From Sedimentisphaerales bacterium (lineage in GTDB: Bacteria > Planctomycetota > Phycisphaerae > Sedimentisphaerales > SM23-30): a stretch of 64,000 nt of DNA. Shown here piece by piece: positions 1 to 64,000 of the stretch (position 1 is the first letter of the stretch; each line of letters begins with the position of its first letter). The stretch lies in the NCBI GenBank assembly GCA_028281535.1, contig JANQJS010000025.1:1-64000 (forward strand). The letters are read 5' to 3'. The translations under genes and the position numbers were made by a program. The notes below the pieces were generated by a model. That model was not told the origin of the DNA. It did not search any database and saw only the letters and a program-made list of their open reading frames with translations.

Positions 1-1
1 C

Positions 2-3000
2 GAAGGTAGTAATCCGGTTGAATATCAATTTGATGAAACGACCGCTGGTCCTGGTGCAACGGATAGTGGTTGGCAAACGTCAACAAGTTATACCGATACC
101 GGTTTGAGTGCTTCAACACAATATTGCTATCGTGTTCGCGCTCGTGATAGTTCGGGTAATCAAAACACCACCGGTTATTCAGGTGCTCAATGTGCCACCA
201 CGCAGCCAACACCGGATACCGATCCTCCGACACCGAATCCATTAACTTGGGAATCCGTGCCGAGTGCTGTTAATGATAGTGTTGTTGTAATGACGGCAAC
301 ATTGGCAACGGATCCGGCGGGTAATGTTGAATATCAATTTGATGAAACAACAGCTAATCCTGGTGCAACCGATTCTGGGTGGGTACCCAATCGCGAATAT
401 TATGATTACGAGTTACAGGCCTCAACGCAATATATCTATCGCGTGCGTGCCCGTGACTTTTTGGGTAATATCGGTGGCTGGTCGAGTTCTCAGTCTGTCA
501 TCACATCAGCAGACGATGGTTTTGTGAACGTGATGGTCGGACCGGGTACCGTTTTCTTCCCAGAGAATATTACGATTCCCGTTGGCTCAACGGTTCAATG
601 GACATTTGTGACAGACTCAGATCATAATGTCTGGTCCGGTGTCACCGGTGGCCATACGGTCTTTGACGGTGATCCGCCATGGGATGGCACACCTTCTGGT
701 GGTACGATGCTGTTCCAGTCAACGAATGATCCGTTGGTGACCAATCCTGCGGGTACTAACTATGCCGCAACGTTTGATCAGGCCTTCCTGGATGCCTCCA
801 CGGGTGACTTAGGTTTCGATGCTTATAATTATCACTGTCATATTCATGGTACAGGTCTGCATTCCGGTACGATTACCGTTACCGGTGGTACACCGCCGCC
901 ATCACCGAATCCGATGACGTTTGCGTCTGCTCCTGCAGCCACCAGTTGTAGCAGCATTACGATGACAGCCACAACAGCGACGTCAGCGAATACGCCTGTA
1001 GAATATCTCTTTACAGAAACGACCGGTGGTGCTGGTGCTACGGATAGTAACTGGCAGTTATCGACCACCTATGTGGATAACGGTTTAGCCGCAAGTACAC
1101 AGTATACCTATAACGTTCGTGCCCGTGATGCGACTGGAAATGCCGGTACAGCGTCCTCCAATGCTTCGGCAACGACACAAGCAGCCGGTGGTGGCAACTG
1201 GACCATCGTGGATAATACTGATAGCGGTATTGTATATGGCGGCGGCGGTTCATGGTCGAATCTGACCATTTATCCAAGCGCTATTAACGGTACCGTACAG
1301 TGGAACTCGGTTGTAGGTACTGGAACAGCTACCTATACCTTTAACGGTACCGGTATTCGTGTTTATCTATGGAGCTTTGACGAAGATCATAGCGTCAGTA
1401 TTTCGATTGATTCCGTCAATCAAGGTACTTTTAATGCCGGTGTAAATCTAGGATCGGTACAGGTATTTGAAACGACTTCTTTGAGCAGTGGTTCGCATAC
1501 GATTGTTGTTTCTTCTGTCTCCAATGAAGCACACTTTGATGCCTTTGAAGTTCAAGCTGGCGGCGGCAGCTGCGGTGCTGATGTCGATCCACCGACACCA
1601 GATCCGGCAACCTTTGCTTCTGCTCCTGCAGCAACGTCTAGCAGTGTGATTACAATGACGGCAACGACAGGTACTGATGCCAGTGGTCCGGTTGAATATC
1701 TCTTCGAAGAATCATCCGGTAATGCCGGTGGCACCAGCAGTAGTTGGCAGACGTCAGCCAGTTATTCTGATACCGGTCTATCGTCAGCAACGGAATATAC
1801 CTATAGTGTACAAATGCGTGACAGTATCGGTAATACGACTGCCGTATCAGCTCGTTTGTCGGCAACGACCACGGGCGGCGGCGATGTCACACCTCCGACA
1901 CCGAATCCTGCGACCTTTGCATCAGCTCCAAGTGCCGTTAGCGATACTGCGATTAGTATGACGGCCACCACGGCAAGCGATCCTAGTGGTCCGGTTGAAT
2001 ACAACTTTGATCATGTCAGTGGAACACCTGGTGGCACCGATAGCGGTTGGCAAACCTCAACCAGTTACACTGATCTTGGTTTGAGTGCGTCAACACAATA
2101 CTGTTATACCGTTCAGTCGCGTGATAGTGTTGGTAACACGGGTACCGCTTCCGCACAATCTTGTGCAACAACGCAAGCGGCTCCAGATACCACGCCACCG
2201 ACACCGAATCCAGCGACGTTTGCTTCGCCACCTTCGGCTAGCAGTGACACGGTGATTAATATGACCGCTACCACAGCAAGCGATCCGTCTGGTCCGGTTG
2301 AATATAATTTCAATCATGTGAGTGGAACACCTGGTGGTACCGATAGTGGTTGGCAAACGTCGACAAACTATACGGACTCAGGTTTGGCCGGTAGTACTCA
2401 ATATTGTTACACCGTTCAATCGCGTGACAGTGTTGGTAATACAGGAACGGCTTCGGCTCAATCTTGTGCAACGACACAAGCGACGCCGGATACCACACCC
2501 CCGACGCCAAATCCAGCAACTTTTGCATCAGCTCCGGCTTCAACTGGCACCAGTTCGATCAGCATGACGGCGACGACAGCAAGTGACCCATCTGGTCCGG
2601 TAGAATACTTCTTTACTGAAACCACAGCGAATCCGGGTGGTAGTAACAGTGTCTGGCAAACCTCGACCAGTTACACCGATACGTTGCTGACTCCAAATAC
2701 GCAGTATTGTTATACTGTAACCTCGCGTGATAGTGTCGGTAATACGGGCGCATCTTCCGCTCAATCCTGTGCAACAACCGATGCCTTACCTGATGTTGAT
2801 CCACCGACACCGAATCCGATGACCTTTGCCTCAGTGCCGTCTGCGACCAGTAGCAGTTCGATCAGTATGACGGCCACCACGGCGTCTGATCCATCCGGTC
2901 CGGTGGAATACTTCTTTGATGAAACGTCACTCAATCCGGGCGGTAGTGATAGCGCATGGCAAACATCCACGAGTTACACCGATGGTGGTTTGAATCCATC

Positions 3001-4855
3001 GACGCAGTATACTTATACGGTCGCCGCACGTGACAGTGTGGGTAACACAACCGCAGCATCTGCAGCGGCATCTGCAACGACCCAGGATCCGCCAAGTGAT
3101 GTGACGCTACTGACCGGTTGGGTCACTGGCACCACACATGCGGATCCGGCAGGTACGGATCGTGCGTTGGTCTTTACTGTGCATGCCGAAGATGATAACA
3201 CCAACATGAATGCCTCGGTCACCTATGGCGGTCAAGCGATGACCAAAGTGGTTGAACAAAATGTCGGTACAGGCTTCCGTGCTTATACCGCTGCATTTAT
3301 TCTCAATGATGCTGGTATTGCTGCAGCGACTAGCAGTACGTTTAATGTTACCTGGGCGCAAACACCGTCACGTACGCCTGGTTTTGCCAGTGTCTTCCTG
3401 GCCGGTGTCGATCAGGCATCCTTAACGGGTGCGAGCAGCGGTAACGGTAATACGTCAACCGCCACTATTTCTTCGGCTGCGTTGACAACGGACAGTGGTG
3501 ATTTGGTGATTGTTTCTGGTACGTGTGGTAACACAGGCACCTACACCGTGAATAATGGTTTTACAGAAGGAACCGAAGTGACGGTTGTATCTGGTGATGG
3601 TGTGGCGGGTCATAAACTTGCAACTGGCGCCAATGAAACGCCAAGCCTTACTCATAGCAATGCCAATCGACAAGTGGTTATTGGTTTTGTTGTTAATGCT
3701 GGTGGTGGCGGTGGTGGCCCAGACACAACGCCTCCAACGCCGAATCCTGCTACGTTTGCTTCCGCTCCTTCAGCCAGCAGCGACACTGTGATTAGCATGA
3801 CGGCAACGACTGCGAGTGATCCCTCAGGTCCGGTTGAGTATTTCTTCAATCACACCAGTGGTACACCGGGCGGTACCGATAGTAGTTGGCAGACGTCGAC
3901 CAGTTATACCGATAGCGGGTTGGCAGCTAGTACGCAATATTGCTACACGGTGCAATCACGTGACAGTGTTGGTAATACCGGCACAGCTTCGGGCGCCTCT
4001 TGTGCAACCACACAAGCGGCTCCGGATACCACACCACCAACGCCGAACCCGGCAACGTTCGCTTCGGCGCCAAGTGCTGATAGTGCTAGTGCAATTAGCA
4101 TGACAGCAACGACGGCAAGCGATCCATCTGGTCCAGTTGAATACAACTTTGATAATACGAGTGGTACACCTGGCGGTACGGATAGTGGTTGGCAAACGTC
4201 AACCAGTTATACCGATGTTGGTTTGGCTGCTTCGACGCAATACTGCTACACCGTTCAATCACGTGACAGTGTTGGTAACACAGGAGCGGCTTCGGCTGCA
4301 GCTTGTGCGACCACGCAAAGTGGTGGCGGTGGATGTGGTAGTGGTCAACCTTACACCAATTTCGTTGGTGCAGGGCAAAACCAGGATGTTGTTGCGACCG
4401 CAAGTAGTGCCGATGAAACAGCGACGGCAGCCAAAACGGTTGATGGTTCTGGTTTATCCGGTGGTGCACATGACGGCGTTTGGAATAACGCATTGCAAGC
4501 ACCGAGTGCTTCGGCGAATCCAAATCCGGCACGTGGCAATAGCTTCTGGGTTCAATATGACTTAGGTCACCTCTATTCATTAGGTGCTATGCAAGTCTGG
4601 AATCATAATGAATCTGGTTTTACCAACCGTGGTTTCAACAGTGTTTCCATTGATTACTCACAAGATGGTATCAACTGGACGGCTTTAGGAAACTTTACTT
4701 TCCCACAAGCGCCGGGTACCGGTGGTTACACAGGCTTTGCTGGACCTGATTTCGGTGGCGTGTGTGCACGCTATGTGATTATCACCAGCAACACGAACCA
4801 TGGCGGCAGTTTCTCTCATAGTTTAGCAGAAGTGCAGTTTAACCTGGTTCCTTAA
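2..4855 (+). CDS. Large secreted fibronectin-III-like repeat protein with cupredoxin and discoidin domains (5' end outside window)
   Basis: The frame is open from base 2, and its first codons already match the repeat, so the start lies upstream. One partial and nine complete FnIII-like units of about 101 residues are visible, each opening near 'PPTPNPATFASAP' and closing near 'SRDSVGNTG'. Other domains sit between units: a cupredoxin-like domain (nt 512-890), a lectin-like beta-sandwich (about 1195-1560), an unassigned beta-rich domain (about 3090-3700) and a C-terminal F5/8 type C (discoidin) domain (about 4330-4850). This is the architecture of a secreted or cell-surface adhesin or matrix protein that binds glycans. 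No sorting signal or membrane anchor is seen at the C-terminus. The lectin-like assignment is weak; the repeats and the discoidin domain are firm. Confidence 0.85.
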   Translation, partial: EGSNPVEYQFDETTAGPGATDSGWQTSTSYTDTGLSASTQYCYRVRARDSSGNQNTTGYSGAQCATTQPTPDTDPPTPNPLTWESVPSAVNDSVVVMTATLATDPAGNVEYQFDETTANPGATDSGWVPNREYYDYELQASTQYIYRVRARDFLGNIGGWSSSQSVITSADDGFVNVMVGPGTVFFPENITIPVGSTVQWTFVTDSDHNVWSGVTGGHTVFDGDPPWDGTPSGGTMLFQSTNDPLVTNPAGTNYAATFDQAFLDASTGDLGFDAYNYHCHIHGTGLHSGTITVTGGTPPPSPNPMTFASAPAATSCSSITMTATTATSANTPVEYLFTETTGGAGATDSNWQLSTTYVDNGLAASTQYTYNVRARDATGNAGTASSNASATTQAAGGGNWTIVDNTDSGIVYGGGGSWSNLTIYPSAINGTVQWNSVVGTGTATYTFNGTGIRVYLWSFDEDHSVSISIDSVNQGTFNAGVNLGSVQVFETTSLSSGSHTIVVSSVSNEAHFDAFEVQAGGGSCGADVDPPTPDPATFASAPAATSSSVITMTATTGTDASGPVEYLFEESSGNAGGTSSSWQTSASYSDTGLSSATEYTYSVQMRDSIGNTTAVSARLSATTTGGGDVTPPTPNPATFASAPSAVSDTAISMTATTASDPSGPVEYNFDHVSGTPGGTDSGWQTSTSYTDLGLSASTQYCYTVQSRDSVGNTGTASAQSCATTQAAPDTTPPTPNPATFASPPSASSDTVINMTATTASDPSGPVEYNFNHVSGTPGGTDSGWQTSTNYTDSGLAGSTQYCYTVQSRDSVGNTGTASAQSCATTQATPDTTPPTPNPATFASAPASTGTSSISMTATTASDPSGPVEYFFTETTANPGGSNSVWQTSTSYTDTLLTPNTQYCYTVTSRDSVGNTGASSAQSCATTDALPDVDPPTPNPMTFASVPSATSSSSISMTATTASDPSGPVEYFFDETSLNPGGSDSAWQTSTSYTDGGLNPSTQYTYTVAARDSVGNTTAASAAASATTQDPPSDVTLLTGWVTGTTHADPAGTDRALVFTVHAEDDNTNMNASVTYGGQAMTKVVEQNVGTGFRAYTAAFILNDAGIAAATSSTFNVTWAQTPSRTPGFASVFLAGVDQASLTGASSGNGNTSTATISSAALTTDSGDLVIVSGTCGNTGTYTVNNGFTEGTEVTVVSGDGVAGHKLATGANETPSLTHSNANRQVVIGFVVNAGGGGGGPDTTPPTPNPATFASAPSASSDTVISMTATTASDPSGPVEYFFNHTSGTPGGTDSSWQTSTSYTDSGLAASTQYCYTVQSRDSVGNTGTASGASCATTQAAPDTTPPTPNPATFASAPSADSASAISMTATTASDPSGPVEYNFDNTSGTPGGTDSGWQTSTSYTDVGLAASTQYCYTVQSRDSVGNTGAASAAACATTQSGGGGCGSGQPYTNFVGAGQNQDVVATASSADETATAAKTVDGSGLSGGAHDGVWNNALQAPSASANPNPARGNSFWVQYDLGHLYSLGAMQVWNHNESGFTNRGFNSVSIDYSQDGINWTALGNFTFPQAPGTGGYTGFAGPDFGGVCARYVIITSNTNHGGSFSHSLAEVQFNLVP
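1580..4327 (+). repeat. Tandem 303-bp coding repeats (FnIII-like units)
   Basis: Units begin at 1580, 1883, 2186, 2489 and 2792, exactly 303 bp apart. Two more begin at 3722 and 4025, after an inserted non-repeat domain at about 3090-3720. The translated units are very alike and the DNA is similar but not identical. The constant length suggests recent duplication or gene conversion. More diverged units lie upstream at about 205, 895 and at the window edge. Confidence 0.85.
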
Positions 4856-4876
4856 TTTTATGTCCACTTCCTTGTT

Positions 4877-4910
4877 TAAGCAGGGCTCTATTCATTTAGG
4901 GCTCTGCTTA
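4877..4910 (+). terminator. Hairpin after the repeat protein
   Basis: 4877-4888 pairs with 4899-4910 (12 bp including two G-T pairs, loop of 10). It begins 22 bp after the stop codon. No T tract follows, so it may be an mRNA 3'-end stabiliser instead of the terminator itself. Confidence 0.45.
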
Positions 4911-4960
4911 ACAACTAAACGATATACGTTGTATCTAAACTTAGATACTCTATTCCTTTT

Positions 4961-4991
4961 GCGTGGCATTCACCAATGCCACGCTTTTTTT
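4961..4991 (+). terminator. Rho-independent terminator
   Basis: A perfect 10-bp stem, 4961-4970 with 4975-4984, has the loop CACC and is followed at once by seven T residues (4985-4991). It ends the transcript of the repeat protein. The rest of the gap to the next gene (4992-5246) is AT-rich and I see nothing else in it. Confidence 0.9.
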
Positions 4992-5246
4992 ATAGCATGA
5001 CGTTGTTGTCTGTTGATTTTTGCACACACGGTCGATTGGCAATGAATGCCCAAATAAATAATTGTTTGTTTCATTTTTACAATGAAAACAATCTATCTCT
5101 GTTTTTTACCAATCAAATTTTGACACGCAACTCTTGAAATCGCCATTCATTAACCTTAGAATAGTTTTCATGGCACACGGTTTTTCTTGTTTTAAAGTAT
5201 AAGAAGGCAAATTTATTATATAGTCGAATGATGAAATTTAAAGGAC

Positions 5247-6668
5247 GTGCTCATCTACCCCTATACGACACAACATAGATTATTTCGTTTTCTTTTGATG
5301 ATTATTGCTTTGAAAGGATTGCCCGGATGCAGTCATTCTGAACAAGCAACCGAATACTGGATGCCTATCAATGCAGAAAATATTGATTCTCGAATCGAAG
5401 GTGTCTGGGAGAATATCGATCTGGGACATGTGATCCAGTTTGATCCCAATGGTTACACTGTTATTCATCATTTGGATGATTACTGCGTATCTGATCCGGG
5501 GGTTGTACCTTCTTATGCATTGTTTGCATTTGGTGCCGAACCTGATGAACTTTTGTTGCAGTATTTCGATTATCGAGACAACAGTATGTTACTGCAGAAA
5601 CCGCTGGCGTTTCGCCGTGTCTCGGAGATACCATTGTGTATAACGTCCTTGCCGAAATTCGAAAGGGTTTCGCCATCACAAATTTTTGATCTTCTTTGGC
5701 GATCTTTTGATCGATACTATGCGTTTTTTAATGAACGTCAAATTGATTGGAATGCTTTGCGAGAGGAGTACAGACCCAAGGCAAGCAAATCAAAAAACGA
5801 AGATGAATTGTTTGTGATATTGTCCAAAATGTTGAGTTCTCTAGAAGATAGTCATGTCAATCTGTATCTTAAAGACCGTTCGTTTAATGCTGGTGGTGGA
5901 CAATTACGGGCCAGGCTGGGCGATATCTGGGAAAATGGTCATTTTAAGATTTCCGAAAGGGAGTTTGTATCCGATTGGCATCGTAGAGTCAATGAATCAG
6001 TCTATGACGTTCTCGATCCTGGTTCGCTGAAGTCCGGCGCTGCCGGAGCATTGGAATGGGGGACAATCGGGAAAACGGTTGGTTACTTGCGTATAAATCG
6101 ATTTGGAGGATTCACGCAGAAGTCCGTGTCTCGTCCTAAACAATATGTTGTCTTGCAGCAGGCGCTTGATGAGATGATCAGAGATTTGGCAGATACGAAG
6201 CGAGTGGTCGTTGATGTCTCCTTGAATGGTGGCGGTTCTGACGCGGCTGCGTTGTTGGTTGCTTCTCGCTTTACCGATACGCCACGGAGAGTCGTTGGTT
6301 ACCAGGTTCCCGGCGGCCCTGTACAATGGCTTCATATTTCACCAGCCAAATCAGTCTATCCAGGAGCGATTTATCTGCTTACCAGTGAGGTTACAGCAAG
6401 CGCTGCCGAGAGTTTCGTACTTATGATGAGAGCTTTCCCACGCATTACGCATGTTGGTCAGAGCACGCGCGGGGGATTGTCTTCTTTGTTACCTAAGCCC
6501 TTACCGAACGATTTTCTTGTCACAATCGCTTATCAAAAGGTTTTGGACGCAGAAGGTAGGCTTTATGAGGTGGTAGGGATTCCTCCACAACGTCCGATTG
6601 AATTATTTCCTTCAGACAATCTCTATCTAAAATTTGGCGAGGTGCTTAGGCAACTTGCTGCGGAGTAG
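5247..6668 (+). CDS. S41-family (C-terminal processing type) peptidase-like lipoprotein
   Basis: This 473-residue protein has a short N-terminal hydrophobic stretch ending in the lipobox-like 'LPGC', so it is probably a lipoprotein. The C-terminal half has the S41 fold signature: 'VVVDVSLNGGG' followed by 'TASAAESF', where Ser385 is the expected nucleophile. No PDZ domain is recognisable. The 120 residues after the signal are not assigned. GTG at 5247 is the only usable upstream start, because an in-frame TGA lies at 5232; AAGGA sits very close before it. The stop codon abuts the stop of the convergent gene at 6669. Function as a peptidase is inferred; substrates are unknown. Confidence 0.75.
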   Translation: MLIYPYTTQHRLFRFLLMIIALKGLPGCSHSEQATEYWMPINAENIDSRIEGVWENIDLGHVIQFDPNGYTVIHHLDDYCVSDPGVVPSYALFAFGAEPDELLLQYFDYRDNSMLLQKPLAFRRVSEIPLCITSLPKFERVSPSQIFDLLWRSFDRYYAFFNERQIDWNALREEYRPKASKSKNEDELFVILSKMLSSLEDSHVNLYLKDRSFNAGGGQLRARLGDIWENGHFKISEREFVSDWHRRVNESVYDVLDPGSLKSGAAGALEWGTIGKTVGYLRINRFGGFTQKSVSRPKQYVVLQQALDEMIRDLADTKRVVVDVSLNGGGSDAAALLVASRFTDTPRRVVGYQVPGGPVQWLHISPAKSVYPGAIYLLTSEVTASAAESFVLMMRAFPRITHVGQSTRGGLSSLLPKPLPNDFLVTIAYQKVLDAEGRLYEVVGIPPQRPIELFPSDNLYLKFGEVLRQLAAE

Positions 6669-7463
6669 TTAAAGCTCCTTGATTCGAATATTGCGATAAA
6701 ATACTTGCTGTGGTCCTCCCCAGTAAACCTGCAAACCAATTTTGCCTTCCCGTGGGCCGGTAGGATCATTGTCAACATAGTCGATAACCTGATAACCATT
6801 GATCCAATGCTGCAAACGGTTTCCCTCAGCGCGAATCACAAAATGATTCCAGCCCTCATAATTAATCACGTCATCCATACGACTTTGATCGCCCACGACA
6901 CGTAAGTCGCGTCGATAGGAATCATGCAGTGTTCCCCAGTAATTCAGCAGGGGCTCTTTCGGATCATCTTCGTAAAATAAATCGCTTTCATATCCAGTGC
7001 ACAGTAGTAGCCCGGAATCATTTTTACTCACCAGTTCGACTTCTACGAATTCAGACCTATCCTGTTCCTCTTCGTCATGGCCTTCTTCGTCTGGCTCTTC
7101 TTCCATTTCCTCTTCCTCGATCTCTTCTTCTTCGTCTGGCATATCATAGGGGCGACAGCGATACCAGATACCGGAATTTTTATTGCTGCCCCCAAGCAGT
7201 TTTACTTCAACATGCAGCTCGAAATTTCTGTAGGTTTTTTCTGAATAAAGCCAGCTGGGAGCGGAATATAATGTCTTCAAATCCCCGGCAACCAGGCAGC
7301 CATTTTCAATACGCCAAATATTAAATTCATCATACCAACCGGACTTATCTTTACCGTTAAATAAAATGGTAAAACCATCATCATCCATGGTGGGGGCAGA
7401 CTGACACCCAATCGAAAAAACCGATAGAATTGACAGGCACAGAATTAATTTAAAATAACGCAT
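6669..7463 (-). CDS. DUF1080 family (3-keto-disaccharide hydrolase-like) lipoprotein with acidic insert
   Basis: This 264-residue protein starts with a signal peptide and lipobox 'FSIGC' (Cys20). 'FTILFNGKDKSGWYDE' and the C-terminal 'GKIGLQVYWGG..VFYRNIRIKEL' are hallmarks of DUF1080, a concanavalin-like jelly-roll family abundant in Planctomycetota and linked to sugar breakdown outside the cytoplasm. Residues 108-138 are almost all Glu and Asp, in a loop that is short in ordinary members. GGAG lies 5 nt before the ATG. It is a single-gene unit, convergent with the S41 gene. The exact substrate cannot be read from the sequence. Confidence 0.85.
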   Translation of the reverse strand: MRYFKLILCLSILSVFSIGCQSAPTMDDDGFTILFNGKDKSGWYDEFNIWRIENGCLVAGDLKTLYSAPSWLYSEKTYRNFELHVEVKLLGGSNKNSGIWYRCRPYDMPDEEEEIEEEEMEEEPDEEGHDEEEQDRSEFVEVELVSKNDSGLLLCTGYESDLFYEDDPKEPLLNYWGTLHDSYRRDLRVVGDQSRMDDVINYEGWNHFVIRAEGNRLQHWINGYQVIDYVDNDPTGPREGKIGLQVYWGGPQQVFYRNIRIKEL

Positions 7464-7580
7464 ACATACTCCACTTTCTTTTACATTGTTTTTTTATAAC
7501 CAAACAGACTAAAGTTCTTTAGTACAAATATTCTTAAAATAAATTTTCATTTTCGCTCCGTCACGTAACATCTTAAGAAT

Positions 7581-9266
7581 TTATATGTTGTTTTGTAAAG
7601 GAATGAGTGAAAAAATACCTTGTTCTGATTGAGTTATGAGAATAAAATCGTCTGGGTTTCCCTCTATTAATTTCCCAGAATTATTAAATAAAGCAAATTG
7701 ATTATTGACCAGTGGTACTAAAAATAAATCTTCTCCTTTTATTCTTATTGGCACACCTTTAACACCATAATCATAAGGTTCTTTCTCTTTAAATATCGGT
7801 TGCCCTTTTTTCCACTGGATTTCCGAAACACGATCAATATCTGTTTTGTATGTCTTTATTTTCTTGCCTGTATTATCCCAAACAATCACGGGGGATCGAT
7901 AACCGCCTGTTGCCAGATAGCGATCATCTGGACTCCATGCAACTGAATAAACGCCGCTTGAATTATGTCCATTAAGTAAAGTCAGTTTTTTCAAACGATC
8001 ACTATTTACTGTCCAAATAGATGCCAAACCATCATTACTCGCTATTGCCACATAGTTTCCGTTGGGGCTCCAGGCTATATCATTTATACTTCTATCATGT
8101 GCTTGATATGACAAAGATTTTGTATGATCAAAATCATACAATCGGATTTGGCCATTAGAAAATCCCAATAGCATCCGGGATTCTTTTGCATAATAATCAG
8201 TAGAGATCAATGCACTTGAATGTGCTTTTAGAACAGCTCGTTTTTTACCCGAAATATCCCAAACAATCATTTGTCCATCATTATCACCTGTGACAATATT
8301 GTTCCCATCCGGACTCCAATCGAGAGACCAAATCGGTCCACCGTGATGATCAAAAACTTCTACAGGTGAGCCCTCAAGATTCCAAAGGCGAACCGTTTCG
8401 CCGCCGGTAGCCAATAATTGTCCTTCCGGATGCCATGCAAGTGCTCTGATTTCTTTTTGATGACCTTTTAAAACCTTCAGGACACGTCCCTCTTTAGACC
8501 ATATTTTTACATTGTGTTCAGGATCATGGTTATTCCCATAATCACCCGTGGCAAACTTTTTTCCAGAAGGATGCCAATCGATAGACAGTACCGCTTTTTT
8601 GCCTAAATCACCATTTGCATAAATTTTTGAATCATTTCCTTTGATCGAATATAGACGTATCGTATTATCCCAACATGATGAAATGATGGTATCATCGTCG
8701 TACCAATCAATCCCGACACAACCAAAGTTAGCTCCATCAAGGCTTTTGACAATCCCACCTTCTTTGTTCCAAATAATGATTTTTCCGTCGTGACTGGTAG
8801 AAGCTAGACGATGCCCGCTAGGACTCCATCTTACTGACCGAACTTGCTGTTGATGTTTTCCGATAGATAATATAGAGCCAGCTTCATAATCCCACACAAT
8901 AACTCTTGGATCCTGCCATGAACCTGAAGCCGCAATCATTTGACTATCCGGACTCCAATGAATACCATTGATATCCCCCTTGAGTTCCGGAAGAATTTTT
9001 AATAGACGAAGTGATTGGCTATCATAAACTCGAATGTGTCCTGCTCTACTGCCTACTGCAATATACTTTCCGTTCGGGCTCCAATCCAATGCCCAGATTA
9101 TTCCAGCACGTGGTAATTTTGTTTCAATCTGAATTGTCTGGTTATTTTTTCCTTGTATAGGAAAAGGCATTATCCCGCTAAAGTTTGTTTCAGAATATAA
9201 TGTTGAATGTAACAGTAAAACTAGGGTCGCACAAACTGCTCGTGAGATTAAATTGTCAATTGGCAT
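7581..9266 (-). CDS. Exported WD40-repeat protein
   Basis: This 561-residue protein has an N-terminal hydrophobic segment ending near 'LYSE' that looks like a Sec signal peptide. Ten or more WD40 blades follow, each with 'DWSPDG' or 'AWSPNG' turns and closing with 'VWD', 'IWN' or 'RLW'. Two domain-length propellers would fit the count. The last 90 residues leave the repeat pattern. No catalytic domain is attached, so it is probably a binding scaffold in the periplasm. The start at 9266 has only a weak purine run upstream. It is transcribed alone. Confidence 0.85.
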   Translation of the reverse strand: MPIDNLISRAVCATLVLLLHSTLYSETNFSGIMPFPIQGKNNQTIQIETKLPRAGIIWALDWSPNGKYIAVGSRAGHIRVYDSQSLRLLKILPELKGDINGIHWSPDSQMIAASGSWQDPRVIVWDYEAGSILSIGKHQQQVRSVRWSPSGHRLASTSHDGKIIIWNKEGGIVKSLDGANFGCVGIDWYDDDTIISSCWDNTIRLYSIKGNDSKIYANGDLGKKAVLSIDWHPSGKKFATGDYGNNHDPEHNVKIWSKEGRVLKVLKGHQKEIRALAWHPEGQLLATGGETVRLWNLEGSPVEVFDHHGGPIWSLDWSPDGNNIVTGDNDGQMIVWDISGKKRAVLKAHSSALISTDYYAKESRMLLGFSNGQIRLYDFDHTKSLSYQAHDRSINDIAWSPNGNYVAIASNDGLASIWTVNSDRLKKLTLLNGHNSSGVYSVAWSPDDRYLATGGYRSPVIVWDNTGKKIKTYKTDIDRVSEIQWKKGQPIFKEKEPYDYGVKGVPIRIKGEDLFLVPLVNNQFALFNNSGKLIEGNPDDFILITQSEQGIFSLIPLQNNI

Positions 9267-9645
9267 GTAGTATGTCTCTCGTAGTGTTCAAAAAATTGCG
9301 GAGCTTGAAATAATAGGTGAAATTTAATTGAAATCTATTAAATTGTCAATTTCTTCTGATTCACAATTTAATCGAGACTTCAAAATTCATCTCTTATAGT
9401 TAGTAAATTTTCTAATCCGCTTTTTTGTTTTACGGAAAGACAAGTAATAAAATTGACCCAGGTGGAGTTTCGGGATTGGTTTAATTTACATATTCAAATT
9501 TCGCTACAAGTTAATTTTTGGGTTTTAAGCCTTTCAAATGCTTAAAATTTGGGATATATTTTGTATTATAGGTGTCGTCAAGGGTGTAGTATTGGTTTTT
9601 ATTATTGTCCTTGATAAATTATAACTTTTTGGAAATAAATATCTT
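9267..9645. other. Intergenic region between WD40 gene and tRNA-Ser
   Basis: This is 379 bp of AT-rich DNA with no ORF or stable hairpin that I can support. It must hold the promoter of the WD40 gene (minus strand) and that of the tRNA (plus strand). Confidence 0.6.
9611..9640 (+). promoter_or_regulatory. Putative promoter of tRNA-Ser
   Basis: TTGATA (9611-9616) and ATAAAT (9635-9640) are 18 bp apart, and the second box ends 5 bp before the mature tRNA 5' end. The boxes are near sigma-70 consensus, but the region is AT-rich, so chance matches are likely. Confidence 0.35.
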
Positions 9646-9732
9646 GGAGAGTTGTCCGAGCGGCTGAAGGAGCTGGTTTCGAAAACCAGTGTGCGTTTAT
9701 TCGTACCGCGGGTTCGAATCCCGCACTCTCCG
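9646..9732 (+). tRNA. tRNA-Ser (anticodon CGA)
   Basis: The acceptor stem GGAGAGT (9646-9652) pairs with ACTCTCC (9725-9731), with discriminator G at 9732. The anticodon stem CTGGT/ACCAG frames the loop TTCGAAA, giving anticodon CGA at 9680-9682, which reads UCG. A long variable arm (GTGCG/CGTAC) identifies a class II serine tRNA, and GGTTCGAATCC forms the T arm. CCA is not encoded. It lies alone between two minus-strand genes. Confidence 0.95.
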
Positions 9733-9756
9733 TTTCATTTCTGGGAATTTAACAAA

Positions 9757-11091
9757 TTAGTTGGCTGGTAGAATTGGGATGTTGGGTGTCAGTTCGACGG
9801 CCTTAACCTCTTCGGGTATTATTTCAATTTGTGGGCTTGCTTTTTCAATAACCCTTGCTGATTTATAAGTAAGGATTACCGCAATTTTTTGGTCAGGGTC
9901 AATTGCAGATGTGTCCAGTTCGATTGAAACATTTGCAGTCGTGTCAGGTTCGTCATGGGTTAACGCTTCAACATCAGTCTCGGGTTGTTCTGAGATAGGT
10001 ACATTCGCAATAAGTGGAGTGGCTGTTGGTTGACTCGTTTTCTCAGGGGACTCTGGTATTATAGCAGGGCCTAGTAGTTGAAGCTCTGCAAACGCAGGTT
10101 CTTCATTTGCCATAAATTCATTTAGCCAATCTGGTAGATTGGTCATTGTGTCTGATGACTCAATTAAGCTATGACTAGCCATTAAAGATGTTGGTTCTTC
10201 AGTAATTGGTTCATGGTAAATATGATCACCTAAGCCAGATGCTGTTTGGAATTGCATTTCAGAGTTTGTAATAGAGGCTAAAGCCAAAAGCTGCTGTTGA
10301 TTAATCTTTTGAAGTTTAATTGTACGCTGGTCTTGCTCATTATTAAGAACCAAATGAATTTTGTTGTCGTCGATAGAGTTTAATGAATCATATATAGACC
10401 CAAGCTGTGAAGCGGTACAGAGAAACGCATATTGCTCTATTGTTTCATCGATAAGAATCGGCATGTAGTTTTTAATCTCTTCTTTTGCTAAAGTTGCTTC
10501 AATGGTTTCTTTAGATAATAAGGTGTTGTCAAGAATTTCAAGCTCGATATGACCCAGTTGGGGTTTCGGAAGTGGCTTATTTGCTTTGACAACCGTTATT
10601 GTTGCTGGTTCTGGCGTTTCAGTGACGTCTGGTTCAATTGCTATTGGTACTGGAGTTTCTGGTTGAACCGTTGGAGGTGCTATTGCGACAGTTGGTTCAA
10701 CTGTGTTATTGGAATTACTGTTTGGGTTGTCCAGTACTTTATAGGTAATGGTGCCAATCCCGCCTAATAGGAAAATTAAACTTGCCGCGGCAATCAAGCG
10801 GCGAAACCGCAATTGTTTTGCCCCTTTGATTTCAGTCAAACCAGGGGAGTGGCCTAAAAGTTGATCGCGTTCCACTTCAAACAGGATGTTTTCCGCAACA
10901 TTGATTGGGGCTTTTTCCGTTGGCAAATTAGATACCATGCCAGAAATCTGCTGCAGTTGTAAAAGCAACTGTCGAGCTTCATCATCTTGATCAAGATAGG
11001 CTTCTAGTTTGGCAGCTTCCTGAGGAGATAATTCGCCATCCAGGTAAGCACTAAGCGTTTCAATAATCGGTTGCTGGAAATTGTTTTCCAT
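9757..11091 (-). CDS. Membrane anti-sigma factor-like protein, long extracytoplasmic part
   Basis: This 444-residue protein has a cytoplasmic N-terminus with 'LSAYLDGELSPQEAAKLEAYL', the helical pattern of anti-sigma domains. The His and Cys residues of the zinc (ZAS) type are absent. One membrane helix lies at about 98-118. The roughly 325 residues beyond it start with a Pro/Thr-rich linker and contain 'NKIHLVLNNEQDQRTIKL'; I cannot assign them to a family. It lies 43 bp downstream of the ECF sigma gene, so it is most likely that factor's membrane-bound regulator. The role is inferred from context and N-terminal pattern. Confidence 0.7.
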   Translation of the reverse strand: MENNFQQPIIETLSAYLDGELSPQEAAKLEAYLDQDDEARQLLLQLQQISGMVSNLPTEKAPINVAENILFEVERDQLLGHSPGLTEIKGAKQLRFRRLIAAASLIFLLGGIGTITYKVLDNPNSNSNNTVEPTVAIAPPTVQPETPVPIAIEPDVTETPEPATITVVKANKPLPKPQLGHIELEILDNTLLSKETIEATLAKEEIKNYMPILIDETIEQYAFLCTASQLGSIYDSLNSIDDNKIHLVLNNEQDQRTIKLQKINQQQLLALASITNSEMQFQTASGLGDHIYHEPITEEPTSLMASHSLIESSDTMTNLPDWLNEFMANEEPAFAELQLLGPAIIPESPEKTSQPTATPLIANVPISEQPETDVEALTHDEPDTTANVSIELDTSAIDPDQKIAVILTYKSARVIEKASPQIEIIPEEVKAVELTPNIPILPAN

Positions 11092-11134
11092 AATTTTATA
11101 CCTGAAAAAGTGTTAAGGTATTCAATAATCAAAC

Positions 11135-11815
11135 TTATTCTGTTCGTTGTTCTTTTGCCAAAATATCATTTCGCAATGCCATACGTGCTCTAGATAATCG
11201 ACTTTTGACGGTGCCGGTTTCTATATCCAGTATTTCAGCAATTTCTGCATAACTTAATTGCTCAATATCTCGCAAAATAACGATTGCTCGAGCATTCATA
11301 TCCAATTTTTCCAGAGCGGATAACACCAACTGATGTTGTTCTTTCAGTTCCGCATGATAGTGAGGTGTTTCATCACCGCTATCCATGAGTGCCGCAAGGC
11401 CATCTGCCTGGGTTCCTGTCATCTCAGCATCATGTTGATACGAGTTAAATTGTATCTTCTGTTGCCGTTGACGGTGGTTTAACGCCAGGTTTACACCGAT
11501 GCGATACAGCCAGGTGTAAAATGACGATTTTCCACGAAACTTACTAATACTTTGCATCGATCGAAAAAATGCTTCTTGTGTGAGCTCCAAGGCATCATCT
11601 GGATTTCCCAGAATCCGGTGTAATGCATTGTACAATCGATGCTGATATTTCTCAGCCAGCTCGCCAAAAGCAGCCATTTGTCCGCTTTGGCATTGGGCAA
11701 TCAGTGTTTCATCTTCACTTCTACTCATAATGTTATTCTGGCTGATGTTAATATTTTGACCATTAACTGGCTCGTATGTTCCGTTAGTTCGCTGGTTTTT
11801 TGACTTTTTTCCCAT
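11135..11815 (-). CDS. ECF (RpoE-like) RNA polymerase sigma factor
   Basis: This is 226 residues. Region 2 spans about 45-115 ('FGELAEKYQHRLYNALHRIL', 'DALELTQEAFFR', 'SFYTWLYRIGVNLALN') and region 4 spans about 160-215 ('IVILRDIEQLSYAEIAEIL', then 'GTVKSRLSRAR'). Regions 1.1 and 3 are missing, as in group 4 factors. The first 35 residues form a polar extension; a later start at 'MSRSEDETLIAQ' is possible. It is the first gene of a two-gene operon with the anti-sigma-like gene. It recruits RNA polymerase to an envelope-signal regulon that cannot be read here. Confidence 0.92.
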   Translation of the reverse strand: MGKKSKNQRTNGTYEPVNGQNINISQNNIMSRSEDETLIAQCQSGQMAAFGELAEKYQHRLYNALHRILGNPDDALELTQEAFFRSMQSISKFRGKSSFYTWLYRIGVNLALNHRQRQQKIQFNSYQHDAEMTGTQADGLAALMDSGDETPHYHAELKEQHQLVLSALEKLDMNARAIVILRDIEQLSYAEIAEILDIETGTVKSRLSRARMALRNDILAKEQRTE

Positions 11816-11954
11816 TTTTTATTTTCTGGGGCATTCTGCGGATTGGTTACTACTATAAATCTGATTATCGGACGCAATTATCTCACAAAAAGGACTTTAA
11901 GTCAATTGATTACGACTTAAATTAAAATATAGCACTGATTTATCGATCTTGCCA

Positions 11955-11983
11955 TTGACCCGTTTTTCCCTCTTGGGTAAACT
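11955..11983 (+). promoter_or_regulatory. purB promoter predicting a leaderless mRNA
   Basis: The -35 box TTGACC (11955-11960), a 17-bp spacer and the -10 box TAAACT (11978-11983) place transcription start near 11990, which is the A of the purB ATG. No Shine-Dalgarno sequence lies between the -10 box and the ATG. Confidence 0.6.
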
Positions 11984-11989
11984 ACTCGC

Positions 11990-13426
11990 ATGAAAAATGC
12001 ACCTAAAATATACGAAAATCCGTTGGTCGAACGCTACAGTTCGGCCGAAATGTTAGAAATATTTTCACCTCATTTTAAGTTCAGCACCTGGCGAAAGCTC
12101 TGGCTGGCTCTGGCCGAAAGTCAGCATGAAATGGGCCTGCCAGTCACTAAAACGCAGCTCAAGCAAATGCGGGATAATCTCGAAAATATCGACCTGAAAA
12201 AAGCTGCTAAATACGAGAAAAAATTCCGACACGACGTCATGGCACACGTCCATGCCTTCGGTGATGTTGCTCCCAAAGCAGCTCCTATTATTCATTTGGG
12301 TGCGACCAGTGCTTATGTTGGCGATAATACGGATCTGATCCAGCTTAAAGTTGCTTTGGAATTGGTCATTGCTCGTGTCTATCGTGTGATTGAATTGCTG
12401 AGTCAATTTGCCCGTAAGCACAAATCGCAGCCAACCTTGGGCTATACACATTTTCAACCCGCTCAGTTAACCACCGTGGGTAAAAGGGCAACGCTTTGGC
12501 TTTATGATTTTGTGCTCGATATTCAAGAAGCTGCATTTCGATTGGAAACCATTACATTTCGTGGTGTCAAAGGAACGACTGGAACCCAAGCCTCATTTTT
12601 AAAATTATTTGAAGGCAATCATAAAAAAGTACTCGAACTCGAAAAACGTGTAGCAAAGAAAATGGGCTTTACCAACGTTGCTCCTGTTGCTGGCCAAACC
12701 TATAACCGAAAAATTGATGCGAATGTCCTGGGGACGTTATCATCCATCGCGCAATCATCGCACAAGTTTTCCAACGATGTGCGTCTATTGTCCCATTTGA
12801 AGCAATTGGAGGAACCTTTCGCTAAAGGGCAAATTGGCTCATCCGCCATGGCTTATAAACGAAATCCTATGCGAACCGAACGTATAACGTCATTAGCACG
12901 TTACGTTGTCTCTTTGGCAAGTTCGCCTGCGATGACCGCATCCGAACAATGGTTTGAACGTACACTGGATGATTCTGCGAATAAACGTTTGTCTGTACCT
13001 GAAGCTTTTCTAGCAATCGATGCTATTTTATCAATTATGGCAAATGTCACCGATGGCATGGTTGTTTATCCCAAAGTCATTCATGCGGCGATTCAAGCTG
13101 AGCTTCCATTTATCGCCTCAGAAAATATACTCATGGCAGCCGTACAAGCAGGGGGTGACCGACAAGAACTTCATGAATCAATTCGAAAACATTCCATCGA
13201 TGCCGGGCGTGAAGTAAAGGAAAAAGGGTTGCCTAATGATTTAATCGATCGATTGAAAAAAGATCCTGACTTTGCCGGGATCGATTTCAATAATCTCATG
13301 AATCCAAAGCACTACATTGGCCGAGCACCACAGCAGGTCGATGATTTTCTTCGCGACACCGTCAATCCCGTTAAGCGGCAATACAAAAAGTATGCCCAGG
13401 CCTGTGATGTGGAATTAAAAGTCTAG
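11990..13426 (+). CDS. purB: Adenylosuccinate lyase
   Basis: This 478-residue enzyme of the fumarase/aspartase superfamily splits adenylosuccinate to AMP and SAICAR to AICAR in purine synthesis. The superfamily signature 'GSSAMAYKRNPMRTERI' is present, as are 'HLGATSAYVGDNTDL' and 'TLGYTHFQPAQLTTVGKRA' with the substrate-binding and catalytic His residues. The length fits the longer, eukaryote-like PurB group. It starts at ATG 11990, the first in-frame Met after the promoter and apparently without a leader. It stands alone, divergent from the sigma gene. Confidence 0.95.
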   Translation: MKNAPKIYENPLVERYSSAEMLEIFSPHFKFSTWRKLWLALAESQHEMGLPVTKTQLKQMRDNLENIDLKKAAKYEKKFRHDVMAHVHAFGDVAPKAAPIIHLGATSAYVGDNTDLIQLKVALELVIARVYRVIELLSQFARKHKSQPTLGYTHFQPAQLTTVGKRATLWLYDFVLDIQEAAFRLETITFRGVKGTTGTQASFLKLFEGNHKKVLELEKRVAKKMGFTNVAPVAGQTYNRKIDANVLGTLSSIAQSSHKFSNDVRLLSHLKQLEEPFAKGQIGSSAMAYKRNPMRTERITSLARYVVSLASSPAMTASEQWFERTLDDSANKRLSVPEAFLAIDAILSIMANVTDGMVVYPKVIHAAIQAELPFIASENILMAAVQAGGDRQELHESIRKHSIDAGREVKEKGLPNDLIDRLKKDPDFAGIDFNNLMNPKHYIGRAPQQVDDFLRDTVNPVKRQYKKYAQACDVELKV

Positions 13427-13575
13427 AAGCAGAATAATCGATTAATAATATGATAATATAGGAAAGAAATTTCCTGAATTATAGTTTACCTTTTGGTCAA
13501 CAAGTGGTATTCTCATTGAGTTGGGACATAAATTGACCGATAATAGTTATTGGAGTCCATAGAGTAAGAAAGTAG

Positions 13576-13618
13576 TGCTATAATAGAGTAGCGGTTTAAT
13601 TTTGGGGGCAAAATTAAA
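13576..13618 (+). promoter_or_regulatory. Extended -10 promoter with initial hairpin upstream of adk
   Basis: TG at 13576-13577 followed by TATAAT (13579-13584) makes a consensus extended -10 box. No good -35 is present, as is usual for this class. Start of transcription would be near 13591. Just after it lies a perfect 10-bp inverted repeat, 13595-13604 with 13609-13618, loop GGGG, 29 bp before the adk ATG. It could stabilise the mRNA 5' end or be an operator. Confidence 0.55.
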
Positions 13619-13647
13619 CAGTCAATCGCAAAAGGTAAGAGTTAAAG

Positions 13648-14313
13648 ATGCATAAATACATTATTATGGGAATACAGGGCTGTGGCAAAGGCACACAGGG
13701 AAAAATGTTGGAAGATGACTTCGATCTTGTTCACATCAGTGTCGGCGATATTTTCCGCTGGAACATCCAACGCCATACCAAACTCGGTGCTCGTATTAAT
13801 CGTATCATTAATGAAGGCAAGCTCGTCTCGGACGAAATCGTTGAAGAAATCATTAGCAGTCGCTTAAAAGAGCATGACTGGAATTATGGTTTTATACTCG
13901 ACGGTTTTCCAAGAAGCCGGCCGCAAACCGAATTCTTCCTTGAAAGTTATGATATTGATGCTGTCATCCATATTAAGGTTCCAGATAAACTTGTTTACGA
14001 TCGTGTGTTGAGCCGGCGATTATGCAGTGTTTGTGGCCTTGACTACAATTTAATTTCTCACCGACCGGAAGAAGAAAACACCTGCGATGTCTGTGGGGGT
14101 TCTCTAATCACACGAGAAGACGATAACGAACAAGCCGTTGGCAAACGCATCGAAGAATATCACAACAAGACGGAACCTGTTCTTGAACTACTCGAACGCA
14201 AAGAATTGGTCGTTCACGTCGATGGCACAAAGCCAGTCAAAGATGTACAAATCGAAATCAGAAAGAAACTCGATTTACCACTCGACAGCCTCATGCAAAA
14301 AGAATCTGCTTAG
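13648..14313 (+). CDS. adk: Adenylate kinase
   Basis: This 221-residue enzyme interconverts ATP + AMP and 2 ADP. The P-loop 'GIQGCGKGTQ' departs slightly from GxPGxGKGT (Gln for Pro). 'DGFPRSRPQ' is the AMP-binding signature. The lid domain has four Cys in 'CSVCG' and 'CDVCGG', so it is the zinc-binding long form. 'VGKRIEEYHNKTEPV' matches the family C-terminal region. AAGAGTTAAAG precedes the ATG. It is monocistronic, with a hairpin at 14481-14503 as likely terminator. Confidence 0.93.
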   Translation: MHKYIIMGIQGCGKGTQGKMLEDDFDLVHISVGDIFRWNIQRHTKLGARINRIINEGKLVSDEIVEEIISSRLKEHDWNYGFILDGFPRSRPQTEFFLESYDIDAVIHIKVPDKLVYDRVLSRRLCSVCGLDYNLISHRPEEENTCDVCGGSLITREDDNEQAVGKRIEEYHNKTEPVLELLERKELVVHVDGTKPVKDVQIEIRKKLDLPLDSLMQKESA

Positions 14314-14480
14314 ATACCTGAGCCATTTTAGAGCTCCGAGCAAACATTCTTAATATTCGCTTACGTTGATCATTAGCTTCCGCGCAAACAAGAATGACTC
14401 GAATGATATTCGTTTCTGGGTCGGTTATGGCATCGTCATAAGTTGCTTTTTGAAAGCTTTTTACCCTTTATGTCAAATCA

Positions 14481-14503
14481 AAGAGCTTAGGGAAGTTCTT
14501 TTT
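14481..14503 (+). terminator. Probable terminator after adk
   Basis: 14481-14488 pairs with 14493-14500 (8 bp, one G-T pair), loop AGGG, leading into five T residues at 14499-14503. It lies 168 bp after the adk stop and before the next promoter region. Confidence 0.5.
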
Positions 14504-14572
14504 GGGTATTTACTTACAGTGGAAATGCCGATAAAATAGTATGTTAATCAATTTACACTTTGAGAGTAATCT

Positions 14573-15562
14573 ATGTCCGATAATTCTGTGAATAACGATA
14601 TCTGTTTATCTGTTGTATCTCCCTTTTATAATGAAGAATTGGTAATCGAAAAGACCATCGTCAAGCTTCTTGCTCGGATGGAAGAAACGATTCAGGATTC
14701 ATGGGAATTAATATTAATCAATGATGGGAGCATTGATAAATCATATGAGTTAGCACATGCCCTGGTCAAAGATGATCCCAGAGTGACTTTGATTACCTAT
14801 AAAAAGAATCGAGGCAGAGGGTATGCTCTGCGTCAGGGTTTCAATCATAGCCGTGGCAAATATGTTGTCTCAACAGAATCTGATTTGACCTGGGGTGAAA
14901 ACATCATCAAAGAGCTTTACGATGAACTACAAAGTTCTCAAGCGGATGTTGTGATAGCCTCTCCATATAAAGAAGGTGGGAAGCTAGAAAATGTCCCATT
15001 TAAACGTGCGCTGCTTAGTTGGTTGGGAAATCAAATTCTTAGAAAAACTGTTCCATCAAATATCACCATGTTAAGCGGAATGACCCGTGGTTACATCGGA
15101 AATTTTATACGTAGCTTGCCATTGGAAGAAGATCGAAAAGAAATTCATCTGGAGATTGTTTCCAAGGCCATTATGTTGAATTGTGATTTTAGTGAAATCC
15201 CTGCGATATTACGTTGGGAGCCACCTGATAAAAATAAACCACAACGTAAATCTAAATTTAATCCAGGCAAACTCATTCGTAGTCATTTGCTGTTTGGTTT
15301 TAATGAAGCTCCCATATTCTTGTTTGGAAGTCTCGGTGTGTTAGCATGGATTGTAGGTGTTATGTTTGGTTTGTACCTATCTTTTCTGTATTTCATTAAA
15401 GGGCAAACGATAGGGGATAGAGTTGCACTTATTTTGACGACCGTGTTTTTGGTGCTTGTTGGTTTTTCCAGCTTTCTGTTTTGCTTTCTTTCCTATCAAA
15501 TTAAAGATTTAAGAAAAGAGATATTTAAGCAAAATTATAAAAGGTCTGATGTCCCTAAATAA
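14573..15562 (+). CDS. Family 2 glycosyltransferase (dolichol-phosphate mannose synthase type), membrane-anchored
   Basis: This is 329 residues. The GT-A nucleotide-sugar fold occupies about 10-210 with 'VVSPFYNEE' and 'LILINDGSIDKS'. The usual DxD metal site appears as 'ESDLTW', so the first Asp is Glu. Two membrane helices follow at about 245-275 and 280-310. Such enzymes load a sugar onto a polyprenyl phosphate carrier for use by a GT-C transferase, which fits the GT39-like gene three genes downstream. First gene of a four-gene run with 11-bp or smaller gaps or overlaps in places. Confidence 0.88.
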   Translation: MSDNSVNNDICLSVVSPFYNEELVIEKTIVKLLARMEETIQDSWELILINDGSIDKSYELAHALVKDDPRVTLITYKKNRGRGYALRQGFNHSRGKYVVSTESDLTWGENIIKELYDELQSSQADVVIASPYKEGGKLENVPFKRALLSWLGNQILRKTVPSNITMLSGMTRGYIGNFIRSLPLEEDRKEIHLEIVSKAIMLNCDFSEIPAILRWEPPDKNKPQRKSKFNPGKLIRSHLLFGFNEAPIFLFGSLGVLAWIVGVMFGLYLSFLYFIKGQTIGDRVALILTTVFLVLVGFSSFLFCFLSYQIKDLRKEIFKQNYKRSDVPK

Positions 15563-15582
15563 TTAGCGGTTAGGTGAGACCT

Positions 15583-16533
15583 ATGGATAAAAAAAAACAG
15601 ACCCGTTATTTTATTCAGGTCTTTGTGTCTATTGCAATTATTGTTCTGTTGTTCTATCAGTTAAATTTATCTGACTTTACGCAGCAGTTTTATCAATTGT
15701 CTTATAGTAATGCCATTTGGATATTTTTACTATTGCTGCCCAGTATATGGATAAGGGCGTTTCGTTGGAAACTATTATTTGACCAACCTCAGCAGGGAAT
15801 TGCTATGGCCAACTCAATACGCTTGTTGATGGTGGGGTTGGCATTCAATTTAATATTACCTGCTAGTTCCGGTGATGTGGTTAAGAGTTATGTTGGTTAT
15901 AAGTGGTCTGGTGTTAAAGAACGTATGCTGTCCGTAAGTTTGATAGATAAAATAGTCGCCATCGCGGCGGTGTGTCTGTTGGGAGCATATTTTTCCTTTT
16001 ACAAAGGGCTTTGGCAATATGGTTTAGTTGCCTGTGCGATCTTTGTGCCATGCATTCTTTTTATATTGTTTCCCACAATAAAAGTACAAAGGGCATTGAT
16101 TGTTAAAATAGCAGAAAAAATGACATCGCTGGTGCGAAACAAAATAAATTTTATCAAATTGTTTAATGAGTCAAAAGTCGAAATTAAAATCATACCATGG
16201 GTCATCCTCTTGTCGATTGTTGGGTGGGGGTTGACTTATTTACAATTGTATTTTTGTTTTGAAATGACTCATGCTAATATGGATTGGGTTTATATCTTTT
16301 CCGTTGCACCTATTATCACTGTTGCTCGATTATTTCCATTTACATTCAGTGGTGTCGGTAGCGACGAGACTGTCATGGTAATATTATTCAAACAGGCTGG
16401 TGCGTCCCTGGAGACCATTCTGGCAAGCGCCTTGTTGTATCGGTTGTTTGTCATTGTGTTGCCAGGTGTGTGTGGCCTTTATTTCTTATTCGGCCCGAAT
16501 CGATTTAATAATAATACAGCAGAAAGTATTTGA
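15583..16533 (+). CDS. Flippase-like integral membrane protein (UPF0104/LPG synthase TM region family)
   Basis: About 316 residues with 7-8 hydrophobic segments. 'RAFRWKLLF', 'LPASSGDVVKSYVGYKW' and the late 'FPFTFSGVGSDETVMVILF' fit the lysylphosphatidylglycerol synthase transmembrane region family, often next to glycosyltransferases. ATG 15583 is chosen because AGGTGA lies 5-9 nt before it; a GTG at 15574 would overlap that site. It probably moves or modifies lipid-linked intermediates; the substrate is unknown. Confidence 0.8.
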   Translation: MDKKKQTRYFIQVFVSIAIIVLLFYQLNLSDFTQQFYQLSYSNAIWIFLLLLPSIWIRAFRWKLLFDQPQQGIAMANSIRLLMVGLAFNLILPASSGDVVKSYVGYKWSGVKERMLSVSLIDKIVAIAAVCLLGAYFSFYKGLWQYGLVACAIFVPCILFILFPTIKVQRALIVKIAEKMTSLVRNKINFIKLFNESKVEIKIIPWVILLSIVGWGLTYLQLYFCFEMTHANMDWVYIFSVAPIITVARLFPFTFSGVGSDETVMVILFKQAGASLETILASALLYRLFVIVLPGVCGLYFLFGPNRFNNNTAESI

Positions 16534-16559
16534 GCTATAAACATTGGAGTAGAAGTGAT

Positions 16560-17066
16560 ATGTCCATTTTAAGACCGATCAAAGTTAGGATTTATAAAAC
16601 GATTCGTATTTATCGTTGCAATGTGATTAAAAGGCAATTAGATACTGCCTGCAAGACCATGCTTGATATTGGTTGTCAGGAGTTGTATTTTTATGATCAG
16701 CTTAAAAAAGATTACGATATCACTCTAGCTGATTATATGCCGAAACTGGATGTGATTAAACAGGAAGATGTACAGAACTTGAGTTTTGAAGATAACTCGT
16801 TTGATATTGCATTATGTCAACAGGTCCTTGAGCATGTGCCTGACCCTGTTGCTGCGATTAAAGAACTAAAGCGTGTAGCGAAAAAACAGCTGATTATTAC
16901 GGTGCCGTATGAGCCCTTCTTTACCCTGGCTAGATTTTTAACTTGGGAGAAAGAACATTTATGGGCTGTGACACCTGCCGTGTTGAAGCATTATTTAGGC
17001 CCGCCAGTTTACGAAAATAAAATCTTTTTTAAACGTTATTATGTAGGTGTGTGGAAGTTTGAGTAA
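16560..17066 (+). CDS. SAM-dependent methyltransferase (class I, short)
   Basis: This 168-residue protein has the Rossmann motif I as 'MLDIGCQELYFYDQL' and 'ADYMPKLDVI' near motif II. 'DIALCQQVLEHVPDPVAAI' and 'ELKRVAKKQLIITVPYEP' are typical of Methyltransf_11 proteins acting on lipids, quinones or sugars. ATG 16560 is preceded by GGAG at a 10-nt gap; the TTG at 16530 would overlap the previous gene. Its place between a flippase-like and a GT39-like gene suggests it methylates the glycan or lipid carrier. Confidence 0.78.
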   Translation: MSILRPIKVRIYKTIRIYRCNVIKRQLDTACKTMLDIGCQELYFYDQLKKDYDITLADYMPKLDVIKQEDVQNLSFEDNSFDIALCQQVLEHVPDPVAAIKELKRVAKKQLIITVPYEPFFTLARFLTWEKEHLWAVTPAVLKHYLGPPVYENKIFFKRYYVGVWKFE

Positions 17067-18660
17067 TCAGTCTATCCTTTTAACATCAGATAATAAGGGG
17101 GGCTCTTCGAAAAAAACACTCATGGTGTTTGTCGTGATGCTGTTGCTGGCTATAAGTATACGCATGTACCATATTATGGATCCACCTCTAGGTCATCACA
17201 AAATACGCCAGTATCGTTCGGTACTCATCGCCAACTGGTTTTATTATGAACTATCCCCGACAGACGATGCCGTTTTAATGGATGTTTTTCGCACGCATCA
17301 TCCACCCATCTTGGAACCACCAATTGTGGAAGCGGTCGCAGCAGGTTTTTATTGGCTGTTGGATAATCCACATGTCGGAATCGCACGACTGTTATCAGTA
17401 TTTTATTGGACAATTGGGGCGATATTTTTCTTTCGGATCGCCAGGTTATTATTCACTGACATTGCCGTGTTGTTCGCTAGTTTTTTCTATTTGTTTTTAC
17501 CTTATTTGATCATCACCAGTCGAAGTTTCCAGCCTGAGCCATTATTGATGATGATGATACTCATCAGTGTTTATTATTCAATTCAATATATTCAAAATGA
17601 GAACACAAAATTTTGGTTTTTGGCAACGATGACAGCTGGGCTTGCCATATTAATTAAGCCGGTCGCGTTATTTATGCTTTGGCCAACATTATTATTCATG
17701 GCGTTGAGAAAATATGGTTTAACTCGGCAACTATTACAGCCTAAGCATATTGTTTATCTGATTTTTAGTCTGGTTCCAGCGTTGATTTATTATTTGTTTG
17801 GCATGATGCAAATGCAAAGTATTCAAGGCCAACCTGGTTTGCAATTTAGACCTGAACTATTATTGCATTCGAAATTTTGGATAGGGTGGTTACATCAAAT
17901 AGGATATGTAACAGGTTATATTCCATTTGCTTTGGGATTAATTGGATTAATGGTTATGCCTAAAAGCTTGGCGAAATCATTGTGCCTTGGGGCTAGCCTG
18001 GGTTACCTGGCATTAGGTTTAGTCTTTAATCAGGCGATGCATACCCACAATTATTATCAATTGCCATATTTACCTTTTATGATCCTGGCAGTAAGTTATT
18101 TTGTCACAAAATGGTTTTTACCATATTTTTCAGTGCTAAAGTTACGTTATCTTATTATTGCATTGGTCTGTATCATCATGTGCATTGCACTACCCTTGAC
18201 ATACTTAGTGGCAACGGATCAATGGAAGCCTTTTTATTCAAAACATAAAGAAAAAATATGGTTTGCCGGAAGTCTGTTTGTTGGCCATCCAGATATTAAA
18301 CAATGGTTGTCTGGCAGTTCTGAATTTATTGCATTAGCAAATGAGATGAAACAGCATATGGATAACAAATACCCTGTGATCATATATTCCGGGGGATACT
18401 ATCGACCATTAATGTATCATATGGAGGTGCTAGCTGGCCAGTGGAGATATTCTCATCCTGCCCGTATTTTAACGACGACTCAGGAGGTTGAAGAGAAGAT
18501 GAATCACATATTATCGATTCGGGATTTTAAATACTTTTTATTTACTCGTTTAAGTGATTATCAGAAACGAACCGCGTTGAAGCAGTATCTGGATACTCAT
18601 TATACCGTTCTTGTTGATGCCAAAGACTATGTTCTCTACGATCTAAAATCACCCCTCTAA
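17047..18660 (+). CDS. GT39/ArnT-like polytopic glycosyltransferase
   Basis: This is 537 residues with a dozen hydrophobic helices. The N-terminal extracytoplasmic loop has 'MDPPLGHHKIRQ' and 'HHPPILEPP', the region where GT-C enzymes carry catalytic acids. 'ITSRSFQPEPLLMMMI' and 'GLAILIKPVALFMLWP' match the dolichyl-phosphate-mannose-protein mannosyltransferase superfamily. GTG 17047 overlaps the methyltransferase end by 20 bp; TTG 17059 is an alternative. Expected to transfer a polyprenyl-linked sugar to a lipid or protein outside the membrane, using the donor made by the GT2 enzyme. Its stop overlaps the convergent SRAP gene by 12 bp. Confidence 0.8.
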   Translation: MCGSLSNQSILLTSDNKGGSSKKTLMVFVVMLLLAISIRMYHIMDPPLGHHKIRQYRSVLIANWFYYELSPTDDAVLMDVFRTHHPPILEPPIVEAVAAGFYWLLDNPHVGIARLLSVFYWTIGAIFFFRIARLLFTDIAVLFASFFYLFLPYLIITSRSFQPEPLLMMMILISVYYSIQYIQNENTKFWFLATMTAGLAILIKPVALFMLWPTLLFMALRKYGLTRQLLQPKHIVYLIFSLVPALIYYLFGMMQMQSIQGQPGLQFRPELLLHSKFWIGWLHQIGYVTGYIPFALGLIGLMVMPKSLAKSLCLGASLGYLALGLVFNQAMHTHNYYQLPYLPFMILAVSYFVTKWFLPYFSVLKLRYLIIALVCIIMCIALPLTYLVATDQWKPFYSKHKEKIWFAGSLFVGHPDIKQWLSGSSEFIALANEMKQHMDNKYPVIIYSGGYYRPLMYHMEVLAGQWRYSHPARILTTTQEVEEKMNHILSIRDFKYFLFTRLSDYQKRTALKQYLDTHYTVLVDAKDYVLYDLKSPL

Positions 18661-19278
18661 TTTAAAGGTATCGGGTGCCAGGCAGTCCGGTCCGTCATTT
18701 CTTGGGTTATTAACGGTATGACTTACAGCTTTTGCTTGCATTGCCTCTGCATCGAAAGGAGTTAGCAGGCTTTTGATTGGCTGGGCCAGCCAGGCGTCAT
18801 ACTGTTTCATCGGTATAATGGCAGGCATGCGTTGGTGAATTGGTTTCATTACCTCGTTGGGAGTTGTGGTAATAATTGCTGCAGTTTCATTCGAAATGAT
18901 CCCAGCAAAGGCAAAAGGTTCCTCGTGTTTCATGTGTATATAATAGGGGTGCTTGCCATCTCTCATTTTTTTCCACTCATAAAATCCACTCGCAGGTATT
19001 AAGCATCGTTGTGTCTTGAAGGCATCACGAAAGGAGGGCTTTTCGTCAATCGTTTCTGCCCGTGCATTAATCAAGGGTTTAAAACCTGGTTTGGCCCAGT
19101 GCGGGATCAGTCCCCATTGAAACCATTTAGGGATCTTTGCTTTGTTATTCTCAACGATGGCCAGAATCTTCTGGCTTGGTGCAATATTAAACCGCTCAAT
19201 AATATCCGGAATGTCGATCAGCCCAAATAACTTTCTAAGTTGCTGAGCATGGGTCTTTAACGCAAATCGTCCACACAT
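18649..19278 (-). CDS. SRAP / YedK-HMCES family abasic-site protein
   Basis: This 209-residue protein has the invariant Cys2 ('MCGRF'), which forms a covalent link with abasic sites in single-stranded DNA. Asn71 in 'NARAET', Glu101 in 'GFYEWK' and His148 in 'IHQRMPAII' complete the active site known from YedK. It starts 16 bp after the umuC stop, on the same strand, so it is the last gene of a umuD-umuC-SRAP operon. It shields abasic sites at stalled forks while translesion synthesis proceeds. Confidence 0.93.
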   Translation of the reverse strand: MCGRFALKTHAQQLRKLFGLIDIPDIIERFNIAPSQKILAIVENNKAKIPKWFQWGLIPHWAKPGFKPLINARAETIDEKPSFRDAFKTQRCLIPASGFYEWKKMRDGKHPYYIHMKHEEPFAFAGIISNETAAIITTTPNEVMKPIHQRMPAIIPMKQYDAWLAQPIKSLLTPFDAEAMQAKAVSHTVNNPRNDGPDCLAPDTFKLEG

Positions 19279-19294
19279 ACAATTTTTTCTTTTC

Positions 19295-20560
19295 TTATTT
19301 TACACACAGCAACTCATCCCATCGAGTGGTGTATCGCTGTGATCGATGGTTAAATTTTGCAATCCAGGGTTTCTCAATTCCGCTGCTGGCATACCCAATC
19401 GTATTGGACGCATGTTGTTGATTAATCGAATCAATCGCTTCCATCAGGTGCTTACTTTTGGTGTGGTCGTTCGTGTCAAACAGGTTCAATTGTACATTTT
19501 CATTGTTGGCTAGTTGAGATAAAATCACACCCGCTTTTTTGTAGTTGCATTTGTCTCGGTAAACCAGATGCAACGCTGCGAAACCATGCTCGATTAATGT
19601 CGAGGTGTCTTGCGTGTGCGTCGGTAGTTCTATTGTATGCGAATTCACATAACGCTGCTCGTTGGTCTTAAATAGATTGGTCTTCACAAAAACGGAAATC
19701 GCACCCGCACATTTTTTCTCTTTTCGCAGTTTCTCAGCTGCTCGTGTTGTATAGGTTGCCACTGCTTCTTTCATTTCATCCAGGCTTGTTACTTTGCGAC
19801 AAAAGGATTGTGATACGCAAATTCCCTTTTTGGCTGGTGCCGTCTGCTCAAGGTCGATGCAGCTTTCGCCACGTAATTCTAAAACGGTGCGAAGTCCCAT
19901 TACGCCACGATGTTTTTTGACCCAATCCAGATCCGCATTGCGAAGATCAAACGCTGTTTCAATATTTCGGCTGGCACACAATTTGGCAAAGCTTTTGCCC
20001 ACTCCCCAGATTTTTTCTACCGGAACGGCTTTGAGTGCCTTCTCCAGCCAGGGGGAATATGCCAGGTTTAAGACGCCGCAAGCCCGCTGAGATTTCTTCG
20101 CCAGATGATTCGCAATCTTAGCCAGTGTCTTGGTGCGGGCAATACCGATCGATACCGGCATACCGGTCCATTGTTTCACGGTCGATTGAATCTTGCGGCC
20201 ATAATCGTCAAGGTCAATGTTGGCATAGCCGCTCAAATCTAAGAAGGCCTCATCAATGGAATATATTTCCATATCCGGGGTAAATTCACAGAGCGTCTCC
20301 ATCACGCGTCGCGACATATCACCATACAATGTATAGTTTGATGAAAAGACACTCACTTGATGTTTGTCAATAATCTCTTTTACTTTAAAAAAAGGTTCGC
20401 CCATCCCGATACCGAGCTGCTTGGCTTCATTCGATCGGGCAATAATGCATCCATCATTATTGGATAGCACCACGACCGGCTTTTGGTTGAGCTGCGGTTT
20501 AAAGACTCTCTCGCAAGAGACATAGAAATTATTACAATCGATCAGGGCAAAAAGTTTCAT
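19295..20560 (-). CDS. umuC: UmuC-type Y-family DNA polymerase (Pol V subunit)
   Basis: This 421-residue protein has catalytic Asp8 in 'FALIDCNNFYVSCERVF' and Asp103-Glu104 in 'YSIDEAFLDLSG'. The palm/finger motif 'VVVLSNNDGCIIARS' and a C-terminal little-finger domain (about 240-360) are present. Full length for UmuC. It copies across damaged DNA once joined by processed UmuD. Located 37 bp after umuD and 16 bp before the SRAP gene, same strand. Confidence 0.95.
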   Translation of the reverse strand: MKLFALIDCNNFYVSCERVFKPQLNQKPVVVLSNNDGCIIARSNEAKQLGIGMGEPFFKVKEIIDKHQVSVFSSNYTLYGDMSRRVMETLCEFTPDMEIYSIDEAFLDLSGYANIDLDDYGRKIQSTVKQWTGMPVSIGIARTKTLAKIANHLAKKSQRACGVLNLAYSPWLEKALKAVPVEKIWGVGKSFAKLCASRNIETAFDLRNADLDWVKKHRGVMGLRTVLELRGESCIDLEQTAPAKKGICVSQSFCRKVTSLDEMKEAVATYTTRAAEKLRKEKKCAGAISVFVKTNLFKTNEQRYVNSHTIELPTHTQDTSTLIEHGFAALHLVYRDKCNYKKAGVILSQLANNENVQLNLFDTNDHTKSKHLMEAIDSINQQHASNTIGYASSGIEKPWIAKFNHRSQRYTTRWDELLCVK

Positions 20561-20597
20561 GGCAATCCTGCATTCCAGAACATTGTCAGGAAAAATT

Positions 20598-21035
20598 TTA
20601 AAGAGAATGGATAACGTTGGTCACAACGCCCCAAACTTCAAACGACATGTCAGACGTAATTTCTTGAGGCTGATATCGATCATTTTCCGGTACCAGGTAC
20701 ACTTTGCCATCTGCCATTTTCATCCGTTTGACGGTTAATTCGCCATCCACATTGGCGATAATAACGTTCTTATCGCGAGCTTCCAGGCTGCGGTCCACAA
20801 TGAGAAGGTCACCATCATGAATGCCAGCATGGATCATCGAGTCGCCCGTGACGCGCACAAAATAGGTCGCCGCAGGATGTTGAATCAGATGCTTATTCAG
20901 ATCCAACTGCAATTCAATATAGTCATCCGCTGGCGAAGGAAACCCTGCAGACACCTGCGTTACAAACAGCGGCCGCTCAACCTGCGAGCCCGAGTCAGCG
21001 CTATAAATCATATCAACGTTTTCCGACATACCCAT
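20598..21035 (-). CDS. umuD: UmuD-type self-cleaving subunit of Pol V
   Basis: This 145-residue S24-family protein has the cleavage site Ala30-Gly31 in 'VSAGFPSP', nucleophile Ser66 in 'VTGDSMIHAGI' and general base Lys103 in 'ELTVKRMK'. There is no N-terminal DNA-binding domain, so it is UmuD and not LexA. First gene of the operon. I looked for CTG-N10-CAG and GAAC-N4-GTTC type SOS boxes in the upstream 100 bp and found none. ATG 21029 is an alternative start two codons in. Confidence 0.93.
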   Translation of the reverse strand: MGMSENVDMIYSADSGSQVERPLFVTQVSAGFPSPADDYIELQLDLNKHLIQHPAATYFVRVTGDSMIHAGIHDGDLLIVDRSLEARDKNVIIANVDGELTVKRMKMADGKVYLVPENDRYQPQEITSDMSFEVWGVVTNVIHSL

Positions 21036-21410
21036 GTCATAACAAAATTACCCAAAAATAACAACACTTTAGTAGGACAGGGCGATGCCCCATGCGTTGC
21101 ATCTAATCACCCATGTCTCCTCACAAAAGCAGCGAGAGCGAGTTACAGTAAAACGTTCGCGGCGTACTTCAGCAGGCGAACGCCTGGGTGGTAGCCTCAG
21201 TTCGTCGCAGACGCATGGAGGAATCTAAAAACCTTCACTATATATTTAACCACAAATGTGTCATCCTCACGAAGGTGGGGCCCCATTCCCTTATTAGGTC
21301 TGAAATTTTCTTGCCTTGGGGTATTCTGGTCATATAAAATGTCCATGTGGTTGAGAGAATTAAAAATTCCAAGGGCTTGCATAATCCAGTCAGAAGAATA
21401 GGTGTTACTG
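21036..21410. other. Intergenic region between umuD and the DUF3592-like gene
   Basis: This 375-bp gap contains an inverted repeat CGTTCGC/GCGAACG (21154-21160 with 21176-21182) and a small hairpin with a GAAG loop (21265-21280), related to one at 51383-51402. Promoters of both divergent genes must lie here, but I could not assign them. Confidence 0.5.
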
Positions 21411-22697
21411 ATGAATGAGTTAGAAGATTTACCCGAATTCAATCCACCCGATAGCTTTTGTATTGAATCGGAATTAGAAAGCCCGATTCCGAGGCCAATA
21501 CCAGAAATTGTCAAATCCGGAAAGTATTATCAATCGCAAAAGAAAATGTTTATATGGATATTTAGCATAGGGATTGTAATCATCTGTTCTGCCTATTTTC
21601 CAAGTATGAGTGGATGGGGTAATACCATCCAGGTATCATCTTTATTAGCATGGATAGGGAGTGTGTTTTGTTTGATATCATTATTGCCTTTGACTAATAT
21701 TGTATTTTTTTTAGGACCTTTTAGATACATTAAAGAAGGTGTTCCGATTGCTGTCCGTGTATTTAGTGTTGTTAAAGCTCCTTCATCTACTGTGAATGGA
21801 GAAACATCCCATTATGTTTACCATGTCGAAATCGAATTTATAAATCCACAAAATGAAAAAGTAAATTATATGACAGTAAGATCTGATGAGTTTTCTGCTG
21901 CAGTTAAGGATAATTATAGCACCTCATTGCTGCGGGGGCAATATCTCACGGGTATATATTTACCTGGTAAGCTCCAAGCAACACTAACACTCTATGGCTT
22001 TTTGGGTCTCAACCCAGAAGCCAGTGTTATCCAGCGGAAAAAAATATTTGATAAAAAAACTTTATTTGCCATTATTTTAGGCATTACAGCAATTGTTATG
22101 TTTATGGGTGCTTTGGTAGGATGTTTAATTTCTTTAGAATACTGTCGTCCTTTAGAATACAATTTGAAAGATACTATTTGGCCAATGATCATCGGCGGGG
22201 TATTATTTGGCGCTCTTTTTAATGGCTATTTTTATTGGAATTACCGGAAAACAAAAAAGGTAATTCAAGAGAAAAACAAAAAAGCTCTCCAAGATGGAGG
22301 GGAAATAGAACTTCTTCCAAATAGTTTTGTAAACCCTAAAAGCGGCTCAGATTGGTTAATTAAAATGCTTATGTTAATAGGTATGCCATTGCTAGGGAGC
22401 TATATTGGGTTATGCAGTTGTTTTTATCTGAATACCTTAGCAGACCGTTCAGAATCAAAATATAAAAATGGTGAAATCACATCTGTGAAGAGGATTGATC
22501 ATCGTTTGGCAATTCATGATTATCTAATCGAATATGTTATTGCAGGATCAGATGAGACATATAAAATCCGCACAAATGATAAGTTTGTGGAAACAATAAT
22601 GACCAACTTATGCATTGTAGAAATTAAAAAGGGCAACTTAGGCTGGCCTTGGGTCAAACAGTTGCATCCAATAATGGAACCATCCGATATTAATTAA
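21411..22697 (+). CDS. Membrane protein with two DUF3592-like segments
   Basis: This 428-residue protein has membrane helices at about 45-65, 75-100, 220-245, 255-275 and 320-345. Two soluble stretches, 'SSTVNGETSHYVYHVEIEF' and 'NGEITSVKRIDHRLAIHD', resemble the beta-rich domain of DUF3592 proteins. No function is known for that family. ATG 21411 is preferred, with AGGTG 7 nt upstream; GTG 21402 is possible. It stands alone. Confidence 0.55.
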   Translation: MNELEDLPEFNPPDSFCIESELESPIPRPIPEIVKSGKYYQSQKKMFIWIFSIGIVIICSAYFPSMSGWGNTIQVSSLLAWIGSVFCLISLLPLTNIVFFLGPFRYIKEGVPIAVRVFSVVKAPSSTVNGETSHYVYHVEIEFINPQNEKVNYMTVRSDEFSAAVKDNYSTSLLRGQYLTGIYLPGKLQATLTLYGFLGLNPEASVIQRKKIFDKKTLFAIILGITAIVMFMGALVGCLISLEYCRPLEYNLKDTIWPMIIGGVLFGALFNGYFYWNYRKTKKVIQEKNKKALQDGGEIELLPNSFVNPKSGSDWLIKMLMLIGMPLLGSYIGLCSCFYLNTLADRSESKYKNGEITSVKRIDHRLAIHDYLIEYVIAGSDETYKIRTNDKFVETIMTNLCIVEIKKGNLGWPWVKQLHPIMEPSDIN

Positions 22698-22886
22698 TAT
22701 CTGGTCAAAAAGAAATGTATGTCACAGATGCCTTTAAACTTTCTATTCGTCAATTAATCCCTCCAAATTTTATAGTTGTATTCATACATATTTTCGCTGA
22801 TAGTAATGTCTTAGGGAATTCTAAGCAGATTACAAATAGCATTTAATGGTTTGAGATAAAACGTTGTTTAAACGAAAGGAAACGAG

Positions 22887-23504
22887 ATGGATAATGAAAC
22901 AAACCCTCAAAAAGGGTTAGGATGCTTTCCTTATATTATAGCATGTTTATCTTTCATACCTTTATTGGGTGTTCCAGTAGGAATCATTATGATCATTTAT
23001 GGCCTGATCAAATGGAGCCAGAGCGGTGGTAAGTTGGCACTGATTGGTTTGGGAGGCATCTGTTTTACCATCGTTCTCTATGGCACACTCTTTTATAATT
23101 TATTTAAAAAAGATGGTGGCATGTTCGAAGACTTGAAAACTCAAATGGCGCAAAGCAACTTATTGTTGGCAATCAAAGAACTGGAATACTACAAAGTACA
23201 GCATGGCAGTTACCCTGAAAAACTCAGCGAATTAAGGCAAGGTAAACCAACAATCAACCAGCCTTTGCTTCGTGAACCCTATTTTGAATTTGGTAACATG
23301 GATTTACCCTATTTCTGCTATGAACTGATTAATGAAGGGAATAACTATTATCTTTATTCAAGAGGCCCTGACCAGATTAAGGATACAACAGATGATGTCT
23401 TTCCCTTGGTCTCACAAGGAGAAGCTGAAAAAATAGGATATAGAAAGAAATCGATTAATACCCAAACACAAAAAATCCCGGAATCTAATCCAAAAACAAA
23501 ATGA
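22887..23504 (+). CDS. Membrane protein with GspG-like C-terminal domain
   Basis: This 205-residue protein has two hydrophobic helices in the first 75 residues ('GCFPYIIACLSFIPLLGVPV', 'LALIGLGGICFTIVLYGTLF'). From about 90 on, 'NLLLAIKELEYYKVQHGSYP', 'LSELR' and 'YYLYSRGPDQIKDTTDD' match the C-terminal domain of type II secretion pseudopilins such as GspG, including its Asp-rich calcium loop. The pilin cleavage motif is missing. AAAGGAA precedes the ATG. The stop overlaps the next ORF as ATGA. Role unknown. Confidence 0.65.
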   Translation: MDNETNPQKGLGCFPYIIACLSFIPLLGVPVGIIMIIYGLIKWSQSGGKLALIGLGGICFTIVLYGTLFYNLFKKDGGMFEDLKTQMAQSNLLLAIKELEYYKVQHGSYPEKLSELRQGKPTINQPLLREPYFEFGNMDLPYFCYELINEGNNYYLYSRGPDQIKDTTDDVFPLVSQGEAEKIGYRKKSINTQTQKIPESNPKTK

Positions 23505-24175
23505 TGAATAAACAATATCCTGCTGAATATTCTGATAAAAATGGAACAGAAAAAACCATTATTTATGATAATGGTGAAATACTTCGCATGACGATTCGTG
23601 GCGTAACGTTTGAAGATCTCATGTTCGATTCCTTTGAGCCTGTAAAAGAAACAGACCCTAATCTCTTACAACAATTTACGATAGACAGGGGGGAGCTTAC
23701 TTCATATCAATTAGAATGAAATATGAAAGTTGTAATCATAAATAATGAAATGAATATCAATGGAACTATTTTTTGTCGACTCAATCTTGGCTTTCCAGAT
23801 CCAAAACAAAAAGGGTGTTCTGAAAGACTCAGAATTATATTGAGATATGGAGATGAAGAATATTATTCTTCTGGTAATACAGGGCATTTTGAAAATGAAT
23901 TATTGGAAATTCAAAAGAACTTGCCTGCAAGTGTATATTTAAAATTATGTCTTATATGCCAATTTGCTGGCTATCATCCACTTGGTAATGGATTGTTTGG
24001 GTGTATGTTCTGTTTTCGTAAGGTGAAGTCTGAATATATAAATATGAAATCAAAGGATGAATATTTTCCTTTGTTTAATCATGCGATATGCAACATGCAA
24101 GAAACACATTTATGTGACGAATATGAGTTGCGTAAACCTAAAACAGGCTACATAGATGATGTGATTATTTCGTGA
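23501..24175 (+). pseudogene. DUF6304-like gene interrupted by one in-frame TGA
   Basis: Two ORFs, 23501-23719 (72 residues) and 23723-24175 (150 residues), are in the same frame, parted only by TGA (23717-23719) and one AAT codon. The first has 'YPAEYSDKNG' and 'MTIRGVTFEDLMFDSFEPV'; the second has 'GLFGCMFCFRKVKSEY' and ends 'YELRKPKTGYIDD'. Together they match, from memory, the N- and C-terminal halves of single-chain DUF6304 proteins, where a Trp follows the Leu-Glu at the junction. The second ORF has no Shine-Dalgarno site. TGG to TGA is the simplest explanation. Two coupled genes cannot be ruled out. Confidence 0.6.
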
Positions 24176-24565
24176 CAGAATATATTCCGCTAAAAACACT
24201 TTCCTCGAATTTCAATTCATTGGTGTTACTATTTAAATTTTGTATTCAAAATCTGCTATTTAAATCTGCGAAACCTGTCCCGCCATAGCTTTAGCGGCGG
24301 CGGATCAGTGGTTAAAAATCTTGTAATTTTCGTTGACATTTCAACCCATTAGCATACAATATATTCACGGTCAAAGGGCAGAACCGACTTATTAAAGTCC
24401 CTCCAAAACCCTTTCTTAAATTAAAACTATTTAACGCAAAGGGAAATTCTATGTTCACATACAAATATACCTGAAAAACAGACGCTAGGCATCTTTTGAC
24501 TTATCAGTGAGGATCTTATAAAATATCGGAAAATATTTATACGCCCCGATATTGGAGATTCGCTC
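24176..24565. other. Intergenic region before the exported hypothetical gene
   Basis: 390 bp without an ORF. It holds a small GC-rich palindrome (CCGCC/GGCGG, 24280-24300) in otherwise AT-rich DNA, like short dispersed repeats seen in many genomes. Nothing else stands out. Confidence 0.5.
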
Positions 24566-25480
24566 ATGAAGATTCAAAACGTTGTCTCGAGTCTATGTTT
24601 TATAAGTCTATTAACGATCGCCTCCAACGTTTCTGCCCAGCAGCATGCCACAGCGTTCGATTATAAACAGTTTGGCAGCTATTGGTATCAGGGCACAGGG
24701 GAAATCACCCGCTACAAACTTGAGCAGGCCCGCTATGGTCAAACACACCCAGGCGATGCCGTGCTGATCTTTGTCACCGAAGATTTTCTGCCCGACAAGC
24801 AGGTCAAATACGAAGGCGGCCCAACCAAAAACAAAGAGTCAGTGATGCACATGAACTTTAATAAAAAATTCAATACCGGATTATATCCATATTCGATGAT
24901 GACCTCGGTCTTTCATCCAATCAGCCAAACCAAAAAGCATGCCTATAAAGCCACCTCTTCCAGTCAGGAATGGTGCGGCCATACCTACATGCAACTCAAC
25001 CACCGAAAAGGAAAATATGACATTAAGAGCCATTCTTATTTTATGAACGAAGCCGATCAGAAATTCAACTTCAATGCCGTTTTGCTCGAAGACGAAGTCT
25101 GGACAAAAATCCGCATCAATCCTTTTGCCTTGCCCTTAGGCGAAATTGAAATCATTCCAGCTTTCCAATATATTCGCTTGAGGCATAAACCTTTGCGAAT
25201 TGAAAAAGCAACGGTAAAAATGTCCTCAGAAAAAGACGATAGCTTATCCAAACAAATGCTCAACGTTTATACCATTGAATACAAAACCATCGACCGAAAA
25301 TTGGAAATAAAATTTGAATCAACCTTCCCGTATCATATTGTTGCTTGGCAGGAAAAAATCAAAGAGCGAGGCCAATGGCAAACCACAAAAGTGACAAAAA
25401 CGCATAGCCTGCAAATTGATTACTGGAACAAACACAATGTCGAACATCAAGAATTACGGAAAAAACTAGGACTAAAATAA
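24566..25480 (+). CDS. Conserved exported protein of unknown function
   Basis: This 304-residue protein has a clear Sec signal peptide ending 'NVSAQQ'. 'GTGEITRYKLEQARYG', 'VLIFVTEDFLPDKQVK', 'TGLYPYSMMTSVFHP' and 'SSSQEWCGHTY' match a family I recall from Bacteroidota and marine bacteria; no activity is known. GGAG lies 8 nt before the ATG. Its stop TAA shares its last A with the ATG of the lipase gene, so the two are translationally coupled. Confidence 0.7.
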   Translation: MKIQNVVSSLCFISLLTIASNVSAQQHATAFDYKQFGSYWYQGTGEITRYKLEQARYGQTHPGDAVLIFVTEDFLPDKQVKYEGGPTKNKESVMHMNFNKKFNTGLYPYSMMTSVFHPISQTKKHAYKATSSSQEWCGHTYMQLNHRKGKYDIKSHSYFMNEADQKFNFNAVLLEDEVWTKIRINPFALPLGEIEIIPAFQYIRLRHKPLRIEKATVKMSSEKDDSLSKQMLNVYTIEYKTIDRKLEIKFESTFPYHIVAWQEKIKERGQWQTTKVTKTHSLQIDYWNKHNVEHQELRKKLGLK

Positions 25481-26433
25481 TGCCGCGAGTGATATTATGC
25501 TTACTAATCATTGGAACATTTCAAACAATTGCACTAGGAAAAGATATGTTGCAATTTGACAACACCTGGCCAGCACTGGTCTCTCCAGGCGTCGGAGAAA
25601 TATATTTTGATATCGAATCGATGCCCAAAATGGAAACGAAAACAAAAGAATTTTCAATAGCCAACGCATGGCGTCTCGCTGAAGTCTCACGCATCAGTTA
25701 CAAAATGGGTGCCGGGCCATATAGAAATTACTACCTGAAAAAAGCAAAACTCAAAGAAATCCATTTCCTGGAAACTAAAGGACTTTTCTATCATGTTATT
25801 GTTTCTCAGGATAAAGAAAATCCATTTACCATTGTCGCCTTTCGTGGTTCGCAAGATATCCAAAATTGGATCACAAATTTTGATGCCATTTTAATTGATC
25901 ACGAAAAATCAGGTAAAGTTCACAAAGGATTCAACGAGGCTATCGATCTGATCCTGGAAGACATTGAAAATAACATCAAAGGGCTTGAGGCGCCATTATT
26001 TATTTGTGGGCATAGCTTAGGCGGCGCTTTAGCAATTGTGACAGCCAGTCGACTCAGCGTCCAACCACAAGCCGCATACATCTATGGCTGTCCAAGAGTA
26101 GGAAATGGTGACTTTGCAAAATCATTAAATAATCTAACAATTTTTAGAATTGAAAATCATCTAGATATGGTTACCAACGTTCCGCCTGAAGATAAACCAT
26201 TTAATTATAAACATGTCGGAAAAACAATCTATATTACCCACGATAATAAGTTGTTAATTGATCCAGATGAATTAAAAATATTAGATGATCGATTAACGAC
26301 TGAACGTAATTATGATGACAAAATTGATTCCTGGCAATTATTTGATCCACCCGAACCTTTTTCTGATCACGCACCCGTCAATTATGTTTGTCATCTTCAG
26401 CGTGAACTAATAAATTCGATGAAAAATAAATAA
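25480..26433 (+). CDS. Class 3 (fungal type) lipase, exported
   Basis: This 317-residue protein has a signal peptide (about 1-20). The alpha/beta hydrolase core has 'FRGSQDIQNWITNFD' at the oxyanion region and the nucleophile elbow 'GHSLGGALA' (Ser179). Asp in 'IENHLDMVTNVPP' and His in 'FSDHAPVNY' are the likely triad partners. These are hallmarks of the Lipase_3 family, which acts on acylglycerols or other esters. Coupled to the preceding exported protein by a 1-bp TAATG overlap, so the two probably act together outside the cytoplasm. Confidence 0.87.
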   Translation: MPRVILCLLIIGTFQTIALGKDMLQFDNTWPALVSPGVGEIYFDIESMPKMETKTKEFSIANAWRLAEVSRISYKMGAGPYRNYYLKKAKLKEIHFLETKGLFYHVIVSQDKENPFTIVAFRGSQDIQNWITNFDAILIDHEKSGKVHKGFNEAIDLILEDIENNIKGLEAPLFICGHSLGGALAIVTASRLSVQPQAAYIYGCPRVGNGDFAKSLNNLTIFRIENHLDMVTNVPPEDKPFNYKHVGKTIYITHDNKLLIDPDELKILDDRLTTERNYDDKIDSWQLFDPPEPFSDHAPVNYVCHLQRELINSMKNK

Positions 26434-26449
26434 AGCAAGGGGTCGCAGA

Positions 26450-27130
26450 ATGAGTAAGCAAAAGTTTGCTGGTGATAAAAAAGCACCCATGGTGTCACCG
26501 TTAGCGAGAATCGAAAAGCGTTTTATCGAAAAAAATGTTGATAAAATTCCATCCTGGCTACAAACCTACCATTTAACCTGGATGACCCTGCTGTGGAGTA
26601 TGGGTATGCTTGGTTTTGGATATTTAGCAAAAAATAATCTTCATTGGCTGTGGGGCTCGTCCTTGATGTTATTTTTACAATGGTTCACCGATTGCTTTGA
26701 TGGGGCTGTGGGTAGAAAACGAAATACGGGCTTAATTAAATGGGGATATTATATGGATCATTTCCTCGATTTTGTTTTTATGTGGACTGTCTTTGCAGGA
26801 TATGCATTTCTGCTAGAGGGGAGTAATGTTTTTTGGTTATTTACTTTAGCATTTTTTTATCTTGCTTTAATGGTACATTCTTTTCTGGATTTTTCGGTGA
26901 CCAATGAATTTCAAATTACATATTTAAATCTAGGTCCTACAGAGATTCGGCTAGGATTTATTCTTTTAAATATTGCCATAATCTTTTGGGGAGTCAAAGT
27001 TCTTTTGTTAGTAATTCCATGGCTAATGGCTATATTTGCTTTTGGATTATGCTTTGTGGTTTATCGTAGCCAAAAGAAAATATGGAAAATAGATATGGAA
27101 ATTAAAGAAAGTGAAATTACAAATAAATAA
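26450..27130 (+). CDS. CDP-alcohol phosphatidyltransferase family membrane protein
   Basis: This 226-residue protein has about six membrane helices. The family signature, D-x2-DG-x2-G-R-x9-G-x3-D-x3-D, is present across 'TDCFDGAVGRKR' and 'WGYYMDHFLD', with Gly in place of the usual Ala before the Arg. The Asp residues bind two metals and CDP-alcohol. AAGGGG lies before the ATG. It should join a diacylglycerol or inositol-type alcohol to CDP-activated lipid; the exact product is not clear. Confidence 0.8.
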   Translation: MSKQKFAGDKKAPMVSPLARIEKRFIEKNVDKIPSWLQTYHLTWMTLLWSMGMLGFGYLAKNNLHWLWGSSLMLFLQWFTDCFDGAVGRKRNTGLIKWGYYMDHFLDFVFMWTVFAGYAFLLEGSNVFWLFTLAFFYLALMVHSFLDFSVTNEFQITYLNLGPTEIRLGFILLNIAIIFWGVKVLLLVIPWLMAIFAFGLCFVVYRSQKKIWKIDMEIKESEITNK

Positions 27131-27180
27131 TTTGTGTAACAAATGATTGATATCAACGACTAATTAAGTATGAGTAAAAT

Positions 27181-28092
27181 ATGCGAATAGTAAGTTTATT
27201 ACCCAGCAGTACCGAAATTGTTTGTGCGCTAGGATTTACAGATCAGCTGGTGGGACGATCCCACGAATGTGATTTTCCTGTAGATGCGACGCAAGCCGAG
27301 ATTTGTACAGAAGCCAAGCTTGATTCGTCATTTAGCAGTCGTGAAATCGACAATTCTGTTAAAAATTTATTACAAGATGGCCTAAGTTTGTACCAAGTTT
27401 TTGATGATAAACTCAAAAAACTTGATCCGGATATCATTATTACGCAGTCACAATGTGAAGTCTGTGCTGTTAGTCTGAACGATGTAGAAAAAGCCGTCAG
27501 TGAATGGTGCCGTAAAGAAACGAAAATTATTTCATTACAGCCAAATACGCTCATGGATATTTGGGAAGATATTGGTACTGTCTCACAGGCTCTTGATGTC
27601 GTTGGGCAAGGGGCGCAACTGGTAGCAGATTTGTCTGAACGAATGGGACATGTCGCTCAAAAAGTAAAAAATATTAAAAATCGTCCTACTGTAGCATGCA
27701 TTGAATGGATCGAGCCACTCATGGCAGCTGGAAACTGGGTACCGGAACTTGTGGAAATGGCAGGTGGTGAAAATTTATTTGGCCAAGCTGGAAAACATTC
27801 TGATTGGATGGAATTTAATGAGCTTTTGGAAGCGGATCCAGATATTATTATTGCGATGCCCTGCGGTTTCGGATTAGATCGCACTCGTAAAGAAATAAAA
27901 TCGATTATCGATCATCCGAGCTGGGAAAAATTATCTGCCGTGAAAAATGACAAAGTATTTATTACGGATGGCAATCAATATTTCAATCGTCCAGGACCGC
28001 GTTTGGTCGAATCGTTAGAAATATTATCTGAAATATTTTATCCTGACGAATTTGGCTACAGCCACGAAGGCCTCGGTTGGGAAGAATTGTAA
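27181..28092 (+). CDS. BtuF-like cobalamin-binding type protein
   Basis: This 303-residue protein with fold of periplasmic binding protein type III begins directly with 'MRIVSLLPSSTEIVCALGF'. 'HECDFP', 'SQCEVCAVS' and 'FNRPGPRLVESLEIL' match proteins commonly named cobalamin-binding. No signal peptide is present and no ABC transporter genes are adjacent, so export and transport are doubtful. No cobalamin riboswitch is seen in the 50-bp gap upstream. Confidence 0.75.
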   Translation: MRIVSLLPSSTEIVCALGFTDQLVGRSHECDFPVDATQAEICTEAKLDSSFSSREIDNSVKNLLQDGLSLYQVFDDKLKKLDPDIIITQSQCEVCAVSLNDVEKAVSEWCRKETKIISLQPNTLMDIWEDIGTVSQALDVVGQGAQLVADLSERMGHVAQKVKNIKNRPTVACIEWIEPLMAAGNWVPELVEMAGGENLFGQAGKHSDWMEFNELLEADPDIIIAMPCGFGLDRTRKEIKSIIDHPSWEKLSAVKNDKVFITDGNQYFNRPGPRLVESLEILSEIFYPDEFGYSHEGLGWEEL

Positions 28093-28110
28093 ATTAAATA
28101 GGAGACTATG

Positions 28111-28296
28111 ATGCTTTGGGATTTAATTCAACAGTGCCAAATTTCAAATCGCCACAATGAAGTTAAGTCGCTCGAACAACGTGTACAATCTCTAGAGTCA
28201 GAGTTATACACAACAAGAAGTTTATTAGAAACGCTTATGCAACGACTCGAACAGCGTTTAGGCGAAGACCTCGACGGCGATGGAAAGATCGGGTAG
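28111..28296 (+). CDS. Small coiled-coil protein ending in an EF-hand-like loop
   Basis: This 61-residue protein has a heptad-like helix ('EVKSLEQRVQSLESELYTTR') followed by a C-terminal 'EDLDGDGKIG', the DxDGDG pattern of calcium loops. GGAG at 28101-28104 fits ATG 28111 better than 28108. It sits 18 bp after the cobalamin-binding type gene. Length, ribosome binding site and composition support a real gene; function unknown. Confidence 0.65.
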   Translation: MLWDLIQQCQISNRHNEVKSLEQRVQSLESELYTTRSLLETLMQRLEQRLGEDLDGDGKIG

Positions 28297-28316
28297 TATT
28301 ATTGAGTAAGCATCTG

Positions 28317-29018
28317 ATGTCTAATGAATTAAACTTAGTTTTGTTACCAGGTTTACATGGGACAAAAACATTATTTCCTCCATTTATCAATGAATTTTAT
28401 GTACAAGTCAACATAACGGTTATTGATTATCCTATACATGATAAGCTAAATTATGACCAACTGGTGGAGCTGGTATTAAGTAAATTAACAGGAGTAGATA
28501 ATCTTGTTATTTTAGCAGAGTCTTTTTCTGGTCCCATTGGCATAAAAATTGCTGGTAAATTAGGAAATCGACTAAAGGGGATTATATTTTGTGCGACATT
28601 TGCTAAGCCACCTAGACCATTTTTATTAAGTCTAACCAAGGTTTTACCGATTGCATATTTGTTTAAAACGATTCTGGCTCAAACTGTGATCAAATATTGG
28701 CATAGACGTTACAGTGCACCAGATTATGTTCGGGAATTATTGCAAGAAGCGCATAGAGAAATGGATTATAATGTTATTGCGTATCGTTTAAAGAGTATAC
28801 GTGATTGTGATGTATCTGAATTATTAAAAAATATTGAGGTGCCTTGTTGTTATATTCAAGCTAAAAAGGATGATTTAGTATTAAAAAAATCCCTTAAACC
28901 ATTTGTAGAAAATGTTCGTACGATTCAACTTTACGAAGTTGAAGGGCCGCATTTTATTTTACAATCAAATCCCTATGATTGTTATAAGGTTGTATGTGAT
29001 TTTTTAATGAAGTTGTAG
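28317..29018 (+). CDS. Alpha/beta hydrolase
   Basis: About 233 residues. 'LNLVLLPGLHGTKTLF' carries the oxyanion strand, 'LVILAESFSGPIG' the nucleophile elbow (Ser in AESFS) and 'EGPHFILQSNP' the late His. The fold is firm; the substrate is not. An upstream TTG at 28302 would add five residues. It is close behind the small coiled-coil gene and 13 bp before the DUF697 gene, so may be in one operon with both. Confidence 0.78.
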   Translation: MSNELNLVLLPGLHGTKTLFPPFINEFYVQVNITVIDYPIHDKLNYDQLVELVLSKLTGVDNLVILAESFSGPIGIKIAGKLGNRLKGIIFCATFAKPPRPFLLSLTKVLPIAYLFKTILAQTVIKYWHRRYSAPDYVRELLQEAHREMDYNVIAYRLKSIRDCDVSELLKNIEVPCCYIQAKKDDLVLKKSLKPFVENVRTIQLYEVEGPHFILQSNPYDCYKVVCDFLMKL

Positions 29019-29031
29019 TTCTGAGGAAGAT

Positions 29032-30084
29032 ATGTTAAAAGAAAACTGGATTGTAGTTAAACGACTTATTATAGCCATTGGTGTCCTGCTAGGCTTTTTT
29101 GCATTCATTGAAGTGATTCGAGCGTTTCAAACGCTTTATGCGATTCATCCTTGGGCGGGATATGTTTTTGTTTTAATTTTATTGGCTGGAATTGTCTGGT
29201 TTTTTGTTTATGTTTTTAAAGAAATTTTTGCACGGCCACGCGTTTTGCGTCCGCCTGGATTTAAAAATGTCAAAAAACCTACTCTAGCAGAATTGCAGCG
29301 TTATGGGAAATATTTACTTCATTATGTGGAGCGATTAGATAACAATCCTTCTTTGGAGCATTCTGGTGAGCACAAGGAGACGATTGAAAAATTAAATCAG
29401 ACATTAAATTCAAAGAAGGATACACAATCATTGCAAGAAGCGATCGAGCAGGTCGAAAAAGAAGTGGTGCGTCCTTTGCTTAAAGAATTAGACGAAGCGG
29501 CAGAAAAAGAAGTACGCAAATGTGTGCGTGATGTGATGGCGAGCGTTACCTTTATACCGTATAAATCAATTGATTTGTTCATTGTGTTGTATCGTAATTT
29601 TTCAATGTTGGTACGTATTGTGAAAATTTACAATGCTCAGCCAAGATTTCGAGAACAAGGTCGTATTTTGGTGGATACGCTCAAAGTGGTGGCGACGGTG
29701 AATTATTTTGCGATGGGGCGAAATTTGCTCGAAGGACTTGGTTCAAAAGTTCCTGGTATTGGTAATTTTGTTGATGACATTGCCCAAGGTACTGGGGCTG
29801 GATTCATGACGAGTATTTGTGGGCATGCCGCGATTGAGCGTTGTCGGGCCTTTCGTGGTTGGAATGAGAAGGAAGCAAAAGAGAGGTTACGCGATAATAT
29901 TTCTGATTTTTATGGTGACGTGAAGGATTTGTTCAAAAAAGATTTTCTGCCAATGATTTTAGGTCGCGTGGCTCATACTTCAAAAGATACTTACGATAAG
30001 GTTGCTAGTGTTTTGGATGAAACAGGAAATTCGATTGGTAATTTTTTTAAAGGGGCGTTTAAGCGTAAAAATGGGGCATCATAA
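29032..30084 (+). CDS. DUF697 (YcjF-like) membrane protein
   Basis: This 350-residue protein has two N-terminal membrane helices (about 10-30 and 40-63) and a coiled-coil stretch at about 90-160. A DUF697-like region follows, with 'NFSMLVRIVKIYNAQPRFR', 'GLGSKVPGIGNFVDDIAQG' and 'GFMTSICGHAAIERCRAF'. In many bacteria it accompanies a YcjX-like GTPase; none is seen here. GAGGAAG precedes the ATG. Function unknown. Confidence 0.75.
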   Translation: MLKENWIVVKRLIIAIGVLLGFFAFIEVIRAFQTLYAIHPWAGYVFVLILLAGIVWFFVYVFKEIFARPRVLRPPGFKNVKKPTLAELQRYGKYLLHYVERLDNNPSLEHSGEHKETIEKLNQTLNSKKDTQSLQEAIEQVEKEVVRPLLKELDEAAEKEVRKCVRDVMASVTFIPYKSIDLFIVLYRNFSMLVRIVKIYNAQPRFREQGRILVDTLKVVATVNYFAMGRNLLEGLGSKVPGIGNFVDDIAQGTGAGFMTSICGHAAIERCRAFRGWNEKEAKERLRDNISDFYGDVKDLFKKDFLPMILGRVAHTSKDTYDKVASVLDETGNSIGNFFKGAFKRKNGAS

Positions 30085-30249
30085 GAAATTTGTTTATTAT
30101 GTGAACGTATAAATAGTATGAAAAATTAAAAGGTTCCAATATATCAAACAAAAGAAATTACATATAATGGGATTTGATTTATGCGTTACAGGGTTTGCTT
30201 GTTTCTATAATTATTTAAAGATGATTTACCATACGAAAAGGAGTGAGAT

Positions 30250-31740
30250 TTGGCCTCTCCATATGATGGCAGTGTGCATGCCCCGGATTTTCCGGAGGGA
30301 TTGGATTGGATCAATGTTGACCAGCCATTGACGATGGAGGGGCTGCGGGGAAAAGTTGTTATTCTGGATTTCTGGACCTATTGTTGCATAAATTGTATTC
30401 ATATATTGTCAGATCTGAAAAAGCTTGAAAGAGATTTTCCTGAGGAACTGGTTGTGGTGGGGGTACATAGTCCCAAATTTGAAGGGGAAAAAGTTAGCGA
30501 GAATGTTCGACAGGCTGTGATGCGATATGAAATCGAGCATGCTGTTGTTAATGATCACACGATGCGGATGTGGCAAGAGTATGGTGTTAGAGCTTGGCCG
30601 ACGCTTTCAATTATTAATCCAAAGGGGAGAGTGATTGGGAACTTATCGGGAGAAGGGCATTATGTCACGCTTAAGCGAGCTATTGTAGATATTATCAAAC
30701 ATTTTGATGATCAGCAATTAGTGCAGCGTACACCTTTGGTGTTGAAGATTGAAAAAAAGGATAAGACCCGCCAGACGCTTAATTTTCCAGGCAAAGTATT
30801 GGCGGTTGAATCGACAAATCAATTGTTTATTTCAGATTCAAATCATAACCGAATTGTCGTTGTTAATTTGAATGATGGTAAAGTTCAATCCATTATTGGG
30901 AGTGGAAAAGAAGGACGATGTGATGGTGATTTTGTCAGTGCTGAATTTAATCATCCTCAGGGAATGGCTTGTGATGGAAAAAATCTATATGTTGCTGATA
31001 CAGAAAACCACACAATCCGGCTGGTTGATCTTGAGGAAAAAAAAGTTACAACGATAGCTGGTACGGGGTATCAGGCTCGCGTATTTAATGTTGAGGGGGA
31101 AGGATTAAAGACGGGCCTGAATTCACCTTGGGATTTGGAAATTCATGAAGGCGTCTTGTTTGTTGCTATGGCGGGGTGTCATCAGATTTGGCAAATGGAT
31201 TTGGAAAGTCATTTTATTAAGCCATTTGCTGGCAGTTCGCACGAGAATCTTGTGGATGGTCCATTGATGGCGGCGGCGTTGGCTCAGCCGTCTGGCTTAA
31301 CGAAAAATGACAAGAAGTTGTACTTTGCCGATAGTGAAATTTCAGCAATTCGAAGCGCAGAATTTAGGAAGATGGGGCGGGTGCAGACATTGGTGGGCAG
31401 CGGATTGTTTGATTTTGGTGATGTGGATGGCCCAGGTGGGAAAGCTTTGCTTCAGCATCCCTTGGGAGTTGTTTACGGGGGTGAAGGGCAATTGTATTTG
31501 ACCGATACTTATAATAATAAAATTAAGCACATTGATTTAAAGATGGAAAAAGTCACGACGCTTGCCGGAAGTGGTGATGAAGGAAAGAGTGATGGTGATT
31601 GTTTAGAAGCGACTTTTGATGAGCCTGCTGGTCTTTCAATATCGAATCAGAGGCTTTACGTTGCTGATACGAATAATCATTTGGTTAGAGTGATTGATCT
31701 GGAAAGCAAGCAAGTGTCGACACTTGATATTACCTGGTAG
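30250..31740 (+). CDS. Thioredoxin-like and NHL-repeat fusion protein (NHLRC2-like)
   Basis: This 496-residue protein starts with a TlpA/thioredoxin-like domain (about 10-150), redox motif Cys46-Ile-Asn-Cys49 in 'FWTYCCINCIH'. A beta-propeller of NHL repeats follows ('FISDSNHNRIVVV', 'LYVADTENHTIRLVD', 'LYLTDTYNNKIKHID', 'LYVADTNNHLVRVID'). This is the layout of NHLRC2 and bacterial relatives. No signal peptide. TTG start is supported by AAGGAG 7 nt upstream. Monocistronic, ending in a palindrome shared with the convergent VIT gene. Confidence 0.9.
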   Translation: MASPYDGSVHAPDFPEGLDWINVDQPLTMEGLRGKVVILDFWTYCCINCIHILSDLKKLERDFPEELVVVGVHSPKFEGEKVSENVRQAVMRYEIEHAVVNDHTMRMWQEYGVRAWPTLSIINPKGRVIGNLSGEGHYVTLKRAIVDIIKHFDDQQLVQRTPLVLKIEKKDKTRQTLNFPGKVLAVESTNQLFISDSNHNRIVVVNLNDGKVQSIIGSGKEGRCDGDFVSAEFNHPQGMACDGKNLYVADTENHTIRLVDLEEKKVTTIAGTGYQARVFNVEGEGLKTGLNSPWDLEIHEGVLFVAMAGCHQIWQMDLESHFIKPFAGSSHENLVDGPLMAAALAQPSGLTKNDKKLYFADSEISAIRSAEFRKMGRVQTLVGSGLFDFGDVDGPGGKALLQHPLGVVYGGEGQLYLTDTYNNKIKHIDLKMEKVTTLAGSGDEGKSDGDCLEATFDEPAGLSISNQRLYVADTNNHLVRVIDLESKQVSTLDITW

Positions 31741-31781
31741 TTATGTTTTTGTTATTGGGTGATATTACGATTCGCTATCCC

Positions 31782-31803
31782 CATTCCTGATAAATCAGGA
31801 ATG
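31782..31803. repeat. Perfect palindrome between convergent genes
   Basis: CATTCCTGA (31782-31790) pairs perfectly with TCAGGAATG (31795-31803), loop TAAA. It lies midway between two convergent stops. No T tract on either side, so it may be a REP-like element that acts as a bidirectional 3'-end barrier. Confidence 0.6.
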
Positions 31804-31824
31804 AGGCTGCCACCCAGTCTTTTA

Positions 31825-34461
31825 CTAATTGTTTACTGTGGTTTCATAGTTTACGCCGCTGGGAACAGGGACAGGGACATTGACGGTAATGCCCTGAGTT
31901 CCTGCTGTTTTGGTTAAGGAGTCTACGGCGATGAATGCGGTGTAATTACTCATTAAGCCATGGGATAATGCGACGTTTTTAATTTCTTCGGGGAGAGTAT
32001 TGTTTTTGTCATAGGTGGCCTGATTTGAGAGATCTTCAATTTTTTTACGTGCCCAAATCGATGAGACTGCTTTATGTGAATTGTTATTTAAATCAACATC
32101 GAGAAGTATCTCATGATCTAGTGGGCCAACATTTCCTGAGATTTTAATTGTTTCGTCTATTTTACCATTAATCCGACCTGTGAGAATGACTGGACGACCC
32201 ACAAAGAGATCAGGTACCTGGCGTGGATAGACATCAGTGACTTTGAGATTCCCCCAATCAATATTGATATTTGTTAGAGCAGGATGGCTGATACGATCAT
32301 AGAATAGATCAACAGTATCAATAGCATTTTCATTTAATCCGATGTAGGCAACGGCGCCTTTACCAAGCTTTGCCATGCGGTCCAAAAGGTAGCGATTGAC
32401 GCTATCGCCAATTCCGAAACTAAATATTTTTGCCTCTCCTAAACGTTTATGGATTTCGCCAAGAATTTCAACTTCATTGCCAATATAACCATCTGTCATG
32501 AATGTGACAATTCGCATGCGGCTAGCGTCATGCTCAAAATCCAAGGCTGCTTTAATTCCTTCAATCATGTGTGTGCCACCTGAGCCATGTAGATTGTTAA
32601 CAAATTCCAAGGCATGGTCGATGTTTTCTTTTGTTGCTATTACAGGTTTGTTTCCAAGTTGTGACGTATCACTAGAAAAGCGAATTACTTGAAACGTATC
32701 TTGAGGTTGTAGTTTTTTTAATGCACGCGTGATAGCTTCTTTCGATTTTTGTAAAGGAAATCCATTCATGCTGCCAGAGCAGTCGAGAACAAAAATCATT
32801 TCTACTGGCGCGCGTTTGAGCGATGAGAGGTTTTCGGGTGGATAGAGCATCATTGTAAAGTAATTTCCAGTGTCATTGTTATGGGTAATGATAGAGGGTT
32901 TTAATTTGTCACCAGCCACTTTATAGCGGAAGATAAAATCTTTGTTGGGAATTGTATCATTGGGGCTCAATTTGACTAATATTTGTTTGTCAGAGATTAC
33001 TTCTTTTTCTATGACATGGCTATGACATTTTGATGCTTCGATTTTGACACCTGCGTCGATGTTGAGTGTTAGTGAAATATCATGGCCGCTACGCTGATTG
33101 GGTTTAAGATAGGCCACTTCCGTTGTTTGGCCTGAACCTGCCTGTTGGTCCTGGCTTACAGCACCAATGCCATTGGTAGAATTGGGTGGGTTGTAGCGAG
33201 GCCCGACGACCATGGGGAATACAAATTCATACCATCCGTCATTATATGCGAGTGTATTAAAGTATTTTATATCGATATCAATATCTTTGTTAGGTTCGAT
33301 ATTTGCTACTTTCTGTGTGAATATATTGGGGCGTTGTTGTGTGAGAAGAGAAGCTGTGTAGCCTTGGATTTTTGCTTCTTTATATATTTTTTCAGCTTCC
33401 TCTTTTTCGCGTATAATACCTCGGATTTTCCGGTCACCTATGGTCATGATAAATTCATTTACGGCAGCATTTTGTGGTAAAGGAAAAACATATTTTGCTT
33501 CGATTTTGACATTGTATGGATTATGAAATTGCTGCTGAACATTAACTGAGCCAATGTAGCCGGATACTTGTGCATTAACGTTTGTATGTTTTAGTGGTAG
33601 TGGGATTTCTTCGGTGATTTTGGGAATGGTGGCAAGAATGGTACCACATTTTAAATTATCATCTAGTGGTGTTAGTTGATTTGATGTAGGGCGTGTAATA
33701 ACCCAGATTTCGTCAGCAGAGATATGAAGAATATTCTTTAGGAAATTATCGTTTGGGCTAGATGAAGCCGAAGGTCTTTTGGTGAGACCGAATAAAGAAA
33801 GATTGTTTCTTCCTGTAATGGGAATATCACCTAGTTTTTTTTTGCGAGGTTTATTTCCTGAAAGACCTTTCTCAATATTATCTTTTTGTTCGATAATGGG
33901 GCCACCACCGCCACCGCCAAAACCTTCGCCTCTTGGAGGATAATCTTTTTCTGTGGCATACGTCGGTAATTCCGAATCAATTGCAATGGTTACGATTCCT
34001 CGATGGATGGTATATGCTGCCATGATGCCTTTGCCAACTGAAACTTTTTGAAGAAGAGTATTTAGTGTGGTTTCATATGATACATCATTTAATTTTAGTG
34101 TTACTAATTCTTCTTTAAGAATGCCTGCAAATTCTAAAGAGCCCCAGAGTGCATTAAGATTAATATTACTCTCACTCTGCATTTGATTCAAGATTTCCTC
34201 TAGCTTCGTTTCGTGAAAATCAGGCGACCATTTTTGTGTTACTAGTTTATAGCGAGTTTTGTTATCTAACTCTTGGATATGTTTCTGGAGTTCTTCCTGG
34301 CTAATAGTGTTTTTAATAGGTTCTGAATTTTTTTTTGTTATTGTTCGTTTGTGCGGGGGGGTAGGGTTATGGCTACATGAAGTGAGTAAAAGAATGAGCA
34401 TGTAAAGTAATGCCACAGTGGTTCCCATGAAAGTTTTATTTATTAGGCCGATATGATTCAT
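31825..34461 (-). CDS. VIT-vWA lipoprotein with N-terminal secretin-like (STN-type) region
   Basis: This 878-residue protein has lipobox 'LLTSC' (Cys29). Residues about 80-163 look like a short secretin/TonB N-terminal fold, followed by a Gly-rich linker. The VIT domain is at about 285-420 ('VSGYIGSVNVQQQFHNPY', 'AEKIYKEAKIQGYTASLL'). The vWA domain (from about 552) has MIDAS 'DCSGSMNG' and a later 'TFMTDGYIGN'. The layout resembles inter-alpha-trypsin-inhibitor heavy chains and suggests metal-dependent protein binding on the envelope. Last gene of the sigma-dockerin-cohesin run; its start lies 2 bp after the cohesin-like stop. Confidence 0.9.
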   Translation of the reverse strand: MNHIGLINKTFMGTTVALLYMLILLLTSCSHNPTPPHKRTITKKNSEPIKNTISQEELQKHIQELDNKTRYKLVTQKWSPDFHETKLEEILNQMQSESNINLNALWGSLEFAGILKEELVTLKLNDVSYETTLNTLLQKVSVGKGIMAAYTIHRGIVTIAIDSELPTYATEKDYPPRGEGFGGGGGGPIIEQKDNIEKGLSGNKPRKKKLGDIPITGRNNLSLFGLTKRPSASSSPNDNFLKNILHISADEIWVITRPTSNQLTPLDDNLKCGTILATIPKITEEIPLPLKHTNVNAQVSGYIGSVNVQQQFHNPYNVKIEAKYVFPLPQNAAVNEFIMTIGDRKIRGIIREKEEAEKIYKEAKIQGYTASLLTQQRPNIFTQKVANIEPNKDIDIDIKYFNTLAYNDGWYEFVFPMVVGPRYNPPNSTNGIGAVSQDQQAGSGQTTEVAYLKPNQRSGHDISLTLNIDAGVKIEASKCHSHVIEKEVISDKQILVKLSPNDTIPNKDFIFRYKVAGDKLKPSIITHNNDTGNYFTMMLYPPENLSSLKRAPVEMIFVLDCSGSMNGFPLQKSKEAITRALKKLQPQDTFQVIRFSSDTSQLGNKPVIATKENIDHALEFVNNLHGSGGTHMIEGIKAALDFEHDASRMRIVTFMTDGYIGNEVEILGEIHKRLGEAKIFSFGIGDSVNRYLLDRMAKLGKGAVAYIGLNENAIDTVDLFYDRISHPALTNINIDWGNLKVTDVYPRQVPDLFVGRPVILTGRINGKIDETIKISGNVGPLDHEILLDVDLNNNSHKAVSSIWARKKIEDLSNQATYDKNNTLPEEIKNVALSHGLMSNYTAFIAVDSLTKTAGTQGITVNVPVPVPSGVNYETTVNN

Positions 34462-34463
34462 TC

Positions 34464-34892
34464 TTATTCTCCTCGTTCAGTAGAAATGATACCATCGATA
34501 GGTTGACCGTTTTCGTTTCCAGCGATAGTTAGTTGGGTTTCGAAGTAAGGGGTTTGAGTGTCGCTTACTTGTAGGTGTAACGTAGCAATACGAGACTTGC
34601 CCGTGGGTAAATCTTGATTCGTACTGTAATCAGCAATAATAATTCTTTGATTCATGATTGCTTTGGTATCGTAGTAGGGTGGTGAATTGAAAGATGGGTG
34701 TTGTCCGCCTTCAATACCAACAATTTTTACATTGTCAGAAGCATTTAGTTCAAATTGATAGGCTGCTAATGGTTGGCTGCCAGAGTCGATATAGACATGG
34801 AGTGGGATGAACTTGATTGTTTCAGATTTGTCTGCGAGCAAGGGAGAAATGCAAAGGCCACACAAGATTAAAAATATATAAAAATATTTCAT
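34464..34892 (-). CDS. Exported cohesin-like protein
   Basis: This 142-residue protein has a Sec signal peptide (about 1-20, ending 'SPLLA'). The rest is a single beta-rich domain with 'HVYIDSGSQPLAAYQFEL', 'IVGIEGGQHP', 'RIIIADYSTNQDLPTGKSR' and 'IATLHLQV', the pattern of cohesin and related carbohydrate-binding domain 2 folds. Its ATG shares the last A of the upstream TAA, so it is translationally coupled to the dockerin gene. A cohesin next to a dockerin strongly suggests binding between the two products. The domain call is by pattern only. Confidence 0.7.
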   Translation of the reverse strand: MKYFYIFLILCGLCISPLLADKSETIKFIPLHVYIDSGSQPLAAYQFELNASDNVKIVGIEGGQHPSFNSPPYYDTKAIMNQRIIIADYSTNQDLPTGKSRIATLHLQVSDTQTPYFETQLTIAGNENGQPIDGIISTERGE

Positions 34893-35371
34893 TATAAAAC
34901 TCCTTGTGATAGTTGAACCGCTGCTAATGCAATTGCGTCTACATCTTGTTGGTTGATCTTATGATCTTTGTTAATGTCCCAGGTTGCCTGTGGCGTTTTG
35001 TTATTTTCGATGGCTTTAGCGAGCGTAAATGCATCCATGATATCTACTTTACCATTGTTGTTAATGTCTTTGGGATTGACCGCAATCATGTTAGGTGGTT
35101 GTATTTGTTTGGCAGTGTCGCTTATGTTCATCCAAAACATTATCATGAGGCAGGCTGCAATAGCCACTGCAACGCCCGACCAGCGAAGCAGTTTTGTATT
35201 GGTTCTCGAACGGCCCAGTGGATGAAGATGTTGCTCTGCTCGGTGGAGGATCGTTTGATCAATTTGGCTAGGTGGCAATTTATTCGATGTGAATAAAGCT
35301 TGTAAGTCCTCGGACAATTCTGGTAAATCTTGATTGTCCAGTTGATCGGTATTTTTATTGTTGTTTTCCAT
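34892..35371 (-). CDS. Membrane protein with extracytoplasmic dockerin, probable anti-sigma factor
   Basis: This 159-residue protein has an acidic cytoplasmic part (1-60) and one membrane helix at about 64-83. Outside is a type I dockerin with two calcium loops: Asp102, Asn104, Asn106, Asp110, Asp113 in the first, and Asp132, Asn134, Asp136, Asn140, Asp143 in the second. It lies 66 bp after an ECF sigma gene and is coupled to a cohesin-like gene. The cytoplasmic part has no zinc motif. Anti-sigma role is inferred from position and topology. Confidence 0.8.
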   Translation of the reverse strand: MENNNKNTDQLDNQDLPELSEDLQALFTSNKLPPSQIDQTILHRAEQHLHPLGRSRTNTKLLRWSGVAVAIAACLMIMFWMNISDTAKQIQPPNMIAVNPKDINNNGKVDIMDAFTLAKAIENNKTPQATWDINKDHKINQQDVDAIALAAVQLSQGVL

Positions 35372-35437
35372 GTCTTCATTCCTATGTGTTTAGCCATGTT
35401 CGAGGCGGTAAAGTTCCCAAAAAATGAGAAATATTAT

Positions 35438-35971
35438 TTATTTTTTAAAATATTTTTTTGTGTTTGGATCATTTCGTAGAGTCTCCAAAGCTCTGTGTAG
35501 TCTTGATTTAACTGTTCCTATGGCGATATCCAGTGTTTGAGCAATTTCTTCCAAGCTGAAATTGTCAACAAATCTTAGTAGAACAATTTCCTTTTGTTGG
35601 TCGGATAATTTCTTAAGACCTCGGGCCAGTTCGGTTCGGGCCTCATCGATAATTGTTTCTGTTGCCGCGGGTAGAGAATCGAGGAGCTGTTCATTTCCTG
35701 TAAAACGCTTATTTTTGGTTTGGATATTGATGGCCAAATGCTTCACTACTGGGTATAGAAACGTTTTCAAATTTGCCGTTAATGTGAAACCTGGGAATTT
35801 GCGTAATAAATAGGAGAAGGTTTCTTGCAATACATCCCCGGAATCTTCATGGTTTGCCGTAAACCGCCAGGCCAGGTTAAAGACCCAATCGCGATAACGC
35901 AAATAGAGTGTTTCAAAGGCATTGGAATCGCCCTGGTTGATTAATTTGATAAGTTCCTGATCCGATGGCAT
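35438..35971 (-). CDS. ECF RNA polymerase sigma factor
   Basis: This 177-residue protein has sigma region 2 ('FETLYLRYRDWVFNLAWRF', 'DSGDVLQETFSYLLRKFP') and region 4 ('KEIVLLRFVDNFSLEEIAQ', 'GTVKSRLHRALETLR'). Region 3 is absent, as in group 4 factors. First gene of the run that leads to the dockerin, cohesin-like and VIT-vWA genes; these may be its targets, since such factors often drive their own operon. I could not fix its promoter. Confidence 0.93.
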   Translation of the reverse strand: MPSDQELIKLINQGDSNAFETLYLRYRDWVFNLAWRFTANHEDSGDVLQETFSYLLRKFPGFTLTANLKTFLYPVVKHLAINIQTKNKRFTGNEQLLDSLPAATETIIDEARTELARGLKKLSDQQKEIVLLRFVDNFSLEEIAQTLDIAIGTVKSRLHRALETLRNDPNTKKYFKK

Positions 35972-36119
35972 GCCTCATACATAATAGATTGGAGCATTTG
36001 GGGCAAGAAAACATTTAAAAAACTCTTTGACATTGGTATAGCTAATACCTATAAGTTATTTGTGTCTTGAGATAATTTTGGGAAATTTCTTACATCTAGC
36101 AAGAAGTGAAGGAGATATT

Positions 36120-36638
36120 ATGCAATCAATAGGGAATGATTATTCGGAATCATCAGCTGGAGGCGTTGCCCCTCAGGTATCACCATTGGATTCTAGTCAA
36201 TTAGGTGATTTTTCAGAACAAACAGGTACAAAACAAAACTTACCCATGGCCATAATATTTGGTGCAGTAGCTGCAGCGATTAGTGCGGGGGTATGGGCAG
36301 GGATTACTGTCGCGACGGGGTATCAAATTGGTTGGATTGCCGTTGGCGTTGGTTTTTTGGTCGGCTTGACAGTAAAGTTTTTCGGTAAGGGGACGAGTCC
36401 TGTTTTTGGTATGATTGGTGCGATATATGCGTTTTTGGGTTGTTTCGTTGGTAACTTTCTGAGTGTTTGCATTATTGGGGCAGAGCATGAAGGAATAAAG
36501 CTTATGGAAGTGTTTAATATGATGACATTACCCATGGCGATAGAACTTATGAAATCCACTTTTAATCCGATGGATTTATTATTTTATGCTATTGCAATCT
36601 ACGAAGGATTTAAGTTTTCATTTAGTATGGAAGCATAA
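36120..36638 (+). CDS. Small polytopic membrane protein of unknown function
   Basis: This 172-residue protein has a polar N-terminus (about 40 residues) and then four hydrophobic segments. 'ATGYQIGWIAVGVGFLVG' followed by 'FFGKG' and 'GCFVGNFLS' is a pattern I recognise from a widespread uncharacterised membrane family, sometimes linked to a zinc ribbon. AAGGAG (36109-36114) supports ATG 36120 over the upstream in-frame Met at 36060. Divergent from the sigma gene. Confidence 0.7.
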   Translation: MQSIGNDYSESSAGGVAPQVSPLDSSQLGDFSEQTGTKQNLPMAIIFGAVAAAISAGVWAGITVATGYQIGWIAVGVGFLVGLTVKFFGKGTSPVFGMIGAIYAFLGCFVGNFLSVCIIGAEHEGIKLMEVFNMMTLPMAIELMKSTFNPMDLLFYAIAIYEGFKFSFSMEA

Positions 36639-36678
36639 GACTTGAATATATAGATAGTATGTTTGATTTAAATTAATG

Positions 36679-36711
36679 CCATGTCTGCGAATTCGTGGGC
36701 ATGGTATTTTT
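36679..36711 (+). terminator. Hairpin with T-rich tail after the small membrane protein
   Basis: 36679-36689 pairs with 36694-36704 (11 bp including three G-T pairs), loop AATT, followed by TATTTTT (36705-36711). A likely terminator for the plus-strand gene. Confidence 0.6.
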
Positions 36712-36724
36712 ATGGGTTTGATTA

Positions 36725-36748
36725 CATGCTCACACAAATGTGAGCATG
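36725..36748. repeat. Perfect palindrome near alaS 3' end
   Basis: CATGCTCACA (36725-36734) and TGTGAGCATG (36739-36748) form a perfect 10-bp stem with loop CAAA, 27 bp from the alaS stop. It resembles REP-type elements and may also stop alaS transcription. Confidence 0.6.
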
Positions 36749-36774
36749 GCACTGGGCACTGGAGATATATTTTG

Positions 36775-39486
36775 TTAGTTTAATTTTGCTTCAATGTGTT
36801 TTTGAGCCTGGTTGAGGGCTTCTTCGATCTTTTCGGGGATTTTTCCGCCTGCTTGTGCGAGTTGTGGTTTTCCGCCACCGCCACCGCCAACAATCGGAGC
36901 TATTTCTTTAACGATATCGCCTGCTTTTAACCCTTTGCTTTTAATCAAGTCATCAGTGACTGCAGTGAAGAGCAGGACTTTGCCATCGTCGGTTTTGCTG
37001 GCAAATGCGGCTGCCATAGATTGTGATTTTTGTCGCAGCCAATCAATTTGCGTGCGAATCATATCAACAGGTGCTGTTGGAAATTCACCGACAATCACTT
37101 TAGAATCGCCAAAAGTCTGGGCGTCGTCTAACAATTTTTGTGAGGCCGATTTCAGGTCTGTACCAGTCCCTTTTTTGAGTTGTGATTTTAGTTTTTTGTT
37201 TTCTTCAATGAGTTTATGGACACGTATTTCCAATTCTTCGGGTGTTGCATTTAATGCATTGGTTAATTGATCCACAATTTGGCTGCGTTGAGTTAGTAGC
37301 TGATTTAATCCCTGGCCTGTCATAGCCGTAATACGTCTTACGCCCGTGGCATTAGACTCTTCACGCGTGATTTTAAACCCAGAGATTTCACTGGTGTTTT
37401 TGACGTGGGTACCTCCACAAAATTCACGACTAAAAGCGTCTTCAATACTCTCGCCATTTGTTCCGATTGCAACGACGCGTACTTCATCACCATACTTTTC
37501 TGAAAAGAGTGACATAGCACCGAGTTGGTTTGCCTGATCGATTGGTAATACTTTATAACCAACTGATTGATTATCGATAATTTTTTCAGTGACTAATGTT
37601 TCTACATCAGTTATTTCTTGTGGCGTCATTGGTTTTGTATAGGTGAAGTCAAAGCGTAAGTATTCAGGGTTAACAAGGGAGCCTTGCTGTTTAACGTGAG
37701 GTCCTAAAACTTTTTGTAATGCCCATTGCAATAAATGAGTTGCTGTGTGGTTCCTAGCTGTGTCATTTCTAGATGAGTTGTTTATATTGATTTGAACCGA
37801 ATCGCCAATTTTAAATTGACTTGAAGTGGTGTTGCCATAATGTACGATGGCATCGCCAACTTTTTGGGTGTCGGTTATATTAAATATTTCGCCATTGCTT
37901 TCAATTTGTCCAGTATCTCCTACTTGTCCACCTGATTCAGCATATGCGCATGTTTTGTCCAGGAGAATGCCTATGTTGGTATTTGCTGGGATGGTTCCTT
38001 CGTTTATATAATCTTGATTGGAAACATAACCGATTAGTGTTGTTTCAAGTTTGAGGTTTTCATACTTATGGCTGTCATCTGTTGCAGGTAATTTGTCCCC
38101 GAGACCATCAGCTTGATATGTGGCTTTTTTAGAACCGGCCTGAGATTGTGCTTTTTGTTGATCCATGCATTTTTCAAAGCCTTTGACGTCGACTGTAAGG
38201 TCACGTTCTTCTGCCATGAGTTGAGTTAAATCTAACGGAAAGCCGTAGGTGTCATAGAGCTGGAATGCTTTGTCGCCAGAGAGAACGGTTTGATTTTCAT
38301 TTTTCATGCTTGTGATAAAGGAATCGAAAATTTCAATGCCACGTTCCAGGGTTTTTGCAAAACTGGTTTCCTCAGCTTTGATGACATTCATAACATGTTC
38401 TTTTCGTTCATTCAGTTCTGGATAGCTGTTGCCCATGATGTCCAGCAGTGTTGGTACAAGTTGGTACATAAAAGGCTCATGGAGGTCAAGGATCAGGCCG
38501 TAGCGTGTTGCTCTTCTTAATATGCGACGAAGGACATAGCCTCTGCCATCACTGCTGGGCGTTGCCCCATCGGCAATGGAAAATGAGAGCGTGCGAACAT
38601 GGTCTGCGATGACTCGGAATGCGTTGTCTGTATCGTTACCCAGTTTACTAGTATATTTTTTACCAGATAATTTTTCCAGATGCTCAATGATCGGGATGAA
38701 TAGATCTGTGTCGTAATTGCTACTTTTATTTTGTAGAACAGCGACTATGCGTTCAAGGCCGGCACCTGTATCCACATGTTTGTTTGGAAGTTCATGTAAT
38801 TTACCTGTGTCGTCACGATTGTACTGGATGAAAACAAGGTTCCATAATTCCATAAAACGTTCGCAGTCGCCATTGACCTGGCAAACGTGATTTGGATCAT
38901 CTTTCATGTTGCAGCGATCTTCTCCTAGATCGATATGGATTTCACTGCAAGGTCCACAAGGGCCTACATCTCCCATTTCCCAGAAATTATCTTTTCGTCC
39001 AAAACGTAAAACACGTTCTTTGGGTATCGAGGTATTTTCGACCCAGAGTTTTTCTGCTTCGGTATCGGGGGAGACGCCATCAGCTGCATCACCGCCAAAG
39101 ACTGATGCCCACAATTTGTTTTCATCGATCTTCCAGATTTCGGTAAAAAGCTGCCAGGCCCAAGTGATGGCTTCTGATTTGAAATAATCACCAAAGGACC
39201 AGTTCCCGAGCATCTCAAAAAAAGTGTGGTGGTAAGTATCTTTACCGACTTCTTCCAGGTCATTGTGTTTACCGCTAACGCGAATACATTTTTGACTATT
39301 CGCAGCCCGAACATAATCTCGTTTGCTGATTCCCAGGAAGACATCTTTGAACTGATTCATGCCCGCATTGATAAAGAGTAATGTTGGATCATCTTCTGGG
39401 AAGACGCGGCTACTGGGCACATAGGTGTGCTGTTGTTTTTCAAAAAACTCAATAAAATCCTGTCGAATCTGTTTCGATGTCAGCAT
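36775..39486 (-). CDS. alaS: Alanine--tRNA ligase
   Basis: This 903-residue enzyme charges tRNA-Ala. The class II catalytic core fills the N-terminal third ('FFEMLGNWSFGDYFK', 'YVRAANSQKCIR'). The editing domain has the zinc/hydrolytic 'HTATHLLQWAL' and 'CGGTH'. The C-terminal DHHA1-like domain ends with the Gly-rich 'GGGGGGKPQLAQAGGK'. Full length for the family. Monocistronic, with palindromes downstream. Confidence 0.97.
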   Translation of the reverse strand: MLTSKQIRQDFIEFFEKQQHTYVPSSRVFPEDDPTLLFINAGMNQFKDVFLGISKRDYVRAANSQKCIRVSGKHNDLEEVGKDTYHHTFFEMLGNWSFGDYFKSEAITWAWQLFTEIWKIDENKLWASVFGGDAADGVSPDTEAEKLWVENTSIPKERVLRFGRKDNFWEMGDVGPCGPCSEIHIDLGEDRCNMKDDPNHVCQVNGDCERFMELWNLVFIQYNRDDTGKLHELPNKHVDTGAGLERIVAVLQNKSSNYDTDLFIPIIEHLEKLSGKKYTSKLGNDTDNAFRVIADHVRTLSFSIADGATPSSDGRGYVLRRILRRATRYGLILDLHEPFMYQLVPTLLDIMGNSYPELNERKEHVMNVIKAEETSFAKTLERGIEIFDSFITSMKNENQTVLSGDKAFQLYDTYGFPLDLTQLMAEERDLTVDVKGFEKCMDQQKAQSQAGSKKATYQADGLGDKLPATDDSHKYENLKLETTLIGYVSNQDYINEGTIPANTNIGILLDKTCAYAESGGQVGDTGQIESNGEIFNITDTQKVGDAIVHYGNTTSSQFKIGDSVQININNSSRNDTARNHTATHLLQWALQKVLGPHVKQQGSLVNPEYLRFDFTYTKPMTPQEITDVETLVTEKIIDNQSVGYKVLPIDQANQLGAMSLFSEKYGDEVRVVAIGTNGESIEDAFSREFCGGTHVKNTSEISGFKITREESNATGVRRITAMTGQGLNQLLTQRSQIVDQLTNALNATPEELEIRVHKLIEENKKLKSQLKKGTGTDLKSASQKLLDDAQTFGDSKVIVGEFPTAPVDMIRTQIDWLRQKSQSMAAAFASKTDDGKVLLFTAVTDDLIKSKGLKAGDIVKEIAPIVGGGGGGKPQLAQAGGKIPEKIEEALNQAQKHIEAKLN

Positions 39487-39637
39487 GACAATTCCTTCTT
39501 AAGCATCTAAACTCTGGTAATCGGAAATGGCTCTGGAATAGCGCCAAATTGGACATCATCAACAAATTGAGCCAGTTGTCAAGTTTTAATCCCGTAGGCG
39601 AAATGGATGAAAAATGATAGGTTGCTGATTTTTAAAA

Positions 39638-41059
39638 TTAATTTTCGACGAATGCTTGTGGCCGAATATATGTGACTCTAGGTAAGCCGGGCAATTCTTT
39701 GGCTGTCTGGTAAAATTCTTTCAAATTATTAATTTTTTTACTGCCTAATTGGGTGATCACATATCCGGGTTTGATGAGTTGTTGGTCTGCTGGCAGGCCT
39801 GGAGTGACATGATATACCAGTACGCCTTTTTGTTTTGTGGGTAGTTGTAGTTGGCTTTTACGCCAGTTTGAGAGGGGTTTAAGTTCCAGCCCCCAGGATC
39901 GGTGTAGCAGGGACTTTAAGTTGGCTTCTTCAATGCTGCCATGAATGTCTTTAGTACGTCGAGGCATCAGCTTCGCAGTTGTTACCTGTTGAGTTAATGT
40001 TGAACTGGATGGGGCTGTTGGACGTTGGTAGGTAATATTGATGATGTCATGTGGTTGATATTTTCCGACAATGGTAATCAATTCGCTAGGTGATGTAATG
40101 GCATTGCCATTAATGTGAGTGATGATATCACCGGGTAGAAGGTTTGCTTTTTGAGCGGGAAAACCAATGAGGGTTGATTTCACAATGATGCCAGATAGCT
40201 GTTTTAGTTGATACTTATTTGCAGTGGTTTGGTCGATGGGTGTGGTTTCCACTCCAAGAAAGGCATGTTGAACCGGTTCGCCTTTTTTTAAAGCGACTAA
40301 TTTATTCACGACAGAGACATCAAATGGTATCGCAAAGCCAAAATGTTTTCCTGTTTGCAGGCCGGTTCCTGTTGCCGTATTGATACCAATGGCTCGAGCT
40401 TGCATGTCGATAAGTGGACCGCCGCTACTGCCGGGTAAAATGAAAACGTCTGTTTGTATCAGGTTGTTGTAAAATCGATCATTTTGCGTATCGACCGGTT
40501 CTTCGAGCGTTTGGTTCATTCGAATAACCTGGCCAAATGTTGCTACCGCTCGACCATCGGAACCGCTACCGAGTGGATTGCCCAATGCTGCGACAGGTTG
40601 GCCTATAGAGATGGAGCCAGATAAGGCCAATTCAAGCTTAGGTAGGTCGGTGGCTTCAATTTTAATAATAGCTAAATCACTTCGGGGATCAGATGAAATG
40701 ACGCTAGCAAAAAATTGCCTCTGATCTGCGAGTGTAACACGGATGGTTTCAACGTCATGAATAACATGTTCATTTGTGAGAATGTATCCATTCGCATCAA
40801 AAACAAATCCGCTACCAGCATTATTTAATTCGATGTTGCTATTGTTTGTATGCTGGGTTGTTTTTATTGCGACAACGGCTTTACGAGCTTGCGAGATGAC
40901 ATGGCTGAATTCTTTTTCCCAAATGCGATAGTTGTCACCTGATTGTGATTGTTGATATGCCAGGCTGAAGACATAGACTGTAGATCCTAAAATCACGACG
41001 AGGCAGGTGACCAGGAAGATTGTAAGGAACTTAGAATATTTTATCGTTTCGTTAGACAT
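39638..41059 (-). CDS. HtrA/DegP-like serine protease with two PDZ domains, membrane-anchored
   Basis: About 473 residues. One membrane helix at about 15-35 anchors it with the rest outside. The trypsin-like domain holds His in 'LTNEHVIHD', Asp in 'DPRSDLAII' and Ser in 'LPGSSGGPLID'. Two PDZ-like domains follow ('LLPGDIITHINGN' and 'LIKPGYVITQLGSK'). It degrades or folds damaged envelope proteins. ATG 41059 has GGAG 8 nt upstream; ATG 41071 lacks such a site. Same strand as the AsmA-like gene, which ends 98 bp upstream. Confidence 0.9.
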   Translation of the reverse strand: MSNETIKYSKFLTIFLVTCLVVILGSTVYVFSLAYQQSQSGDNYRIWEKEFSHVISQARKAVVAIKTTQHTNNSNIELNNAGSGFVFDANGYILTNEHVIHDVETIRVTLADQRQFFASVISSDPRSDLAIIKIEATDLPKLELALSGSISIGQPVAALGNPLGSGSDGRAVATFGQVIRMNQTLEEPVDTQNDRFYNNLIQTDVFILPGSSGGPLIDMQARAIGINTATGTGLQTGKHFGFAIPFDVSVVNKLVALKKGEPVQHAFLGVETTPIDQTTANKYQLKQLSGIIVKSTLIGFPAQKANLLPGDIITHINGNAITSPSELITIVGKYQPHDIINITYQRPTAPSSSTLTQQVTTAKLMPRRTKDIHGSIEEANLKSLLHRSWGLELKPLSNWRKSQLQLPTKQKGVLVYHVTPGLPADQQLIKPGYVITQLGSKKINNLKEFYQTAKELPGLPRVTYIRPQAFVEN

Positions 41060-41169
41060 ACCTAGCTCCATATATCGGTAAAAACCCTAAGAATAGATTA
41101 ACTTGATCAGGCGTGGTCTAAGAATTATATAGGTCCGATATAATCGGTGTTTGAGGTTAATCAGTGATG

Positions 41170-44100
41170 CTAGTTTTTATTTTTATTAGTAGATCCTAAC
41201 TTGGCACCCGAAAAATAATTTAACAGTTTTTGAAACGAACCAAAGGCGATGGTTTTTACGATGGGGTTTTCGAAAGTTCCTGAGACATGAAGATGAATCA
41301 GGGCAGGCTTGATAACTGTCAGTAGGTCGGTAAATCCTGGGACAGGCGGGATATCGTGTGGACTCCCAACTAGGAAAATAAGATCCAGTTTATTGTCATC
41401 ACCAACCATTTCCCCAACGCCATTAAGGGATAGGGCACTGCCTCTCATGAATATGACATTAAATAGAATTTTTTCGTTATGAATATTTCCTTCCAGAGTG
41501 ACTTCATTGAAAGCACCTTCCCTTGGCCACGAAAGATTGGGGATATGTAAAAATTGTGCCGCAATGGGTAGTTCACCTAAAACCGCATTATTGACGAATG
41601 CTTTAAAGCTTCCTATGCGTGGCGAGAGGCTATTGGCTTTGCTAATATTGTAATTTCCCATTATTTGACCTTGCAGCTTTTTTTTCTTTTTGTTGTCACT
41701 ATTAGTCATCATAAGAAATTGAGGGAGTTCAACATCACGACATTTGATTTGTAATTCGTAGCCTGAACCCTCTTTTGTGAAGGTGATTTTTGACTGACCA
41801 AATAAGTTTCCATTGCAAAGTCGACCGTTAATATCAGAGAAAAGTAGTTCTTTTTTTCGACTGTCATAACTGATATATGATTTTAGATTTTCGAGGGGGC
41901 GTTGTTTTATTTTTAAAGTTTGTCCAAGGAAATCCCCATTCAATGTGAAAAGGTCAGAGTGTGCATTGAATGTAGATTTCCCTGTAAAAGAGCCGCTAAG
42001 CTCTGTGGTTGGCATCGGGTTGACCAGTGCGACCTCATTAAAATACAGGTCGCCAGAAACGATCCATTGGGCATGTTGCTCTTTGTCTTGTTGGTAAAGT
42101 ATTTTAACATTACCATTCCAGTTTCCTGTTGGTTTGATGTAATCAATGTGTGCTTGTAATTCTTGTGGGAATGCTTCAAAGAGTTTGCGATGCAAAATGC
42201 CATTTTTAATGTTAAAATTCATTTCGCTCAGTTGCATAAAATCTCGTTTTAATTCGCCGTTGAGACGAATTTCAGTATTATTTTCTTTGCTGAGAATATC
42301 CTGGAAGTTGATTTTATTTTCATCGATCAAGAAAACACCTGTGACATTCTCAAACGTATAATTAAGGTCTTTAAACTTAAAACCACTATTGACAGCTTCG
42401 ATTAGACCTGTAATTACCTGTTGCTGTGATGTGTCGGTTCGCTCAATGTCGAGAATGGCATTAAATGAACCGCGTGGATTAAGACGTTCACAGAGTTGGC
42501 TGCCAGCATACCCCATGGCTCCATAAAGCGCCTGGTCCGCAATAATCGATTCAGCTTCAATATGAATTTTATAATCCTCTTGATTTTTATAAAAACCATT
42601 AAGGTTAATTTCTCCGCCATTATGAAACCCTTTTAAAGAATTTATAGAAATTCCATTACGATTAATTTTAACGTTTGCAGTTGCATTTTCGACAGGGTAT
42701 GGAAATGCTTTGTATAGAATAGGACCATTTCGGTAGGTGGCTTCTATGTCAACATCATAATCCATTTTAATTCTATCTTTTGATGTCGGTTTAGATTGTA
42801 CTGTAACAATACCATCACTTCGCCCATTTAAACGAACTCGCTCATAGAAGTCTTGGTGCTTTTGAGGCAAATAGTTTGACAGTGTTTCATTAATGAGCAT
42901 ATCTTTATAGTTGATTTTACATTGAAAGTTTTTATCTGCCATTGATCGATAACTGTAATCACCTACAATAGATAATTCGCCTGTGGAGGCCTTGGCTCGA
43001 TCCACTCGAATATCTGTATGATCACGCGTAATGGTTAAATGGCCCTGGATGTCGGTCATAGGCAGTTTAAAACCAGTATAGGTTGCATCCACATTTAAAA
43101 GATCAACATTCAAGTCCCACTGTGAGCGTTGTCCATCAACCCGAGATGTATAATATACGGCATTAATACGATTTGTCGGATTAAATAAATCCCATATCGA
43201 TTGCTGCATGGGGTTCAGGGCGTTATATAACGTTTCATCAAGAAGGCCGTTATTGACATTGACGGTCATTTCATAATCAGGTTTACGTTGTTTAAGTTTT
43301 GTCCATTTACCATCGTAGGTTAATTTCATGTCATCTTGTTCGATACTAAGTGGACCGACTATGACTTCTTTGGAATTGAAGGTGGCTTTTCCTGCAACAC
43401 CAGTAAGTGGATAGGGGAATTTAGCGTAGGTGAAATTTGCTGAATGACAATCCACTTGCCCATTAAATTGAACAGGATTTGGCCCATAGATGTCTCGTTG
43501 CAAGGTCATGACCATGTCAATTTGTCCGCTAGGGGTTAGCACTTCTATCATGCGCTTTGGTCCCCAGGGTAAAACCTGTTTAACGAGCTCTGTGAGTACT
43601 TTAGATTGAGTGTCATGTGGATTGGAAAAATCCCATTGGTTTGTTGGAATATTGAGCCCAGAGGTTCCCATGTCAAACTTAAATCGACTTAAGCTTAGTG
43701 GGTGTGGGATGTTTTCTGAATCATTGAGATAGTTAAAAATATTGCTAATGGAAAGATCATCAAAAAGCCCTTTGGCATAAAAATCACAATGGTTTTTTAG
43801 GCGGCCTTCAAACATTTTGATATCGAATGTATTATTTTTGTAAATAATTTGCGTGTTGAAATTTTCGATCATTGCATGAAAACGATTTATTTGGAAATGT
43901 CCATTTTCTATCGAAAATGTTAGAGAGTGATCTTGCGGATTGCTTTTCCAGATAAGATCTATATTGCCATGGGGATATTGTACATGGTTGATCATCGGTT
44001 GCTGCCAGCTTTCAGGCAATGTTGTAATATCAATATCTTCCAGTTTAAAGTTGAGATGGGCCTGGCTATCCAGTTGTCCCATCAAGTCAAGTTTTCCTTG

Positions 44101-44760
44101 AAGATGTAAATTTTTGATGGTGCTTCTCTGGGCACTTTTCAGATCAAATTCAAAATAGCTAGGAACCGATTGGTTGGGAATCGGGCGTAATTTTCCTGTT
44201 AATTCCTGTCGTACCTTTGGGCCGCGTACATCGTCGACGATTTCGGTATATTCCATCATGCAATTACGAAAATAAATCGCGGAATATTGAGGGGTGCCAT
44301 TTGGATCAGAGGCAAAATCTAAAAGATCAAGATTGCCAATTTCCTGGTCACGGTCGTACCAGATTTTTAAGTTGCCATTCGAAAAGACCACTTCATCAAT
44401 TTTAAATTCTCCCCTGAGAAGCTTTAAAGAGTCTAGTCGGATAATCATCTCATCGGCAATAAAAATAGGATTTTCTTCAAATTCCCCTTTTGCTGGCGTT
44501 TTGATTTTTACACCCTTTAAGTGGATTTGTCGGAACTGAGAAAATTTGGCCTCAACAAGTTCAACATTGCCTCCAGTCATGCCCTCCAATGCTGCAATTG
44601 ATGTATTGCGGATATAATCGCTATTGGTGAAATATCCATAGACGCTGATGAGAGCTATCAAAATCATTAGTATGAGCAGGATGCAAATCCGTCGACATTT
44701 AACAAAAAGCGAATGCTTAACAGATTTTTCCTTTTTGGGTGGTGTATCGAAATCGCTCAT
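41170..44760 (-). CDS. Giant AsmA/TamB-like envelope protein
   Basis: About 1196 residues. One N-terminal membrane helix ('RICILLILMILIALISVYGYF' region) and then a long beta-rich extracytoplasmic part of repeating 'GxVxL...' strands. The last 170 residues ('LGELPIAAQFLHIP', 'GVGEMVGDDNKLDLIF') are like the C-terminal domain of AsmA family proteins. Such proteins bridge the envelope and are thought to move phospholipids. ATG 44760 is chosen; TTG 44793 is possible. No close neighbour upstream. Confidence 0.8.
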   Translation of the reverse strand: MSDFDTPPKKEKSVKHSLFVKCRRICILLILMILIALISVYGYFTNSDYIRNTSIAALEGMTGGNVELVEAKFSQFRQIHLKGVKIKTPAKGEFEENPIFIADEMIIRLDSLKLLRGEFKIDEVVFSNGNLKIWYDRDQEIGNLDLLDFASDPNGTPQYSAIYFRNCMMEYTEIVDDVRGPKVRQELTGKLRPIPNQSVPSYFEFDLKSAQRSTIKNLHLQGKLDLMGQLDSQAHLNFKLEDIDITTLPESWQQPMINHVQYPHGNIDLIWKSNPQDHSLTFSIENGHFQINRFHAMIENFNTQIIYKNNTFDIKMFEGRLKNHCDFYAKGLFDDLSISNIFNYLNDSENIPHPLSLSRFKFDMGTSGLNIPTNQWDFSNPHDTQSKVLTELVKQVLPWGPKRMIEVLTPSGQIDMVMTLQRDIYGPNPVQFNGQVDCHSANFTYAKFPYPLTGVAGKATFNSKEVIVGPLSIEQDDMKLTYDGKWTKLKQRKPDYEMTVNVNNGLLDETLYNALNPMQQSIWDLFNPTNRINAVYYTSRVDGQRSQWDLNVDLLNVDATYTGFKLPMTDIQGHLTITRDHTDIRVDRAKASTGELSIVGDYSYRSMADKNFQCKINYKDMLINETLSNYLPQKHQDFYERVRLNGRSDGIVTVQSKPTSKDRIKMDYDVDIEATYRNGPILYKAFPYPVENATANVKINRNGISINSLKGFHNGGEINLNGFYKNQEDYKIHIEAESIIADQALYGAMGYAGSQLCERLNPRGSFNAILDIERTDTSQQQVITGLIEAVNSGFKFKDLNYTFENVTGVFLIDENKINFQDILSKENNTEIRLNGELKRDFMQLSEMNFNIKNGILHRKLFEAFPQELQAHIDYIKPTGNWNGNVKILYQQDKEQHAQWIVSGDLYFNEVALVNPMPTTELSGSFTGKSTFNAHSDLFTLNGDFLGQTLKIKQRPLENLKSYISYDSRKKELLFSDINGRLCNGNLFGQSKITFTKEGSGYELQIKCRDVELPQFLMMTNSDNKKKKKLQGQIMGNYNISKANSLSPRIGSFKAFVNNAVLGELPIAAQFLHIPNLSWPREGAFNEVTLEGNIHNEKILFNVIFMRGSALSLNGVGEMVGDDNKLDLIFLVGSPHDIPPVPGFTDLLTVIKPALIHLHVSGTFENPIVKTIAFGSFQKLLNYFSGAKLGSTNKNKN

Positions 44761-45002
44761 AAGCGTGGGTATCTTCAACCTTTTTAGGGGCAATTATATT
44801 CATTATTCACTGTCTAACAATATATTATCGATCATATTCGTCTTGGTTCATGAAATTCTAGGCCAAACTTGATGAATCTATTTATCTTTGCTGGGTAAAG
44901 CGTATTAACTCTTGAAAAATAAGTAAAAACGGCATGTGGTACGTGTACGTATATTGGTGTGTTGAAGCTCAATTCTGCTTAAGAAAATTAAAGGAGTCTC
45001 AT

Positions 45003-45044
45003 ATGATTCGCATGTCTAACTTTTCCTCACTCACTCGAAGATAA
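45003..45044 (+). CDS. 13-codon ORF with strong Shine-Dalgarno site (tiny peptide or gene remnant)
   Basis: AAAGGAG (44990-44996) stands 6 nt before ATG 45003; TAA follows after 13 codons. Beyond it, frame +1 stays open for about 45 further codons without a start, which fits a frameshifted small gene. No homolog is recognised. Whether it is translated is open. Confidence 0.3.
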   Translation: MIRMSNFSSLTRR

Positions 45045-45225
45045 TTGGGTTGGATCGATAAGTCTTATATCAAACATGCAGATAAAATGTGAAAAGCGGC
45101 CCATGCCAAAGTGGATCAGGATAGATATGTTCGTAATATATGCGGCTTATCAAGATTATGTAAAAAAAAGAAAATAATTAAGTAATAAGACCTAAGTAAT
45201 AACGTTAATTAGTATACCAACCCTT

Positions 45226-45349
45226 ATTTTATGAATTTTCATAAAATGTTTGGCCAGGACCTTCTCGTGTTGCGAGCACAATGGGAAACTATAGTCCTGG
45301 CCAAATCGTAGGGTGTAATGCACCGTAGAAACTACACCGGGTGCATTAC
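45226..45349. ncRNA. Candidate structured RNA or repeat element: three consecutive perfect stem-loops
   Basis: Stem 1: 45226-45235 with 45238-45247. Stem 2: 45249-45260 with 45294-45305 (12 bp) enclosing a small hairpin CTCG/CGAG. Stem 3: 45315-45324 with 45340-45349 (10 bp), capped by GTAG/CTAC. All pairs are canonical. It matches no RNA family I can name. A REP or MITE-like repeat is an equal possibility. Confidence 0.4.
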
Positions 45350-45837
45350 GGGCTTGGGTGCAAATCTAAATTCGTTGCGGGATGAATCTCAATGGGTGTC
45401 TTTCTGGTCACAACTTTATTCGTTAGTACGTCTGTTAGCCCTGGATAGTTTTAGGTCAATATTCAGGTCAACGTCGTTAGTTGGCGGGCAATACTGAGGT
45501 AGGTTTTTACGTTATGTAAATAGCAGTATTATCTCGTGTCAATTTCTTGACGTTCCGAACTAGCAAGGCCGGTAATCTATGATTATTCCACTCTCAAGTC
45601 AAGTAAGAATATTACTTATATTTTATAATTTTTGAGAAATAATTATTGAGTACTTTGCAATTAAACAAGGCGAGATGGATGAATCTAAGCTAACTTGTTT
45701 TTACTGAGTTTGTTGGCGGTAGTGAAGACAATAAAATAGTATTACTCTTTTAAGGTAAATTTTTTATAAAAAAATGTCAGATTTGGTATGTCCAATTGGT
45801 GTTAGGGTTGCAATGTCAAAAAATGGGGTGATGGTCT

Positions 45838-46614
45838 CTACTCTTGTGCAGGTTCATGCACATATCCAATACGGCAATGAAGTGGCCAAATGACCGTTTT
45901 GGCGTATTCTGGTTTTTGCCATGTGCTAATTAATTCTTCTTTTACTGTTTCGATGGGATTTTTTCTATGTATTGATTTGTATTTTTGAACAGCAGACCAA
46001 GTGTCCAAATACTCTAGTATTTGGTTGAGAGTCCATTCTTGTGTCATCGTAAAAGGTGGTGATTTTATTTCGTGAAATGGAAAGGGCAGCGTTGCGTAAG
46101 CTTCTTCGATATATTGACGTTCAGGGGGCCAGTAATTTCCGATGATATCATCATAAAAATAACGAATCACTTTATCGATTTCAGGGCTTACCGTTTGGAG
46201 TTCATAGCACCAGGCAGCAATAACGGTGTTTGGCTTACTAACGCGTTTTACTTCTTGATAAAATGTTTCAAAATTAAACCAATGTAAACCTTGTGCAATC
46301 GTAATTAAATCAATACTGTTATCAGGAATGGTTGTATTGTCTGCCAGGTAGACTTGGTAAGAAATGTTAGGATGGGGTTCTGTGTGCTCGATTTGTTCTT
46401 GGCTGGCATCCGTTGCGATAATGGAGTCAAAATAGTTTGCTAATCCGATGGAAGCCTGGCCATTTCCGCATGCGCAATCCCAAGCGACAGTCGTTTCATT
46501 GCAAAGTGAAGCTAAATATGCAAACAAAGCATCCGGGTATGTCGGACGCTTTGCGGCATAATCATTGGCATGATTTGAAAAATGATCTTTAAAAGATCCT
46601 TGGTACGAGTTCAT
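45838..46614 (-). CDS. SAM-dependent methyltransferase (class I)
   Basis: This 258-residue protein has motif I 'AWDCACGNGQAS', motif II 'IIATDASQEQIEH' and 'IDLITIAQGLHWFNFETFY', the pattern of Methyltransf_11/25 enzymes similar to yeast trans-aconitate methyltransferase-type relatives. Opening 'FSNHANDYAAKRPTYP' is typical. ATG 46614 overlaps the TAA of the copper protein gene by one base (TAATG), so it is coupled to it. Substrate unknown. Confidence 0.85.
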   Translation of the reverse strand: MNSYQGSFKDHFSNHANDYAAKRPTYPDALFAYLASLCNETTVAWDCACGNGQASIGLANYFDSIIATDASQEQIEHTEPHPNISYQVYLADNTTIPDNSIDLITIAQGLHWFNFETFYQEVKRVSKPNTVIAAWCYELQTVSPEIDKVIRYFYDDIIGNYWPPERQYIEEAYATLPFPFHEIKSPPFTMTQEWTLNQILEYLDTWSAVQKYKSIHRKNPIETVKEELISTWQKPEYAKTVIWPLHCRIGYVHEPAQE

Positions 46615-47054
46615 TAACCGATCAAGGCTTTGCACGCTTCAACGCAAGCTTTGCAGGAGTCTGCGCAGGCTTTACATTCTTCGTGATGGTTTTCATGGCG
46701 GCGGCATTCTTTTTCGCAGTCGCTGCAGATTTTTGCACACACTTCGCAAAAAGCTTCAAGGTGTTTTGATTTGTAAGACGCCAAGCTAATCAATGCTTTG
46801 CACATGGCCACAGATTCAATGACTAAATCGGCACAGCCAGCAGTACCCGTATCACCTTTTTTAAATAACGCCATGCAGTGTTCGATACATGCTTCGCCCG
46901 TTTTGATGCAGTCCAATGCGGCATCAATTACACCTTTGCTTTTGTTGGATTCGGCTTGGGCCGTGGATGTTAGGAAGTTGTTTGTACTGGCTGCAACAGC
47001 TAATGCTCCAGCACTTGCCAATACATTGCGACGATTTAATAAATTCTTTTCCAT
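46614..47054 (-). CDS. Csp-like four-helix copper storage protein, Tat-type signal
   Basis: This 146-residue protein begins with 'NRRNVLASAGALAVAAS', a twin-arginine signal. The mature part has 15 Cys at helix spacing ('CIKTGEACIEHC', 'CEVCAKICSDCEKEC', 'CKACADSCKACVEAC'), as in DUF326 proteins and Csp1, which line a four-helix bundle with Cys to hold many Cu(I) ions. So it stores or detoxifies copper outside the cytoplasm. First gene of a two-gene unit with the methyltransferase. Confidence 0.9.
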   Translation of the reverse strand: MEKNLLNRRNVLASAGALAVAASTNNFLTSTAQAESNKSKGVIDAALDCIKTGEACIEHCMALFKKGDTGTAGCADLVIESVAMCKALISLASYKSKHLEAFCEVCAKICSDCEKECRRHENHHEECKACADSCKACVEACKALIG

Positions 47055-47220
47055 TTTTAGGTTCCTCTACTTTGATTTGTGAAAACGCTAAATTTTATTC
47101 TTTTCTGACGCTTATGGCGATTATAGGTATTAACTTTCTATCAAGCAAGATATTTGCAAGTTTACAATTATTTACTATTGAAAAGAAATATTCAGGGAAT
47201 GTTAAACCATAGTGAAGCAA

Positions 47221-48366
47221 TTAGTTGGCTTCGACCAATTCAGATTCTTCTTTGGCTTTTCTGGCTTTGTCGTCGGCGATGAATTCTTTGACATGTTTGA
47301 GCATGCATTCAACGCCTTGTTCGGTAGGTACGGTTTCAACCACTTGGCCATCTCGATAAATCATAACTTTGCTCTTGCCAGCACTGATACCCACATCGCT
47401 GCCTTCTGCTTCACCTGGCCCATTAACGATGCAGCCCATCACTGCGATTTTGACAGGGTAATCAATTTCTGCGACCGCCGCTTTGACTTCATCTACCATT
47501 TCAAATAGATCAACTTCTACGCGACCACAGGTTGGGCAGGCAATCAATTCTGGTTTGGTACGAGGACGAAGGTAGAGGCTATTCAAAATCTCCCAAGCCG
47601 TTTCAACTTCTTTTACCGGGTCACCAGCCAAAGAAATACGTACCGTATCACCAATCCCTTCAGCGAGTAAGGTACCAATTGCCGCGGCAGAGCGAATCGC
47701 TCCTGTTTCCACGGTGCCTGAGTGGGTGACACCCAAATGGAGGGGGTAATTGTATTCCTGGCTAATCATGCGGTTTAAGATAATGCATCGAGCGGCATCG
47801 GTGCATTTCGCCGCGAGCACTAAATTGTCAAAATTATTATCATGGAAAATATTGATATATTCGTCTAGTTTTTCCATCATCAATTTTAGAAGGTTTTCTT
47901 CCTTTTCGTGAGCTCGCAAGTTCAAATCTTTGCGTTCTACGATGCTGCCTTCATTGACACCCACGCGAATCGCAACACCATTGGCCTTACACGCGGCAAT
48001 GACTTCTTCCACCTGTTTGCGATCATTGATGTTACCTGGATTCAAACGAATTTTGGGAACGCCAGCTTCAATCGCTGCTAAAGCGCGTTTGTATTGAAAG
48101 TGAACATCGGCAATCACAGGAATGGGGGATTGCGCCAGGATTTCTTTCAATGCCGCGGTATCTTTGGGGGTTGGTACTGTTACGCGAACCAATTCACAGC
48201 CGGCATCTGCCAGGTCATTGATTTGCTTGACAGTTTTGTCGATTTCATAGGTATATTCAGTGGTCATACTCTGAACGGTGATAGGGAATTCGCCCCCAAT
48301 GCCGGTCGGACCCACAGGGACGCTTCTTGTATCTCGTCGTACAGTCACTTTGATCGCTGGTTCCAT
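47221..48366 (-). CDS. ispG: 4-hydroxy-3-methylbut-2-enyl diphosphate synthase
   Basis: This 381-residue enzyme of the MEP isoprenoid pathway reduces MEcPP to HMBPP. The TIM-barrel part has 'PVIADVHFQYKRALAAI' and 'IRLNPGNI'; the Fe-S domain has Cys in 'ACPTCGR' and 'GCIVNGPGEAEGSDVG'. Length matches the short bacterial form without the plant-type insert. Supplies isoprenoids used for carriers and for menaquinone (see mqnA and mqnC). Monocistronic. Confidence 0.97.
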   Translation of the reverse strand: MEPAIKVTVRRDTRSVPVGPTGIGGEFPITVQSMTTEYTYEIDKTVKQINDLADAGCELVRVTVPTPKDTAALKEILAQSPIPVIADVHFQYKRALAAIEAGVPKIRLNPGNINDRKQVEEVIAACKANGVAIRVGVNEGSIVERKDLNLRAHEKEENLLKLMMEKLDEYINIFHDNNFDNLVLAAKCTDAARCIILNRMISQEYNYPLHLGVTHSGTVETGAIRSAAAIGTLLAEGIGDTVRISLAGDPVKEVETAWEILNSLYLRPRTKPELIACPTCGRVEVDLFEMVDEVKAAVAEIDYPVKIAVMGCIVNGPGEAEGSDVGISAGKSKVMIYRDGQVVETVPTEQGVECMLKHVKEFIADDKARKAKEESELVEAN

Positions 48367-48519
48367 GAAATCTTCCTAAATAAAGTTTAAATATAAGATT
48401 ATTATAGTATCCTTTTCGGCATGTGGCGTCAAGATGGCGAATTTTTTGCTTGCTGATCGACCAGCTCGCTTTTATGCTAACCTACTTATGATTAAAGGAT
48501 TAATAAAAGGATCTCTAGG

Positions 48520-49302
48520 GTGAACTTTTTGGAAAATAATTCATATCTGTATACAATCAAGCTGTTTATGCTCATTGGTTGTATCGCCGGCTGTCAGAAT
48601 TTTAAACCTGACTTTATGAAACCAGCTCAGATACAGATCCCTTTAAAAACGAATCCTGCTGAGCTTAAAAAAGTGGATGTCCAGGACCTTAAAGTCACTG
48701 TCAATGGTTTAGGTGCGTCGGTCAAGCATCGGGTTGAGCAAGCCCTTAAAGAACATTTTGATATGGTTTATCCTGTTCAGGGCTATGAGCAACCTTATCA
48801 CTTGGAGTGTCATATCGAATCTTCAAGGAGTATACCACTCGAACAATTTCTGGAAAAGCAGGATCAGGTCAGTATTAAATTTACCCTTAAAAAAATCTAT
48901 CCCAAAGTGACGGCTCGAACAGTGGGATTCAATTATTATTTAGATGAGAAAAACCCGACGACATTACAGGATTGTTTGAATGGTTGGATTAATGAATTTA
49001 TCAATACATTATACCCTCCTCGAACCATTGCAACGATAAATCTGTTTAAGGGAAAACATAAATTTGATAAAAAAGGTCGTCAGGAAGTTAAAAAAGGTAA
49101 CAACGAGTTAGCCTTGCAATATTTTCTCAAAGCGATAGATGCTACACCTAAAGATCCTCATTCGTTATACAATGCTGGACTTATGTGTGAACTACTGGGG
49201 CAACCTCATCGGGCACAGGGTTTTTATCAGCGTTCGCAGGATATCGAATATTCTATTGATGTCGAATTAGCCATTGATCGTGTAGGGAAAAAACAATATT
49301 AA
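48520..49302 (+). CDS. TPR-like lipoprotein
   Basis: This 260-residue protein has a lipobox ('CIAGC') after a short hydrophobic stretch. The middle (40-170) is unassigned. The last 80 residues form tetratricopeptide-like helices ('GNNELALQYFLKAIDATP', 'SLYNAGLMCELLGQPHRA'). GTG start with AAAGGA 8 nt upstream. 15 bp before ribF, so may share its transcript. Function unknown, probably assembly or scaffold in the envelope. Confidence 0.7.
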   Translation: MNFLENNSYLYTIKLFMLIGCIAGCQNFKPDFMKPAQIQIPLKTNPAELKKVDVQDLKVTVNGLGASVKHRVEQALKEHFDMVYPVQGYEQPYHLECHIESSRSIPLEQFLEKQDQVSIKFTLKKIYPKVTARTVGFNYYLDEKNPTTLQDCLNGWINEFINTLYPPRTIATINLFKGKHKFDKKGRQEVKKGNNELALQYFLKAIDATPKDPHSLYNAGLMCELLGQPHRAQGFYQRSQDIEYSIDVELAIDRVGKKQY

Positions 49303-49317
49303 AGAATTCAACCATTC

Positions 49318-50316
49318 ATGCGAATTATTACATCCATAGATCAAATTCAAACACCTCAAAAAGGAAGCGTTCTTGCCATTGGAAACTTTGATGGGTTGCA
49401 CATAGGCCATCAAGTGATTATTTCAACAGCCAAAAAACTTGCTATTGATAATGATTTGCCTCTTTTTGTCATGACCTTTGATCCTGCTCCGGTCAAGGTG
49501 TTGCGTCCTGAATTAGCACCCAGGATTTTGACGCCCTCTAATGTTAAGGCACCACTTATTGAAAAGTTGGCCGTTGATCAATGTATTATCGTACAAACGG
49601 ATGCGGAATTTCTTTCTCAGGAAGCTGAAGAATTTGTCGAAAATATCGCGGTCAAGAAACTGAAGGTCAAACACATCGTCGAAGGGGAAACTTTTGCTTT
49701 TGGCCGAAAACGTAGAGGTTCGCTTGAGAACCTTAAAGTTCTAGGCGAAAAATATGATTTTCAGGCCCATAAAGTGCCATCGCAAACCCAGGTTCTGGAA
49801 GAAAATTGCCCCGCAATTGCTGTCAGTTCAACCTTTATCCGTCAACAGATCACCGCGTGTGAATTTGTTCAAGTAAAACAATGTTTAGGTCGATTTTATG
49901 AATTACCGGGCTTTGTTGTGCGTGGATTTGGTCGTGGCCATAAAATAGGTTTTCCCACGGCAAATCTTCAATTGTATGACGAGGACCAGCTCATCCCGGC
50001 TAACGGCGTTTATGCCGGGACGGTACGAATGGGTGAGACTGTCGAAGCGGCCATCGCCAGTGATGAGATTCATCCGGCGGCCATTAGTATTGGTGAGTGT
50101 CAAACTTTTACCGATGGTCAGTGGCAAATTGAGGCTCACTTACTTGATGTCGATTTGCCTCAAGATGCACTCTATGGCAAACACATGCTTGTTGGGTTGG
50201 TCCAGCACATGCGACGTCAGGAAAAATATAATTCGGCGGAAGAACTGATTGCCGCCATTGATAATGATTGCAAACAAGTTCGTTTAGCACTGATTAATAA
50301 AGGAGTCGATGCTTGA
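49318..50316 (+). CDS. ribF: Bifunctional riboflavin kinase / FAD synthetase
   Basis: This 332-residue protein makes FMN and FAD. The N-terminal nucleotidyltransferase domain has 'GNFDGLHIGHQ' and 'VSSTFIRQQI'; the C-terminal kinase domain has 'GFGRGHKIGFPTANL'. Full length. Stop TGA overlaps the TTG start of nrnA (TTGA), giving tight coupling. No FMN riboswitch is seen upstream. Confidence 0.95.
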   Translation: MRIITSIDQIQTPQKGSVLAIGNFDGLHIGHQVIISTAKKLAIDNDLPLFVMTFDPAPVKVLRPELAPRILTPSNVKAPLIEKLAVDQCIIVQTDAEFLSQEAEEFVENIAVKKLKVKHIVEGETFAFGRKRRGSLENLKVLGEKYDFQAHKVPSQTQVLEENCPAIAVSSTFIRQQITACEFVQVKQCLGRFYELPGFVVRGFGRGHKIGFPTANLQLYDEDQLIPANGVYAGTVRMGETVEAAIASDEIHPAAISIGECQTFTDGQWQIEAHLLDVDLPQDALYGKHMLVGLVQHMRRQEKYNSAEELIAAIDNDCKQVRLALINKGVDA

Positions 50317-51332
50317 TCGATTTTACCAAAGCAATAGAGATGATTCGGCAGGGGGAAAACATCTTGGTCACCAGTCACGTGAGACCAGACGGCGATGCTT
50401 TAGGTTCGCTTATGGGCACACGTCTGATGATCGAAGGACTCGCCAAAAAAGAAAATCGATCTTGCAAAGTTACCACTTTGGTACTGAGCAATCCGTCCGA
50501 ACTCTATGAGTTTTTATTACCCGAAGATGTTTGGCAAGTAGATCAACAAGCCAATCCAGAAGACATTGATTCTGCCCAGTTGGATGAATTTGATTTAATT
50601 ATCGTTGTAGATACCAGTGCTACCAGGCAGTTGCCGGGTGTTGGAGAATATATTCAGAAAAAAGCCAAAAACGTTTTGGTCATCGATCACCATGTTTCTG
50701 GTGATATCGAAGGGCATGAGCATTGTGTGGATACCACAGCTGCTGCCGCTGGTGAATTGATTACAGAATTATTTTTACAAGCCAATGTAGAGATCTGCGA
50801 AACTGCCGCGAAAGCATTATTCACGGCGATTGTCACAGACACCGGTTGGTTTCGCTTTGAGAGTTGTACACCCAAAACGATTAAGTATAGTGCCGATTTG
50901 GCCGAAGCCGGCGCCTGTCCCAGTGAGCTTTACCAGCATCTATATCAAAACGATCCACCTGAACGCTTGCACCTGATGATTCGCGTGCTGGAAACATTAG
51001 AGCTTCACTGCGATAATCGTCTAGCGATCATGCAAATCAGTAACGACATGCTCAAAGAAACGGGTGCCAAACGAAGCCATATTGAAAATATGGTCAATAT
51101 TCCCCAACAAATTTCAACCGTTCTGGCGGTTGCCTTAATTGTCGAGCAAGACAACGGTAGTTGCCGCTGTAGTTTTCGCAGCAAAAACAGCATGGACGTC
51201 AATAAAGTTGCCAATCAATTCAACGGCGGTGGCCACATCCACGCCGCCGGAGCCAGCCTGGATCAACCCTTAGCTGATTCCGTCAAAGCCGTCACAACCG
51301 CCCTTCAAGCGGCCATCCTGCAATTACATTAA
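50313..51332 (+). CDS. nrnA: DHH-family nanoRNase / pAp phosphatase
   Basis: This 339-residue protein has 'VTSHVRPDGDALGS', 'VIDHHVSGD' (the DHH motif) and the DHHA1 signature 'FNGGGHIHAAGA'. NrnA-type enzymes degrade 2-5 nt RNA and 3'-phosphoadenosine 5'-phosphate. Starts at TTG, overlapping the ribF stop. The ribF-nrnA link is common in bacteria. A small palindrome follows the stop. Confidence 0.9.
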   Translation: MIDFTKAIEMIRQGENILVTSHVRPDGDALGSLMGTRLMIEGLAKKENRSCKVTTLVLSNPSELYEFLLPEDVWQVDQQANPEDIDSAQLDEFDLIIVVDTSATRQLPGVGEYIQKKAKNVLVIDHHVSGDIEGHEHCVDTTAAAAGELITELFLQANVEICETAAKALFTAIVTDTGWFRFESCTPKTIKYSADLAEAGACPSELYQHLYQNDPPERLHLMIRVLETLELHCDNRLAIMQISNDMLKETGAKRSHIENMVNIPQQISTVLAVALIVEQDNGSCRCSFRSKNSMDVNKVANQFNGGGHIHAAGASLDQPLADSVKAVTTALQAAILQLH

Positions 51333-51339
51333 CGGATAG

Positions 51340-51402
51340 GTCAGGCCATGCCTGACAAAAAAATAGTCAGCTGACCATTGTCATTCCCACGAAGGCGGGA
51401 AT
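51340..51402. repeat. Palindrome cluster after nrnA (REP-like)
   Basis: GTCAGGC/GCCTGAC (51340-51346 with 51350-51356, loop CAT) is followed by GTCAGCTGAC and then the near-palindrome 51383-51402 (ATTCCCAC, loop GAAG, GCGGGAAT). The last matches a short repeat very common between genes in many bacteria, and shares 16 of 20 bases with 21261-21280 in this window. Confidence 0.65.
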
Positions 51403-51553
51403 CCATGTCTTTACAACTAGATATTACGAAAATGTTATATTGACCTATGGAGTAATATCTGTAATCTTGACACTATTTTATATAAACAATAAAATGTTAA
51501 AAGTAATTGGGACAAAATCACATCACCGTCGAGAATCATATGAAAGGTCTAAG

Positions 51554-51907
51554 ATGGATACAATGCAGATGTTATCGACTAATAACGGATTTATTCACTT
51601 TACGGCGATCATTACATTAATTTTTATGAAAGCTATTCCAGGGATTATCGCTCTAATCGCTTTATTTCAATTAATGTCCAGATCCAATGATGAAAAACCA
51701 GAGATGCTGAGGCGATGCCTTGCCAGTTTAATGATTTTATTGGGTTGCATTACACTCATGACAAAGTCTGCTTGGGGCATGATTGCTCTAGCTATATTGG
51801 CGGCAACCATTGTCGTGATGATTCGACTAGAGCCTGAACCCACCAAAGACGGGATCGTCGATAACCATAAAGATGATCGTATCTCACAAAGCATTGAAAA
51901 TGGTTGA
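51554..51907 (+). CDS. Small membrane protein, unknown
   Basis: 117 residues with three hydrophobic stretches ('FIHFTAIITLIFMKAIPGII', 'CLASLMILLGCITLM', 'MIALAILAATIVVMI'). AAAGG lies 6 nt before ATG 51554, which is preferred over an upstream TTG at 51440. No family recognised. Close to the next membrane protein on the same strand (21 bp gap), perhaps one unit. Confidence 0.5.
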   Translation: MDTMQMLSTNNGFIHFTAIITLIFMKAIPGIIALIALFQLMSRSNDEKPEMLRRCLASLMILLGCITLMTKSAWGMIALAILAATIVVMIRLEPEPTKDGIVDNHKDDRISQSIENG

Positions 51908-51928
51908 TGCTTGAGCTATAATATAAAT

Positions 51929-52585
51929 ATGGTACAGGGAAACATATTTGCAATTCTTCTTATCGTAGCGATTATTGTTTGTATTGTGATAACCATCAAG
52001 TTAGGCAAACGGCCTGATTTGGTTAGGGGCCTCTTTGCGATATTAGCTGTTGGGATTTGCTTTGGACTCATTGTGAATCTGACTCCTGTGCATGGCTGTA
52101 GGCGAGGTGGTTCTATTGCCCCATTTTATTTAATGCCACTTTGCGCTGGGATATTTGTTTTAGGTATGAATAAACTAGCCTCTGCCATCAAACTCTCTGG
52201 GCTTTATGTGGTCCTGGGGATACTGATGGCAATGTGGGGAATGGACCTTGTCCACGAGAATGGTTATGTTGGCAATCCAAACTATGATAAATACTTGATG
52301 GAAAGAATAGAGGGCAATCTTTTTGAATTCAAAGAAGATTTGACCAAAAGATTAGAGCACAAGCCTGTAGTCCTTGAAAAAGGGTGGCTCAAAGATGTGC
52401 TACCAAAATCAGTCGAAGGTGACTTTCGTGGTAGGCTGATAGGTAATGTCAAAGCAAATCTTAGTCATTATTGGTACACGTTTTTCACTGGAATATATAA
52501 ATTAAATATAACGGAAGTGGATATCTGGTGTCCAGGAGGGACCCTTGAGTATTGTCTAGGCCATCTTGAAGTAAAAGAGATTTAA
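51929..52585 (+). CDS. Membrane protein, unknown
   Basis: 218 residues. Four hydrophobic helices fill the first 110 residues ('FAILLIVAIIVCIVITI', 'GLFAILAVGICFGLIVN', 'FYLMPLCAGIFVLGM', 'GLYVVLGILMAMWGM'). The C-terminal 100 residues are soluble, with several charged pairs and 'DIWCPGGTLEYC'. No family recognised. A TTG at 51911 is an alternative start; neither has a clear ribosome binding site. Confidence 0.55.
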   Translation: MVQGNIFAILLIVAIIVCIVITIKLGKRPDLVRGLFAILAVGICFGLIVNLTPVHGCRRGGSIAPFYLMPLCAGIFVLGMNKLASAIKLSGLYVVLGILMAMWGMDLVHENGYVGNPNYDKYLMERIEGNLFEFKEDLTKRLEHKPVVLEKGWLKDVLPKSVEGDFRGRLIGNVKANLSHYWYTFFTGIYKLNITEVDIWCPGGTLEYCLGHLEVKEI

Positions 52586-52697
52586 ATACTCGGATTCTAT
52601 ATGAAATAACTGCTCCTTGCTTTTTCTAAGCAATTTGCCTATAATTGCGATAATAACCTACCCAAGAATTAACCTTACTTAAATAGAGAGTTATGAC

Positions 52698-53933
52698 ATG
52701 CACCAGAAAGTATCTAGTCTAATTGTTACACTTGCGTTGATCTTCTTTGTTCCAGTTCTTTCTGCTAAAAATCAAACGATTGAGAAGAATGATAAGATCA
52801 AAAATGTCATCCTGCTTATTGCCGATGGCATGGGGTTTGAACAGGTCAAAGCGGCAAGTTTTTATAAGTATGGCAAAGAAAACGCCTTGTTTATGGAGAG
52901 TTTTCCTGTTCATACTGAAATGACAACCCATTCTGCCGATGCCGAAATCACCGACTCTGCCGCGTCCGGAACCGCCATTGCGACCGGCCAAAAAGTCAAT
53001 AATGGCGTGCTAAGCCGTGCGATTCCAGGTGATGGCAAACCCTTAAAAACGATCGCAGAATATTACAAAGAATTGAATAAAAGCATTGGTTTGATTACAA
53101 CCGTACCAGCAACGCATGCGACCCCTGCTAGTTTTGCGGCTCATGCAAAAAGTCGGTATGACGATGATGTAATTCATAAAGATTATATTAAGAACCAAGT
53201 TGCCGATGTCTTAATGGGCAGTGCGACCGGTTCGCCAAAGCCAGCTCAATTAGAAAAACTTGGCTACAAGATCGTCTTAAACCGAAAAGAGCTCATGGCG
53301 ATTGATCCTAAAAAGGCTCAAAAAATCTACGGCTATTATGTCGGTAAAGAAACCGAGACAAAGGAAGAAGACGAAGAGGAAGAGATGAATGATGAGTCCG
53401 AGCCTTATGATCATGAGCCCGAAGAGGATGAAGAGATGGATGATGAGAATGAGGGCGAAGAAGAGGATGAAGAAGAAGTTGCCGAATACCCTTATGAATT
53501 TGATGGTGTTGGTGATTTACCTCACTTAAGTGAAATGACCCAAAAGTCTCTAGAAATCCTATCTCAAAATCCAAAAGGATTTTTCCTCATGGTAGAAGGC
53601 GGCAAAATCGACTGGGCCGGACACGATAACGACTTCAAACGTAACGTACACGATATGATTGAATTTGATGAGGCTGTCAAAGTTGCTGCCAACTGGGCCA
53701 AGGATAGAAGTGATACACTTATTATCGCAACATCAGATCATGAAACCGGCGGCCTAAAGGTCCTAAAAAACAACGGAAAAAAACATTACCCCAGCCACAG
53801 CTGGAGTTCTTTTGAACACACTTCTGCTCCAGTTCCTGTTTACGTCACAGGCCCTGGTGCTAAAAGCTTCAAGTACAAAATCGATAACACGGACATTTTT
53901 AAAATACTATTTGCACTAACCATCCCAAAATAA
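52698..53933 (+). CDS. Alkaline phosphatase (PhoA family) with acidic insert
   Basis: This 411-residue exported enzyme has a signal peptide (about 1-23). Residues match E. coli PhoA: Asp43 in 'LIADGMG', nucleophile Ser87 in 'ITDSAASGTA', Glu300, Asp305 and His309 in 'VEGGKIDWAGHD', Asp347-His348 in 'TSDHETGG', and His374. These bind two zinc and one magnesium. Residues about 218-263 are an inserted run of Glu and Asp, replacing part of the crown region. It releases phosphate outside the cytoplasm. Monocistronic. Confidence 0.93.
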   Translation: MHQKVSSLIVTLALIFFVPVLSAKNQTIEKNDKIKNVILLIADGMGFEQVKAASFYKYGKENALFMESFPVHTEMTTHSADAEITDSAASGTAIATGQKVNNGVLSRAIPGDGKPLKTIAEYYKELNKSIGLITTVPATHATPASFAAHAKSRYDDDVIHKDYIKNQVADVLMGSATGSPKPAQLEKLGYKIVLNRKELMAIDPKKAQKIYGYYVGKETETKEEDEEEEMNDESEPYDHEPEEDEEMDDENEGEEEDEEEVAEYPYEFDGVGDLPHLSEMTQKSLEILSQNPKGFFLMVEGGKIDWAGHDNDFKRNVHDMIEFDEAVKVAANWAKDRSDTLIIATSDHETGGLKVLKNNGKKHYPSHSWSSFEHTSAPVPVYVTGPGAKSFKYKIDNTDIFKILFALTIPK

Positions 53934-54112
53934 AACTAAATAATAGCGTCAAAACATACCTCTAGGTCAACTATGTGTGATGATGTAGGATTAATCTATA
54001 ATCTTAACTTTTTCATGACCAAATATTTGAAAATTAAGATTTCATGATTTATGATGCTTACAGTTCGCGTCTGGTGCGAACAATATACATTACCTGAAAT
54101 TGAGGAAACGTT

Positions 54113-56872
54113 TTGAAACAGCAGCGTAATAGACAGAATACTCTAGATCATTCACAATTAGAATATCTTGAGCGGGACATACATTTTCTGACCTCCATTC
54201 TAGAAGATGTCATTCAAGATATTGAGGGGAAAGAATTTTTTAATCGATTAATAAAAATTCAGAATATTTCGCAAGAGATTCGTGTCAAGCCAACTCCGCA
54301 ATTAATCAAGACAAAAAGAAGGCTTATCGCAGCTCTGTCTGCTGAAGAGGCCTACAAGATTACCAGGGCATTTTCATTTTATTTTCAATTAGTTAATTTG
54401 GCCGAAGAGCGTCATCGGGTACGACGGATTCGTGAAAGAGAAAAAGGTCATTATAAATTTCAAAATATGTCTTTGCGTAAATTGTTCCAGGATCTCAAAG
54501 CAGAAGGCAAGTCCGGAACAACCATTCTTAATTTTTTCAAACATATGGATCTTCAGCTTGTTTTAACAGCGCACCCGACAGAAACAAAACGTCGGTCAAT
54601 TCTAGAACATTTAATTCAGATCGCTTCTGAAATAGATTTTCTTGACCATGACGATCTAACGCGATGGGAGCACGAGTCGCATATGCGTCGGATTCGTGAA
54701 ACCATTGAAATCATCTGGCAAACATCTGAATTGCGCGAACGCAAAATGACGGTGTTCAATGAAGTTAAGCAAACACTCTTTTATTTTAAACAGACGATAC
54801 TCTCCTTAGTTCCTACGATGCATGCTAAAATCGCCATGGAATTTAATGATGTTTTCAAGCGGCATAAGTTCAATGTTAATCCATTTATTCAGTATGGGTC
54901 ATGGGTGGGTGGTGATCGTGATGGCAATCCCAATGTGACACCAGCGATTACCCAGAAAACGATTAATTATCAGAGACAATTGATACTCCAGCATTACCAG
55001 GAAATGACACAAAAACTGATTCAGGATTTTAGTCATTCAGCAAAATACATCCAGGTAACTCATGCATTGAATAAGTCATTGGTTCAAGATGAAAAAGCTT
55101 TTCCACAACTGGCCCAAAAACTCAGGCATTATGAGGATCGTGAACCTTATCGTTGCAAATTAAGTTATATGCTTCAGCGTTTAAAGTTGACCTCTTCAGA
55201 AAAGTCAAATGGTTATCAATCCTACGAAGATTTCCTGCATGATCTCCAGTTGATCCAGGAGAGTATTATCTCTCATAAATCATCCTCCCTGGCATGTGGT
55301 TCATTGCAACAATGTATTGATCAAGTTAAGATTTTTAAATTTTGTTTAACCCCTTTAGAGTTTAGAGATCATAGTGGAAAAATTCGGGCGGCTGTTCGAG
55401 AAATACTAGGGTGTGATCCAGACGAAAAGGAACTGGCGAAACAAATCAAGCTCGGCAAAAAACGAAGTATGTCAAAATTAAAATCAAAAGATGCCCGTGA
55501 TGTCATGCAGCAGCTAAGCCTTATGAAAGAGCTGACAGATCGTGATCCGGATTGTACGGGTAATTATTTGATCAGTATGACAGAGAAAGCGAGCGATCTT
55601 TTAGGCCTGCTATACTTAGCGATTCATGCTGGACTCGTAAAAATATCCAATGGTAAAGTCATCGAGAGTCGATTATCTATTACGCCACTATTTGAAACCA
55701 TTGAAACATTGGAAGCAGCTCCAGAGATCATGAAAACACTCCTGGCGAATAAAACCTACCGTTCATTAATATTAGAGCGAGATGGCGTGCAGGAAATCAT
55801 GCTGGGATACTCTGATAGTAATAAAAATGGTGGCTACTTAACGGCAAACTGGAAATTACATAGAATTCAAAAGTATTTTGCCAATTTGAAGCGTCCACAA
55901 GGTATACAATTTCAACTGTTTCATGGAAAAGGGGGAACCATTGATCGTGGTGGTGGCATGTCCCATCGGGCATTGCTGGCCAGACCTTACGCCGCAATGG
56001 ATGGCAAGATAAAAATTACGGAACAAGGTGAAGTCATTTCTATGAAATATTCTAATTTCATTGTTGCCAAACGTAACCTTGAGCAGTTGGTGACGGCGGT
56101 GACCTGGACGAACCTTATTAGTAAAAAACAGATTGAAAACGAAAGTAAGCTACCGAAATGGGAAACCGTGATGGAAGAACTCTCACAGTCTGCCTGTGGT
56201 TATTATCGAAAGTTGGTTTTTGAGACACCGGATTTTGCCAGTTTTTATGAACAGGCCACGCCCATTGATGTGGTGTCGATGGCCAAGTTTAGTTCTAGAC
56301 CAGCCAAGCGACGAAAATCGGGTAGCGTTGAAGACCTGCGGGCGATTCCCTGGGTCTTTAGCTGGATACAATCCCGATTTATTCTTTCATCTTGGTATGG
56401 AATAGGATATGCCTTTGAACAGTTTCTCAAAAAAGATACGCAGAAGAACTTAAAAGTCCTTCAGGTCATGTATCAGCGATGGCCATTTTTTACATCGCTA
56501 TTAGATAATGCCCAGGCGTCACTGGCAAAAACGGATCTTCATATTTCCAGTCAGTATGCTGGCCTGGTGACCTCAGAAGAGTTAAGAACTAAAATTACAG
56601 ATCAGGTGCGTCGAGAACATACCCGGACAATTAAATGCATTAAGAAAATTACCGGGCAAAAATCAATCCTTAGCCATGATAAGGTTCTGCTCAATTCAAT
56701 ACAAAGACGTAATCCTTTTGTCGATCCATTGCATGTAATCCAGGTCGAATATCTGGAAAAATTGCGACACTTACCAGATGATAGTCATCATGAAGAAGAA
56801 AAACGCAAAATAATAGATGTGCTACTGATGACCATGAACGGTATCTGTTTTGGCATGAAAAGTACGGGTTAA
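54113..56872 (+). CDS. ppc: Phosphoenolpyruvate carboxylase
   Basis: This 919-residue enzyme adds bicarbonate to PEP to give oxaloacetate. The catalytic His signature 'LTAHPTETKRRSI' and the second signature 'LGYSDSNKNGGYLTANW' are present, with 'FHGKGGTIDRGGG' for the active-site loop. Full length for bacterial PEPC. TTG start at 54113, GAGGA 6-7 nt upstream. Refills the TCA cycle. Followed by a hairpin at 56893-56913. Confidence 0.96.
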   Translation: MKQQRNRQNTLDHSQLEYLERDIHFLTSILEDVIQDIEGKEFFNRLIKIQNISQEIRVKPTPQLIKTKRRLIAALSAEEAYKITRAFSFYFQLVNLAEERHRVRRIREREKGHYKFQNMSLRKLFQDLKAEGKSGTTILNFFKHMDLQLVLTAHPTETKRRSILEHLIQIASEIDFLDHDDLTRWEHESHMRRIRETIEIIWQTSELRERKMTVFNEVKQTLFYFKQTILSLVPTMHAKIAMEFNDVFKRHKFNVNPFIQYGSWVGGDRDGNPNVTPAITQKTINYQRQLILQHYQEMTQKLIQDFSHSAKYIQVTHALNKSLVQDEKAFPQLAQKLRHYEDREPYRCKLSYMLQRLKLTSSEKSNGYQSYEDFLHDLQLIQESIISHKSSSLACGSLQQCIDQVKIFKFCLTPLEFRDHSGKIRAAVREILGCDPDEKELAKQIKLGKKRSMSKLKSKDARDVMQQLSLMKELTDRDPDCTGNYLISMTEKASDLLGLLYLAIHAGLVKISNGKVIESRLSITPLFETIETLEAAPEIMKTLLANKTYRSLILERDGVQEIMLGYSDSNKNGGYLTANWKLHRIQKYFANLKRPQGIQFQLFHGKGGTIDRGGGMSHRALLARPYAAMDGKIKITEQGEVISMKYSNFIVAKRNLEQLVTAVTWTNLISKKQIENESKLPKWETVMEELSQSACGYYRKLVFETPDFASFYEQATPIDVVSMAKFSSRPAKRRKSGSVEDLRAIPWVFSWIQSRFILSSWYGIGYAFEQFLKKDTQKNLKVLQVMYQRWPFFTSLLDNAQASLAKTDLHISSQYAGLVTSEELRTKITDQVRREHTRTIKCIKKITGQKSILSHDKVLLNSIQRRNPFVDPLHVIQVEYLEKLRHLPDDSHHEEEKRKIIDVLLMTMNGICFGMKSTG

Positions 56873-56892
56873 CTATTTATTTAATCAAGTCG

Positions 56893-56913
56893 GCCTGCCA
56901 GCCCCTGGCAGGC
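56893..56913. terminator. Hairpin between convergent ppc and yggS-type genes
   Basis: GCCTGCCAG (56893-56901) and CTGGCAGGC (56905-56913) form a perfect 9-bp stem with loop CCC, 20 bp after the ppc stop. No long T tract. It could end transcription from both sides or be a REP-like element. Confidence 0.5.
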
Positions 56914-56951
56914 AATTTGTAAAAATGTATGAAATAGTTGGTTGAATTGGT

Positions 56952-57788
56952 TTAGCCAGTTACCACGCGTTGGCCAAAAATGCCTGTGCCGACGCGTACC
57001 ATAGTCGCACCGCATTCAACGGCGATTTCATAATCCTGGCTCATGCCCATCGATAAATGTTTGAAGCCTGGACCGGCGACTTTTTCACCTTTCATTTCTT
57101 CGAAGATCTCCTGGCAGCGACCAAAGCAAAAACGAATTTTATCTTTATCATCCGTCAGTGGGGCCATCGTCATTAAGCCAACGATTTCAATGTTGGGTAA
57201 AGTGGCCACTTGCTCAGTGAGGGGTGTCAAGGCGCCAACCGCTAAGCCAAATTTACTTTTCTCTTTGCTGGTGTTGACCTGCATAAAAACTTTGACGCGG
57301 TGTTCGATTCCTTGACGTGCTGCGGCGGTATTAATTTCTTCTGCCAATCGTAATGAATCAACAGAATGAACAATATTAACAAATTTTAAAATAGGCTTCA
57401 CCTTATTGCGTTGAAGATGACCAATCATGTGCCAGCGAGGACGGGTCGGTGCCGGTTTTGGGTTCACACTAGGTGGTTCAATTTTCTGACTGATGCGCAA
57501 ACTCAACTCATCATGTTTGGCAACTAATTCCTGAGCTTTTGATTCGCCAAAATCCTGATGCCCCAAATCCAATAGCGTTTCAATCGCTTCCACTTCAAAC
57601 GTCTTACTGACGGCAATCGTTGTAACTTCATTTGGATCACGATTTACTCGGCCACAAGCGTCAGCGATATTGCCTTGCACGCGCTTGTAGTTTTCGATAA
57701 TGATATTGGATTGACCTGCTGAGCGATCTACTTTGACCGTCTCTAAGCTGTCATTGGTTTTTGTTTGAGTTATCAGTTTATCTGACAT
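56952..57788 (-). CDS. YggS-type pyridoxal phosphate homeostasis protein
   Basis: This 278-residue protein has the alanine-racemase-like N-terminal barrel: 'TTIAVSKTFEVEAIETLL' (PLP Lys), 'FGESKAQELVAKHDEL', 'RWHMIGHLQRNKVK', 'VNTSKEKSKFG' and 'LSMGMSQDYEIAVECGATMVRVG'. It binds PLP without known catalysis and keeps vitamin B6 in balance. ATG 57788 has AAAGG upstream; the longer TTG 57860 is unlikely. An extension of about 35 residues before the barrel is unusual, and residues 'EPPSVNPKPAPTRP' make a Pro-rich insert. Confidence 0.92.
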   Translation of the reverse strand: MSDKLITQTKTNDSLETVKVDRSAGQSNIIIENYKRVQGNIADACGRVNRDPNEVTTIAVSKTFEVEAIETLLDLGHQDFGESKAQELVAKHDELSLRISQKIEPPSVNPKPAPTRPRWHMIGHLQRNKVKPILKFVNIVHSVDSLRLAEEINTAAARQGIEHRVKVFMQVNTSKEKSKFGLAVGALTPLTEQVATLPNIEIVGLMTMAPLTDDKDKIRFCFGRCQEIFEEMKGEKVAGPGFKHLSMGMSQDYEIAVECGATMVRVGTGIFGQRVVTG

Positions 57789-58008
57789 GGCAACCTTTCT
57801 GTCATTCAGTGTAATTTTGGATAAGTCCAGCCTACTTCTATTGTAATATAAACCACACAATCTTGCAAAATCATTATCGGTCGTTGGATCCCTCGATATT
57901 TAAAATAAATCGATTCAATTTTTGATCTTGATTCTCTTGCCGAATCAACCTTGCAATCCAAATCATGGATTCATATAATCTTAAGCCTAGAAAACAGAAC
58001 TTAAATTA

Positions 58009-58851
58009 ATGAATCACACAAAAAACAATCAATCAGCCTGTAAAATCGGTGGCGTTAGTTTTTTTAATGCCAGACCCATACTCTTCGGCCTGGAGGATGA
58101 TTCCCAGATTGACCTCTACGAAGCACCACCAGCCCAGTTAGCCGTCGGAATTGACGATGGCAGCTTTCTGGCAGGGCTTGTGCCAAGTATCGATTATCAA
58201 AAAACAGATGAAGATTGGATTATTTTACCTTTCGCGGCCATTGGGTCTGATGGACCAGTATTGACTGTGCAGGTTTTTTCAAAATGTCCTCCTGAGGAAG
58301 TTGAGTCTGTTGCCTGTGATTTAGATTCTCACACGTCGATTGTGTTATCTCAGATTATATTTAAACATTGTTTCGGTCAAAAGCTGAAGATGGAGCCTCT
58401 GCATGATTCACCCTCTAGCAAGCAAGCGGTTCTTCTCATCGGTGATAAAGTACTTAAGCATCTCAATCAATGGCCATACAGCGTTGATTTGGGAGAATAT
58501 TGGCAAAAACTTACTGGCTTACCTTTCGTTTATGCGTTCTGGGCAGCGAAAGCCAGGCAAAATTTAGATTGGCTGGCTAGCAAGTTGCTGAAAACCTGCG
58601 ATGAAGGATTGAAAAATATCGACAAGATAATCGTTGAGAATGCTCATAATCATGGTTTTGAGCCAGATATTGCCCGACAGTATCTTACAGAAAATCTGAC
58701 CTTTGAATTTACACAAGATCATCAGAAAGGACTTGCTAAATTTTACGAATTGGCATACGAATGTGGTCTTGTTAAAAAACATAAACCGCTGAGCTTTTAT
58801 CAGAAAACGGTAACAAAGCCCTCTAAACGGCCAATAGCTGAAAAAATGTAA
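58009..58851 (+). CDS. mqnA: Chorismate dehydratase of the futalosine menaquinone pathway
   Basis: This 280-residue protein has the periplasmic-binding-protein-like fold of MqnA: 'IGGVSFFNARPILFGL', 'LYEAPPAQLAVGIDDGSFLAGLVPSIDYQ' and 'LPFVYAFWAAK'. It turns chorismate into 3-enolpyruvyl-benzoate, first step of the pathway. 18 bp before mqnC, same strand. MqnB, MqnD and MqnE are not in this window. Confidence 0.9.
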   Translation: MNHTKNNQSACKIGGVSFFNARPILFGLEDDSQIDLYEAPPAQLAVGIDDGSFLAGLVPSIDYQKTDEDWIILPFAAIGSDGPVLTVQVFSKCPPEEVESVACDLDSHTSIVLSQIIFKHCFGQKLKMEPLHDSPSSKQAVLLIGDKVLKHLNQWPYSVDLGEYWQKLTGLPFVYAFWAAKARQNLDWLASKLLKTCDEGLKNIDKIIVENAHNHGFEPDIARQYLTENLTFEFTQDHQKGLAKFYELAYECGLVKKHKPLSFYQKTVTKPSKRPIAEKM

Positions 58852-58869
58852 TTTACTGGAAATCAACAC

Positions 58870-60024
58870 ATGATAATGAATTTGACCTTACCTCGAATCG
58901 ACGCTCAAAATGCTCTGGATCTCTACACCAATAGCAGCCCGCATGATTTATTCCAAATGGGCAAAAACGCTGCCGATCAGATGCATCCTTCGCGTGTACG
59001 AACGTATGTTGTAGAGAGAAATATCAACTATACCAATGTTTGTCTTACGGGATGTAAATTTTGTGCGTTTCAGAAGGCGCCTCGAAGTAAATCAGCTTAC
59101 ACTCTCAGTGATGAAGTGATTGGTGAGAAAATACAAGCATTACTTGAACAGGGCGGTACACAAATTCTACTCCAAGGCGGTCTGAATCCAGAATTGCCCA
59201 TCGGTTGGTATGAAGATATGCTCAAAAATATCAAAGAGCATTTTCCTGATTTGCATATTCATGGCTTTTCTCCTGAGGAAATCTGCTTTTTTGCTGATTT
59301 GTTTGAACTGCCTGTTAGAAAAGTACTTGAGAGATTTCGTGATGCGGGTTTGGATTCCATACCAGGTGCAGGGGGCGAAATTCTCGTTGATCGTGTGCGT
59401 AATATCATCGCACCCAAAAAGTGCAATACCGAAGAATGGCTTGGTGTCATGCGAGAAGCCCATACTATTGGCATGTTTACGACTGCAACCATGATGTTTG
59501 GTCATGTTGAATCTGTCGCCGAGCGAATTGAGCATTTGGATCGCGTTCGTCAGCTTCAAGATGAATCTCTTGAGCGTCGCGAAAAAGATCCTGATGCGGC
59601 TTATTTTACTGCATTTATCTGTTGGCCATTCCAGCCTGGAAGGACTCCTTTGAGCAAAATGGAACGATTTGACCCGCTGAGCGGGAAAGAAAAGGGGCCT
59701 GAAGAAGTCTTGCTCTGTGGTCCATTTGAACAGCTTAAAATGACAGCGTTGTCGCGTATCTATCTTGATAATATCCCAAATATCCAGGCGTCATGGGTAA
59801 CTCAGGGCCCTAAAATTGGCCAGCTGAGCCTGATGGTGGGCTGTAACGATATGGGATCTCTGATGATGGAGGAAAACGTCGTTTCTGCCGCGGGTACCAC
59901 GTTCGATATGCAGCTGCAGGAATTAAGGGATTTGATCACAACGACTGGCTATATTCCTGTGAAAAGAAACTATTACTATGAATACTTGGAAGCGCCTCCT
60001 GAACAAGCAAAGTGTGAGGTATAG
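58870..60024 (+). CDS. mqnC: Cyclic dehypoxanthinyl futalosine synthase (radical SAM)
   Basis: This 384-residue protein has the 4Fe-4S motif 'CLTGCKFCAF' (CX3CX2C). 'QILLQGGLNPELPIGWYED', 'IHGFSPEEI', 'LDSIPGAGGEILVDRVR' and 'FTTATMMFGHVES' are typical of MqnC, rather than MqnE. It cyclises the futalosine product. Operon with mqnA. Full length. Confidence 0.9.
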   Translation: MIMNLTLPRIDAQNALDLYTNSSPHDLFQMGKNAADQMHPSRVRTYVVERNINYTNVCLTGCKFCAFQKAPRSKSAYTLSDEVIGEKIQALLEQGGTQILLQGGLNPELPIGWYEDMLKNIKEHFPDLHIHGFSPEEICFFADLFELPVRKVLERFRDAGLDSIPGAGGEILVDRVRNIIAPKKCNTEEWLGVMREAHTIGMFTTATMMFGHVESVAERIEHLDRVRQLQDESLERREKDPDAAYFTAFICWPFQPGRTPLSKMERFDPLSGKEKGPEEVLLCGPFEQLKMTALSRIYLDNIPNIQASWVTQGPKIGQLSLMVGCNDMGSLMMEENVVSAAGTTFDMQLQELRDLITTTGYIPVKRNYYYEYLEAPPEQAKCEV

Positions 60025-60185
60025 GCCGTAAGGGTATGCTGGGCCATATAAATCTGGAAATTATTTGGACTTTCGTCTGATAATTTAGGCAAGAAACACC
60101 CTAAGATGTTGAATTATAAAGCGATATGTTCTTATGTGCCGATGGTTATAAGCAGCTTGCAATCGTTATAATCTATTGATTTTGC

Positions 60186-60213
60186 TTGACTATTTAGCAA
60201 AACGTGATAGAAT
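60186..60213 (+). promoter_or_regulatory. Putative promoter for the pseudopilin gene
   Basis: TTGACT (60186-60191), 16-bp spacer, TAGAAT (60208-60213). The start would be near 60220, leaving a leader of about 365 nt. Confidence 0.45.
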
Positions 60214-60585
60214 TTAGTGAATACTGGTAGGAAGTGATGAGGTTTATGATATTATAACTCTATATTTAAATCGCAATTATATCTTTTATATTCTTATATT
60301 CTCATTCTTCATAAATCATACCTAAATGCCTGCCGGATACATGTAGTTCGTAGTTATATTTTCTTACAATTTGTGAACTACAAATGAATCCAAAGCTTCA
60401 TGCTTAATTAAAGAATTTGTGTACATTCAAACATAATGAAATTAATGACTCAGGTCTGTTCCTGGGCGATTACCTGGTTAGATGTTTTCCGGATGAAGAC
60501 TAAAACTGCACTTATATCTTTAGAATTATCAAATTTGTAAGCCAGGTAAGAGTAGTAAACTGGTTTTATGAAAGGAGTTCGAGTA
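60214..60585 (+). other. Long structured leader of the pseudopilin gene
   Basis: No ORF of note. TGTAGTTC/GAACTACA pairs around 60343-60382, and TTACCTGG (60470-60477) pairs with CCAGGTAA (60542-60549) just before the ribosome binding site (60570-60576). A regulatory leader is possible, but it does not match the c-di-GMP (GEMM) or other riboswitch consensus that I know. Confidence 0.4.
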
Positions 60586-61677
60586 ATGAAACAGCAAAGA
60601 AAAGGTTTTACATTGGTAGAACTGTTGGTCGTAATTGCGATCATCGCGTTATTGGTATCAATTTTGATGCCAGCATTGGGCCGTGCTCGCGAAATGGCCA
60701 AGCGTGTTAAATGTTCTGCAAACCTGCGTAGTCAAGGTCAGGCTATGAACATTTATGCTAACAACTATGATGATAAATTCCCTGTTGTTGGTCTTCGTAA
60801 TCAAGGTAAAAGAAGTACTTTTGGTTTTTCACCTATTAATGATGGTACAGACAATTGGTTGAACATTATGGTAGATACACCAAATGTATATAACATCGAG
60901 GGGCCTTATTCAAGATCTTCTAGAAATCACCTTACTTATGTGCCTGCTGCGATATACTTGTTGGTTCGACTAGAAAATCAGCCTCCGCAAGTCTTTCAGT
61001 GTCCTAGTGATCAAAAGTATTTAGAAATGGATTTGCAGGAGTTTTCTGCTACGAATGAAAATATTGAACGTTGGGAAGATCTCAATGCCTTTTCAGGTCG
61101 TAAATCTTTAAGTTATTCTTATTGGGATATGTTTAATTATTTAGCAACAACTTCAGAATGGGGTTCACGTGTTCTTGCCGCTGATATGAATCCAGCAAAT
61201 GATACATCCAATTTTGAAGAAGGTGTTATTGAATTTTCATGGGATTCTACTGATTTATCAGGATCAGGAACAGAACAACATCCAAGTCCAGCTCTTGGTC
61301 CATATGTTCCTCAAAATGGCTTGAGTCAACTCTCGGATATTGATTTATGTGTTTGGGATGATTCTGAAGAGTTCCCTGGTGATGCACAGAGAAATACAAA
61401 GTTAGGTCATGGTAATTCAAATCTTCACCAGGCTGAGATGCAAAACGTCTTATATGGTGATTCTCACGTTGAAAAGCATGAGACTCCTTTAGCAGGTGTT
61501 GGTGGTGATAATATCTATACTCAGTGGACTCCCAATGCATTGCAAAGTGATGCTACCTCAAAATTGTTATACAAGACTAGAGGTTTTTGGAAAAATGGTG
61601 GTAATTCTTTTGGTACAGCCGGTACCAATAACCAAAATGGTGCTAGAGATGAGTTGGATACATACTTAGGAAACTAA
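60586..61677 (+). CDS. Type II secretion-type pseudopilin (DUF1559-like)
   Basis: About 363 residues. The prepilin leader 'RKGFTLVELLVVIAIIALL' with the GFTxxE cleavage motif is followed by 'LMPALGRAREMAKRV', seen in Phycisphaerae and other Planctomycetota pseudopilins. The late 'VLYGDSHVEKHE' resembles the family's H/DG motif. ATG 60586 is chosen with AAAGGAG 9 nt upstream; ATG 60568 would overlap that site. Such proteins occur in many copies per genome. A strong terminator follows. Confidence 0.9.
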   Translation: MKQQRKGFTLVELLVVIAIIALLVSILMPALGRAREMAKRVKCSANLRSQGQAMNIYANNYDDKFPVVGLRNQGKRSTFGFSPINDGTDNWLNIMVDTPNVYNIEGPYSRSSRNHLTYVPAAIYLLVRLENQPPQVFQCPSDQKYLEMDLQEFSATNENIERWEDLNAFSGRKSLSYSYWDMFNYLATTSEWGSRVLAADMNPANDTSNFEEGVIEFSWDSTDLSGSGTEQHPSPALGPYVPQNGLSQLSDIDLCVWDDSEEFPGDAQRNTKLGHGNSNLHQAEMQNVLYGDSHVEKHETPLAGVGGDNIYTQWTPNALQSDATSKLLYKTRGFWKNGGNSFGTAGTNNQNGARDELDTYLGN

Positions 61678-61703
61678 ATTATCCATTCGTTATGATTATA
61701 GAG

Positions 61704-61739
61704 CGAGGCATGTTAGTGACTAACATGCCTCGTTTTTTT
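61704..61739 (+). terminator. Rho-independent terminator after pseudopilin gene
   Basis: A perfect 13-bp stem, 61704-61716 with 61720-61732, loop TGA, followed by seven T residues (61733-61739). Confidence 0.95.
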
Positions 61740-61787
61740 ATATCTATTAATAGGTTTATGAACTTGTAAAAAAATTTAGTGTATTTA

Positions 61788-63041
61788 TTAATGGGGGACA
61801 GGGAAGCTCTTACATAATTCTTCGGTTTCTTTGCGTATGTTTTCAATCGCAGTTGAGTCACCTTTGCTAGATAAAGCTGTATCAAACCAGTTGGCAATAA
61901 GTGGCATATGCTCTTCAGTCAAGCCACGTGTTGTTAACGCTGGTGTTCCAATTCTGATACCACTGGTTTCGGTGGCTTTTCGTGTATCGAATGGAATTAA
62001 ATTTTTGTTAACAACGATTCCTGCGTCGTGAAGCCAGTTCTCTGCGTCTGCCCCAGTTACATTAGCATCATATGGTCGTAAATCGACAAGATTTAAGTGG
62101 TTATCAGTGCCACCTGAGCACAGATCAAAACCTTTGCTTAATAATGCGTCTGCTAGCGATTTGCTATTTTTAATGACTTGTTCGCTGTAGCTTTTAAAAT
62201 CAGGTTTAAGAGCTTCAGCGAAAGCAATGGCCTTAGCTGCTATGACATGACAAAGCGGGCCACCTTGCATTCTGGGAAATACACAGGAATTGATGCTTTT
62301 GGCATATTCTTCTTTGCACATGGTAATACCAGAGCGAGGGCCTCGGAGAGTTTTATGCGTTGTCGTTGTGACAAAATCACATACAGGGATAGGATCTGGG
62401 TGCAATTGGGTACAAACCAACCCTGCGATGTGGGCTATGTCAGCGAGAAGTTTGGCGTCATTATCTTTAGCGATTTGAGCAAATTTTTCAAAATCAATTT
62501 TTCGTGGGTAAGCACTGGCACCGGCAATAATTAGTTTAGGATTGTGTTGTTTTGCCAATTCAGCGACTTGATCATAATCGATCATTTTAGTGTCTTCTTT
62601 GACCCCATAGCTTACAATATTATAAAGTTTACCACTGAAATTGACTTTTGAGCCATGTGTCAGATGACCGCCATGAGATAAATCCATGGCAAGGATGGTA
62701 TCCCCAGGTTGTAGGCATGAAAAATAGACCGCCATATTTGCTTGGCTTCCTGAATGCGGTTGGACATTAACATGCTCGCAGCCAAAAAGTGCTTTGCAGC
62801 GATCTATTGCTAATTCTTCAGCTTCGTCTACATGGTCGCAGCCACCATAATAACGTTTTCTAGGTAATCCTTCTGCGTATTTATTCGTTAGACAGCTACC
62901 CTGAGCTTCCATAACGGCAGGGGAAGTATGATTTTCTGAAGCAATCATCTCAAGCATTAATTGCTGACGATTTTCTTCGTTTTTGATGATTTTATAAACT
63001 TCTGGATCTTGTTGTGCTAGAGTTTGCAGGTTATCTGCCAA
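61788..63041 (-). CDS. glyA: Serine hydroxymethyltransferase
   Basis: This 417-residue PLP enzyme interconverts serine and glycine with tetrahydrofolate. '[15 protein letters not shown]' has the PLP-binding Lys. '[17 protein letters not shown]' and '[15 protein letters not shown]' are typical. TTG 63041 is chosen because AAGGAGA lies 6 nt upstream and the length then matches the family; a longer frame reaching back to 63119 has no support. Monocistronic. Confidence 0.95.
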
Positions 63042-63293
63042 AATGATTCTCCTTCTAACATAAATACGTTTTGTATTAAAACGATTTATTTTATGGCTTG
63101 GGTTATGATTATCAAGCAAAATTATCGTTTATCATCATGGAAATAGGTTTCTGGGTTTGATTTTGCCTCGCTAGATTGCCCAGCTTATTAATAGCACAGT
63201 CAGTCTATTTTGGATAAAATAAGGGAGTGATCAAAATCTAGGGTTGATCGTATATAATATAAAAATCCATTTGATAAGAATTTCATATAATTC

Positions 63294-64000
63294 ATGGAAA
63301 CCTTATATAAACGTATGATAGATCGATGGCTATATCTAACCTTGTTGGCAATAATTTCTGTAGGGTGTCAAATCCCTCAGGTACCGCAACCAGAAAATCC
63401 GTCAAGTGAGCCTGCGGTCAAGCCACTAGAACCAGTTCAGACCCAGCCAGATTATGGTAAGATATCTCCTCTTAAACTGAATGTTGCATTAACGGAAAAT
63501 GAGTTAGTCAGAATGACTCTGCCATTGGATGAGATTGAATTTGATATTTCACTCATGCAACAACAGGTTAATGATGCTCTCGGCGATGAAAAGATAACAG
63601 ATCCATCTTGTGAAAAAGATATTAATAAAATATATCTTCAAAGTCGCTGGTTGACGAATCAGAAGAAGTGGTATCAAGCTGGTAAAGTGATTCAATCAGG
63701 TTTGGATTGTCAACCAGACCATGTTCCTTTAAATGAACTCATGGCTAAGGTGACTTTTCAAACCCGTCGATATCTTAGTTGTAGCCAAATATGTAAGCGG
63801 CTGATTGGGTTGTCTCCTGGCAATATTCTTGCATATCATTATTGGGGAATGATTGAAACAAAGAATGCCAATAATGAATTGGCGGCAGTTATTTCGCAGC
63901 AAGGATTAAAGAGCCCCAAAGCCACAGTCGACAGTCCTTTAACGCCACTCTTGCAGTTGAATTTGGCATCCGTTTTATACGAGATGAATTATTACGAAGC
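63294..64000 (+). CDS. Lipoprotein with helical-repeat-like region (3' end outside window)
   Basis: The frame from ATG 63294 (or 63315) stays open to the window end. A lipobox ('ISVGC') follows a hydrophobic helix, then a Pro-rich spacer ('QIPQVPQPENPSSEPAV') and repeating helical stretches ('WLTNQKKWYQAGKVIQSG', 'LSPGNILAYHYWGMIETK') that look TPR-like. At least 235 residues. Function unknown. Confidence 0.65.
   Translation, partial: METLYKRMIDRWLYLTLLAIISVGCQIPQVPQPENPSSEPAVKPLEPVQTQPDYGKISPLKLNVALTENELVRMTLPLDEIEFDISLMQQQVNDALGDEKITDPSCEKDINKIYLQSRWLTNQKKWYQAGKVIQSGLDCQPDHVPLNELMAKVTFQTRRYLSCSQICKRLIGLSPGNILAYHYWGMIETKNANNELAAVISQQGLKSPKATVDSPLTPLLQLNLASVLYEMNYYE

Follow-up and report, generated by a model that had tools for sequence, protein, structure and literature searches.

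A conserved operon of an ECF sigma factor, a dockerin-bearing probable anti-sigma factor, a predicted cohesin and a VIT-vWA lipoprotein in Planctomycetota and relatives

The operon and its genes

The window analysed here is a stretch of 64,000 nucleotides from a Sedimentisphaerales bacterium (GCA_028281535.1 JANQJS010000025.1:1-64000). Its minus strand carries, from nt 35971 to 31825, four same-strand genes that form one tight operon. In order, they specify an ECF-type sigma factor (SIG), a membrane protein with an extracytoplasmic dockerin (DOC), an exported cohesin-like protein (COH) and a VIT-vWA lipoprotein (VIT); their positions and those of their domains are given in Table 1. SIG and DOC are separated by 66 nt, DOC and COH share one nucleotide of a TAATG stop/start overlap, and VIT begins 2 nt after COH. 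An earlier note, made from the sequence alone, had described this four-gene operon, and all four genes and their spacings were confirmed.

Table 1. Genes and domains of the operon, with the evidence for each
Feature	Position (nt)	Strand	Evidence
SIG, ECF-type sigma-70 factor, 177 aa	35438..35971	-	Pfam Sigma70_r2 43.4 bits, r4_2 58.6 bits; TIGR02937 sigma70-ECF above cut-off
DOC, one-helix membrane protein, probable anti-sigma factor with extracytoplasmic dockerin, 159 aa	34892..35371	-	Dockerin_1 34.7 bits; SIG upstream of the DOC-COH pair in 80/99 loci
DOC N-terminal cytoplasmic region, about residues 15-50, reduced class I anti-sigma domain lacking the zinc motif	35222..35329	-	aligns with the part after Hx3Cx2C in L123, L239, L084 and L250-L252
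DOC putative transmembrane helix, about residues 65-83	35123..35179	-	single hydrophobic run after RSRTNTKLLR, by sequence reading
DOC dockerin, residues 102-155, two calcium loops and two recognition helices	34907..35068	-	Pfam; both loops in 71/101 homologues
COH, exported cohesin-like protein, 142 aa	34464..34892	-	AF2 model pLDDT 89, pTM 0.76; PDB fold matches are cohesins
COH putative signal peptide, about residues 1-20	34833..34892	-	sequence reading; AF2 helix 2-15
COH predicted cohesin-fold domain, about residues 25-140	34473..34820	-	VIA-align range 24-140, Z 10.5 to 6kgc, 10.1 to 1ohz
VIT, VIT-vWA lipoprotein, 878 aa, lipobox LTSC at residues 26-29	31825..34461	-	VIT 120.8 bits, VWA_3 68.3 bits; 3' of COH in 84/96 loci
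VIT domain of VIT, residues 290-400	33262..33594	-	Pfam PF08487
vWA domain of VIT, residues 554-703, metal site DCSGS	32353..32802	-	Pfam PF13768 / PF00092; motif read from sequence

The Pfam scan of the window returned sigma-70 regions 2 and 4, VIT and vWA above cut-off. In the NCBIfam scan, the model of the marine sortase target protein (TIGR03788) gave 506.6 bits against an equivalog cut-off of 551.65, which places VIT below the cut-off. In about 60 loci the region 5' of SIG was inspected by eye for a shared ECF promoter motif, as would accompany autoregulation, and none was clear; a regulon is therefore not proposed.

A dockerin on a probable anti-sigma factor

The Dockerin_1 match of DOC exceeds the cut-off of 22.9 bits and both calcium loops are complete in the sequence (DINNNGKVDIMD and DINKDHKINQQD), so that by Pfam score and loops it qualifies as a type I dockerin. 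The complete two-loop dockerin on a one-helix membrane protein, as first read from the sequence, is thereby upheld. Across 101 DOC homologues the loops vary: both are present in 71, 21 retain a single loop and 9 have none (partial or full loss in 30/101), and the homologues with lost loops still keep the helices and COH. These counts bear on the possibility of a calcium sensor, in which the dockerin would fold and dock on COH only with calcium, and periplasmic calcium would set sigma activity. The two intact loops of the window protein and of most homologues would suit such a sensor, but calcium cannot be a general signal because of the loops lost in the remaining homologues, where helices and COH are retained, and a calcium sensor appears very improbable.

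The gene for DOC lies directly beside that of an ECF sigma factor, as is usual for class I anti-sigma factors. With those of ECF sigmas (ASDI; RsiW, RseA) it has in common the order sigma to anti-sigma, a cytoplasmic N-terminal domain and one transmembrane helix. The N-terminus of the window protein is short, its zinc helices are absent and it is recognised as a reduced anti-sigma domain by alignment only, for which reason its assigned role rests on its homologues. Seven members of the family carry at the N-terminus an Hx3Cx2C motif, the signature of zinc-binding class I anti-sigma factors (PMC7406223). In an alignment of N-termini, the window domain corresponds to the stretch from after the zinc motif to the membrane helix. 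One distant member (L252) combines zf-HC2 (29.4 bits, cut-off 22.2) with Dockerin_1 (33.7 bits, cut-off 22.9) on a single polypeptide, and is encoded between a sigma and a cohesin gene. The joining of zf-HC2 and dockerin in distant members makes DOC very probably an anti-sigma factor, and the window protein would presumably act as one; the zf-HC2 and Hx3Cx2C domains also support the identity that the earlier note had suggested for it. Zinc and zinc-less versions are mixed in the DOC family, as they are within ASDI groups (PMC7406223). In the papers found, no ASDI has a dockerin/cohesin ectodomain; a further difference is the reduced anti-sigma domain of the window protein.

Predicted fold of the exported protein

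The structure of COH was predicted by AF2 from an alignment of nine sequences (scores in Table 1, pLDDT as the mean). A Foldseek comparison of the model with the PDB placed cohesins in ranks 1-25 (E from 1e-4), and in VIA-align the top 48 PDB entries were all cohesins, with 6kgc as the best partner (Z 10.5, rmsd 2.6, 114 residues) and a best non-cohesin Z of 7.4. The classical cohesin-dockerin complex (1ohz) was also matched (Table 1). Sequence searches were not decisive. The Pfam scan of the window protein found nothing, neither Cohesin (PF00963) nor MucB_RseB, a PDB sequence search with a COH profile of 9 rows gave no match at E<=10, and a profile of 58 rows gave only two cohesins at E of about 0.9, which is not significant; in the Lentisphaeria homologue (L084) the Pfam Cohesin model scored below threshold, at 18.7 bits (E 0.002). 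It is the fold comparison that is decisive, and since PF00963 is unmatched the protein is named cohesin-like here. The predicted structure is that of a cohesin. Adoption of this fold by the 142-residue protein was a point on which the earlier note had staked its reading, and the cohesin likeness that it claimed stands for the predicted fold (AF2, Foldseek and VIA-align) but has no counterpart in a Pfam or PDB sequence match. The source genome contains no Pfam cohesin, hence no multi-cohesin scaffoldin, and has a single COH copy.

Conservation of the gene order

A scan of genomes with the COH alignment yielded 35 loci, mainly in Phycisphaerae / Sedimentisphaerales and reaching Verrucomicrobia, a Lentisphaeria and a gammaproteobacterial MAG. 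Most of these first loci have SIG, DOC, COH and VIT in this order on a single strand. The locus set comprises 106 distinct loci, mostly from Planctomycetota with a few from Verrucomicrobia and Lentisphaeria. Among 397 genomes of the class, 50 have COH; in the phylum sample the count was 36 out of 392 and in one family 30 out of 120, with one copy per genome nearly everywhere.

DOC is a separate gene just 5' of COH in 94 of the 106 loci, and it adjoins COH or is fused with it in at least 101. Genomes of the same order have about 1-37 dockerin matches each, and the pairing is therefore far above chance. Among the 99 loci with room for it, 80 have SIG upstream in the same orientation and 3 more have it as a neighbour on the opposite strand; in 16 it is not beside DOC, and in some of these its place is taken by the genes of a two-component pair or by one that is unrelated. 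VIT lies 3' of COH in 84 of the 96 loci with room, and the complete four-gene set is present in 62 of the 89 with room on both sides. Apart from the four genes and a group of ORFs antisense to them at 13 loci, every family is confined to 4 or fewer of the 35 first loci, so that there is no fifth conserved flanking gene and the four genes are the unit. Conservation of the order, which had been put forward as a check on the original reading, thus extends across many families and beyond the phylum.

Coupling and fusion of dockerin and cohesin

The junction between DOC and COH is in most loci a 1-nt overlap, a 4-nt overlap or a 2-nt gap. At least eight loci (L237, L219, L217, L214, L215, L129, L131 and L133; seven by rule, with L133 added by reading) have both in a single ORF, which specifies an anti-sigma N-terminus, a transmembrane helix, an intact or degenerate dockerin and a cohesin. 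The fusions span different families, at least two classes and at least four separate lineages. In L237 both calcium loops are intact and the linker has about 12 residues. In L129, L131, L214 and L215 the loops are gone and the helices remain, a pattern that looks as if selection had acted on the docking surface.

The dockerin-cohesin part of L237 (188 residues) was modelled by AF2 from a 98-row alignment of mostly unpaired rows, in which the last dockerin turn is misplaced, and gave a mean pLDDT of 90.6 and a pTM of 0.81. Residues 1-57 match the dockerin 8ajy_B (Z 6.9, rmsd 2.0, 55 aligned) and residues 69-188 the cohesin 6kgc_A (Z 9.5, rmsd 2.9, 115 aligned). By the definition of pTM, a value of about 0.6 is expected for two independently moving domains (118-residue cohesin, linker pLDDT 57), so that AF2 is confident of where the dockerin lies with respect to the cohesin. 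The model was read by its scores, not by interface coordinates, and assigns no contact face, which together with the mostly unpaired rows makes its pTM an indirect indicator of docking; on this reading the L237 dockerin is probably docked on its cohesin. From the gene coupling, the natural fusions and the L237 model we infer that dockerin and cohesin belong together physically. Binding of DOC by COH is considered quite likely, and for the window's own pair it is a prediction.

A reading that dispenses with this binding would have the dockerin as a mere membrane-proximal spacer, COH acting instead with the VIT-vWA lipoprotein. The position of VIT 3' of COH is almost as strict as that of DOC on the other side, which would agree with it, as would the predicted nature of the DOC-COH contact. 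However, VIT is absent near the fusions L129, L131, L215 and L217, the distant members L247, L250 and L251 keep SIG, DOC and COH and have no VIT, and the pTM of the L237 fusion also stands against a spacer, which we regard as improbable. A second alternative accepts the binding and proposes that DOC shares COH with other exported dockerin proteins, so that free COH would report export load or surface assembly. The source genome, with about 30 dockerin matches (E<=0.001) and zero Pfam cohesins, would provide the setting for such competition, but dockerin density is equal in genomes with and without COH (3.46 versus 3.55 per Mb, p 0.72), and COH therefore seems not to serve other dockerins. Exchange of partners would, moreover, hardly be possible for the fused and loop-less forms, and little probability is given to a competition sensor.

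Proposed mechanism

The operon may be understood as an ECF sigma / membrane anti-sigma system in which the outside sensor would be a cohesin-dockerin pair. The short N-terminal domain of DOC would keep SIG bound on the cytoplasmic side of the membrane, with the dockerin outside. COH, produced together with DOC by coupled translation, would be exported and dock onto the dockerin, and the two would form a single composite extracytoplasmic module that is present in the resting state. A cue, probably a state of the envelope reported by COH and/or the VIT-vWA lipoprotein, would alter or remove this complex, upon which DOC would be rearranged or cleaved and SIG set free. The vWA lipoprotein is the most constant third party and is perhaps involved in sigma release. 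As a whole, the explanation by a resting complex on the anti-sigma factor and a cue-driven release of SIG, with its presumed proteolysis and signal, is held to be moderately probable.

The direction of the switch proposed in the earlier note was the reverse: COH, arriving outside and touching the dockerin, would free SIG, and contact would be the inducing signal. The parts and their coupling also fit this, and RsgI-type anti-sigma factors have been proposed to be triggered by extracytoplasmic ligand domains (PMC6056542, PMC3413522). Fusion of both domains in cis, however, which is found in at least four lineages, would make such a signal permanent, and coupled translation delivers COH along with DOC. 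A permanent contact cannot serve as a signal; release by contact is left unsupported and is unlikely. Because of the repeated cis fusion and the coupled synthesis the resting complex is preferred, cohesin binding being rather probably the resting state and not the trigger, and the contact seems to be constitutive and distinct from the outside cue.

Relation to known systems

Sigma-I / RsgI of Acetivibrio (Clostridium) thermocellum and its relatives likewise combines a membrane anti-sigma factor, an outside sensory module and an adjoining sigma gene in dockerin-bearing bacteria; in RsgI, polysaccharide is bound by an ectodomain of the CBM, GH or PA14 kind, and the sigma factor is of the SigI type (PMC6056542, PMC3413522). 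The outside part of DOC is, unlike these, a dockerin that apparently binds a dedicated exported cohesin, and the Pfam and NCBIfam scans of the window returned no RsgI domain, SigI-type sigma factor or CBM/GH ectodomain. In RseA-RseB and MucA-MucB, a second exported protein is bound to the anti-sigma ectodomain in the resting state. By analogy, COH would be the counterpart of RseB for RseA, although RseB is not a cohesin and proteolysis in the DOC system is a proposal.

Cohesin and dockerin bind each other in cellulosomes, and DOC-COH has two folds in common with cellulosomal and non-cellulosomal cohesin-dockerin pairs. Unlike cellulosomes, the operon has no scaffoldin and no enzymes, and its single cohesin stands in a signalling context. 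The 'planctosome', a hypothetical large peptidase-carrying surface complex of Nemodlikiaceae (Phycisphaerae) with cohesin and dockerin modules, is another case from Phycisphaerae outside cellulose degradation, and the available text on it includes no sigma or anti-sigma factor (PMC6461901). A cohesin survey names, in the part available, one PVC species with scaffoldins and draws no link to sigma factors there (PMC11557425). The literature searched, of partial coverage, contained no dockerin- or cohesin-bearing anti-sigma system, an absence that is weak evidence of novelty; it offered the clostridial RsgI work and the 'planctosome'. The earlier note likewise knew of no description of a dockerin/cohesin switch.

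The gene set is real, conserved and unexpected; the structural and comparative case is strong, and the mechanism is only partly determined. The DOC-COH system represents an ECF/anti-sigma variant with a predicted cohesin-dockerin ectodomain, in which the pairing known from cellulosomes has apparently been put to a second use, signalling across the membrane. To our knowledge, no clear function has been assigned to the cohesins and dockerins long noted outside cellulosomes, nor signals to the many ECF sigma factors of Planctomycetota. The operon offers one non-cellulosomal cohesin-dockerin pair a testable role, as part of a transmembrane signalling switch. More tentatively, cohesin-dockerin binding may be a general ectodomain of ECF anti-sigma factors in Planctomycetota and their relatives, forming a constitutive complex and a sensor class of its own that is switched by a vWA lipoprotein (VIT-vWA or YfbK-type); if true, this would account for at least one function that cohesins and dockerins serve where cellulosomes are absent. 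The fusions, the loop-less dockerins, the zinc and zinc-less anti-sigma domains and the exchange of the vWA partner are natural experiments by which binding, calcium and signalling could be told apart. Such an exchange is seen in L252, where the partner is of the YfbK type (vWF_A, VWA, YfbK_C) instead of the VIT-vWA protein of most loci.

Dockerins and cohesins across the order sample

Each of the 59 genomes sampled from the order (G000 plus 58 relatives) has dockerins, at 1–37 per genome, and cohesins recognised by Pfam are present in 3 of the 59, so that most dockerins of the sample have no known partner. Two of the dockerin matches lie inside open frames of 14,875 codons (G052) and 11,126 codons (G026), which possibly specify giant exported proteins. 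Not every dockerin–cohesin pair has a visible link to a sigma factor: in L249 a membrane dockerin of 98 aa lacking any anti-sigma domain is followed by a lipoprotein cohesin.

Variation of the four-gene operon

The place usually held by SIG (the ECF sigma gene), upstream of DOC (the membrane dockerin and probable anti-sigma factor), is occupied in two loci by a response regulator and a histidine kinase. In L066, a sigma gene that reads as a primary (RpoD-like) rather than an ECF factor is followed about 150 bp downstream by DOC. Some operons of this type include a gene for a DUF4349 lipoprotein. Within the N-terminal linker of some VIT (VIT-vWA) lipoproteins there is a secretin-like signature (PLLGDVPVVGGLF, PLLGDTPLVGNLF), found in 3 of 30 N-termini against 0.005 expected from shuffles. 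The window's own VIT carries LGDIPITGRNNLSLFG, which resembles this signature, and also a region that by eye looks STN/secretin-like.

Coordinates of features in homologous loci, sampled genomes and the window
Feature	Location
Dockerin match, 14,875-codon frame	G052:C142:140187-140441
Dockerin match, 11,126-codon frame	G026:C10:28049-28201
Membrane dockerin, 98 aa	L249:3210-3506
Response regulator + histidine kinase	L060:1080-3743
Response regulator + histidine kinase	L063:2542-5226
Sigma gene, then DOC	L066:1292-3208
DUF4349 lipoprotein	L065:4230-5492
DUF4349 lipoprotein	L250:3971-5188
DUF4349 lipoprotein, probably	L043:242-1420
DUF4349 lipoprotein, probably	L236:2448-3437
VIT with signature	L039:4486-6729
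VIT with signature	L065:6428-8983
VIT with signature	L043:2360-4771
VIT, similar stretch and STN/secretin-like (by eye) region	window, about 33700-34280
Decayed copy	L083:5724-6288

Unusual copies

The decayed copy in L083 consists of overlapping fragments of SIG and COH (the cohesin-like protein), without DOC or VIT. A complete operon, its dockerin having one loop, is carried by L079 on a contig labelled as a Gammaproteobacteria MAG.

Follow-up and report, generated by a model that had tools for sequence, protein, structure and literature searches.

Perfect inverted repeats of bacteria are mostly intergenic, with a strong enrichment downstream of transcription end sites, according to PMC13155455. 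REP/GTAG repeats are described in PMC3733652 as occurring in many genomic copies, in association with a RAYT (Y1 transposase) that has the same palindromes on either side. These features fit ordinary explanations for most stems of the genome considered here, that of a Sedimentisphaerales bacterium (GCA_028281535.1). Its proteins with PSD/PSCyt domains, which are associated with planctomycetes, point to a planctomycete-like lineage. The window under analysis, the first 64,000 nucleotides of its contig JANQJS010000025.1, contains three consecutive hairpins between two genes, which we compare here with the closest described systems.

Intrinsic terminators and the hairpins have in common perfect stems, frequent near gene ends in the same genome. 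The hairpins differ, however, in lying more than 450 bases from the nearest open reading frame (ORF) of at least 90 aa, in having two long, complex loops and in showing no T-run beside their stems. A G+C-rich stem directly before a T-run is absent from the region, and an intrinsic terminator was accordingly discarded. With REP/GTAG palindromes and MITEs the locus shares intergenic palindromes, and a GTAG precedes hairpin 3; those elements, however, form repeated families, whereas the hairpin unit is unrepeated. A REP/GTAG repeat was also rejected, the unit being present in one copy and the two Y1_Tnp genes of the genome lying in loci of ~3 kb without matching hairpins. Integron attC sites resemble the locus in their imperfect closing stem and folded interior, but RYYYAAC/GTTRRRY boxes occur only at 44812, 45014 and 45049 (plus strand), none of them bounding the fold, and this candidate was dropped as well; none of the 7 tyrosine-recombinase matches in the genome lies above the cut-off for an integron integrase. 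Orphan intergenic bacterial small RNAs, finally, have in common with the locus a noncoding, single-locus nature, a structured body and candidate promoter-like and T-tract signals. Unlike them, it comes without a homologue, a G+C-rich terminator stem or an Hfq gene found in its genome, and its RNA is a predicted one.

The hairpin cluster and its noncoding gap

Hairpin 1 is a perfect A/T-rich stem of 10 bp with a loop of 2 bases (45226-45235/45238-45247). Hairpin 2 has a perfect 12-bp stem (45249-45260/45294-45305) and a loop of 33 bases, predicted to form a three-way junction on the plus strand, and hairpin 3 has a perfect 10-bp stem (45315-45324/45340-45349) with a loop of 15 bases. An earlier note on this DNA had reported three perfect stems of 10, 12 and 10 bp at 45226-45349, and both their positions and their lengths are confirmed. 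The capping inner hairpins that it described for stems two and three are likewise borne out by the plus-strand fold, in which CTCG..CGAG and a 4-bp stem with the loop GAAA form within hairpin 2 and GTAG-AAA-CTAC within hairpin 3. The three stems, perfectly Watson-Crick paired, work on either strand, as does an imperfect closing stem in which CCAACCC (45217-45223) pairs with GGGCTTGG (45350-45357). The whole makes up a three-arm fold (45217-45357), assigned here to the minus strand and predicted on both.

The cluster lies in 1,044 bases of noncoding DNA between two genes (44794-45837), a gap without any complete ORF of at least 60 aa, in agreement with the gene-poor setting of about 1 kb described before. 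On one side is a minus-strand gene with weak similarity to YhdP/DUF748, starting at 44793 or 44763; on the other is a methyltransferase gene (45838-46635, minus strand), whose 3' end at 45838 marks the edge of the gap. A hidden protein in the gap was considered and rejected: most of its 28 scored short ORFs have a codon usage like that of intergenic ORFs and score as noncoding, and a 59-codon ORF that starts inside hairpin 3 (45318-45497) is intergenic-like in this respect. A few ORFs of 12-18 codons score higher, at a length too small to judge. Pfam gave no match for the four gap reading frames tested, and six-frame tblastn against a genome sample of 1,058,062 bases (~1.06 Mb, 24% of the same genome) returned mostly self matches among the matches listed. 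Positions 46614-47054 encode a protein rich in cysteine that has a TAT-like signal and matches DUF326 below threshold; it is reminiscent of copper-storage proteins.

Structure against chance and against the rest of the genome

The earlier note considered chance to be unlikely, a judgement that our comparisons uphold. When the gap was shuffled 2000 times with its dinucleotides preserved, three non-overlapping stems of at least 10 bp arose once, and 11 places in the ~1.06 Mb sampled have at least two such stems within 220 bases, with the hairpin cluster as the sole triple. The folding z for 45200-45380 is -5.4 on the plus and -5.1 on the minus strand, and a scan of the gap in 120-base segments singles out 45210-45329 alone (z -5.8 and -4.0, respectively). 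On the scale of the genome, the cluster ranks 18th in folding z among 1541 sampled intergenic segments, in a ranking that is noisy at 15 shuffles each. The arrangement of the hairpins is unusual, yet the strength of the fold by itself is not unique.

The window as a whole holds 10 such perfect stems where 20 Markov simulations gave 3.1 on average; the genome thus has a general excess of perfect stems. This excess, the 10 other places in 1.06 Mb where two stems lie close together and the lack of conservation across the genomes searched would all suit palindromes that arose without selection in a decaying or neutral gap, for example from template switching, and that serve no function. We regard this explanation as unlikely, given that the triple appeared in a single shuffle out of 2000 and nowhere else in the genome sample, and that the stems are perfect and hence either young or kept.

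Other structured places of the genome provide context. Stems of at least 11 bp outside ORFs number 60 in the sample, and many of these resemble terminators and lie close to the ends of genes. The strongest-folding intergenic stretch sampled (4856-4985, z -12) contains a 10-bp stem (4961-4984) directly after a gene end and is probably a terminator. Elsewhere in the same genome (C9, ~187.5 kb), two perfect stems, one of 10 bp with a loop of 34 bases and one of 13 bp with a loop of 28, sit in a gap between divergent genes (L029:3462-3515 and 3571-3624); their layout resembles that of hairpin 2, their sequence is unrelated, and a covariance model of the cluster (R1) gave no match to them.

Copy number, relatives and mobile DNA

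By BLAST, the hairpin cluster is present in a single copy in its own genome and finds no homologue among 58 related genomes. Across 397 genomes of the class, including its own, six gave matches, namely the locus itself and five matches over 20-25 bases (E 0.005-0.007), which are taken as chance given the number of genomes searched. Model R1, run with stricter filters against 298 class genomes including its own, and a minus-strand model (R2), run with laxer filters against 40 genomes including its own, each built from one sequence, recovered only the locus itself. In the genome sample both models again find the hairpin locus alone, R1 with an additional weak hit on the opposite strand of that locus. 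Since no homologue was found, there is no covariation evidence for the fold. The same-family genomes searched come from other genera, whose YhdP-like proteins show 22-39% identity in the stretches that match, so the absence of the hairpins at the DNA level is weak evidence. Against Rfam (release 15), only a tRNA at 9646-9732 reaches its gathering threshold in the whole window, and the best match within the gap stays at 21.5 bits, below its threshold of 60; the lack of a family match in the hairpin region is in line with the description of the structure as undescribed.

A mobile repeat, the other possibility raised at the outset, is disfavoured by the single genomic copy and by the lack of copies in the other genomes searched and in phages or plasmids, where the cluster has no match. 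The exact arms of hairpin 3 are absent from viral contigs, and those of hairpin 2 occur there at one place (L048), which was set aside as a seemingly unrelated phage region in which TGGCCAGG palindromes abound. Palindromes of the TGGCCAGG type recur in that contig at a spacing of ~45 bases (L048:1290-1800). In the genome of the bacterium itself, two further loci (L038:5403-5441 and L088:67-134) have in common a palindromic end with AGGTACCTTTAATTATTCC, perhaps the end of a mobile element.

The neighbouring methyltransferase has four relatives at 41-44% identity, in unrelated phyla; of 30 other related genomes, 4 give matches, all of them weak. This distribution suggests that the gene was probably acquired horizontally. 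Because the gene is patchy and seemingly horizontal, an insertion scar at the gap is possible. A DNA-level element of this kind would be an insertion remnant, perhaps a scar of the arrival of the methyltransferase, or a protein-bound cruciform with a part in recombination, replication or mobility. Perfect Watson-Crick stems, which can function as a fold on either strand, and the patchiness of the adjacent gene among relatives are consistent with it. We nevertheless hold it to be rather unlikely: the cluster is single and has no phage or plasmid match, no integron integrase scores above the cut-off, both Y1 transposase loci carry different hairpins, the relatives of the methyltransferase lack the structure, and the four gap frames tested are without a Pfam match. 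Model R1 gave no match either beside the four methyltransferase relatives or at the 10 YhdP-like loci examined.

A candidate small RNA on the minus strand

The most likely reading, to which we assign a probability of about 0.4, is that the hairpin cluster represents a small noncoding RNA, specific to its lineage and transcribed from the minus strand. The proposal of an undescribed structured RNA made in the earlier note thus stands as the leading reading, with no Rfam match and a plausible minus-strand unit on its side, and the failure to find a homologue against it. Judging from the signals around the fold, transcription would run from ~45356 to ~45165 and yield an RNA of ~190-195 nt. Its body would consist of the three-arm fold with the closing stem CCAA.CCC/GGG.TTGG, and its 3' part would be an AU-rich tail ending in a U-tract.

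A promoter-like site of the minus strand, with a weak match to the consensus (45363-45392, TTGAGA-18-TAGATT, 9/12), stops, read from 45392 to 45363, 6 bases short of the closing stem; a T-tract ~45 bases past the fold (45162-45173) is the candidate 3' end. Both signals were noticed post hoc and each is weak alone. The minus-strand 195-mer folds with a z of -4.3. Sampled noncoding DNA (167 kb) contains 809 promoter-like sites and 10 T-tracts of this kind; promoter matches as weak as the present one are equally frequent in shuffles. Promoter-T-tract pairs 150-230 bases apart occur twice in it, once at the hairpins and once at a place (L084) that is not strongly structured (z -1.2). Independent placement predicts ~2 such pairs by our own estimate, which equals the number seen, so only the coincidence of the pair with the fold is notable. 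Both conditions, for the promoter-like site and for the T-tract, hold at 16 of 165,503 noncoding positions, and at 152, a tenfold commoner event, when the T limit is relaxed to 10 of 13. Ahead of the T-tract (45173-45162) there is no G+C-rich terminator stem, and the AU hairpin found there folds poorly.

The three-arm fold is about equal or slightly better on the plus than on the minus strand, with energies of -62.7 and -57.8 kcal/mol for 45200-45380, and the inner loops GAAA and AAA form on the plus strand, as expected if the noncoding RNA were transcribed from that strand. The plus strand, however, has neither a promoter-like site just upstream nor a T-tract just downstream, and we consider such an RNA very unlikely. 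The hairpins also lie 430-560 bases upstream of the YhdP-like gene and on its strand, where they could belong to a long 5' leader affecting transcription or mRNA stability. This would be fairly improbable, in view of the better promoter-like sites (10/12) that lie in between (45164-45135 and 44820-44793) and of the lack of such a hairpin trio upstream of the gene in relatives.

If the separate minus-strand RNA is made, its exposed loops may pair with targets or the RNA may be bound by a protein, by analogy with other orphan bacterial small RNAs. CsrA-type GGA positions were also considered and judged unspecific. An Hfq gene was not found in the genome, in a search whose control matched in 5 of 14 named genomes.

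Taken together, our findings describe a real, locally unusual structure, for which the case as an orphan noncoding RNA is modest and unproven. That it represents a new class of lineage-restricted, multi-arm noncoding RNAs in planctomycete-like bacteria, to which the L029 hairpin pair, similar in layout and unrelated in sequence, could be related, appears highly doubtful. Our literature search on planctomycete small RNAs listed no dedicated study. If the cluster is not transcribed, it would mean that striking hairpin clusters in the same genome need no function. If it is transcribed, it would provide a well-delimited small-RNA candidate in a planctomycete-like lineage, and would allow one to ask how orphan structured RNAs act where no Hfq gene is found.
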